Positions 1 through 35,390 of a DNA stretch of 35,390 nt are shown here, one piece after another. Source of the stretch: Clostridia bacterium (GTDB lineage: Bacteria > Bacillota > Clostridia > Tissierellales > Dethiosulfatibacteraceae); NCBI GenBank assembly GCA_011390775.1, contig JAABRS010000006.1, positions 1 to 35,390 of the forward strand. The letters are read 5' to 3'. The position numbers and the translations under genes were made by a program. The notes beneath the pieces were generated by a model. It saw only the letters and a program-made list of their open reading frames with translations, did no database searches and had not been told where the DNA came from. Each line of letters starts with the position of its first letter. Position 1 is the first letter of the stretch.

Positions 1-437
1 AGTTCTAATGCTCCTGCAGAAGTTTTTGCGACTGTTTCATTTATTTTTGCACTTCTATGTTTAGGTATTATAATCCCATGAACTCCGGCACATTCAGCAC
101 TCCTGATTATCGATCCTAAGTTATTTACATCTGTTATTTGATCCAAAATTATTAAAAAAGGTTTCTCACCACTTTTTTCTGCTAAACTTATAACATATTC
201 AATTGAAGAATATTCAAAGTCTTTACCTTCAACAACCACTCCTTGATGAATTCTAGTTTCAGATATCCTATCAAGTTCACTATCATCTACATAAATTTTC
301 TTGACATTGTATTTGTCTGCTAAGGTTTCTAATTCTATTCTATCTTTATTCTTTAATTTCTTACTCATATATATTTTAAATGCTTTTTTGTTTTTAATTG
401 CTTCTTTTACAGGATTCTTACCTGAAATAATTCTCAT
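1..437 (-). CDS. rlmB: 23S rRNA 2'-O-ribose methyltransferase RlmB (TrmH/SpoU family), 3' part missing
   Basis: Only the first 145 codons are present; the gene runs off the left edge. The N-terminus (MRIISGKNPVKEAI) is the substrate-binding domain typical of RlmB, and the catalytic SPOUT domain begins with a stretch reading LDQITDVNNLGSIIRSAECAG, which includes the family's N-x-G-x-I-x-R-(S/T)-A motif 1. By family knowledge the enzyme methylates the 2'-O of a conserved G in the peptidyl-transferase loop of 23S rRNA using SAM. The ATG at 437 is preceded by AAAAGGAATG inside the end of mrnC, 7 bases upstream, so the two are translated from one message. It is the last visible gene of the gltX-cysS-mrnC-rlmB operon. 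A close paralogue in the TrmH family cannot be excluded without the C-terminus, but gene order supports rlmB. Confidence 0.9.
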   Translation of the reverse strand, partial: MRIISGKNPVKEAIKNKKAFKIYMSKKLKNKDRIELETLADKYNVKKIYVDDSELDRISETRIHQGVVVEGKDFEYSSIEYVISLAEKSGEKPFLIILDQITDVNNLGSIIRSAECAGVHGIIIPKHRSAKINETVAKTSAGALE

Positions 438-444
438 TATAATT

Positions 445-840
445 TCATTCCTTTTCTATAGCCAATATCATATCAAATAATTGAAATATTCTTTCCTTGT
501 TTTTTCTTAAATACAAGTAACCAATTAATGCTTCCATTCCCGTTGCATACTTGTAATCCATAAAACTAGTATTTTTTGGGGTTGTAGATTTACTGTTTCT
601 ACCTCTTCTTACTATATCTTTTTCTTCCTCATCTAAGATATTTTCAATTTCTTTTATATACAATGCCTGCTTTTCAGCCTTTACAAAATCAACTGCTGAT
701 TTATGCATTTTGTTGATTGTTAATTCCTTATTAGTAATAAGGTAAGTCCTTACTAATAATTCATATACCGCATCACCTATATAAGCTAATTGTATTGGTG
801 ATAAAGTTCTTGTGTCAATTTGGTCACTTTCTCTTATCAT
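445..840 (-). CDS. mrnC: Mini-ribonuclease 3 (Mini-III)
   Basis: The 131-residue product is a stand-alone RNase III catalytic domain without the C-terminal dsRNA-binding domain, the defining layout of Mini-III. The signature LAYIGDAVYELLVR near residues 18-31 carries the catalytic Asp, and a second acidic helix (GMEALIGYLYL) near 100-110 matches the other metal-binding site. In Bacillus this enzyme trims the ends of pre-23S rRNA, so co-transcription with rlmB groups two 23S maturation functions. The ATG at 840 has AAGGATAG just upstream, and cysS ends 12 bases before it. Length and position between cysS and rlmB are exactly those of other Firmicutes. Confidence 0.93.
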   Translation of the reverse strand: MIRESDQIDTRTLSPIQLAYIGDAVYELLVRTYLITNKELTINKMHKSAVDFVKAEKQALYIKEIENILDEEEKDIVRRGRNSKSTTPKNTSFMDYKYATGMEALIGYLYLRKNKERIFQLFDMILAIEKE

Positions 841-852
841 CTCTATCCTTCT

Positions 853-2244
853 TTATCTTATTTTTTTCCACTTCATGCCTTCTCTAGTATCTTCTACCTG
901 TACCCCTAAATCTAGTAATTCATCTCTCAGTTGGTCAGCAAGTTTATACTCTTTGTTCTCTCTTGCTTCTTTTCTTTTTTCGATAAGTCTTTTTGCATCT
1001 TCAGCTAATTCATCATCTTCTTTATAGAGAATACCTAGGACTATCGCTAATTTATTAAATGTCTCAAGAGTACTTTTTACAGTCTCTTTTGAAGTGAATT
1101 CATCGAATTCAGTATTGATGAATTTTACCATATCGAACATAGCTGAAACTGCATCAGCTGTATTAATATCATCATTCATTGCTTCTTCAAATTGTCCTTT
1201 ATAATTTTCAATTTTATCTATAATTGATTTATCAATCTGTCCTGATGAATTTTTTTCAAGCATATATTCTAAAGCTCTTTTCCCATTGTAAAGTCTTTCT
1301 AATGAATTTTTTGCTTGTTCTATAGTTTCTCTACTGTAGTTTATTTGTTTTCTATAATGTCCTGATAATATGAAGAATCTTATTACTTCTAAATCGTAAA
1401 GTTCGCTTACCTCCCTCACGGTAAAAAAGTTATTAAGAGATTTACTCATTTTTTTGTCATCTATATTAAGCATTCCGTTATGAAGCCAAAATCTTGCAAA
1501 GGTTTTGCCTGTTAGACTTTCACTTTGGGCAATTTCATTTTCGTGATGGGGAAATTGAAGATCTTCGCCTCCAGCATGAATATCTATTGTATCTCCTAAG
1601 TATTTTCTTGACATTACTGAGCATTCGATATGCCAACCAGGTCTACCCTTACCCCAAGGACTTGACCAGGATGGTTCTCCCGGCTTTTCTTTTTTCCATA
1701 GGACAAAATCCCCTGGACTTTTTTTATCTTCATTTACTCCCACTCTAGCCCCGGATATTAGATCGTTGAGATTCTTGTTGGATAATTTTCCGTAGCTTTT
1801 ATCTTTTGAAATATCAAAATATACATTCCCTTTTACATTATAAGCAAATCCTTTTTCTTCTAATTCTTGTATAAATTTTATTATTTCGCTAATATTTTCT
1901 GTTGCTTTTGGATGTATTGTTTCTTCTTCGTAAATATTTAATCCTTTAGAGTCTTTTAAGAACTCTTTAATATACTTATCTGCAATTTCTTTAACAGTTG
2001 TATTTTGTTCCTGAGCTTTTTTTATCATTTTATCGTCTATATCGGTGAAGTTTACCACATATTTAACTTCATAACCTCTATAAAGAAAATATCTTCTTAA
2101 TGTATCAAAAATTACCATGGGCCTTGCATTACCAACGTGTATATAATTGTAAACCGTAGGTCCACATACGTACATTTTTACTATATTATCTTCTAAAGGT
2201 TTAAAATCTTCTTTTTGTCTTGTTAAGGAGTTATAAAGTTTCAT
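853..2244 (-). CDS. cysS: Cysteinyl-tRNA synthetase
   Basis: This 463-residue class I synthetase charges tRNA-Cys with cysteine. The Rossmann fold carries the HIGH-type motif as HVGNARP (about residues 37-43) and the KMSKS loop as KKMSKS near 268. Zinc ligands of the family are visible: Cys in VCGPTVYN near 28, Cys in WHIECSVMS near 209, and His and Glu in FPHHENE near 234-238. The C-terminal helical tRNA-binding region ends in a Lys/Arg-rich tail. The length is normal. It lies 13 bases after gltX and 12 before mrnC. The serine acetyltransferase gene cysE, often between gltX and cysS in Bacillus, is absent here. Confidence 0.97.
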   Translation of the reverse strand: MKLYNSLTRQKEDFKPLEDNIVKMYVCGPTVYNYIHVGNARPMVIFDTLRRYFLYRGYEVKYVVNFTDIDDKMIKKAQEQNTTVKEIADKYIKEFLKDSKGLNIYEEETIHPKATENISEIIKFIQELEEKGFAYNVKGNVYFDISKDKSYGKLSNKNLNDLISGARVGVNEDKKSPGDFVLWKKEKPGEPSWSSPWGKGRPGWHIECSVMSRKYLGDTIDIHAGGEDLQFPHHENEIAQSESLTGKTFARFWLHNGMLNIDDKKMSKSLNNFFTVREVSELYDLEVIRFFILSGHYRKQINYSRETIEQAKNSLERLYNGKRALEYMLEKNSSGQIDKSIIDKIENYKGQFEEAMNDDINTADAVSAMFDMVKFINTEFDEFTSKETVKSTLETFNKLAIVLGILYKEDDELAEDAKRLIEKRKEARENKEYKLADQLRDELLDLGVQVEDTREGMKWKKIR

Positions 2245-2257
2245 ATCTTCACATCCT

Positions 2258-3736
2258 TTATTTAGTATATTTATCTAAGGTGTAATTTAATCTATCTATC
2301 AGATTTACTTTTCCTAATAATATAAATGTCTTACCCATGTCTGGTCCATGAAGATGTCCTGTTACAGCACCTCTTAAAGGCATGTATAAATTTTTGCCTT
2401 TAGAACCAGTTTCTTTTTGGAGTTTTTTGAAAATTGTTTTCGTAAATTCATCGTCTACATCGTTAATGTTTTGTAGTTCTTTAATAAATGCTTCTAAAAG
2501 TTCTTTAACTCCTTCTTGTTTTAATGTTTCTTTTACTTCTTCATCGGCTTTTACTTCTGTTCCCATAAACATTTCTACATGGGGAATTATTTCTTCTAGG
2601 TAATTTATTTTTTCTTTAACTAAATCTATTATATTAATAAGCCAATTTTTTCTAGCCTCATATTCTTCTTTGTCTAATAAATCTGCTTTTAATACGAATG
2701 GTTTTACTAGTTCATATAATTTATCATTGTCATAGTTTTTAATGTATTGAGAATTTACCCAATTTAATTTCTCAACATCAAAGACCCCTCCGGTTTTTGA
2801 TACATTTTCAAAGGAAAATTCTTCTATTAATTCTTCCATTGAAAAAATTTCGTTGTTTCCTTTCGGACTCCACCCTACCAAAGCAAGATAGTTTACTAAA
2901 GCTTCTGGTAAATATCCTTTATCTTTAAAGTCTGAAACAGAAACATCTCCCTGTCTTTTACTTAATTTCTTTTTATCCTTATTTAGAACAGTAGGCAAAT
3001 GTACAAACTCCGGTACTTCCCAGCCAAAATAATTGTATAGTATTACCTGTTTTGGTGTCGAGGTTAGCCATTCCTCGCCTCTTATTATATGGCTTATTTT
3101 CATAAGATGGTCATCTACTACTACTGCAAAATGATATGTAGGAAATCCATCGGATTTTATTAGTACCTGATCGTCTATTTCTTTAGAATCAATAGATATA
3201 TTTCCTCTTATTAAATCTTTGAATTCTATACTCTCATCCTCAGGTATTTTAAGCCTGATTACATAATCTTTTCCTTCATTTATATTTCTATCAATTTCTT
3301 CTTGAGATAAACCTCTACAGTGTTTATCATACATCGGGGTTTGACCCTTTCTTTTTTGTTCTTCTCTAACTTTATCAAGTCTTTCTTTAGAACAAAAACA
3401 TCTGTAGGCTAATCCTTTTTCTATTAGTATATCTATGTGTTCTTTATACAAATCTAATCTTTCAGATTGAATATAAGGTCCGTATTCACCTTTTTGAATT
3501 ACTTCGCCATTTTCAATAAATATACCTTCATCATGTTTAACTCCAGCCCATTCTAAGGACTTTATTAAATTTTCTAATGCTCCTTCTACGAATCTTGATC
3601 TATCTGTATCTTCTATTCTAAGTATATATTTTCCCTGTTTTCCTTTTGCATATAAATAATCATATAAAGCAGTTCTTAAACTTCCTATATGTACGTATCC
3701 TGTCGGACTTGGTGCAAATCTAACTCTAGTATCCAT
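2258..3736 (-). CDS. gltX: Glutamyl-tRNA synthetase
   Basis: The 492-residue class I synthetase has FAPSPTGYVHIGSLRTAL at the N-terminus (HIGH motif as HIGS) and the KMSKS loop as KKLSKRQGDV near residue 250. A zinc-site pattern, Cys-x-Cys at RCFCSKE followed by a YDKHC segment, is present around residues 112-140. It charges tRNA-Glu and, in Firmicutes that lack GlnRS, usually tRNA-Gln as well; the window does not show which applies. It is the first gene of the operon. The ATG at 3736 has AGGAGGAAGG immediately upstream, and a good sigma-A promoter lies at 3766-3794. No T-box leader is seen in the short 5' region. Confidence 0.96.
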   Translation of the reverse strand: MDTRVRFAPSPTGYVHIGSLRTALYDYLYAKGKQGKYILRIEDTDRSRFVEGALENLIKSLEWAGVKHDEGIFIENGEVIQKGEYGPYIQSERLDLYKEHIDILIEKGLAYRCFCSKERLDKVREEQKRKGQTPMYDKHCRGLSQEEIDRNINEGKDYVIRLKIPEDESIEFKDLIRGNISIDSKEIDDQVLIKSDGFPTYHFAVVVDDHLMKISHIIRGEEWLTSTPKQVILYNYFGWEVPEFVHLPTVLNKDKKKLSKRQGDVSVSDFKDKGYLPEALVNYLALVGWSPKGNNEIFSMEELIEEFSFENVSKTGGVFDVEKLNWVNSQYIKNYDNDKLYELVKPFVLKADLLDKEEYEARKNWLINIIDLVKEKINYLEEIIPHVEMFMGTEVKADEEVKETLKQEGVKELLEAFIKELQNINDVDDEFTKTIFKKLQKETGSKGKNLYMPLRGAVTGHLHGPDMGKTFILLGKVNLIDRLNYTLDKYTK

Positions 3737-3765
3737 TTCCTTCCTCCTGTAAATTTTATCATTTC

Positions 3766-3794
3766 ATTATATAATAGCTTTTGAAATCTATCAA
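3766..3794 (-). promoter_or_regulatory. Sigma-A promoter of the gltX-cysS-mrnC-rlmB operon
   Basis: On the minus strand, TTGATA (3794-3789) is followed after exactly 17 bases by TATAAT (3771-3766). This predicts a transcript start near 3759 and a leader of about 23 bases before the gltX start. The leader is too short for a T-box or riboswitch. Confidence 0.8.
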
Positions 3795-3858
3795 GGACGT
3801 ATATTTAACAAATTGAAATAACTTGTAACATAGAAGTCTTATTTTAAATTCTTTAATA

Positions 3859-3867
3859 TGGTATAAT
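3859..3867 (+). promoter_or_regulatory. Extended -10 promoter of the radical SAM / amidase pair
   Basis: TGG followed by TATAAT (3862-3867) forms a TGn-extended -10 element. The -35 region 17 bases upstream (TTATTT at 3839) is weak, as is common for extended -10 promoters. The start codon lies 20 bases downstream with GAGGAG in between, so the leader is very short. Confidence 0.5.
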
Positions 3868-3887
3868 TCAATTGAGGAGATGAAATT

Positions 3888-4814
3888 ATGGAGAATTATA
3901 AATTCTTATATGGACCTGTTCCATCTAGGAGAATGGGATTATCTTTAGGAATTAGTCCAATACCTAAAAAAACATGTAATTATTCATGTATATACTGCCA
4001 ATTGGGCAGAACTGACAAAATGACTATTAAAAGAAATGACTTTTTTTCATTAAAAGATATAAAAAAAGAGTTTATTGATTATACTAAAGAAAACAAGAAT
4101 TACGATGTAGTAACTATTGTCGGAGAAGGCGAACCTACCTTATACAAATCTTTAGGAAATTTAATTTCTTTTATAAAAGAAAATACAGATAGACCTGTTG
4201 CGTTAATAACTAATGGTGCTTTGTTGAAAGAAAAATATATTTGGGAAGAACTAAGAGTTTTAGATATAATACTACCTTCATTAGATGCTTCTAACGAAAA
4301 TGAATTCAAGAGTATAAATAGACCTCATGCATCAATTAAATATCAAGAAGTACTCAATGGTCTAATTGAATTTTCAAAAAAATTTCAAGGTCAATTATGG
4401 TTGGAAATAATGTTTGTAAAAAACTATAATGACACTAATGAAAGTGTCGAAAGATTCAAGTCAATCTTGAGCAAAGTTTCTTACGATAGACTTTTCGTGA
4501 ATACTCCTGTAAGACCTCCAGCAGAAAGCTTCGTTGAAGAACCCAATAAAGGTTTTTTAGATTCCGTTATAAAAACTCTAAAAGCCACACCTATGAATTT
4601 ATTGGTATCCGAAGGTTTCACCAGTAGTGAACCCGACAACTACGAATCAATTTTAACGATAATTAAAAGACATCCTATGAACCAATATGAGATAAAAAGC
4701 TTTTTAGAAAATAGAAATTGTGAAAATCATTTAGAAGTATTTGAAAAACTAGATAGAAGTAAAGATATACAAAAAATTTTCTATAAGGGATACAATACTT
4801 ACAGAATAAAATAA
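3888..4814 (+). CDS. Radical SAM protein of the COG0731 (TYW1-like) group
   Basis: The 308-residue protein has an N-terminal GPVPSRRMGLSLGI segment followed by the radical SAM cluster motif C-x3-C-x2-C (TCNYSCIYC, about residues 30-38) and a GEGEPTLY segment near 80 that matches the SAM-binding GGE motif. These features place it with the COG0731 wybutosine-synthase-like proteins, whose bacterial members have no agreed substrate. A 60-residue C-terminal tail (from about 245) looks like a small winged-helix domain: HPMNQYEIKSFLE, then a run with hydrophobic spacing. The start ATG has GAGGAG at a good distance. The amidase gene follows after 16 bases, so both probably share one message, but no biochemical link is obvious. 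Confidence 0.8.
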   Translation: MENYKFLYGPVPSRRMGLSLGISPIPKKTCNYSCIYCQLGRTDKMTIKRNDFFSLKDIKKEFIDYTKENKNYDVVTIVGEGEPTLYKSLGNLISFIKENTDRPVALITNGALLKEKYIWEELRVLDIILPSLDASNENEFKSINRPHASIKYQEVLNGLIEFSKKFQGQLWLEIMFVKNYNDTNESVERFKSILSKVSYDRLFVNTPVRPPAESFVEEPNKGFLDSVIKTLKATPMNLLVSEGFTSSEPDNYESILTIIKRHPMNQYEIKSFLENRNCENHLEVFEKLDRSKDIQKIFYKGYNTYRIK

Positions 4815-4830
4815 TAAACTCGAGGTGCTT

Positions 4831-6246
4831 ATGAAAAAACAAATAATTTTTATACTAATTTTTTTATTGATTTTTCAACTTAATATATTTGCTTATTCGT
4901 CAGGCAGGATAAATATTGAGGGTATAAACATTACTATTAATCCAAGTTTAAGTTCTTCAAAAGTTGAAACACTTTTCAAGAATGACTACATTACCATTTT
5001 AGACTCATCTAATGGATTTTATAAAATTAAAGCTCCTTCTGGTAGAACTGGCTGGTTAGATAGTTACTTTGTCAATGTTGATCCTCCTAAGTATTTTATT
5101 AATACTTGTGGAGCTAATGCAAATCTACGTATGTCTCCAACTACAAACTCGAAAATTATTGGACAGGTTAAAGATGGAGAGAAGGTAAAGTATATTGATA
5201 CTTTTCATAGTTGGTATATTGTAGATTATAAAGGTATGGAAGCTTTTGTCGCCAGTTGGTTAGGTGATGTAGTTTCTGACGGAAGTCATAATGTTCTCTT
5301 TTTAGATGAAGTAATTAATATTAGAAATTCACCTTCCCTAAATAGTGAAATTATAGGGCAAGGCTATAAATATCAAGATTATAAATATTTTGGCGAAGAA
5401 TATGGATGGTTTAAATTGGGATTAGAAAATGGAATTTATGGTTATGCTGCCGGATGGTTAATGTCTTTAAATAATAACTTCTATATTGACAATATACTCT
5501 CTTTTAAAACCACTACAGACAATCTAAGATTACGCTCAGGACCATCTTTAGATGATGATATTATTACTGTAATGCAAAAAGGAACTGAGGTAAGAGTTAT
5601 TGCTGAAAAAGATAATTGGAATAAAGTTGTTACTTGGGATGGATATGTAGGTTATTCTCACAATGATTTTTTGAAAGATGTACTTCCTCTTACGGGTAAA
5701 AAAATAGTTTTAAATCCCGGACATGGCGGAAAAGATCCAGGGGCAATTAGTTCTACTGGAAAACAGGAAAAAAATGTTAATCTAACTGTTGCATTGATGG
5801 TTAGAGATATACTAAATGAACTAGGTGCAGAAGTAATTATGACACGAGATAGTGATATTTATATTAATAGAGTGGACAGAGCTAAATTGGCCGATAGACT
5901 TGGCGCTGATATAATGTTTAGTATCCACCACAATTCATTGAACAACTCAAACTATTTCGGTATGAGTACTTATTATGACACAAAGGGCAATAAAAACGGC
6001 AAAGAAAGCAGCAAATTAGCTGAATCTGTTTACGATAGCGTTGTGGGAATAAATAGTATATATAGAGATGGAATATATGATAGAAATTTTGAAGTATTAC
6101 GTTCTACAAATGTTCCTGCTGCTTTAATTGAAATTGGTTTTATGTCCAATATCTGGGAGGAAAAGAACATTCATAATCACTCTTTTCAACAGGAAGTTAG
6201 TCGACAAATAGCTTTTGGTATATTAGATTACTTTAAGCAAAACTAA
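4831..6246 (+). CDS. Secreted N-acetylmuramoyl-L-alanine amidase with four SH3-like repeats
   Basis: The protein cuts the bond between MurNAc and the stem peptide in peptidoglycan. With the ATG at 4831 it has 471 residues: a signal peptide (residues 1-21, MKKQIIF then a hydrophobic run ending IFAYS), four bacterial SH3 domains (about 26-84, 91-147, 154-213 and 225-283), and an Amidase_3 catalytic domain from 289 to the end. Zinc ligands and catalytic residues are visible: His298 in NPGHGG, Glu313 in KQEKN, His366 in SIHHNS and Glu434 in LIEIGF. I prefer the ATG at 4831 to an upstream in-frame GTG at 4825, because GAGG at 4822-4825 is the ribosome site and overlaps that GTG. SH3 repeats usually bind cell-wall peptides. 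It could act in cell separation or germination; the sequence does not say which. Confidence 0.9.
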   Translation: MKKQIIFILIFLLIFQLNIFAYSSGRINIEGINITINPSLSSSKVETLFKNDYITILDSSNGFYKIKAPSGRTGWLDSYFVNVDPPKYFINTCGANANLRMSPTTNSKIIGQVKDGEKVKYIDTFHSWYIVDYKGMEAFVASWLGDVVSDGSHNVLFLDEVINIRNSPSLNSEIIGQGYKYQDYKYFGEEYGWFKLGLENGIYGYAAGWLMSLNNNFYIDNILSFKTTTDNLRLRSGPSLDDDIITVMQKGTEVRVIAEKDNWNKVVTWDGYVGYSHNDFLKDVLPLTGKKIVLNPGHGGKDPGAISSTGKQEKNVNLTVALMVRDILNELGAEVIMTRDSDIYINRVDRAKLADRLGADIMFSIHHNSLNNSNYFGMSTYYDTKGNKNGKESSKLAESVYDSVVGINSIYRDGIYDRNFEVLRSTNVPAALIEIGFMSNIWEEKNIHNHSFQQEVSRQIAFGILDYFKQN

Positions 6247-6289
6247 TAATAAGGTCAAGTGTTATCATAACACTTGACCTTATTATTAG
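6243..6289. terminator. Bidirectional terminator, 47-nt perfect inverted repeat
   Basis: Two 23-nt arms are perfectly complementary about a single central C at 6266, so the hairpin has a GTGTTA/TAACAC core with a TCA loop. The stop codon of the plus-strand amidase (6244-6246) lies in the left arm, and the stop of the minus-strand DUF896 gene (6286-6288) lies in the right arm. On the minus strand the stem is followed by TTTTGCTT; on the plus strand the trailing T-tract is weak. Confidence 0.8.
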
Positions 6290-6456
6290 TCTACAATTTC
6301 TATATTATCTAATTGATTTCTTAAAGATTTTTTTGCATTTTCGATATATTCTTTTCTCAAAAGTTCCTGTTCTTTTTTTTCTTCCCTTGTTAAACCTTCA
6401 TTTTTCGATTTTTTTGACAAAAAATTGATTCTTTTTATTTTTTCATTACTTATCAA
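6286..6456 (-). CDS. DUF896 (UPF0291, YnzC-like) small protein, TTG start
   Basis: This 56-codon gene begins with TTG at 6456, preceded by AGAGGTG six bases upstream. The product begins M-ISNEKIKRINFLSKKSK, continues with LTREEKKEQELLRKEY near residues 22-38, and ends RNQLDNIEIVD. That is the pattern of the DUF896 family: a helical hairpin with an LT-x-EE-x-x-EQ-x-x-LR core and a C-terminal -(S/N)QL-x-x-I-x-(V/I)-VD. The Bacillus member YnzC lies in the SOS-controlled yneA operon and its molecular role is uncertain. Here it follows a LacI-type regulator gene by 10 bases and ends inside the shared terminator hairpin. The family match rests on reading the sequence by eye, but the signature is distinctive. 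Confidence 0.8.
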   Translation of the reverse strand: MISNEKIKRINFLSKKSKNEGLTREEKKEQELLRKEYIENAKKSLRNQLDNIEIVD

Positions 6457-6466
6457 TTTATCACCT

Positions 6467-7471
6467 CTATTTTTTAATATTATTCAAACTATCTCTTTTT
6501 ATCAATGTAAAAGGAAGATCTATCTTATTTTCAACTTCTTCCTCTCCTTCTATTTCCTTGATGAGATTTCTTATAGCAACAGCCCCTATATCATAATATG
6601 GTTCACTAATTGTTGTTAAACTTGGTCTTATTATTTTACCTTCTTTATAACCACCGTAACCAACTACTGATACATCTTCCGGGACTTTTATATCATTATC
6701 AAAGAGTGCATTCATTATTCCATATGCTATATCATCATTAGTACAAACAACTGCTGTATAATCAAAATCTCTTCCTGATAATTTTTCTCCAAATTTATAC
6801 CCTTCTTTATATTTTCTACCTTCAACTTCTATGATTTCATACTTGACAATTTCGTTATCATTAGCTGCATCTTTAAATCCCTGTATTTTTTCATTTTCAT
6901 AAGTGCTTTTATCTATGTAATCTGATATATACAGAAGATTTTTATGACCATTTTTTATTACATAATTTGTCATTTCATACATAGCGGATTTTGAATCAAT
7001 TCTTACATATTTTAATGTGTCATCAATTAAATCCCTTGTAAAAAATATTGTAGGTTTGTTTAATTCTTTAACACTTTCGATTATTTCTTTATCATATTTA
7101 TATCCTATTAGAATTAAACCTTCAGCCTGCTTTCTATCTAATAGTCTTAAATATTTTAATTGAGCATCCTTATCATAATAACTGCTGCATAAAAGTATGT
7201 CGAAATCGTACATTTTTCCTATTTCTTCAACTCCTTTTACCATTTCAGCTACATAAGAACTAGAAAGGTCATTTACAATAACTCCTATTAAGTAAGATCT
7301 TCTTGTAACTAAGCTCCTCGCTACATCATTTGGTCTATATCCGGTTTCTTTTATAACTTCTACAACTTTTTCTCTTACTTCTTTTGAAACGGGTTTGCTG
7401 TCGTTAATAACTCTTGATACAGTTGAAATAGATACTCCTGCTAATCTTGCAACATCTTTTATAGTAACCAT
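6467..7471 (-). CDS. LacI-family transcriptional regulator
   Basis: The 334-residue protein starts with a LacI DNA-binding domain: VTIKDVARLAGVSISTVSR (helix-turn-helix, residues 2-20) and a hinge helix with YRPNDVARSL near 46-55. It continues into a periplasmic-binding-protein-like sensor domain (GVIVNDLSSSYVAEMVKGVE from about 63, and VVCTNDDIAYGIMNAL near 240). Such proteins bind a sugar or similar effector and repress transport or catabolic genes. No sugar gene is next to it; the downstream gene is a DUF896 protein. The effector therefore cannot be guessed, and a distant target or a CcpA-like global role is possible. The ATG at 7471 has AGAGGTGAAG upstream. Confidence 0.9.
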   Translation of the reverse strand: MVTIKDVARLAGVSISTVSRVINDSKPVSKEVREKVVEVIKETGYRPNDVARSLVTRRSYLIGVIVNDLSSSYVAEMVKGVEEIGKMYDFDILLCSSYYDKDAQLKYLRLLDRKQAEGLILIGYKYDKEIIESVKELNKPTIFFTRDLIDDTLKYVRIDSKSAMYEMTNYVIKNGHKNLLYISDYIDKSTYENEKIQGFKDAANDNEIVKYEIIEVEGRKYKEGYKFGEKLSGRDFDYTAVVCTNDDIAYGIMNALFDNDIKVPEDVSVVGYGGYKEGKIIRPSLTTISEPYYDIGAVAIRNLIKEIEGEEEVENKIDLPFTLIKRDSLNNIKK

Positions 7472-7514
7472 AACTTCACCTCTTATATTTATTTTCCTGT
7501 TTTCCTCTTAATTA

Positions 7515-7542
7515 ATTATATACTTTATAGTTTTTTTTGCAA
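7515..7542 (-). promoter_or_regulatory. Probable promoter of the LacI-type regulator gene
   Basis: On the minus strand, TTGCAA (7542-7537) is separated by 16 bases from TATAAT (7520-7515). I see no LacI-type palindrome with a central CG between this promoter and the start codon, so autoregulation is not supported by an obvious operator. The rest of 7472-7594 holds only AT-rich sequence and the ribosome site of the plus-strand gene. Confidence 0.6.
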
Positions 7543-7594
7543 GATATAATGTTATAATATAAAATATAATTACAACTAGAAAAGGAGTTTCTCA

Positions 7595-7819
7595 ATGGAA
7601 GAAAAACAATTATCATTATTTAAGTTAGTAAAGTTCAAAAATAAAGCAGACACAGAGATGCCTGCAAATGTATCCCTTGAAAAGAATCAATTATGGTGTC
7701 CTTACTGTTCAAACAAAGTAATATTTAAACGTGATAAAAGATTAGGAGTAAAAAAATGTCCAATCTGCAACATAACTATACATGATTATTGGGTAAAAAA
7801 AGTAAATCATTTAGTATAA
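7595..7819 (+). CDS. Small double-CxxC zinc ribbon protein
   Basis: The 74-residue product has two zinc knuckles, WCPYCSNKV near residues 34-42 and KKCPICNIT near 52-60, joined by a short basic loop (FKRDKRLGVKK). The first 30 residues are charged and lack a recognised domain. The four cysteines should bind one zinc. A function as a small nucleic-acid- or protein-binding zinc ribbon is inference only. The start ATG has AAAAGGAG seven bases upstream. Its stop codon (7817-7819) directly abuts the stop of convergent glmM (7820-7822) with no terminator hairpin between them. Confidence 0.75.
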   Translation: MEEKQLSLFKLVKFKNKADTEMPANVSLEKNQLWCPYCSNKVIFKRDKRLGVKKCPICNITIHDYWVKKVNHLV

Positions 7820-9163
7820 TTATTTTAATCTTTCTTCAATGATTTTTACTAAACTTAATGCGCGTTCTTCAATTTTCCCTTGATCTTCACCTTCAATCAT
7901 TACCCTTACTAAAGGCTCTGTCCCACTCGGTCGGATATATACTCTTCCTTTTCCTAAAAATTCATTTTCTATAATTTTTATTTGTTCAACAATAACTTCA
8001 TCTTCTGTATACTTATGTTTATTATTTTCCTTAACTCTTGCATTTTTTAAGGTCTGAGGTAGCTTTTTAAATTCAGAAGCTAAATCTGAAGATTTGATAC
8101 TTTTCTTTTTTAAAATTTCTACTAATTTTAGTCCTGTAAGCATTCCATCTCCAGTAGTATTATAGTCGAGAAGTATTACATGTCCTGATTGTTCTCCTCC
8201 AATAATATAATTATTTTTTCTCATTTCACCTAATACGTTTCTATCTCCAACCGTAGTTTTTTCAATATTTATTTCCTTTTCCTTTAAGAATAAATCAAGT
8301 CCTAAATTACTCATAAGTGTAGCTACTAAGGTATTATTTTTTAATTTGTTTTCTTCTTTCAAGTCTAATGCTATGGAAGCCATTATTTTATCGCCGTCGA
8401 TTATTATACCTTTGTTATCAACTGCTATTACCCTGTCGGCATCACCATCAAAAGATAATCCTATATCAGCCTTTGTTTCTTTAACTAAAGATACTATTTC
8501 CTGAGGACAGGTTGAACCGCAATTTACATTTATATTTAATCCGTTGGGATAAGCATTTGCCACATATACTTCAGCTCCAAGTTGATTAAATATTTCCGGA
8601 GCTGTTTTGTATGCAGCACCGTTTCCACAATCTAATGCTATTTTCAATCCCTCCAGAGTTACTTCAGCTGAGTCTTTAATGTACTGAATATATTTATTAA
8701 CTGCCTCTGGCATTTCAATTTTTTTACCGATTTCATCTTTGATGGGTCTGATATCTACCTTATTAATTATTAGTTCAATCTCTTCTTCTTGTTCAGGCTC
8801 CAATTTATAGCCCTCAGAGTCAAAAAACTTTATACCGTTATATTCTACTGGATTGTGTGAAGCCGATACAACAATGCCACCATCAGCATCTAGTTCCCTA
8901 GTAAGATATGCTACTCCTGGAGTAGGTATAGTTCCTACACTTATTACATCAACACCTACTGAATTAAGACCAGATATCAGGGCTCCTTCTAACATATCCT
9001 TCGAAATTCTAGTATCTGAACCTAATATTATTTTAGGTTTTCTTTTTTTTATATTTTTAGATAAATAATATCCACCAGCTCTACCTACATTATATGCTAA
9101 TTCTGATGTTAAATCTTCATTGGCTATTCCTCTAATTCCATCTGTTCCAAAATACTTTCTCAT
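7820..9163 (-). CDS. glmM: Phosphoglucosamine mutase
   Basis: The enzyme converts glucosamine-6-phosphate to glucosamine-1-phosphate, the step before UDP-GlcNAc and so before peptidoglycan. The 447-residue protein shows all family motifs: RKYFGTDGIRG at the N-terminus, the phospho-serine loop SASHNP with catalytic Ser102, the metal loop DGDADR at 239-244, the sugar loop GGEQSGH near 320, and the C-terminal phosphate loop RPSGTEPLVR near 415. Length is normal. It lies 13 bases after the histidine kinase gene and is the last gene of the wall/shape cluster, so the two-component system may share its transcript. Confidence 0.96.
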   Translation of the reverse strand: MRKYFGTDGIRGIANEDLTSELAYNVGRAGGYYLSKNIKKRKPKIILGSDTRISKDMLEGALISGLNSVGVDVISVGTIPTPGVAYLTRELDADGGIVVSASHNPVEYNGIKFFDSEGYKLEPEQEEEIELIINKVDIRPIKDEIGKKIEMPEAVNKYIQYIKDSAEVTLEGLKIALDCGNGAAYKTAPEIFNQLGAEVYVANAYPNGLNINVNCGSTCPQEIVSLVKETKADIGLSFDGDADRVIAVDNKGIIIDGDKIMASIALDLKEENKLKNNTLVATLMSNLGLDLFLKEKEINIEKTTVGDRNVLGEMRKNNYIIGGEQSGHVILLDYNTTGDGMLTGLKLVEILKKKSIKSSDLASEFKKLPQTLKNARVKENNKHKYTEDEVIVEQIKIIENEFLGKGRVYIRPSGTEPLVRVMIEGEDQGKIEERALSLVKIIEERLK

Positions 9164-9176
9164 ACAAATCTCCTTG

Positions 9177-10451
9177 TTAATTGTTTTTTAGATAAATGAT
9201 TATTGTCGTACCATTATTTATTTCACTTTTTATATTAATTTTACCTTTATGTTTATCTACTATCCATTTAGCAATACTTAAACCCAAGCCTGTGCCGCCT
9301 TTTTCTCTATTTCTTCCTTTATCTCCTCTATAAAATCTATCGAAGACCTTATCTATTTCATCTTTAGAAATGCCAATTCCTGTATCCTTTACAGTAAGTT
9401 TTGTATATCTTTTTTCTTTGTTTAGTTTCACAGTAATTGAACCATTATTATTATTGTATTTAATTGCATTATCAAGAACTATACTTATAAGCTGTCTAAT
9501 TTTATTTTCATCACCGCTTATTTCTAAATTTCCTTCTATATTTTTTTCTAATAAAATATTTTTTTCTTTTAATATATTTTCGTAGCTATCTAAAGTTTTA
9601 CATAATAAATTCGATATATCAAATTCCGTTATATTTAATTTTATATCTACTGTATCTCCCTTGGCAAGAAGTAAAAGTTCTTCGATAAGGATATTGAGAT
9701 TATATATTTCTTCCTTAATATTTTTAAACCAAATTTCATTGTCCTTTATTCTAGCTTCTTTATCATAAGTTGCTGCATCTAAGTTTGTTTTTATAACTGT
9801 CAAAGGAGTTCGCAATTCATGAGATGCATCTGCAGTAAAGGCTCTTTGTTTTTCCCAAGCTTCTTTAACGGGCTTTATATATCTTCCTGCTAGGAAAAAA
9901 CTAATAGCTGAAAGAATAAGAAGTCCCATTAATCCCGAGTATATTAATATTTTAAACAAGTTATTTAAAAGTATTTCCTGCATTTCTATACTTCTATAAA
10001 CTTGAATAACACCTACCATGGTGAAACTCTTAAAAAAAGAAGAATAAACTCTATAATTTATTCCATCTATAGAAATTGTATCATATATTTCCTCTTTATC
10101 TTCTAAAGCCTTTATGGCTTGACTTTTCATATCATCAATTAAAGTAATATCATCACTTTTTATGTATTGTGTATTTAAATCTTCATTGTAAATAAAATAG
10201 TTTATTTTAACTCTATTATCAGAATTTTCATCTAGAGAAAATCTGTTTTGAAAGGGGGATTTGTAATAGTATTCACTTTCAAAGTCTCCAGAAAAAATCA
10301 CTTTATACGCACTTTCTTTTAACATAATATCAATGGATTTATTAAATTCATGTTTTGCAAATTGATAAATTCCAGTTGACAGTACAAATAGAAGTATTAA
10401 AAGTATTAAAAGTGTAGACAATGTAATTCTCAATCTTAATTTTTTAAACAT
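9177..10451 (-). CDS. Membrane sensor histidine kinase
   Basis: The 424-residue protein has two transmembrane helices (about residues 8-30 and 166-188) around an extracytoplasmic sensor of about 135 residues with no domain I recognise. After a short linker come a HisKA domain with the phosphorylated His211 in ASHELRTPLT and a HATPase domain with the N box DNAIKYN, G1 box DTGIGIS and G2 box GTGLGLSIAK. The last 15 residues are short and basic. It partners the response regulator gene that ends one base before it starts. Its place between a penicillin-binding protein locus and glmM suggests that it senses envelope state, which is inference. Confidence 0.93.
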   Translation of the reverse strand: MFKKLRLRITLSTLLILLILLFVLSTGIYQFAKHEFNKSIDIMLKESAYKVIFSGDFESEYYYKSPFQNRFSLDENSDNRVKINYFIYNEDLNTQYIKSDDITLIDDMKSQAIKALEDKEEIYDTISIDGINYRVYSSFFKSFTMVGVIQVYRSIEMQEILLNNLFKILIYSGLMGLLILSAISFFLAGRYIKPVKEAWEKQRAFTADASHELRTPLTVIKTNLDAATYDKEARIKDNEIWFKNIKEEIYNLNILIEELLLLAKGDTVDIKLNITEFDISNLLCKTLDSYENILKEKNILLEKNIEGNLEISGDENKIRQLISIVLDNAIKYNNNNGSITVKLNKEKRYTKLTVKDTGIGISKDEIDKVFDRFYRGDKGRNREKGGTGLGLSIAKWIVDKHKGKINIKSEINNGTTIIIYLKNN

Positions 10452-10452
10452 A

Positions 10453-11121
10453 CTATTTTTCTCCTAATGAATATCCTATGCCTCTCACTGTTTTTATTTC
10501 TACTCTACTTGATTTAAGTTTTTTCCTAAGATGATGTATGTAAATTTCAATATTGTTTTCTGATACATCTGTTTCTAATCCCCATAATCTATCAATAATT
10601 TGTTCTCTTGTGAAAACCTGACCGGGCCTTTTTATAAGCATTTCCATTAACTCCCCTTCTTTTTTTGTTAAATCAAAAGTATTATTATTTGTTTTTAAGA
10701 GGAAATTTTTTCCATCATAAACTACATCTAGATACTTCAACATATCGCCAATAAAATCTTTCTCTTTTCTTCTAGTCAAGGATCTAACTCGAGCAAGAAG
10801 CTCTTCTATTGCAAAAGGCTTTATAAGATAATCATCAGCGCCTAAATCTAAACCTTTAACCCTGTCCTCTATTGTATCCTTAGCGGTAAGCATAAGTACC
10901 GGTGTACTATTCTTTTGTTTTCTAATATTCTTTAGTATTTCTAGACCGCTTATTTTAGGAAGCATTATATCCAATATTATTACATCATATATGTCTTTTT
11001 CAGCAAATAAAAGTCCTTCTTCACCATCTTCTGCAAAATCTAAATTTATATTGTTTTTTTCAAACAAATACTTTAATGCTCCTATTAATTTTTTTTCATC
11101 TTCTACTAATAAAACTTTCAT
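10453..11121 (-). CDS. OmpR/PhoB-family response regulator
   Basis: The 222-residue protein has a receiver domain (acidic pocket VEDEK at 6-10, phosphorylated Asp51 in IILDIMLP, Thr79, Lys101 in DYLIKPF) and a C-terminal winged-helix DNA-binding domain (from about 127; TKKEGELMEMLIKRPGQVFTR is split by a helix, and TVRGIGYSLG ends the wing). It is the partner of the adjacent kinase. The ATG at 11121 has GGAG five bases upstream. A TTTAAG-N5-TTTAAG direct repeat 10 bases before a TATAAT lies in front of the gene, which suggests that the regulator controls its own transcription. The known streptococcal protein using that box is CiaR; orthology is not shown by this sequence. Confidence 0.94.
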   Translation of the reverse strand: MKVLLVEDEKKLIGALKYLFEKNNINLDFAEDGEEGLLFAEKDIYDVIILDIMLPKISGLEILKNIRKQKNSTPVLMLTAKDTIEDRVKGLDLGADDYLIKPFAIEELLARVRSLTRRKEKDFIGDMLKYLDVVYDGKNFLLKTNNNTFDLTKKEGELMEMLIKRPGQVFTREQIIDRLWGLETDVSENNIEIYIHHLRKKLKSSRVEIKTVRGIGYSLGEK

Positions 11122-11141
11122 CTCTACTCCACCATTACATA

Positions 11142-11174
11142 ATTATATAACCTTTATCTTAAAGCTTTCTTAAA
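11142..11174 (-). promoter_or_regulatory. Promoter with TTTAAG-N5-TTTAAG direct repeat (CiaR-box-like) before the two-component genes
   Basis: On the minus strand, TTTAAG (11174-11169), five bases, TTTAAG (11163-11158), then ten bases, then TATAAT (11147-11142). The 11-base repeat period puts both half-sites on one face of the helix, as OmpR-family dimers require, and the repeat takes the place of a -35 element. The first half-site overlaps the stop codon of the upstream ATPase gene. The predicted start near 11135 leaves a leader of about 14 bases. I searched the window by eye for a second copy and found none. Confidence 0.65.
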
Positions 11175-11868
11175 TGACTTGTTGGATAATTCTGCTTACT
11201 TCACTATAGTTGTTTTCCAACAAAAAATTTTCTCCTAAAGAGTTTAACTTAGGCATAAATTCTATCTTGCCATCTACTCTAACTTTTAAAATTTCTTCAA
11301 TTTCATTAGTCGTTAGAAGATTGCCTCTTTTTTCTTCTTTTTCGATGGTTTTATTAATCACAAGTTTAATATCTTTAACATCACTACTTATTATGTTTAG
11401 GGAGGAAAAAATACATTTAACATTTTCTATTTTATTATAAGTGAGCATTACAACCAGATCTATTATCTCATAAGAAGCAGTTTTAATGTCATCGGCTACT
11501 GTAGTGCCATCTATCACTATATAGTCATAAATTCCATTGCTTTCCATAAATATTTTTTTTAAATGTCCCAAGTCAAGTTGCTTATACTTATCCTTCATTC
11601 TGGGAGCAGGTAAAAAATCAAATTTGAAATCTTCTTTCTCTATATTAATAACTGCCTGTTCTAAGCTGCATGTATCTTTGATTAAATCAACCACATCATA
11701 TATCACCATGTCTTTTACGTTTAAATAGTAAGAACTGTCTTTTTCACTATTAGAAAGATCAACTAATAAAACTTTATTATCTTTAGAAAGTTCTTTTGCT
11801 GCTATTAGAGAAAAAACTGTTTTCCCCTGTTTTTCTTCACATGATGTAAGCATAATAAATTTACTCAT
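11170..11868 (-). CDS. MinD/CpsD-like P-loop ATPase with atypical Walker A
   Basis: The 232-residue protein belongs to the ParA/MinD superfamily: a P-loop at residues 8-18 (TSCEEKQGKTV), a switch strand KVLLVDLSNSEKDSS near 32-46, and a Walker B-like strand YDYIVIDGT near 114-122. The canonical KGGVGKT is replaced by EEKQGKT, so the signature lysine of the deviant Walker A is Glu11. The TS-x5-GKT spacing is closer to bacterial tyrosine kinase (CpsD) P-loops. No C-terminal tyrosine cluster is present, and no clear amphipathic membrane-targeting helix like that of MinD is seen. In many Firmicutes minC and minD follow mreBCD; here there is no minC, and this gene stands between mrdA and a two-component system. 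It could be a degenerate MinD or a regulator of wall synthesis. Confidence 0.7.
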   Translation of the reverse strand: MSKFIMLTSCEEKQGKTVFSLIAAKELSKDNKVLLVDLSNSEKDSSYYLNVKDMVIYDVVDLIKDTCSLEQAVINIEKEDFKFDFLPAPRMKDKYKQLDLGHLKKIFMESNGIYDYIVIDGTTVADDIKTASYEIIDLVVMLTYNKIENVKCIFSSLNIISSDVKDIKLVINKTIEKEEKRGNLLTTNEIEEILKVRVDGKIEFMPKLNSLGENFLLENNYSEVSRIIQQVI

Positions 11869-11870
11869 AA

Positions 11871-14800
11871 TTATTCCTCCTCTTCTGACTCAAGTTCAAA
11901 ATATTCTCCAATTATTTCTCTTACCATAGGTGATGGATATCTTCCAGAACCACCTTGAAATATAACAGATGCTACTGCGATTTTAGGGTTCTCAGCTGGA
12001 GCAAAAGCTACATACCATCCAAAATCATTAAATCCTGTTCCCGTCTCCGGATTTACTCCATCTTTTTCTGCTGTACCAGTTTTTGCTGCTACTGTAATTG
12101 GAAAATTTTTATATATTCTACTATCTTCTGCTACTAATACCATTCCTTTTGTAACATCATCTAGGTATCCATAGTCATTTATATTAATTCTTTCTTCTTC
12201 TCTAACAGGCTGATATAAAATTTCTCTTTCTGTATAATCTGTTCCTTTTTTTATTATACTTAGATTCTTTCTATATCCTCCATTTGCTAAAGTAGCAGTG
12301 TATCTAGCCATTTGTAAAGGAGTATATGAATTATCTCCCTGTCCTATACTAATATTCATTGTATCCCCGTAATTCCATATAGCAGAGTTTATGTAAGTAT
12401 ATTTTATTATATCTGTTATTGGTATTCCATAGTTATTAGTTTTATTTGGATTAATTCCTAGTAGATCTAAGCCATCATAAACCTCACTTCTTGTTAATGG
12501 TTCTTCGTTCCTAGTCCACGATAGAATTTTGTTTATTAATTGTTCCTTTTCATCACTATTGAAAGTTATATCATCCTTATAAAATTTATCAATATTTTCT
12601 TCTAAATAGATTTCTAAGTAATATCTTGCATTAGCGGCTTTTGTATCGGGATTTGGCAAGCCTCCAGAGGATTCGTTTGGTAGATCTATTTCTATACCTG
12701 TCTTTTCCCCTAACCCTAATTCTTTAGCCATTATAAGTATATCCTCCAATGTAACTCTTTGTGATACCCTTTCATTAGTTACCTGGTTCTCTCCTAATAC
12801 TAGTGTGTAAAAATAAAAGTTACAAGAATCTCTTATTGCTTCATATAAGTTTTCGTATCCGTGCTGACCTTTATACATATTCCATATCCAACATCCAAAT
12901 TGTTGATTTCCTATTTCCATATGACCTGCACAATAAATTTCTTCATATGGAGATATACCTCTTTGGAGAGCTGCTAGTGAAGTAACCATTTTAAAAGTTG
13001 ATCCTGGTTGTATTGCTGTAAGCATTGATATATTATACAATGGCTTAGGTGCTAATGGATTTTCAGATTCATTCATCAGTCCTTCCCAATTTTCTCTTGT
13101 GATTCCTGTTGAAAAAAGATTGGGATCATAAGATGGATAATTTACCATTGAAAGAATTTCACCAGTTTCAACATCTACTACTACTAAGGCTCCTGTATTA
13201 GCTTGATTATAACTGTCTTCGAAATCAAAATCTCCCCATTTACTTTCAAAGGTGCCTCCCTTTTGGATTTCTTCCAGTCCATATTTGAAAATTTCTTCTG
13301 CTTTTTGCTGTAATTCTATATCCAATGTTAGATGTAGATTTCCCCCGGGTACAGGTTCTTCAACATCAGTTACCTTTATTCTATTACCATAAGCATCCAC
13401 TTCTAAAGTTTGGGATCCTTTTTTACCGCTCAATAAATCTTCAAATTTTTCTTCTACCCCAGTTTTTCCTATTAAATCATCTCTACTATAATTATTTTCT
13501 TCTATATATTTTTCTAATTCATAATCTTGAGAAATTTTACCCATATATCCCATTATATGTGCTGCTGATTCTTTAAAAGGATAATATCTAACAGATTCAG
13601 TTATGACATCTACTCCATTTAGTTTATCGGAGTTTTCAGAAATCAATGCAACAGTTTTTTCAGAAGCATTATAGCATATATCAATAGGATAGTATGCTCT
13701 ATATCCTTGATTTAAGTACCTTTCTCTCAATACAAATATATATCTTGCTTCATAGTTACTTATATTATTAGCTAATCCAGCTTTTTCTCTCAAGGAATAA
13801 AATATTTCCTTCGGTGTACTATCAACATTATTAGGATCTAAATTAGCTTCTACCCAATTATTTTTTTTAAGTATAGCTGTATATTCCCAGCTGGATACTG
13901 AAATTTCTGGATTTATGTATTTTAACAACTCATTTTGGGCATAGTATTTTACATCATCATTAGTTATTACACTATAATCAATATTATCATTTTTGGCTAA
14001 TTCTAATACTACTTCAAAGGCTGTAGTTTCATCAGGTAGATTGTTTTGTGTTAAAAACTTTACTTTTTCTTCTTCATTTAAGTAATTAAAATATAATGTG
14101 TTTCCATTCTCTACATAATCAATTGGTAAGTCAGGATAAAATTCTTTAACTCCTTCATAAAGTAATACCCCAGGTATAATACTATTATTTTCTTCGCTAT
14201 ATATACTTCTAAATAAATCTTTTTCTGAATATTTTCTTACTAAAGCTATAAAGTCATCTTTAGCTTGAGAATCCATAGTTATAACATCGGAGATTTCGTT
14301 GATTAGCTTATTCTTAAGTTGATTAAATTCTTCGTCGTATATAAAGGAAAAATCCTTTATTTCAATATTATCTATATAATTTCTAGAATCTAGAAATCTG
14401 AATATAAATCTTCTTCCTTCTGAGTTACCTAATAGTCTTCTGAAGTATTTACCATCACGATGAAATAATTTTATCAAAAGTTCTTTTTCTGTTAAGTTTT
14501 TATCTAAATTATTTTCTTCTAACCAGGAAGTATATCCATTATCGTAGATAATTTTTCCTTCTTTATATGAAACTGGAATATCAAGGCTTTCTTTATATAA
14601 AATCAAGAATAACCTTTCTTCCATATCAATATTTCCTATATATGCTCTTGCTGAATTATATATTTCTTCAGCCAGATTATTTTCTTTTATTATATCCATA
14701 ATTTTTTCTTCTGGATATAAATATAACTCTTCATTCTCAATAAATCTAAAGGTATTCATTTCGATGGGAAAATCGTCTATTAATAATTCTCCATTTTTAT

Positions 14801-15101
14801 CTAATATACTAGTTAGCATATGTGCTGTATTATTAAATTCCGAATAATTTAATTCATCTTTTAACACTTGTATAGTAAAACTTGGTATATTTTCAGCTAA
14901 CAATAAGCCATTTCTATCATATATATTGCCTCTCGGAGCCTTAATAGGGAGATCTCTAATTCTTTTTATATCAGATTCTAACCTATACTCATCTCCCTCA
15001 ATTAAAGTTAAAGTAGATAATCTAAATGTAAGTAATGAAAGTAAGACTATTACTATATAAAAAAATATTACATGTCTATTTCTAAAATTGAAAATATTCA
15101 T
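11871..15101 (-). CDS. mrdA: Penicillin-binding protein 2, very long form (peptidoglycan D,D-transpeptidase)
   Basis: This class B PBP cross-links peptidoglycan during rod elongation with MreBCD. Residues 11-32 form the single membrane anchor, followed by the PBP dimerisation domain (LPIKAPRGNIYDRNG near 51-65). The transpeptidase domain carries the SxxK motif at Ser701 (PGSTFKM), SxN at 759-761 (DSCN) and KTG at 1007-1009 (AAKTGTAE). At 1076 residues it is far longer than the 600-700 of most PBP2 proteins. The extra length lies in a helical, charged insert of roughly 350 residues between the N-terminal region and about residue 450, and in a smaller insert at about 820-905 between SxN and KTG. 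Long PBP2s occur in Clostridia. The tail is acidic (ESEEEE). It follows mreD by 18 bases. Confidence 0.93.
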   Translation of the reverse strand: MNIFNFRNRHVIFFYIVIVLLSLLTFRLSTLTLIEGDEYRLESDIKRIRDLPIKAPRGNIYDRNGLLLAENIPSFTIQVLKDELNYSEFNNTAHMLTSILDKNGELLIDDFPIEMNTFRFIENEELYLYPEEKIMDIIKENNLAEEIYNSARAYIGNIDMEERLFLILYKESLDIPVSYKEGKIIYDNGYTSWLEENNLDKNLTEKELLIKLFHRDGKYFRRLLGNSEGRRFIFRFLDSRNYIDNIEIKDFSFIYDEEFNQLKNKLINEISDVITMDSQAKDDFIALVRKYSEKDLFRSIYSEENNSIIPGVLLYEGVKEFYPDLPIDYVENGNTLYFNYLNEEEKVKFLTQNNLPDETTAFEVVLELAKNDNIDYSVITNDDVKYYAQNELLKYINPEISVSSWEYTAILKKNNWVEANLDPNNVDSTPKEIFYSLREKAGLANNISNYEARYIFVLRERYLNQGYRAYYPIDICYNASEKTVALISENSDKLNGVDVITESVRYYPFKESAAHIMGYMGKISQDYELEKYIEENNYSRDDLIGKTGVEEKFEDLLSGKKGSQTLEVDAYGNRIKVTDVEEPVPGGNLHLTLDIELQQKAEEIFKYGLEEIQKGGTFESKWGDFDFEDSYNQANTGALVVVDVETGEILSMVNYPSYDPNLFSTGITRENWEGLMNESENPLAPKPLYNISMLTAIQPGSTFKMVTSLAALQRGISPYEEIYCAGHMEIGNQQFGCWIWNMYKGQHGYENLYEAIRDSCNFYFYTLVLGENQVTNERVSQRVTLEDILIMAKELGLGEKTGIEIDLPNESSGGLPNPDTKAANARYYLEIYLEENIDKFYKDDITFNSDEKEQLINKILSWTRNEEPLTRSEVYDGLDLLGINPNKTNNYGIPITDIIKYTYINSAIWNYGDTMNISIGQGDNSYTPLQMARYTATLANGGYRKNLSIIKKGTDYTEREILYQPVREEERININDYGYLDDVTKGMVLVAEDSRIYKNFPITVAAKTGTAEKDGVNPETGTGFNDFGWYVAFAPAENPKIAVASVIFQGGSGRYPSPMVREIIGEYFELESEEEE

Positions 15102-15119
15102 CTAAATCACCTCATACTA

Positions 15120-15620
15120 TCAATAATATTTAACTTTAATCCCTACTTTATCAATTAAATAAAATTCTATCTTTAAAACCGGATACAGCAAAATCAAATT
15201 TAGTATTGTCTCTAATATTATAGGTCTTATTATCTCTAATAGACTATCTGTATTTATTCTTAAGAAAAATATAATTAAATAAAAAATCATATTATATGCT
15301 ACTGACATTACAGCAACAGCTGAGTAATATGTTAAGTAATCTTCTCTATAAACATTTTCTTTAAATGTACCTAATAAATAACCTATAATAAAGTAAATCA
15401 ATGTGTTTATTCCAAAAAATCCTAGGTACATTGAATCCGTCATAATACCTAGAAATAATCCAAGAAGTCCTCCGTAATATTCTCCTAATTGAATTGAGAA
15501 TATTACTAAAAAAAGCAGGGATATATTTGGTATTATATCCATAATTGAGACAAATTGAAAAAGTGTAGACTGTATAACGAAGCTTAAAAATAAAATTATA
15601 AAGGGAAATACTTTTTTCAT
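15120..15620 (-). CDS. mreD: Rod shape-determining protein MreD
   Basis: The 166-residue integral membrane protein has about five hydrophobic helices, starting MKKVFPFIILFLSFVIQ and including LGEYYGGLLGLFLGIMTDSM, the best-conserved part of MreD. It links cytoplasmic MreB filaments to PBP2 in the elongasome. I chose the ATG at 15620 over a TTG 15 bases upstream, because AAAGGTG sits at a correct distance from the ATG and overlaps the TTG. The gene starts 4 bases after the mreC stop, and mrdA follows. Sequence conservation in MreD is low; the call leans on hydropathy plus position between mreC and mrdA. Confidence 0.92.
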   Translation of the reverse strand: MKKVFPFIILFLSFVIQSTLFQFVSIMDIIPNISLLFLVIFSIQLGEYYGGLLGLFLGIMTDSMYLGFFGINTLIYFIIGYLLGTFKENVYREDYLTYYSAVAVMSVAYNMIFYLIIFFLRINTDSLLEIIRPIILETILNLILLYPVLKIEFYLIDKVGIKVKYY

Positions 15621-15624
15621 AATA

Positions 15625-16461
15625 TCACCTTTCAATCTTCAATACATAAACATTATGAAGTTCTTGAAAATCTACTACTGGTTCAACCTGTAAATCTATA
15701 GTAAGTCCATCATCTCTTTCTAAACTTATTACCTTTCCAATATAGAGATTTTGAGTGTATATTTCTCCTAATCCAGAAGTAACCAAAGCATCTCCGACTT
15801 TTATTTCATCATCTTTAGAAAAAGTATATCCTTTAATTGTATTGTCGATTTGTCCTTTTAGTATACCACTTGAATTATTTTTTATATTTCTAAAACTTAT
15901 ACTACTGTTGATATCAGCTATAGTAATAACCTTTGACCAGTTATTTCCAACATCAATTACCTTACCTACAAGACCTATAACAACCAAATCCTCTTCTAGT
16001 TCTGCAGCATGAACAATTATATCGTCATTTTTGATTCCTTCATTGGTTCCTTTATCTATAGTAAATTTTTGAAACCAGTTATTAGGATCTCTGCTAATAA
16101 TTTGAGATTTTACATAATCATAATCTATCATCTGTCTCATTTCATATTCATTTTTTAGATATTCTTGATTTTCCACTATGTCTAGAAGTATTCTATTTTC
16201 ATTTGTTAGCTCATATACACGTTCTTTTAATTGTATGTTTTCTTCTCTTACTTTATATATTTCAAGTATAGATTCGTATGAATTTGAAAAAACCCTTCCA
16301 ATGTTATAAAAAACTTTTTGGATTGGCGATGTAACGGTACCTATTATGTTTTTACCTGTATTTGTTCCAACATTGTAAACAGATGTATAACCTATAGCAA
16401 TAATTAACAAAAGACAAATTATAACTACTGCTAATCTTTTTATTAGTTTCTTGTTTTCCAC
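15625..16461 (-). CDS. mreC: Rod shape-determining protein MreC
   Basis: The 278-residue protein has one N-terminal membrane helix (about residues 8-28), a coiled coil (about 65-100, with EENIQLKERVYELTNEN) and an extracellular beta domain (about 115-275). The beta domain includes the conserved DPNNWFQKFTIDKGTNEGI segment and a GLVGKVIDVG strand. MreC bridges PBP2 and MreB. A GTG start at 16461 is used, with a GGTGG ribosome site upstream. It lies between mreB and mreD in the standard mreBCD order with 11- and 4-base gaps. Length is normal. Confidence 0.95.
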   Translation of the reverse strand: MENKKLIKRLAVVIICLLLIIAIGYTSVYNVGTNTGKNIIGTVTSPIQKVFYNIGRVFSNSYESILEIYKVREENIQLKERVYELTNENRILLDIVENQEYLKNEYEMRQMIDYDYVKSQIISRDPNNWFQKFTIDKGTNEGIKNDDIIVHAAELEEDLVVIGLVGKVIDVGNNWSKVITIADINSSISFRNIKNNSSGILKGQIDNTIKGYTFSKDDEIKVGDALVTSGLGEIYTQNLYIGKVISLERDDGLTIDLQVEPVVDFQELHNVYVLKIER

Positions 16462-16472
16462 ATAACCACCAC

Positions 16473-17507
16473 TTACTGCAGGTTTCTATACCTATCTAGA
16501 TTTTCACAAACTATTCCTGTTCCTTTTACCACACAGTTTAAAGGATCTTCAGCTATTTTTGTAACTATTCCTGTTTCTTTTTCTATGAGTTTGTCTAAGC
16601 CCTTTAGTAAAGCTCCTCCTCCTGCGATATGAATTCCATTCTCAGATATGTCTGATGCAAGCTCTGGAGGTGTCTTTTCTAATACTCTCTTTATAGAAGC
16701 TACTATAGAATCTAATGAATCTTTGATTGATTCTCTAATTTCTTCATCTTTCAAAAATAATTTTTTAGGCAACCCTGTCACTAAATCTCTTCCTACTATT
16801 TCTAATTCTTTAAGTTTATCTTCTTCCTCGTAATTATTATCATAACCTTTAATGGCATTTCCGATTTTCTTCTTTATTTTCTCTGATGATTTTAATCCTA
16901 TTTCTACTCTGTAATTTTTCTTTAAATGTTCTCTGATATCTTCATCTAAGTTATCCCCAGCTATTTTGATAGATTCGCTCTCAACAATACCACCTAAAGA
17001 CATTACTGCTGTATCTGTCGTTCCGCCACCTATATCTACAATTATATTTCCTTCAGCTTTGTGAATAGGTAAATTTGAACCTATTGCAGCAGCCATAGGC
17101 TCTTCAATTAAAATAGCTTTCTTTCCACCTGCACTGCGAGCTGCTTCTTCAACTGCCCTTCTTTCTACAGAAGTAACACCTGTAGGGATTCCTATTACTA
17201 TTATAGGTTTAAACAGATGAAATCCTTTTAGAGTCTTTTTTATAAAATATTTTAGCATCATCTGAGTAATTTCAAAATCAGCGATAACACCATTTTTCAA
17301 GGGTCTTATTGTCATTATATTCTTTGGAGTTCTTTCCAACATGTCACTTGCTTCAGAACCTATAGCTATAACCTTATTATCTCTTTTATCAATAGCAACA
17401 ATAGAAGGTTCGTCAATAACTATTCCTTTTCCTTTAATATGTGCTAATGTATTTGCCGTTCCTAAGTCAATTCCTAAATTTTTTGAAAATCCGTCTAAAA
17501 AAGACAT
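16473..17507 (-). CDS. mreB: Rod shape-determining protein MreB (bacterial actin)
   Basis: The 344-residue actin-like ATPase shows the phosphate-1 loop (GIDLGTANTLAHIKGKGIV, residues 12-30), the phosphate-2 loop (VDIGGGTTDTAVMSLGG near 157) and the adenosine motif (GIHIAGGGALLKGLD near 290). It forms membrane-bound filaments that guide the elongation machinery. The family's usual membrane-insertion hydrophobic loop is plausible near residues 92-100 (GFHLFKPIIV). Its presence with mreC, mreD and mrdA indicates a rod-shaped or elongating cell. The ribosome site is AAGGAGG just upstream, overlapping the end of radC. Confidence 0.97.
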   Translation of the reverse strand: MSFLDGFSKNLGIDLGTANTLAHIKGKGIVIDEPSIVAIDKRDNKVIAIGSEASDMLERTPKNIMTIRPLKNGVIADFEITQMMLKYFIKKTLKGFHLFKPIIVIGIPTGVTSVERRAVEEAARSAGGKKAILIEEPMAAAIGSNLPIHKAEGNIIVDIGGGTTDTAVMSLGGIVESESIKIAGDNLDEDIREHLKKNYRVEIGLKSSEKIKKKIGNAIKGYDNNYEEEDKLKELEIVGRDLVTGLPKKLFLKDEEIRESIKDSLDSIVASIKRVLEKTPPELASDISENGIHIAGGGALLKGLDKLIEKETGIVTKIAEDPLNCVVKGTGIVCENLDRYRNLQ

Positions 17508-17518
17508 TCAAAGCCTCC

Positions 17519-18208
17519 TTAAATAATATTTTCTTCTTTAAAACTTAAATAACTTCCATCTCCAATGATTATATGATCTAAAACTTTTATACCCATTATT
17601 TCCCCTGCTTTTATTAATCTTTGTGTAATGTTGATGTCCTCCCTGCTAGGTTGAACTTCTCCACTAGGATGATTATGTATTAATATCATTGATGCACTTG
17701 ATTTTTTAACTGCCTCTAAAAAAACTTCTCTTGGATGTACTATAGAAGAATTAAGACTTCCAATTGATATAGTATTAATATCAATTACTTTATTTTTTGT
17801 ATCTAACAAAATAATTCTAAAATATTCCTTTTTATAATATCTCATATCTTCCATTACTAAAGCTGAAACATCTTGAGGTGAAGTTATCTTAAAAGTTTCA
17901 GATGCCTTTGTAGTTGATATTCTTTTTCCTAATTCAACAGCAGCTAGCAAAGTGGCTGCTTTAGCATTACTTACACCATGAAATTTATTAAGACTTTCTG
18001 GTGTAGCATCTACCAAGTTTAGTAAACCTTTTTCATTTTCTTTTAGTATTTTTTGTCCCAGTGTTATTGCAGTATCTTTTTGACTTCCAACTCTTAATAA
18101 TATCCCTATTAATTCAGAATTTGTTAAAGATTTCGAGCCATATTTAAGTAGTTTTTCTCTAGGTCTTTCGTCTTTAGGAATCTCTAATATTGTATATTTT
18201 TCTTTCAT
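17519..18208 (-). CDS. radC: RadC family JAB-domain protein (UPF0758)
   Basis: The 229-residue protein has an N-terminal helix-hairpin-helix-like region (about 30-100; LTNSELIGILLRVGS and KFHGVSNAKAATLLAAVELG) and a C-terminal JAB/MPN metalloprotease-like domain. The zinc-binding motif is at 178-191 (HNHPSGEVQPSRED), with the usual His-x-His and downstream Asp. The old DNA-repair name RadC is not supported by later work, and the true role is unknown. Its position between maf and mreB is standard in Firmicutes. The start ATG at 18208 lies 8 bases after the maf stop, with GGAGGA overlapping the junction. Confidence 0.94.
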   Translation of the reverse strand: MKEKYTILEIPKDERPREKLLKYGSKSLTNSELIGILLRVGSQKDTAITLGQKILKENEKGLLNLVDATPESLNKFHGVSNAKAATLLAAVELGKRISTTKASETFKITSPQDVSALVMEDMRYYKKEYFRIILLDTKNKVIDINTISIGSLNSSIVHPREVFLEAVKKSSASMILIHNHPSGEVQPSREDINITQRLIKAGEIMGIKVLDHIIIGDGSYLSFKEENII

Positions 18209-18216
18209 TTGTCCTC

Positions 18217-18795
18217 CTATTTCATTAAGTCTATGTCAAAATCCTTTTTTAAATAACTCGATATAGAATAAATAGGAAATCCCACTATATTCATATAATC
18301 GCCTTTTATTTTTTTTACTAATAGTTTCCCGTATCCCTGTATTGCATAAGCTCCAGCTTTATCTATATATTCGTTTTTATCTAAGTATTTATTTATGAAA
18401 TCTTCATTATAATCTCCAAAATAAACTTCTGTTTCTTCAAAATTTATAATTTTCTTGAGATTATTTTGGTTAATTATAGTGTATCCTGTAATTACACTGT
18501 GTTTTTTATTTTTTAGTTTTTTAAGAAATTTAAAAGCTTCATTTCTATCCTTGGGTTTTTCTAGAATTTCTTCCATGACTACTATAGTGTCTGCAGAAAT
18601 TATTACCGAATCTTTCTCTATAACTTTTTCCATTACATCTAATGCCTTTATTAAAGATAGATACATCGCCACTTCTTTCGGGTCCATTTTTTTACTATAT
18701 TTTTCTTCGACTGTTGAAGGTATAACTTCAAATTCAATAAATTTTTTCAAAACCTCAATTCTTCGTGGAGATTTTGAAGCTAATATTAATTTCAT
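18217..18795 (-). CDS. maf: Maf family nucleotide pyrophosphatase
   Basis: The 192-residue protein starts with the family signature LILASKSPRRIEVLKK, has SADTIVV with the catalytic Asp near residue 70, and the KPKDRNEAFKFLKKLKNKKHSVITGY region near 80-106. Maf proteins hydrolyse dTTP, UTP and modified nucleotides such as m5UTP to monophosphates, removing abnormal nucleotides, and have been linked to septation arrest. The gene is in its usual place beside radC and mreB. The start has AGGAG a few bases upstream, directly after the DUF4321 gene. Confidence 0.94.
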   Translation of the reverse strand: MKLILASKSPRRIEVLKKFIEFEVIPSTVEEKYSKKMDPKEVAMYLSLIKALDVMEKVIEKDSVIISADTIVVMEEILEKPKDRNEAFKFLKKLKNKKHSVITGYTIINQNNLKKIINFEETEVYFGDYNEDFINKYLDKNEYIDKAGAYAIQGYGKLLVKKIKGDYMNIVGFPIYSISSYLKKDFDIDLMK

Positions 18796-18803
18796 AAAAA
18801 CTC

Positions 18804-19052
18804 CTAATAAAATATTTTAAATATTATTAATACTACAATTACTCCTAAGAGACCGGCTAAACTTAAAGAAAATGTAAACCCAAAGGTAATTGATAAAAAG
18901 TTTAAATCTAAAACAGCCGGGCCAAAAAAAATACTTTCAGAAATACTCAAAACTGGAAATATATCAGAAAAAAATCCTCCTATTATATTTCCCATTATTG
19001 ATCCGGCTACTATTAGAAAAAATATCATTAAATAATTTCTGCTATTCCTCAT
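18804..19052 (-). CDS. DUF4321 small membrane protein
   Basis: The 82-residue protein has two hydrophobic segments (about 7-28, NYLMIFFLIVAGSIMGNIIGG, and about 56-80, SLAGLLGVIVVLIIF) around a short loop with LDLNFLSITFGFTFSL. This matches the DUF4321 family, usually found beside maf and mre genes in Clostridia and of unknown function. I place the start at the ATG at 19052 rather than a TTG 12 bases upstream, because GGAGAT is the correct ribosome site and overlaps the TTG. A role in envelope biogenesis is suggested only by position. Confidence 0.72.
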   Translation of the reverse strand: MRNSRNYLMIFFLIVAGSIMGNIIGGFFSDIFPVLSISESIFFGPAVLDLNFLSITFGFTFSLSLAGLLGVIVVLIIFKIFY

Positions 19053-19054
19053 AT

Positions 19055-19573
19055 TTATCTCCAATCTACTTTGTAAAGTACTTTATTTAACTGTTCAATA
19101 ATAAAATTAGAAGAAAATCCTACAAAAAATCCTGTAAATAAGCTAATCAAATACATAACAGGTAAGTAGGAAAAAATATTCATATTTTCTAAAATTATAC
19201 TAGCTGTTGCAACTTGAGCTGTATTATGTGCTATAGCTCCAAAAATACTAACTCCAATCAGACTAAAGTAATTAGAAAAATATCTATGAACAATATACAT
19301 AGTTATTAAACTAAATACAGCTCCAAAGAAACTATAAATGAAACTTATAGGGTTTCCAATTATTATTAACACTAAAAAAGTCCTAACTATATTTATAGTT
19401 AAACTCTTTTTAAATCCAAAGATCACAAGTGAAGATAGTATTATCATATTTGGTAAACCTAATTTTGCTCCTGGAGCAGCTATAGGAAGAGGTATAATAT
19501 TTTCGAATACACTTAACAATACTGCAAAGGCAGTAAGTAAAGCTAAAAATGTAAAATTTCTAGTCTTATTCAT
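19055..19573 (-). CDS. Gx transporter family membrane protein (Hpre_diP_synt_I)
   Basis: The 172-residue protein is almost wholly hydrophobic with about five helices. It contains PLPIAAPGAKLGLPNMIILSS near residues 29-49, the best-conserved segment of the family, and GAIAHNTAQVATASI near 111-125. Pfam names the family heptaprenyl diphosphate synthase component I, but the fold resembles ECF S-components, and many annotations call it Gx transporter family. It overlaps no gene and sits between the NusG-domain-II gene and DUF4321, a trio often found together in Clostridia. Substrate unknown; possibly an envelope lipid precursor or a flavin-related ligand. That is inference. Confidence 0.78.
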   Translation of the reverse strand: MNKTRNFTFLALLTAFAVLLSVFENIIPLPIAAPGAKLGLPNMIILSSLVIFGFKKSLTINIVRTFLVLIIIGNPISFIYSFFGAVFSLITMYIVHRYFSNYFSLIGVSIFGAIAHNTAQVATASIILENMNIFSYLPVMYLISLFTGFFVGFSSNFIIEQLNKVLYKVDWR

Positions 19574-19583
19574 TTAATCACCA

Positions 19584-19955
19584 CTAATAACTTATTGAGT
19601 CTAAATCATCTGAAGAACCAGTAATTTGAACTATCACTCTGTGAGGAAGGCAAACTATGAGTTCCCCTGGTTCTTCTATTACACCTTTTCTTACACAAAG
19701 TTGATTGTTACAATCACTTTCTGCAACAACTACCTGTCCATTTTGAATATGTATTATATTATATCCTTTATCTGTTATTACTTCAATTTCTTTATCTATA
19801 TTATTATCAAGAATATATTTCGAATGTTCAGTACCATCTACTATTATTTCAACATATTTTTTATTGTAATTAGAAGCTCTTTCCTTTACCATGTACATCC
19901 CAAATAAACTTATAAATACAACAAAAACTATTAATATTTTATCGAATTTTGTCAT
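19584..19955 (-). CDS. NusG domain II-containing membrane-anchored protein
   Basis: The 123-residue protein has an N-terminal membrane helix (about residues 5-22, KILIVFVVFISLFGMYMV) and an extracellular beta-rich domain. That domain contains the sequence VVAESDCNNQLCVRKGVIEEPGELIVCLPHR near 80-110, where C-(x)n-C and CLPH match the NusG domain II family. The homologous domain is extracytoplasmic in these proteins despite the name. I place the start at 19955 (MTKFDK), with AAGGTG six bases before it, instead of an upstream GTG or ATG. It is the first gene of the long wall/shape cluster. A link to FMN-transfer or extracellular redox proteins is known for such pairs, but no ApbE or FMN-binding gene is in this window. 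Confidence 0.8.
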   Translation of the reverse strand: MTKFDKILIVFVVFISLFGMYMVKERASNYNKKYVEIIVDGTEHSKYILDNNIDKEIEVITDKGYNIIHIQNGQVVVAESDCNNQLCVRKGVIEEPGELIVCLPHRVIVQITGSSDDLDSISY

Positions 19956-20035
19956 TCTCATCACCTTGTCTAGTTTATCATTTATGTTTTTTTTTTACAA
20001 GATAATCGATATCATTTTCATATAATTTTTACTAT

Positions 20036-20064
20036 TTGACAAGATTAAGAGTTAGTGGTATTAT
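20036..20064 (+). promoter_or_regulatory. Strong sigma-A promoter of mrp
   Basis: TTGACA (20036-20041), 17 bases, TATTAT (20059-20064), with TGG just before the -10 element. The start is predicted near 20071. An imperfect inverted repeat TGGCA-AA-TGCCA at 20070-20081 lies exactly at the start site. The ribosome site AAGGAGGT is at 20088-20095. Confidence 0.85.
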
Positions 20065-20102
20065 TTTTTTGGCAAATGCCATAAACTAAGGAGGTACTTT
20101 TT

Positions 20103-20933
20103 ATGTCAGATTGTAATAGCTGCCCCTCCCAAGGGACCTGCAGCACTGAAAAACAAAACACCTGTGAAATAACAAATAATCCACTCAATAAAGTTAAAAA
20201 TATTATCGGAGTAATGAGCGGTAAAGGTGGAGTAGGAAAATCTACAGTTGCTACTATGCTTGCTTACGAACTTTTAAGAGATGGATATGAAGTTGGATTA
20301 TTAGATGCAGATATCACTGGCCCAAGCATTCCAAGATTGGTAAAACTTCAGGATAAAAGAATAACTACAACTTCCGAAAAAGGAATGACACCTTTGATAG
20401 CACCCGGTGGACTCAAGGTTATGTCAACAAACTTTTTAGTTGATACAGAGGATTCACCTGTTTTATGGAGAGGGCCTATAATAAGCAATCTCGTTAAGCA
20501 GTTTTGGACCGATGTAATCTGGGGTGAACTAGACTATCTTATAGTAGATATGCCACCTGGTACTTCAGATGTAGCCATTACTGCGATGCAATCTTTTCCT
20601 ATTACTGGAATAATTATGGTCACCGTACCTCAAGATATGGTTTCCATGATTGTATCTAAAGCAGTACATATGGCGAACAAAATGAATGTACCTGTTATAG
20701 GTGTAATTGAAAATATGAGTTATATAACCTGTCCAAAATGCGGAGAAAGAATAGAAATGTTCGAGTACGATGACAAAAGTTTTATGAATGATACTGATGT
20801 TCCTATTCTCTGTAAATTACCAATGAACAAAGAAATAACTAATATTTCTAAAAATGGCGTATTAGGTGTTAACGAAAATATTACAAAAGAGTTTTCTAAA
20901 GTTATAGATAAAGTAGTAAACTTGAAAAAATAA
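20103..20933 (+). CDS. mrp: Mrp/NBP35-family Fe-S carrier ATPase
   Basis: The 276-residue P-loop protein carries an N-terminal cysteine-rich tail (Cys4, Cys7, Cys13, Cys21) like NBP35-type members, the deviant Walker A GKGGVGKST at 40-48, the switch DADITGPS near 69-76, and the C-terminal CxxC at 210-213 (CPKC) that binds a bridging Fe-S cluster between monomers. The family binds and transfers Fe-S clusters to apo-proteins. The extra N-terminal cysteines suggest a second cluster, as in the eukaryotic Nbp35. It is transcribed alone from a strong promoter and ends in a bidirectional terminator. Length is typical of the clostridial form. Confidence 0.93.
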   Translation: MSDCNSCPSQGTCSTEKQNTCEITNNPLNKVKNIIGVMSGKGGVGKSTVATMLAYELLRDGYEVGLLDADITGPSIPRLVKLQDKRITTTSEKGMTPLIAPGGLKVMSTNFLVDTEDSPVLWRGPIISNLVKQFWTDVIWGELDYLIVDMPPGTSDVAITAMQSFPITGIIMVTVPQDMVSMIVSKAVHMANKMNVPVIGVIENMSYITCPKCGERIEMFEYDDKSFMNDTDVPILCKLPMNKEITNISKNGVLGVNENITKEFSKVIDKVVNLKK

Positions 20934-20938
20934 CAAAC

Positions 20939-20964
20939 AAAAAAAGAGCAGAAGCTCTTTTTTT
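20939..20964. terminator. Bidirectional intrinsic terminator between mrp and the 77-residue ORF
   Basis: An A7-GAGC stem pairs with GCTC-T7 around an AGAA loop (20950-20953). Plus-strand transcripts end in T7-G-TT, and minus-strand transcripts end in a similar T-rich run. It closes mrp on one side and the lon-engB-ORF message on the other. Confidence 0.85.
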
Positions 20965-20965
20965 G

Positions 20966-21199
20966 TTATCCTCCACCTCTTGAAAATTTTATTCTAAAGT
21001 TTTCAAGAAATTCTTTTTTGTTTTCTTCACATATTTCTATATTAAGAACTACAGCATTTAAATTAATTTTACCTATTTGTGCTTCTTTTTCTTCTAATAT
21101 TTCAACTGTCCATTTTTCAGATTTTATAATTCTGTCTTTTAGTATTCCACCAAGTTCTATTAGTTTTTTTTCGATTTCATTTCTAGAAAAAGATCGCAT
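20966..21199 (-). CDS. Small protein of unknown function
   Basis: I do not recognise this 77-residue protein. It begins MRSFSRNEIEKKLIELGG, is helical and charged at first (about 6-28), then has beta-like strands (KWTVEILEEKEAQ near 27-40, LNAVVLNIEI near 47-57) and ends in a glycine run (RGGG). No signal peptide or membrane segment. It follows engB by 26 bases and is the last gene before the shared terminator. The upstream sequence offers AGGTG too far from the ATG at 21199. An in-frame ATT at 21217 has the ribosome site at a better distance, so translation may start there, adding six residues. Confidence 0.55.
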   Translation of the reverse strand: MRSFSRNEIEKKLIELGGILKDRIIKSEKWTVEILEEKEAQIGKINLNAVVLNIEICEENKKEFLENFRIKFSRGGG

Positions 21200-21225
21200 C
21201 TCTTTTTGTATTATAATAAAATCAC

Positions 21226-21810
21226 CTACTCCATATGCTCCAGCATGTTAAGTATTAAGTCTCTATTCATTTTATTTTCAGCAGAAAAAGGAATTATCAA
21301 TCCTTCTTCCTCTATATTAAGTTTCTTTTTTATGGTATTAATGTGTTTTTGGATTTTTCCTTTTGGTATTTTATCAGCTTTTGTTGCAATTATAAGTCCA
21401 GTAAAACCAAATTCCTTAATCCAATCATACATAATCACATCATTTTCCCCTGGCTCATGCCTTATGTCTATCAATAGAATTACTTCTCTTAACTGTTCTC
21501 TGTTGTGTAAATATACTTCTATCATTTTTTTCCATTTTTCTTTTTCTTTTTTTGAAACCCTTGCGAAGCCATATCCTGGTAAATCTACTATAACCATTTC
21601 TTCATCATTTACAGAATAAAAGTTTACAGTTCTAGTTTTTCCTGGAGCTCCACTGGTTCTTGCTAAATTTTTTCTATTTAACAAGGCATTGATCATTGAT
21701 GATTTTCCTACATTAGATTTACCAGCAAAAGCGACTTCTTTGCAAAGAGTATTAGGGTATTGATCCTGTCTCCCTGCAGTAATGATTAATTCCGAACCTT
21801 TAATTTTCAT
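21226..21810 (-). CDS. engB: Ribosome biogenesis GTP-binding protein EngB (YsxC/YihA)
   Basis: The 194-residue TrmE-Era-EngA-like GTPase has the G1 loop GKSNVGKSS near residues 31-39, G3 DLPGYGFARV near 75-84, and the NKAD-type G4 as ATKAD near 145. It is needed for late assembly of the 50S subunit. I place the start at the ATG at 21810 with GGAGAG six to seven bases upstream, not the ATG at 21834. With this start it overlaps the end of lon by 11 bases. The lon-engB order is widely conserved in bacteria. Confidence 0.95.
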   Translation of the reverse strand: MKIKGSELIITAGRQDQYPNTLCKEVAFAGKSNVGKSSMINALLNRKNLARTSGAPGKTRTVNFYSVNDEEMVIVDLPGYGFARVSKKEKEKWKKMIEVYLHNREQLREVILLIDIRHEPGENDVIMYDWIKEFGFTGLIIATKADKIPKGKIQKHINTIKKKLNIEEEGLIIPFSAENKMNRDLILNMLEHME

Positions 21811-24148
21811 TTTTATTCTCTCCGTGAAGGGCATATTTAATTACTTCATCCATACTATCAACTAGTATTATTTCTAATTCTTTTTTTACTTTTTTGGGTA
21901 TTTTATTCATATCTTTTTTATTTCTTTTTGGTAGAAGTACTGTCTTAATTCCAGCTCTATTGGCTGCTAATATTTTCTCCTTTACTCCACCTATTGCTAA
22001 GACTCTACCTCTAAGAGTGATCTCTCCTGTCATAGCAACATTTTTGTTTACAGGTCTATCGGTCAGTGCTGAGATTAAAGCTGTTGCCATAGTTATGCCC
22101 GCCGAAGGACCATCTTTAGGTATTGCTCCTTCAGGAACATGTACATGAATATCTTTAGTCTTATAAAATTTTTCGTCAATATTAAATCTATCTAAGTGAG
22201 CTCTCACATAACTTAAACTTGCCTTTGCAGATTCTTTCATTACATCCCCTAGTTGTCCAGTTAATTGAAGTTTACCGTCACCATTCATGAGGTTAACTTC
22301 TATAAATAACGTTTCTCCTCCAACTCGTGTCCAGGCTAATCCAGTTGCTATTCCTATTTGATCTTTCTCATAAGCTCTTTCGTATTCATATTTTGGTATT
22401 CCTAAATACTTTTCAAGACTGTTAACATTAACTACTACTTTTTCTTTGTTTTTTTCAACGATTTGTACTGCAGCTTTTCTTATGATATTTCCAATATTTC
22501 TTTCTAATTCTCTTACTCCTGACTCTCTGGTATATTTTTCTATAACTTCTTTAAGAGCATTATCAGAAATTACAATCTTATCTTCTGAAAGTCCGTGCTC
22601 TTTATACTGTTTTGGAATAAGGTATTTTTTACCAATATTTAGTTTTTCTTCAGCTGTATATCCAGAGATTTCTATTACTTCCATTCTATCAAGTAAAGGT
22701 CTAGGAATTGTACTAGTTGTATTTGCTGTTGTTATAAACATAACTTTTGATAAATCAAAACTTGTTTCCAAGTAGTGATCTGTAAAAGTATTATTCTGTT
22801 CAGGATCTAATACTTCTAATAATGCAGAAGCTGGATCCCCTCTAAAATCCTGAGCTATTTTGTCTACTTCATCAAATAAAAACACAGGATTATTGTATTT
22901 AATCTTTGAAATATTCGATATGATTCTACCGGGTATAGCACCTATATATGTTCTCCTATGACCTCTTATTTCCGCTTCATCTCTTATACCACCTAAAGAA
23001 AATCTAACAAACTTTCTATTTAATGATCTTGCAATTGACTTAGCTATTGATGTTTTTCCAACTCCAGGAGGTCCAACTAAGCAAATAATAGGACTCTTCA
23101 TGTTTTGATTTAACTGCCTTACCGCTAAGAATTCTAGAATTCTTTCTTTTACATCTTCTAAGCCGTAGTGATCTTCTTCAAGGACATTTCTCGCCTTTTT
23201 AATATCCTTATTGTCCTTTGTCGCCTTATTCCAAGGTAGTCCGATCAACCAATCAAGGTAAGTTCTTATAACTCCTGCTTCTGGTGATGCCTGGTTAATT
23301 TTGAGTAACCTCTTAGCTTCTTTCTCTGCTTTTTCTTTAGCTTCATTAGGCATCTTTGCTTTTTTTATTTGTTTCAAGTAGTCTTCTACTTCGTCTCCTA
23401 AATCTTCATCTTCCCCAAGCTCTTTTTGTATCGCCTTCATTTGTTCCTTTAAATAGTATTCTTTCTGAAGTTCATTTATTTGTTTTTTGACTCTCTTGTT
23501 TATAGTCTCTTCTAGTTTAGTTACTTCTATTTCTTGTTTTAATAAAACTTCAAGTTTTTCAAGTCTTTCATACGGGTCTAAAGTTTCCAATAGATTTTGC
23601 TTATCACTTGATTTCAAAAATATATAAGAAACTATAACATCAGAAAGTCTATGTGGTTCTTCAATTTCATTTACTGAAATTATAGCATCATCTGGAATTT
23701 TTGAATTTATAGCTGTATAGCTTTCAAAGGATTCTTTTACCATCCTCATTACAGCTTCCATTTTTTCGCTTGTTTCACCAGTGTCTTTCTCAACGTAACT
23801 TTCTATCTCAACTTCTATATATTCTTCTTCTGATTTTATTTTATTTATTTTTCCTCTATTTAAACCTTCAACCAATACTCTAATGCTATCTCCAGGCATT
23901 TTTAACATTTGTTTTATCTTGCAAACTACACCATAGTCAAAGTAATCATCTTCTGCTGGCATTTCAGTACTTGCATCTTTTTGAGTAGTCAAAAAGATTA
24001 TAGAATCATTTATCATAGATTCCTCTAAAGCATTTATTGATTTTTCTCTGCCAACATCAAAATGAATAACCATACCTGGAAAAATATGCATGCCTCTTAA
24101 TGGTATCATTGGTAAAGTCTTTATTTCTTTATCATAATTTTTAGTCAT
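21800..24148 (-). CDS. lon: ATP-dependent Lon protease
   Basis: The 782-residue protein has the full Lon layout: an N-terminal substrate-binding domain (residues 10-200), a long helical coiled region, an AAA+ module with Walker A GPPGVGKT at 359-366, Walker B VFLFDEVDK near 422-430 and sensor-2 residues near 545, and a Ser-Lys protease domain with Ser682 in PKDGPSAGIT and Lys723 in GGVKEK. It degrades misfolded and regulatory proteins. It follows clpX but is separated by a terminator, and I see no strong promoter of its own in the 64-base gap, so its expression may depend on read-through. No CIRCE or CtsR box is visible. Confidence 0.97.
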   Translation of the reverse strand: MTKNYDKEIKTLPMIPLRGMHIFPGMVIHFDVGREKSINALEESMINDSIIFLTTQKDASTEMPAEDDYFDYGVVCKIKQMLKMPGDSIRVLVEGLNRGKINKIKSEEEYIEVEIESYVEKDTGETSEKMEAVMRMVKESFESYTAINSKIPDDAIISVNEIEEPHRLSDVIVSYIFLKSSDKQNLLETLDPYERLEKLEVLLKQEIEVTKLEETINKRVKKQINELQKEYYLKEQMKAIQKELGEDEDLGDEVEDYLKQIKKAKMPNEAKEKAEKEAKRLLKINQASPEAGVIRTYLDWLIGLPWNKATKDNKDIKKARNVLEEDHYGLEDVKERILEFLAVRQLNQNMKSPIICLVGPPGVGKTSIAKSIARSLNRKFVRFSLGGIRDEAEIRGHRRTYIGAIPGRIISNISKIKYNNPVFLFDEVDKIAQDFRGDPASALLEVLDPEQNNTFTDHYLETSFDLSKVMFITTANTTSTIPRPLLDRMEVIEISGYTAEEKLNIGKKYLIPKQYKEHGLSEDKIVISDNALKEVIEKYTRESGVRELERNIGNIIRKAAVQIVEKNKEKVVVNVNSLEKYLGIPKYEYERAYEKDQIGIATGLAWTRVGGETLFIEVNLMNGDGKLQLTGQLGDVMKESAKASLSYVRAHLDRFNIDEKFYKTKDIHVHVPEGAIPKDGPSAGITMATALISALTDRPVNKNVAMTGEITLRGRVLAIGGVKEKILAANRAGIKTVLLPKRNKKDMNKIPKKVKKELEIILVDSMDEVIKYALHGENKNEN

Positions 24149-24184
24149 ATATCTACTCCATTTTGATTATTTATTTAATTTAAT

Positions 24185-24213
24185 AAAAAATGCCTGCTGT
24201 ACAGGCATTTTTT
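24185..24213 (-). terminator. Intrinsic terminator after clpX
   Basis: AAAAAATGCCTG (24185-24196) pairs with CAGGCATTTTTT (24202-24213) around a five-base CTGTA loop. On the minus strand the stem is followed by ATTAAATTAAAT, after the stem's own T6 run. It lies immediately after the clpX stop codon and before lon, so it may attenuate transcription into lon-engB. Confidence 0.8.
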
Positions 24214-25469
24214 TAAGCTGTTTCTGAATTCTCTTCTTGATCAGCATTATTGTTTAATAATAGTGTAGGCCCTTTGTCATTTAATATTGTGTCTTTAGTA
24301 ATTATACATTTTTCAATATCGTATCTAGAAGGTATATCGTACATAATATCCGTCATTACCTTCTCCAAAATACCTCTCAGCCCTCTTGCGCCTGTTTTTA
24401 TTTCTAAAGCTTTCTCTGCTATTATTTTTAATGCTTCTTTCTCTATTTCTAGTTCTACACCATCCATTTTAAAAAGCTCTTTATACTGGTCTACTAAACT
24501 ATTTTTAGTATCTACCATTATTCTTATTAAAGCTTCTTCATCTAGTTCTTCTAAAGGGACAATTACAGGTATTCTACCTACAAATTCAGGAATTAATCCA
24601 AATCTTAATAAATCCTGAGCTTGAATATTCTTAATAATCTTACTGTAATCTTGTTTAACATTTTCTCCTATTTCAGCACCAAATCCCATAGATTTTTTCC
24701 CTATTCTCTTTTGTATTATTTTTTCTATACCGTCAAAAGCTCCACCTATAACGAATAGGATATTTGATGTATCCACCTGAAGGAATTCCTGGTGGGGATG
24801 TTTTCTACCACCTTGCGGAGGAACGTTAGCAACTGTACCTTCTAAAATTTTCAACAATGCCTGCTGTACTCCTTCACCACTTACATCTCTTGTTATAGAA
24901 GGATTATCGCCTTTTCTAGCAATTTTATCGATTTCATCTATATATATAATCCCTTTTTCAGCTTTTTCGATATCATAATCAGCAGATTGTACTAATTTTA
25001 ATATGATATTTTCTACATCTTCTCCTACATATCCTGCTTCAGTCAATGATGTAGCGTCAGCTATTGCAAAAGGAACTTTAAGCATTCTTGCCAAAGTTTG
25101 AGCTAAATAGGTTTTTCCACTACCTGTAGGTCCTATTAGCAGTATATTGCTCTTTTGTATTTCAATATCTCCTGTTTTTTTGTAGCTATTTATTCTTTTA
25201 TAGTGATTATAGACAGCAACAGCCATTGATTTTTTGGCTTGATCCTGTTTTATCACATACTTATCCAAAAACTCAAAAATTTCCTTTGGTTTTGGTAGTT
25301 TTTTTAATTCAGACTCTTCTAAAAAGTCCGTTTCTTCGTCAATAATCTCCTTACATAAGTCTACACATTCATTACATATATAAACATTAGGTCCGGCGAT
25401 TAATCTTCTCACTTGATCCTGGGATTTTCCACAGAATGAACATCTCAAGTGTTTTTCATCTTTAGCCAT
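24213..25469 (-). CDS. clpX: ClpX, ATPase subunit of the Clp protease
   Basis: The 418-residue unfoldase begins with a zinc-binding domain (Cys10, Cys13, Cys32, Cys35 in LRCSFCGKS and [10 protein letters not shown]) that binds adaptors and substrates. The AAA+ module carries Walker A GPTGSGKT at 113-120, a GYVGEDVEN pore-loop segment, Walker [11 protein letters not shown] and sensor regions. It also has the IGF-type ClpP-binding loop as [11 protein letters not shown] near 268. It delivers unfolded substrates to ClpP, encoded 12 bases upstream. Typical length, ordinary gene. Confidence 0.97.
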
Positions 25470-25481
25470 ATGAACACTCCT

Positions 25482-26066
25482 TTATTTTCTATAGCTAATC
25501 ACTTCATCTATCAGACCGTACTCCTGAGCTTTTTCAGCTGTCATAAAATGATCTCTATCTGTATCTTTTCTGATTACTTCTAATGGTTGTCCTGTTCTTT
25601 CGCTTAATATTTTATTAATATCTTCTCTCATTTTTATAATTCTATCTGCTTGTATTCTTATGTCTTCTGCTTGACCTTGTGCTCCTCCAAGAGGTTGATG
25701 TATCATAACTTCAGCATTTGGCAATGCAAATCTTTTTCCTTTTGTTCCGGCAGCTAATAAAAATGCTCCCATACTTGCAGCCATACCTATACAAATTGTT
25801 GAAACATCCGGCTTGATATACTGCATTGTATCGTAAATAGCGAATCCTGCTGTTATTGAACCACCAGGACTGTTTATGTATATTTGTATATCCTTATCTG
25901 GATCTTCAGCTTCTAAAAAAAGCATCTGAGCTACTAGTAAACTTGCTGTAGCATCATTAACCTGTTCTCCTAAAAATATAATTCTTTCTTTTAACAATCT
26001 GGAGTAAATATCGTAAGATCTTTCTCCTCTTCCTGTGTTTTCTATTACATATGGTACTAATGGCAT
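25482..26066 (-). CDS. clpP: ClpP, proteolytic subunit of the Clp protease
   Basis: The 194-residue serine peptidase shows the catalytic triad Ser98 (GMAASMGA), His123 (MIHQPLGG) and Asp172 (TDRDHF), and the conserved [23 protein letters not shown]-terminus that forms the axial gate. Two rings of seven assemble with ClpX. It lies between tig and clpX. The start ATG has GGAGGT upstream. Every expected motif is present; nothing unusual. Confidence 0.98.
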
Positions 26067-26093
26067 AATTACACCTCCGTTAATTTTTATTAA

Positions 26094-27449
26094 TTATTCT
26101 TCTACTGATTCAGATACTTGTGTTTTTTCTTCTTCAGTTTCTTTATTTTCTATTTTTTCTATCATTTTTACATTTTCTGAAATAAATTCTATTGCTTTTC
26201 TTCTTTTTACTGAATCTTCAATATATTCTTTGCTATCTTCTTTCATTTTTTTAATAAAGTCATCTAGCTTATCCTCGCCTATCCCATAAGAATCTGCAAG
26301 TTTTTTCAATTCTTCCTCTAGTTCTTGTTCTGTTACTTCAAAATCATGCTCATTAGCAACAGCTTCTATCACTAGTTCTGTTTTCGCACTTGTTTCAGCT
26401 TGTGGTCTTATATTTTCCTTCAAATCATCCATTTCTTGGCCAATCATCTTCGTATAATCTTCTAAGTTTATGCCTTGTTGAGAGAGCTGTTGTCTAAATC
26501 CATTTAATTGATTTTCAATTTCTCTATCTACCAATACTTCTGGTACTTCAACTTCACACTTGCTTACAAATTCTGTGATTGCATTATTTTGATTTGTTAT
26601 TATTTCACTATCTTTTGCTTTCTTGATTAAGTTTTCTTTTGTATTATTTCTAAGTTCATCTATAGTATCAAATTCACTAACATCTTTAGCAAATTCATTG
26701 TCTAATTCTGGTAGTTCTTTTTCTTTAATTTCATGTATTTTAACTTTAAAAGTTGCTTCTTTACCTGCTAATTCTTCAGCATTATAATTTTCAGGAAAAG
26801 TTACCTTAACATCAATATCTTCACCAGTGTTTTTACCAATTAATTGTTCTTCAAATCCTGGTATAAATTGTTTCGATCCAATTTCAAGAGATTGATTTTG
26901 AGCTGATCCACCTTCAAATTCTTCTTCATCTATATAACCTTTATAGTCTATGGTTACAGTATCTCCTTCTTTTACAGGTCTGTCTTCTACATTGACAATT
27001 CTTGCATTTTTTTCCTGCATTTCTTTTAAAGAGTTTTCTACCTGTTTATCATCTACTTCAGAATTCGCTTTTTCAACTTCTACTTCTTTTGGATTCGCCA
27101 ATTTTACTTCTGGCTTAACCTCTACATCAGCTGTAATAACTATATTTTTTCCTTCTTCAAATTCTTTTATGTCTAATTTAGGTTGATTTATTGGATCTAA
27201 TTGAGTTTCTTCAAGAGCTTCTTCGTAAGCCGGTGGTATTGCTATGTCTAATGCATCTTCATAAAATACACCTTTGCCGTATCTTGATTCGATTAATTTT
27301 CTTGGAGCCTTTCCCTTTCTAAAGCCTGGAATATTGATATTTTTTCTATTCTTTAAATAAGCTTCTTGAACTCCCTCTTCAAATTTTTCCGGTGTTATTT
27401 CAAACTCTATTGTTACAATATTTTTCTCTTTGTTGACTATTTTTGCCAT
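26094..27449 (-). CDS. tig: Trigger factor
   Basis: The ribosome-bound chaperone and prolyl isomerase has 451 residues: an N-terminal ribosome-binding domain with PGFRKGKAPRKL near residues 40-51, an FKBP-type PPIase domain (about 150-245; VTIDYKGYIDEEEFEGG and LIGKNTGEDIDVKVTFP), and a helical C-terminal arm. The acidic C-terminus ends in a run of Glu, Ser and Val. It is the first gene of tig-clpP-clpX, and its ribosome site is AAGGAGGAAG. The tig-clpP-clpX order is the textbook one. Length is normal. Confidence 0.97.
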   Translation of the reverse strand: MAKIVNKEKNIVTIEFEITPEKFEEGVQEAYLKNRKNINIPGFRKGKAPRKLIESRYGKGVFYEDALDIAIPPAYEEALEETQLDPINQPKLDIKEFEEGKNIVITADVEVKPEVKLANPKEVEVEKANSEVDDKQVENSLKEMQEKNARIVNVEDRPVKEGDTVTIDYKGYIDEEEFEGGSAQNQSLEIGSKQFIPGFEEQLIGKNTGEDIDVKVTFPENYNAEELAGKEATFKVKIHEIKEKELPELDNEFAKDVSEFDTIDELRNNTKENLIKKAKDSEIITNQNNAITEFVSKCEVEVPEVLVDREIENQLNGFRQQLSQQGINLEDYTKMIGQEMDDLKENIRPQAETSAKTELVIEAVANEHDFEVTEQELEEELKKLADSYGIGEDKLDDFIKKMKEDSKEYIEDSVKRRKAIEFISENVKMIEKIENKETEEEKTQVSESVEE

Positions 27450-27523
27450 TACTTCCTCCTTGATTATTAATATATTTATTATTAAATGTTTATATTTAAT
27501 AGTTTAGTCAAAGTCATCTAATC

Positions 27524-27551
27524 ATTATATCATAAAATTTATATATATCAA
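27524..27551 (-). promoter_or_regulatory. Sigma-A promoter of tig-clpP-clpX
   Basis: On the minus strand, TTGATA (27551-27546), 16 bases, TATAAT (27529-27524). This leaves a 68-base AT-rich leader before the tig start. I see no CtsR or CIRCE operator in it. Confidence 0.7.
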
Positions 27552-27560
27552 CTTCAAAAA

Positions 27561-28538
27561 TTAATCAATAATAATTTTTTTATATTCTTTATAAATTTCT
27601 TTTTTATAATTTTCTTTATATTCTAAAATTCCATTGTTGATTTCAAAAGGATAGGCAAATAGAATTGAATCACTATAGATATTTTTTAATCTTTTAAAAT
27701 AATCTTTATTTATTCTAAAAAAATCTAAATTAATTTTATCAATTTTGGATAAATCAATTTTTTCTTTTAAATAATAAAACATGTCTTTATATATATTTAC
27801 CCCATTTTCTACCCTTAATACAGGTTCTATGAATATTCTAACCTTCCATCCTTTTATCAAAGCTTTGTTGATATTTATTATTCTTTTTTCTAATGAAGGT
27901 GTGTACTTCTCATATTTATCGATTATTATATTAGGAGATAAAGTCCAGGATAAAATAAAATTTTCCGCTGGTTCCTCATCTTCTATTAAGTTGAAATTAT
28001 TACTTTTAGTTCTAGATTCAAATTGTATATGAGGATTTTCCCTAGCAAACTTCATCCACTTTTTATTTAAACCGTGAATTTTTTCTAATGCCAAAAGATC
28101 TCCTTCATAGGAAAGACTTAAATAACTATTTTTTTTAAGCTTTTTTTTAACCTCTTTCATTATTTCATCATAATCTACAAAAATAACTATATTACTACTT
28201 GGATACATCCCCTTTAAAAAGCAGTATTCACAATCATAAGTACAGTTCATTAAATTAACTATATAATAGAAATCATTGTATCCAAAATCATTGCAAATCT
28301 CTGCACCTTTATATATTTTTTTTTCATTGCTTTTAGCAATAATTATATTTAAGTTCTCTTTTTGAAATTTATGGGATTGATTTTTTCTATTAAAAACATC
28401 TTTATAGTGTTTTATTTTAATTATTTTAAAACTTTTTAAATTGTGTAAAATTTCTTTTGTATATTTATTATCAATAATGTCTTCTTCGACATATACTTTA
28501 TTATTCTTTAAATATTTCAAGTTTTTCAGTGAGTTCAT
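27561..28538 (-). CDS. SPL-family radical SAM protein (spore photoproduct lyase-like)
   Basis: The protein has about 325 residues from the ATG at 28538, which has GAAGGA upstream; an earlier ATG at 28559 lacks a ribosome site. The N-terminus KVYVEEDIIDN resembles the start of spore photoproduct lyases. The radical SAM motif C-x3-C-x2-C is at NLMNCTYDCEYC, with FLKGMYPSSNIVIFVDYDE after it as in the SPL family. In SPL a cysteine in a short CTSD-like loop donates hydrogen to the DNA product; the equivalent place here reads SYEGDLLALE with no Cys. So this may be an SPL-family enzyme with another substrate. The gene overlaps the nucleosidase gene by 38 bases, so they are translationally coupled. 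Confidence 0.75.
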   Translation of the reverse strand: MNSLKNLKYLKNNKVYVEEDIIDNKYTKEILHNLKSFKIIKIKHYKDVFNRKNQSHKFQKENLNIIIAKSNEKKIYKGAEICNDFGYNDFYYIVNLMNCTYDCEYCFLKGMYPSSNIVIFVDYDEIMKEVKKKLKKNSYLSLSYEGDLLALEKIHGLNKKWMKFARENPHIQFESRTKSNNFNLIEDEEPAENFILSWTLSPNIIIDKYEKYTPSLEKRIININKALIKGWKVRIFIEPVLRVENGVNIYKDMFYYLKEKIDLSKIDKINLDFFRINKDYFKRLKNIYSDSILFAYPFEINNGILEYKENYKKEIYKEYKKIIID

Positions 28539-29331
28539 TATATTTTTTCCTTCTATCATCTTTATTGTCTGCTTCTACATTAGAAAAGCAACTAAATAAT
28601 TTAATTAAATCATTCCCTCTAACTTTGTAATCATAAGCTTTCTTTTTAAAATCAATTTCTAAATATTTTGATAAATTATAGTTTTTAGAAATTATGTTTA
28701 TTAAATTCTCTTCTCTAACTGAAAATTTAATTGGATTTATCTTTTTATCAGTATTTTCTCTTAAATTATTTATGTAATCAATAATTTTTTTCGAACTTTC
28801 TTTTACCAAACTTTTAACAAAGATTCTGTTTAATTTTTTATCTTCTTTATAATCTGAAAGGATTTTTATAATATGTATATTGTTTTGAAAAACATAATTT
28901 TGTGCTACTCTGTAATATGCTTCTCCTTCTAAATCTGTTAACCTTTCTTTCATAGATTGATTATTTATATCTTTACTCAAAATAGTTTCTAATTCAATTT
29001 CTTTAAAGGGATGTAAGTTAACATCCAGGAAGTACTCATCTTTATTAATACCCACAATCTTATTAATTATAAATATATCCCCAAAATTATATTTCTTGAT
29101 ACCACCAGCTATTCCTATATTTATCAATATATCATTTTTACTTTTATAGTACCTTGTAAATAAACTACTCAAACCTTCAGCCGCATTTATTATACCTGAC
29201 CCTGTTATCACAGCGATGATATCTTGATTTTTAAATATTCTAACCTTATTTATCTCATGTACTTTTTTTAAATTGAAAAATTCTATGAAGGGGTCAGCTT
29301 CTAATTTTAATGCAAAGCATAAAAAAATCAT
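28501..29331 (-). CDS. Nucleoside phosphorylase/MTA-SAH nucleosidase-like protein
   Basis: The 276-residue protein has the N-terminal strand IFLCFALKLEADPF, the GSGIINAAEGL loop (residues 44-54), NIGIAGGIKKYNFGDIFII near 70-88 and TDLEGEAYYRVAQ near 131-143, all matching the 5'-methylthioadenosine/SAH nucleosidase superfamily. After about residue 195 the C-terminus differs: it is helical and charged, with no recognisable domain. The family hydrolyses SAH, MTA and also 5'-deoxyadenosine, the by-product of radical SAM chemistry. Tight coupling to an SPL-type radical SAM gene fits removal of 5'-deoxyadenosine, but that is inference. Confidence 0.7.
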   Translation of the reverse strand: MIFLCFALKLEADPFIEFFNLKKVHEINKVRIFKNQDIIAVITGSGIINAAEGLSSLFTRYYKSKNDILINIGIAGGIKKYNFGDIFIINKIVGINKDEYFLDVNLHPFKEIELETILSKDINNQSMKERLTDLEGEAYYRVAQNYVFQNNIHIIKILSDYKEDKKLNRIFVKSLVKESSKKIIDYINNLRENTDKKINPIKFSVREENLINIISKNYNLSKYLEIDFKKKAYDYKVRGNDLIKLFSCFSNVEADNKDDRRKKYNELTEKLEIFKE

Positions 29332-29332
29332 A

Positions 29333-30076
29333 TTAAGAATCCCATCCTTTTACAATATCTAGATCTTGATTAATTATATAGTAAATTATATTAATATCCT
29401 TCTTGTCTTTTTCAATAATAAATTTACCGTAGGTCTTTATAGAATTAAATTCTTTATCTACATACTTATCTGGAGTTCCATACTGCAGGTAATTATTATT
29501 AAACTTTTTATATGAATGTGCCAATCCATTCATATATATTTCGGATGTCAATGTGATTCTAGCGTCACTTTCATTTTGTTGAATTATTTTAAAATCTATA
29601 TCTGCCTCTTCATTAAATCCCATTTGGTTTAATACCAGATGTTTGTAATCATATATTAATATATCTACTACGTCTTCTAAAATCAAATCATCAGAATCAT
29701 TAAATATGAAATTCTCTTGTGTATTATTTTTAGTTACATATGCTCCGTAAAAACTAGAATAAGTAGGAGAAGATTTTCTGAAAATATCAGAATGTTTATT
29801 ATTAAAATCTCCAAAGGTATAGTATACAACTAAATCAACATCTTTCTTAATGAAGTTCGAAAAATATTTAGCATTAAAAGTATTCATAATAGGGTACCAG
29901 TCTAGATTTTCTTCCTGTGGGATTTCTATCTTTATATTTTCTTCATCCATAAATGAGTCCTTCAAGTTTATGATATTATAAGGTACCATAACTAAGATAC
30001 TTCTTACTAAATAAACATTCAAAAGGAGTAAAGAAATTAATATCATAATTATGATTCTCATAAAATATTTTTTCAT
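29333..30076 (-). CDS. Membrane-anchored protein of unknown function
   Basis: I do not recognise a family in this 247-residue protein. Residues 5-28 form one strong hydrophobic helix (MRIIIMILISLLLLNVYLV), and the rest is predicted extracytoplasmic: acidic, Asn/Tyr-rich and beta-strand-like, with segments such as VDLVVYYTFGDFNNKH near 78-93 and YYIINQDLDIVKGWD at the end. No Cys for a lipid anchor and no cell-wall sorting signal. It abuts the EamA transporter gene upstream and the nucleosidase gene downstream with one base on each side, so it belongs to the same operon. Its ribosome site is weak (AAAGAT). Confidence 0.6.
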   Translation of the reverse strand: MKKYFMRIIIMILISLLLLNVYLVRSILVMVPYNIINLKDSFMDEENIKIEIPQEENLDWYPIMNTFNAKYFSNFIKKDVDLVVYYTFGDFNNKHSDIFRKSSPTYSSFYGAYVTKNNTQENFIFNDSDDLILEDVVDILIYDYKHLVLNQMGFNEEADIDFKIIQQNESDARITLTSEIYMNGLAHSYKKFNNNYLQYGTPDKYVDKEFNSIKTYGKFIIEKDKKDINIIYYIINQDLDIVKGWDS

Positions 30077-30077
30077 A

Positions 30078-30968
30078 TTATTCTATCTTTAATTCTGGGT
30101 TTTTACCACCTGTTGACTTAACATAAATGTATAACCCTAAAAGAACAGATATTCCTCCCACTAGTGTTAAAATACTTGGTATCTCTTTGAATATTATTAA
30201 GGCTAAAATTGTTGCAAAAATTGGTTCTCCTAATGTAGATACTGAAACAAATGTAGAAGATACATATTCTAACATCCAGTTGTAAACACTGTGACCTAAA
30301 AGAGAACAGAAAAAAGCCAAAGCAAAAAATAGCAGTAACTCTTTTACTGGATATGGATATATTGGTGTTTTAGTAGCTAAGGCTATAGAAAAAAGAACAA
30401 CTGCAGATATAGAATAAACTATTAATACATACACTCTAACACCTAACCGTATTCTTACCCTTCCTCCTATAAGCAAATACCCACCCACAAAGAAAGCTCC
30501 TAACAATGCCAAAAAATCACCTTTTAAAGCATGCCCTCCTCCTTGAGAATCTCCAAAAGCTATTAAAATAGAACCTCCTAATGCTACAGCTATTCCAATT
30601 AAAGATCTTAACTTTAAATCTTCCTTTAAAACAAGATAACTAAAAGCAGCTACAAAAACTGGGCTTAGTGAAACTAGTACTGTTGAGCTTGCAACTGAGG
30701 TCATACTCAATGATGCAATCCAAGTTGCAAAATGGAGTGCTAAAAAAACTCCACTAACAAAACACCAAAGCAAATCTGAAATTGTAATTCTTTTTAATTC
30801 CTCACGGTCTTTTATCATGACTGGTAAAACCCATAGTAATGATGCAAATAGCATTCTATAAGCTGAAATTATTATAGAAGGTGAATCTGATAATTTAACA
30901 AAGATTGAAGATAAAGATGTAAAAATAAGACCTATAAAAACAAAGTTTTTTGATGGTGTTTTATTCAT
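30078..30968 (-). CDS. EamA/DMT family permease
   Basis: The 296-residue protein has ten hydrophobic helices in two EamA repeats of five (about 5-130 and 145-290), with conserved patches such as YRMLFASLLWVLP near 38-50 and the matching GEPIFATILALIIF segment in the second repeat. Members export metabolites such as amino acids or act as drug/metabolite transporters. The substrate cannot be read from the sequence. I use the ATG at 30968, with AAGGAG seven bases upstream, rather than a TTG six bases before it. It is the first gene of the EamA-unknown-nucleosidase-SPL operon. A possible promoter (TTGATT, 17 bases, TAAATT) overlaps the terminator of the preceding operon. Confidence 0.85.
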   Translation of the reverse strand: MNKTPSKNFVFIGLIFTSLSSIFVKLSDSPSIIISAYRMLFASLLWVLPVMIKDREELKRITISDLLWCFVSGVFLALHFATWIASLSMTSVASSTVLVSLSPVFVAAFSYLVLKEDLKLRSLIGIAVALGGSILIAFGDSQGGGHALKGDFLALLGAFFVGGYLLIGGRVRIRLGVRVYVLIVYSISAVVLFSIALATKTPIYPYPVKELLLFFALAFFCSLLGHSVYNWMLEYVSSTFVSVSTLGEPIFATILALIIFKEIPSILTLVGGISVLLGLYIYVKSTGGKNPELKIE

Positions 30969-31015
30969 TGTCAACTCCTTAAGTGATATTTATTATGTTT
31001 AATTTACACCATATA

Positions 31016-31059
31016 AAAAAATAAATCAAATCATATGAATATAATTTGATTTATTTTTT
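31016..31059 (-). terminator. Intrinsic terminator after the ACT/UPF0210 operon
   Basis: A 16-bp AT-rich stem (31016-31031 with 31044-31059) encloses a 12-base loop. On the minus strand the stem ends in a T7 run and lies directly after the UPF0210 stop codon. Confidence 0.75.
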
Positions 31060-31060
31060 A

Positions 31061-32419
31061 TTAATTTTTAAAGCTATGTACCGGAGCAGGTATTCTTCCA
31101 CCTCTATTTATTAATTTTTTACTTGAATAACTATTTAATTGAATTACTGGAGCATGTCCCAATAAACCACCAAATTCAGCAATCTCTCCAACCTTTTTCC
31201 CGTAAACAGGAATAACTCTTACCGCTGTTGATTTATTGTTTATCATGCCAATAGCACATTCATCTGCGATAATAGCTGATATAGTAGTAGCTGGAGTATC
31301 TCCAGGTATAGCTATCATATCAAGTCCTACTGAGCATACACAAGTCATAGCTTCAAGTTTATCTATTGATAAGGAACCTCTATTTACTGAGTCAATCATT
31401 CCTTGATCTTCACTCACAGGTATAAAAGCGCCGCTTAATCCTCCTACATGAGAGGAAGCCATAATTCCGCCTTTTTTTACAGCATCATTGAGCATTGCTA
31501 AAGCTACTGTTGTACCGTGTGTACCACAACTTTCAACCCCTATTTCTTCTAGTATTTCAGCTACACTATCTCCTATAGCCGGTGTAGGTGCCAGAGATAA
31601 GTCCATTATCCCAAAAGGTATATCCATTCTTTTTGAAACTTCTTTAGCCATTAATTCCCCTGCCCTTGTTATTTTAAATGCTGTTTTTTTAATCGTTTCA
31701 GATACCACATCAAAGCTTTCTCCTTTTACTTTTTCTAAAGCATTTTTAACTACACCAGGTCCACTTACTCCTACGCTTATAGATACTTCTCTTTCTCCTA
31801 TCCCATGAAAAGCACCTGCCATGAATGGATTATCTTCAACTGCATTCGAAAAGGCTACAAATTTAGCACACCCTACACTGTCCTCATGTCTAGTTAGGTA
31901 AGCAGTTTCTTTTACTATTTCACCCACTCTTTTTACGGCATTCATATTAATTCCAGCTCTTGTACTTGCTAAATTTACCGATGAGCATACTTTGTTTGTC
32001 TCGTATAAACTAGCAGGTATTGAGTCTATAAGAATATCATCTCCCTTTGAATTTCCTTTATGTACTAATGCAGAAAACCCCCCGATAAAATCAACTCCTA
32101 CTTCTTTGGCTATTATATCTAAAATTTTTGCATATTCAACATAATCTTTATCATTAGACGATCCTGCAACTAAAGCTATAGGAGTTACAGATATCCTTTT
32201 ATTTATTATTGGAATACCGAATTCTTTTTCAACAGTTTCGACAGTTGGAACTAATTTTTCAGCATATCTTAATACTTTATCATATATTTTCATTCTTGAT
32301 TTTTCACCACTTGTATCAGCACAATCTAACAAAGATACTCCTAGAGTTATTGTTCTGATATCAAACTTTTGTTCATCAATCATTTTAATAGTTTCTAGTA
32401 TATTATTTCTATTTATCAA
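31061..32419 (-). CDS. UPF0210 / PFL family protein (DUF711), TTG start
   Basis: The protein has 452 residues from a TTG at 32419. Its N-terminus [24 protein letters not shown] and later [30 protein letters not shown] and [19 protein letters not shown] are highly characteristic of UPF0210, which has a pyruvate formate-lyase-like fold but no assigned reaction. I prefer the TTG at 32419 over the ATG at 32503, because AGGAGG sits seven bases before the TTG. The longer reading would overlap the ACT gene by 71 bases and add a tail unlike the family. It follows the ACT-domain gene by 13 bases. This pairing is widespread; here a glycine riboswitch controls both genes. Confidence 0.9.
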
Positions 32420-32432
32420 ACTACTGCCTCCT

Positions 32433-32702
32433 CTATAGTTCATGCATTTTATTAAATATATCTTCTCTCTGTAATCTAACAGATAAACCCATTTCTTTTC
32501 CAATTTTTTCTAATTCATTCTTTAAATCAACTAGACTGATAGATAAATTTGAAATATCAACTAGCATTATCATAGTAAAGTATTCCTGCATTACCGTTTG
32601 ATTAATATCTAGGATATTAACATTTTTATCTGCTAATAATCCTGATATATTGGCAATTATACCAACCTTATCTTTTCCAATTATTGTAACAACTGATCTC
32701 AT
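32433..32702 (-). CDS. ACT domain-containing protein (UPF0237)
   Basis: The 89-residue protein is one ACT domain: [21 protein letters not shown] (residues 3-23) with the G-x-DKVG-I loop, then [27 protein letters not shown] domains commonly bind amino acids, including glycine and serine. It resembles GcvR-type single ACT proteins in this family. It lies between the riboswitch leader and the UPF0210 gene. The start ATG has AAGGAGG. Expression is expected to rise with glycine if the riboswitch acts as usual. Confidence 0.9.
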
Positions 32703-32719
32703 TTTTTCCTCCTTGAAAT

Positions 32720-32746
32720 AAAAAAATAAAAGACCATAAAGGTCTT
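32720..32746 (-). terminator. Riboswitch expression-platform terminator
   Basis: On the minus strand, AAGACC (32746-32741), a five-base loop and GGTCTT (32735-32730) are followed by a T-rich tract (TTATTTTTTTATTT). It lies between the glycine aptamer and the ACT gene ribosome site, as expected for transcription control. Confidence 0.75.
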
Positions 32747-32763
32747 CCTTAGTTATATATTAA

Positions 32764-32872
32764 TCTTTGTCCTTTTACCTGAGAGTTTCGTTTTACAACT
32801 TACCCCTTCGGTGCTCTTTCGAGTCTCTCCAAAGTTTTGTCCATATGCGGTCGACCTCTCTTCCTCATACTT
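32764..32872 (-). ncRNA. Glycine riboswitch (gcvT-type), one full aptamer with partial upstream aptamer remnant
   Basis: On the minus strand the full aptamer covers 32834-32765. P1 pairs CTTTG with CAAAG, P2 pairs GAGAG with CTCTC, P3 is capped by GAAA (CTC-GAAA-GAG), and the core ACCGAAGGGG and the segment CTCAGGTAAAAGGAC match the glycine-aptamer consensus. Upstream, GTATG can pair with CATAT around a purine-rich loop, and GGACAAAA follows, which looks like the remnant (ghost) aptamer of a singlet riboswitch. A terminator at 32720-32746 gives an off state without glycine, and binding would favour read-through. It controls the ACT and UPF0210 genes. Confidence 0.88.
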
Positions 32873-32895
32873 CATCCAATTATCTAATTTTTATC

Positions 32896-32924
32896 AGTAT
32901 ATGTTAAAACAAAAAAAATTTCAA
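32896..32924 (-). promoter_or_regulatory. Promoter of the glycine-riboswitch operon
   Basis: On the minus strand, TTGAAA (32924-32919), exactly 17 bases, TATACT (32901-32896). It sits just after the DUF445 stop codon and would start the riboswitch leader near 32889. Confidence 0.75.
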
Positions 32925-32929
32925 GCTTT

Positions 32930-33535
32930 TTAGAATAAATGCACAATAATTCCTTGTACAATTCCTATTAAAAATCCAAGGACTGCTCCTAATATTTCAA
33001 TATGTTGTAATTCTTTTTTAGCTATATCAAAGACTATTTGTTCAACTTTTGATAAATCAAAAGAATTAATCTTTTCTTCAATCATACCACTTATATTTAT
33101 ATCTTCTGCAGCTTTTGTACTTATATCTTTAATTATTTCATTAATATAATCTGAACCTTCTTCATCCATAACATTATTCATATATTTAATTAGGGGTCTT
33201 TTTAAACCCATTATCAACGGATATTCAGCTATCTTTATTTCAATAACTCTCTGTGTCTTTAGTTTTATTTTATCAAGTAAAATTTCTACTCTGTCTTCTG
33301 TTACGAAAGATTCTAATAATTCTTCTATGCTCAAAAGCTCATTTTCTACAGTATCGCCAATACTTTTAGAAAGTTCTTTTTGTCTTTTAGGTATTACTCC
33401 TTGTAACTTAAAGCCAATTATGTTCATAGGTTCTACCGGTCTAAACAAAAGCTTTATAGCAATAACATTTGTGATATAACCGATACTTGCACCAATTATT
33501 GATAGTATTCCAATTTTTATTAATATATTAATCAT
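32930..33535 (-). CDS. DUF445 family membrane protein
   Basis: The 201-residue protein has an N-terminal hydrophobic helix (about residues 4-30, GILSIIGASIGYITNVIAIKLLF), the conserved FRPVEPMNIIGFKLQGVIPKRQKELSKSIGDTVENELL block, a helical middle region, and a C-terminal helix (ILGAVLGFLIGIVQGIIVHLF). This matches the DUF445 (YheB/UPF0754-like) family, which is often found near sporulation or envelope genes and has no assigned function. Its length is shorter than the roughly 370-420 of Bacillus YheB, so it is the compact form. It follows the PHP gene by 11 bases. No terminator follows; the riboswitch promoter starts at once. Confidence 0.82.
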   Translation of the reverse strand: MINILIKIGILSIIGASIGYITNVIAIKLLFRPVEPMNIIGFKLQGVIPKRQKELSKSIGDTVENELLSIEELLESFVTEDRVEILLDKIKLKTQRVIEIKIAEYPLIMGLKRPLIKYMNNVMDEEGSDYINEIIKDISTKAAEDINISGMIEEKINSFDLSKVEQIVFDIAKKELQHIEILGAVLGFLIGIVQGIIVHLF

Positions 33536-33546
33536 TTTGTATCCTT

Positions 33547-34326
33547 TTATATTCTGATTTTTTGCATGCCTCTTTTTCTGTACACGGAAATATTTTCAAA
33601 GCCTAATTTTTTAAGATAGTTTATTATATTTTTACAATTAAATCCTACATGTTCAGGATAATGAGCATCGGAACCAATAATAATGTTAGTTCCTCCTAAT
33701 TTTTTATATAAGGTTAAGATTTCTTTTTTAGGGTACTGTCTAGCTACTCTATGGCTAAATCCTGATGTGCTAACTTCCAAGCTTTTACCTTCTTTTATTA
33801 AAATTTTTAATATTTCAGCAATTATGTCTTTGTAATATGCGAATTTTATATCTGGTCCAAATCTATCAATATAGTCCAAGTGACCTAATACATCATAATT
33901 TTTGTATTTTTTTATAACTTCTAATATCTGATAATAGTACTCTCTATATATATTCTTATCAATATTAATTTCATTGTAATCTATTTCATTTAAAAAAATA
34001 TTATTAATCCTATGAAAAGATAGTATAATCAAATCAAATTCCTGCAGGTCTACTACATTATCAACTCTTACTATTGAATTTAAGTCAATATTCATCTCTA
34101 TACCTGCTAAGACTTCAATATCATCGTATTTTTTATTGATTCTCTTTATTTCTTTCCAGTATTCATCTGCGTCAAATGTTAAATCTTTGTGAGGTTCGCT
34201 GTGAACATCAAAATGATCACAACAGTATACTATTTTTAATTTTCTAATTCTTGCACTTTTTATCATTTCGTCTAGTTCATATTTACAGTCATTAGAGTAA
34301 ATAGAATGTATATGAAAGTCGTACAT
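33547..34326 (-). CDS. PHP-domain phosphatase, histidinol-phosphatase (HisK/HisJ)-like
   Basis: The 259-residue PHP protein has metal ligands in order: His5 and His7 (DFHIHS), a DHFD motif with His near 38, Glu in GIEMN near 100, His in SFHR, His in GHLDY near 170 and the terminal DAHYPEH near 228-234. Together these form the trinuclear PHP site of the family. Bacillus HisJ removes phosphate from histidinol phosphate. No his genes are near, so the substrate is not assured. The ribosome site AAGGAGG lies only a few bases after the end of the 6S RNA, so at least part of the expression could come from read-through of that RNA. Confidence 0.8.
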   Translation of the reverse strand: MYDFHIHSIYSNDCKYELDEMIKSARIRKLKIVYCCDHFDVHSEPHKDLTFDADEYWKEIKRINKKYDDIEVLAGIEMNIDLNSIVRVDNVVDLQEFDLIILSFHRINNIFLNEIDYNEINIDKNIYREYYYQILEVIKKYKNYDVLGHLDYIDRFGPDIKFAYYKDIIAEILKILIKEGKSLEVSTSGFSHRVARQYPKKEILTLYKKLGGTNIIIGSDAHYPEHVGFNCKNIINYLKKLGFENISVYRKRGMQKIRI

Positions 34327-34344
34327 TACATCCTCCTTAAAAAT

Positions 34345-34518
34345 TAAAACCCACAGTGCCGTAATCCTTCTAATTCACGCCCGCTGGTTTGCAGGTGGGT
34401 GCTCTGTTCTCCAGTTCTGAAGTCCTGTAACAGGCTTTTCATCTCTAGAGAAACTCCGAACTCCCTTACTCAAAATGTCGGTTGAATTACTTGGATCTCG
34501 AACACCGCAGGTATTCTT
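34345..34518 (-). ncRNA. ssrS: 6S RNA (RNA polymerase-binding RNA)
   Basis: On the minus strand the closing stem ACCTGCGGTG pairs with CACTGTGGGT over ten pairs (34512-34503 with 34358-34349). Inside, the GTAAGGGAG, AACAGAGCACCCACCTGC and GCGGGCGTGAATT blocks match the clostridial 6S RNA type. The overall shape is one long helix with a central bubble that mimics an open promoter and binds the housekeeping holoenzyme. Its own promoter (34525-34553) puts the start near 34518. After the stem comes TTTTAATTTTT, which can end transcription. Length of about 175 is typical. The family was recognised by eye from these segments, not by a search. Confidence 0.8.
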
Positions 34519-34524
34519 AGGTTT

Positions 34525-34553
34525 ATTATACATTTATTTTAGCCATAATTCAA
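34525..34553 (-). promoter_or_regulatory. Sigma-A promoter of 6S RNA
   Basis: On the minus strand, TTGAAT (34553-34548), 17 bases, TATAAT (34530-34525). The predicted start at about 34518 agrees with the 5' end of the closing stem of the RNA. Confidence 0.8.
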
Positions 34554-34569
34554 ACTAAAAATTTAGTAT

Positions 34570-35390
34570 TTAATCTACTTTTATGAATTCATCTGCAGAT
34601 AATAGATAAATATAACTTTCCTTTACTTTTTTCTCTGTTAAAGTCTCTAATGCTAGTCTATACTCATATATTTGTTCTTTGTAACTATTCAATATATCTT
34701 TTGAAGTTTTATTAAATAAGCTATCCGTTTTGTAGTCTATAAGAACTAATTCATCTTTTTCATAAAAATAACAATCTATTATCCCCTGAACTAAAATACT
34801 TTCATTATTCTCAAAAAAATCACTACTTATTTCAAAGGGTTTTTTCTTAACTATGAAAGGTTCTTCTCTATAAACATCATTAGATGATAACATTCTTTTT
34901 CCAATATTTGAATTATAAAATCTATTAATTTTTTTATAATCTACTGCTTTTCCTTCATCTTCAGTAAGCTGTTTGTTTATTATCATTTTATTTACTTCGT
35001 CTTTTATATACTTTTCATCTATACCTTTTTTTAATTTTAATATCTGCATAACAAAGTGAGTTATAGTTCCAATTTCTTTTCCACTGAATTTTACATCCTT
35101 ATTTTTGAAGGTGGGTATTTCTGATATGTTTGGTATATTGTATTTGTTGTTATCATATTTTTTTGTTCTCAGTTTATTTAATTCCGTTACAGATACCTTC
35201 GGAGGTATCTCTCTTATATTATCATAAGGATATTTCCAACTTAGTAAATCGTCTACATAACTCAAATCTATATCCTTTTCATTTTTTAATTTCAATATGT
35301 TATGATACATATTTTTTCTATTCGACACATTTTCATCTTTTTTATTTATATCTTCATAATTCACAATGTTAATTTTCCATTTCGAATTGA
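34570..35390 (-). CDS. addA: ATP-dependent helicase/nuclease subunit AddA, C-terminal part
   Basis: The reading frame is open to the right edge, so the gene continues beyond the window; the codons before GTG 35364 (SKWKINIVNYED) fit an internal linker of AddA. The 270 or so residues shown contain the C-terminal RecB-type nuclease domain: GKEIGTITHFVMQILKL with the first His, IGKRMLSSNDVYREEPF, LVQGIIDCYFYEKDELVLIDYKTD with the Asp and the DYK motif, and YKEQIYEYRLAL with the QxxxY motif. AddAB resects double-strand breaks for RecA loading, in place of RecBCD. The helicase motifs lie outside the window. The stop lies 16-17 bases before the 6S promoter. Confidence 0.9.
   Translation of the reverse strand, partial: NSKWKINIVNYEDINKKDENVSNRKNMYHNILKLKNEKDIDLSYVDDLLSWKYPYDNIREIPPKVSVTELNKLRTKKYDNNKYNIPNISEIPTFKNKDVKFSGKEIGTITHFVMQILKLKKGIDEKYIKDEVNKMIINKQLTEDEGKAVDYKKINRFYNSNIGKRMLSSNDVYREEPFIVKKKPFEISSDFFENNESILVQGIIDCYFYEKDELVLIDYKTDSLFNKTSKDILNSYKEQIYEYRLALETLTEKKVKESYIYLLSADEFIKVD

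Follow-up and report, generated by a model that had tools for sequence, protein, structure and literature searches.

Glycine riboswitches have been found in surveys to control genes of glycine metabolism, transporters and genes of serine metabolism (PMC3766115), and in C. difficile their targets are gcv, grd and a symporter (PMC11477304). The variety with which we are concerned here, the type-2 singlet of the RF00504 family, combines a single aptamer and a 5' ghost stem with a terminator and a short 5' UTR, and 90% of its members control transporters (PMC6944388). A functional precedent for such a regulator is provided by the singlet before the AGCS gene of S. pyogenes, which represses in high glycine (PMC5829553) and which we liken to our leader as a singlet, without reference to the position of its ghost. 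The target of the leader described in this work is not a transporter, but an operon of an ACT-domain gene and a UPF0210 gene, located in a stretch of 35,390 nucleotides from a Clostridia bacterium (hereafter, the window).

Both proteins of this operon have direct homologues in Streptococcus pneumoniae, SP0238 and SP0239, whose structures have been solved (PDB 1zpv and 2ha9) without a function having been assigned to them. To our knowledge, no link between SP0238/SP0239 and a glycine riboswitch has been described. SP0239 belongs to the same ECOD superfamily as ribonucleotide reductase (RNR) and pyruvate formate-lyase (PFL); no radical glycine was found in SP0239 and the protein was left without a functional assignment (PMC4390871).

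The leader and its two genes

The elements of the locus, all of them on the minus strand of the window, are as follows:

32924-32896, minus strand: candidate sigma-70 promoter, TTGAAA-N17-TATACT, with 10 of 12 consensus matches
32877-32843, minus strand: 5' ghost aptamer, GGATGAAG..GGAAG..CGACCG.., kept in 41 leaders
32842-32757, minus strand: aptamer of the glycine riboswitch, 65.8 bits with Rfam RF00504 and 78.5 bits with model R1
32748-32728, minus strand: intrinsic terminator hairpin, with a T-run on to about 32719
32714-32708, minus strand: ribosome binding site AAGGAGG, read from the sequence
32702-32433, minus strand: ACT-domain protein of the UPF0237 type, 89 aa (NF001220, Pfam ACT_6, PDB relative 1zpv)
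32419-31061, minus strand: UPF0210/DUF711 protein, 452 aa, TTG start (PF05167, NF003700, PDB relative 2ha9)

An earlier note on this DNA had placed a complete promoter, a glycine aptamer and a terminator before the two genes, and the interval 32433-32924 indeed spans the promoter, the leader and the ACT gene. A poor covariance-model score, which that note had named as a ground for abandoning the aptamer, was not obtained: in the Rfam cmscan of the window, RF00504 was matched over its full length (model 1-94) with 65.8 bits, twice the gathering score of 32 (E 1.1e-11), 55 nt upstream of the ACT-domain gene. The Rfam scan reported no second aptamer in the window leader, and because of the 5' ghost stem, an element that the earlier note did not name, the riboswitch is assigned to the type-2 singlets (classes according to PMC6944388). 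The terminator also stands, with the hairpin GGAAGACC-UUUAU-GGUCUUUU and the following AUUUUUUU preceding the ACT start at 32702 on the same strand; four terminator-like sites occur in the scanned region, compared to 0.5 expected from shuffles. The promoter is a plausible candidate: the TTGAAA-N17-TATACT string is present and a TATACT-type -10 element recurs at approximately the same position across many homologous leaders, but promoter-like matches do not exceed chance by count (21 found versus 22.7 expected, not significant).

Comparison of 41 distinct ACT-UPF0210 leaders revealed standard pairs in 91.7% of the cells of the combined ghost and aptamer structure, versus 84.5% in shuffles and 31-51% in slid controls, with a covariation score of 0.291 (0.167 in shuffles) and 11 pairs changed on both sides. 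In the ghost stem five of the seven pairs are changed on both sides and 90% of the cells are paired. The aptamer core is invariant in these leaders, while the stems covary. As judged by this comparison of sequences, the leader is an RNA of the glycine class, conserved by selection, with a terminator ahead of the operon; within this class the riboswitch itself is unremarkable, and its binding of glycine is predicted from sequence, structure and conservation.

Two further features of the window may be mentioned. A 6S RNA (RF00013, 87.6 bits) lies at 34344-34516 on the minus strand, between a PHP-domain gene and an addA-like fragment, and the protein encoded at 27561-28559 (minus strand) exhibits weak similarity to spore photoproduct lyase, with the Pfam SPL model above its cut-off and the NCBIfam models far below theirs.

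Distribution of the arrangement and other riboswitch targets

The DUF711 domain was found in 44 of the 150 sampled genomes of the order and in 259 of 391 of the class, as well as in control genomes of archaea, Lactococcus and Corynebacterium. An ACT gene lies upstream of it in 139/139 (counting loci long enough to judge), 218/219 and 108/108 loci of three sets that overlap in part. The riboswitch precedes the pair in 24 of the 26 assessable genomes of the order outside the family f3, and in none of the 11 assessable genomes of f3; the UPF0210-bearing f3 genomes among the matches listed contain no glycine riboswitch anywhere in the genome. It is further found in 29 of 108 genomes of Clostridiaceae (the family of G470), and is rare in the rest of the class (4/102). 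Among the named carriers are Maledivibacter halophilus, Anaerophilus nitritogenes and Alkalibaculum sporogenes, together with Clostridium akagii, C. caldaquaticum and C. frigoris. A link private to the source genome, against which the earlier note had cautioned, is ruled out by this occurrence in many genera. In all 62 loci (some genomes being counted under two handles) the ACT gene shares the strand of the aptamer and begins 59-373 nt downstream of it, and a terminator-like hairpin is present in 48 of these 62 leaders. Most ACT-UPF0210 loci in Clostridia, however, carry neither the riboswitch nor the T-box described below, and therefore it is the control that is clade-specific and not the gene pair. 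Two UPF0210 copies in Clostridiaceae (G673:C89 and G691:C32) contain in-frame stops, possibly owing to decay or to assembly error.

A tabulation of the genes downstream of glycine riboswitches, an approach suggested in the earlier note, found the 31 best-scoring riboswitches of the order among the loci covered to precede grdX (14), ACT-UPF0210 (10), trxB (6) and agcS (1). The trxB targets probably belong to glycine-reductase operons, and ACT-UPF0210 ranks second only to these operons (20) in the list, which is not a random sample because it is ranked by score. The other glycine riboswitch of the source genome, which was searched by the family only, is a tandem before grdX. In five genomes (G054:C3, G059:C1, G098:C33, G128:C2 and G143:C91), ACT-UPF0210 and grdX, each controlled by a riboswitch, are encoded on opposite strands with about 10 kb between them.

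In the papers accessible to search, we found no earlier report of a link between ACT-UPF0210 and glycine RNAs. Relative to these, the novelty lies in the target and, still more, in the fact that glycine T-boxes converge on the same operon.

Glycine T-boxes and the direction of the switch

T-boxes turn on when their cognate amino acid is scarce, by sensing uncharged tRNA. Such leaders (RF00230) replace the riboswitch in 14 of 108 Clostridiaceae loci (L268, L277, L278, L285, L287, L291, L295, L298, L302, L310, L321, L340, L341 and L351), which together contain 17 T-boxes, three of the loci being tandem; the proximal T-box ends 64-94 nt upstream of the ACT gene. In Clostridium muellerianum (L173), tandem T-boxes occupy the place where the riboswitch would be. 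All 17 match the full Rfam model (1-219) with 86-111 bits (E <=1.1e-17), 12 of them reaching the cut-off of 93 bits and five falling just short of it. Their specifiers are exclusively glycine codons, GGA or in one case GGC, and that of L321 reads as GGA or GGG depending on the register, both of which encode glycine. The bulge is UGGA in every case, compared to UGGU in the Rfam consensus, and UGGA suits U73 of tRNA-Gly. In all these respects the leaders resemble those found on glyQS, although their target is ACT-UPF0210 rather than a synthetase or a known transporter. From the specifier and the bulge they are predicted to respond to tRNA-Gly. No tRNA gene was seen within the loci examined, no locus combines a riboswitch with a T-box, and the window carries no T-box.

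Thus, two unrelated RNAs, both predicted to read glycine, converge on one operon. Since a glycine T-box holds in other Clostridiaceae the same position as the riboswitch, the operon very probably belongs to glycine homeostasis, and the conjecture of the earlier note that the pair works in glycine metabolism or sensing gains support from an independent quarter. When the leaders were mapped on a tree of 158 UPF0210 proteins, the label for the riboswitch required five changes, and riboswitch plus T-box seven. The T-box carriers are located on branches other than those of the riboswitch carriers, and therefore glycine control of ACT-UPF0210 probably arose more than once. The UPF0210 protein of an order member devoid of the riboswitch (G012, L004) groups with copies from Clostridium and lactic acid bacteria, which suggests a transferred operon.

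We consider it likely that the type-2 singlet terminates transcription of ACT-UPF0210, an operon of glycine homeostasis, and that it is OFF at high glycine. This direction is suggested by the T-boxes of the relatives, by the repressing S. pyogenes singlet, and by the position of the terminator, which in nearly all leaders lies at least 5 nt past the aptamer and has no bases in common with P1. With glycine plentiful, the aptamer would fold, the downstream terminator would form and the operon would be shut off; with glycine short, read-through would raise its expression. T-boxes would achieve the same outcome via uncharged tRNA-Gly and, given that they are on when the amino acid is scarce, the ACT-UPF0210 system may be expected to raise or spare glycine.

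The opposite polarity, in which glycine induces the operon and the pair disposes of excess glycine or responds to it, like gcv/grd, appears unlikely to us, even though the glycine-cleavage riboswitches are ON switches, the grd switch of C. difficile is thought to be ON (PMC11477304), and the source genome itself has its other glycine riboswitch on grdX. In ensemble folding, the aptamer also disfavours the terminator in the window leader, where the coupling is positive (+2.2 versus a null of -1.4) and thus opposite in sign to the mean of the leaders (-2.1 kcal/mol, versus -1.5 in the shuffled-platform null). However, with a null nearly as negative as the mean, and with the window leader leaning towards ON, we rejected ensemble folding as an arbiter of the direction. 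Complementarity between the terminator arm and the aptamer was also left unused, as the recurring AGAGAC(U) copy reached significance in no more than 7 of the 45 leaders. Against an ON switch stand the T-boxes, which turn on at glycine starvation at the same place in relatives; the predominance of transporters among the targets of type-2 singlets, the S. pyogenes transporter switch being OFF; and the separation of the terminator from P1, which is not the usual layout of an ON switch.

That the aptamer is real but recognizes another ligand, or is a functionless relic at this locus, we regard as very improbable: the f3 relatives do keep the genes without the riboswitch, but the invariant core with covarying stems speaks against it, as does the fact that other lineages gained glycine T-boxes independently. 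Finally, the notion that the RNA acts on some other gene, close by or further downstream, with ACT-UPF0210 as a passenger, to which the EamA-family transporter gene within about 90 nt after UPF0210 in the window (30974-30078) lends some colour, is hardly credible, as ACT-UPF0210 is directly downstream in all RNA-bearing loci and the genes beyond UPF0210 vary from genome to genome.

Possible roles of the ACT and UPF0210 proteins

The identities given to both genes in the earlier note are confirmed by family models above their cut-offs: the ACT protein scores 121 bits with NF001220 (cut-off 74), and the UPF0210 protein 746 bits with NF003700 (cut-off 440) and 640 bits with DUF711 (PF05167). Conservation of UPF0210 is unusually high, with a mean column identity of 80% among 29 class members and three invariant cysteines, C33, C145 and C362. 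Its AlphaFold model (pLDDT 84) matches SP0239 (2ha9) with TM 0.87-0.94, and in the Foldseek search class III RNR ranks next after 2ha9 (E 1.3e-3, probability 0.97). No glycyl radical motif was seen by eye near the C-terminus, and UPF0210 was thus not classed as a glycyl radical enzyme.

According to the family model search, the closest relatives of the ACT protein include GcvR and PurU, both of which respond to glycine. Because the ACT domains of these two proteins are its nearest characterised relatives, we infer by analogy that the ACT protein may bind glycine. It is not GcvR itself, as it comprises a single 89-aa domain where GcvR has two and scores 29.8 bits versus the 267 required; its scores with PurU models (about 25-30 bits versus 223-286) are equally far below the cut-offs. 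In the mechanism we favour, ACT would bind glycine and serve as the allosteric partner, whereas catalysis or an effector function would fall to UPF0210.

Comparison of gene neighbours found no conserved neighbour of ACT-UPF0210 and gave almost no functional clue. A metF-like gene (methylene-THF reductase) follows UPF0210 by 20-25 nt in two MAGs (L239:5381-6241 and L248:5651-6511), which may hint at a one-carbon link; we rejected metF as a functional neighbour, since just 2 of the 72 named loci have it in that position. A THF riboswitch near L209 was likewise set aside, as it belongs to a divergent folate-transporter-like gene.

Across whole genomes of the order, grdX is present in 18 of 44 genomes with DUF711 and in 96 of 106 without it (p 6e-10, kinship ignored); the corresponding counts are 0/17 and 9/14 inside f3, and 18/27 and 87/92 outside it. 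This tendency to exclude each other would agree with a function in retaining glycine and not in consuming it, and is to be regarded as a lead only, because ancestry is ignored in the counts. Eight f3 genomes of 99% completeness have no SHMT match, and six of these carry UPF0210. The relationship between SHMT absence and UPF0210 in f3 (p = 0.057, the genomes not being independent by ancestry) is likewise only a lead.

It is tempting to regard ACT-UPF0210 as an unrecognised enzyme system that supplies or spares glycine and is induced by glycine shortage, with ACT as the glycine sensor and UPF0210 as an RNR/PFL barrel that uses no glycyl radical and bears C33, C145 and C362; we offer this as a tentative and somewhat doubtful proposal. 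The pair is present in two thirds of the sampled genomes of the class, and the crystal structure of UPF0210, available since 2006, has had no function attached to it. Two unrelated RNAs predicted to sense glycine give the operon a concrete ligand and a pathway, and the open annotation of ACT-UPF0210 thereby becomes experimentally approachable.
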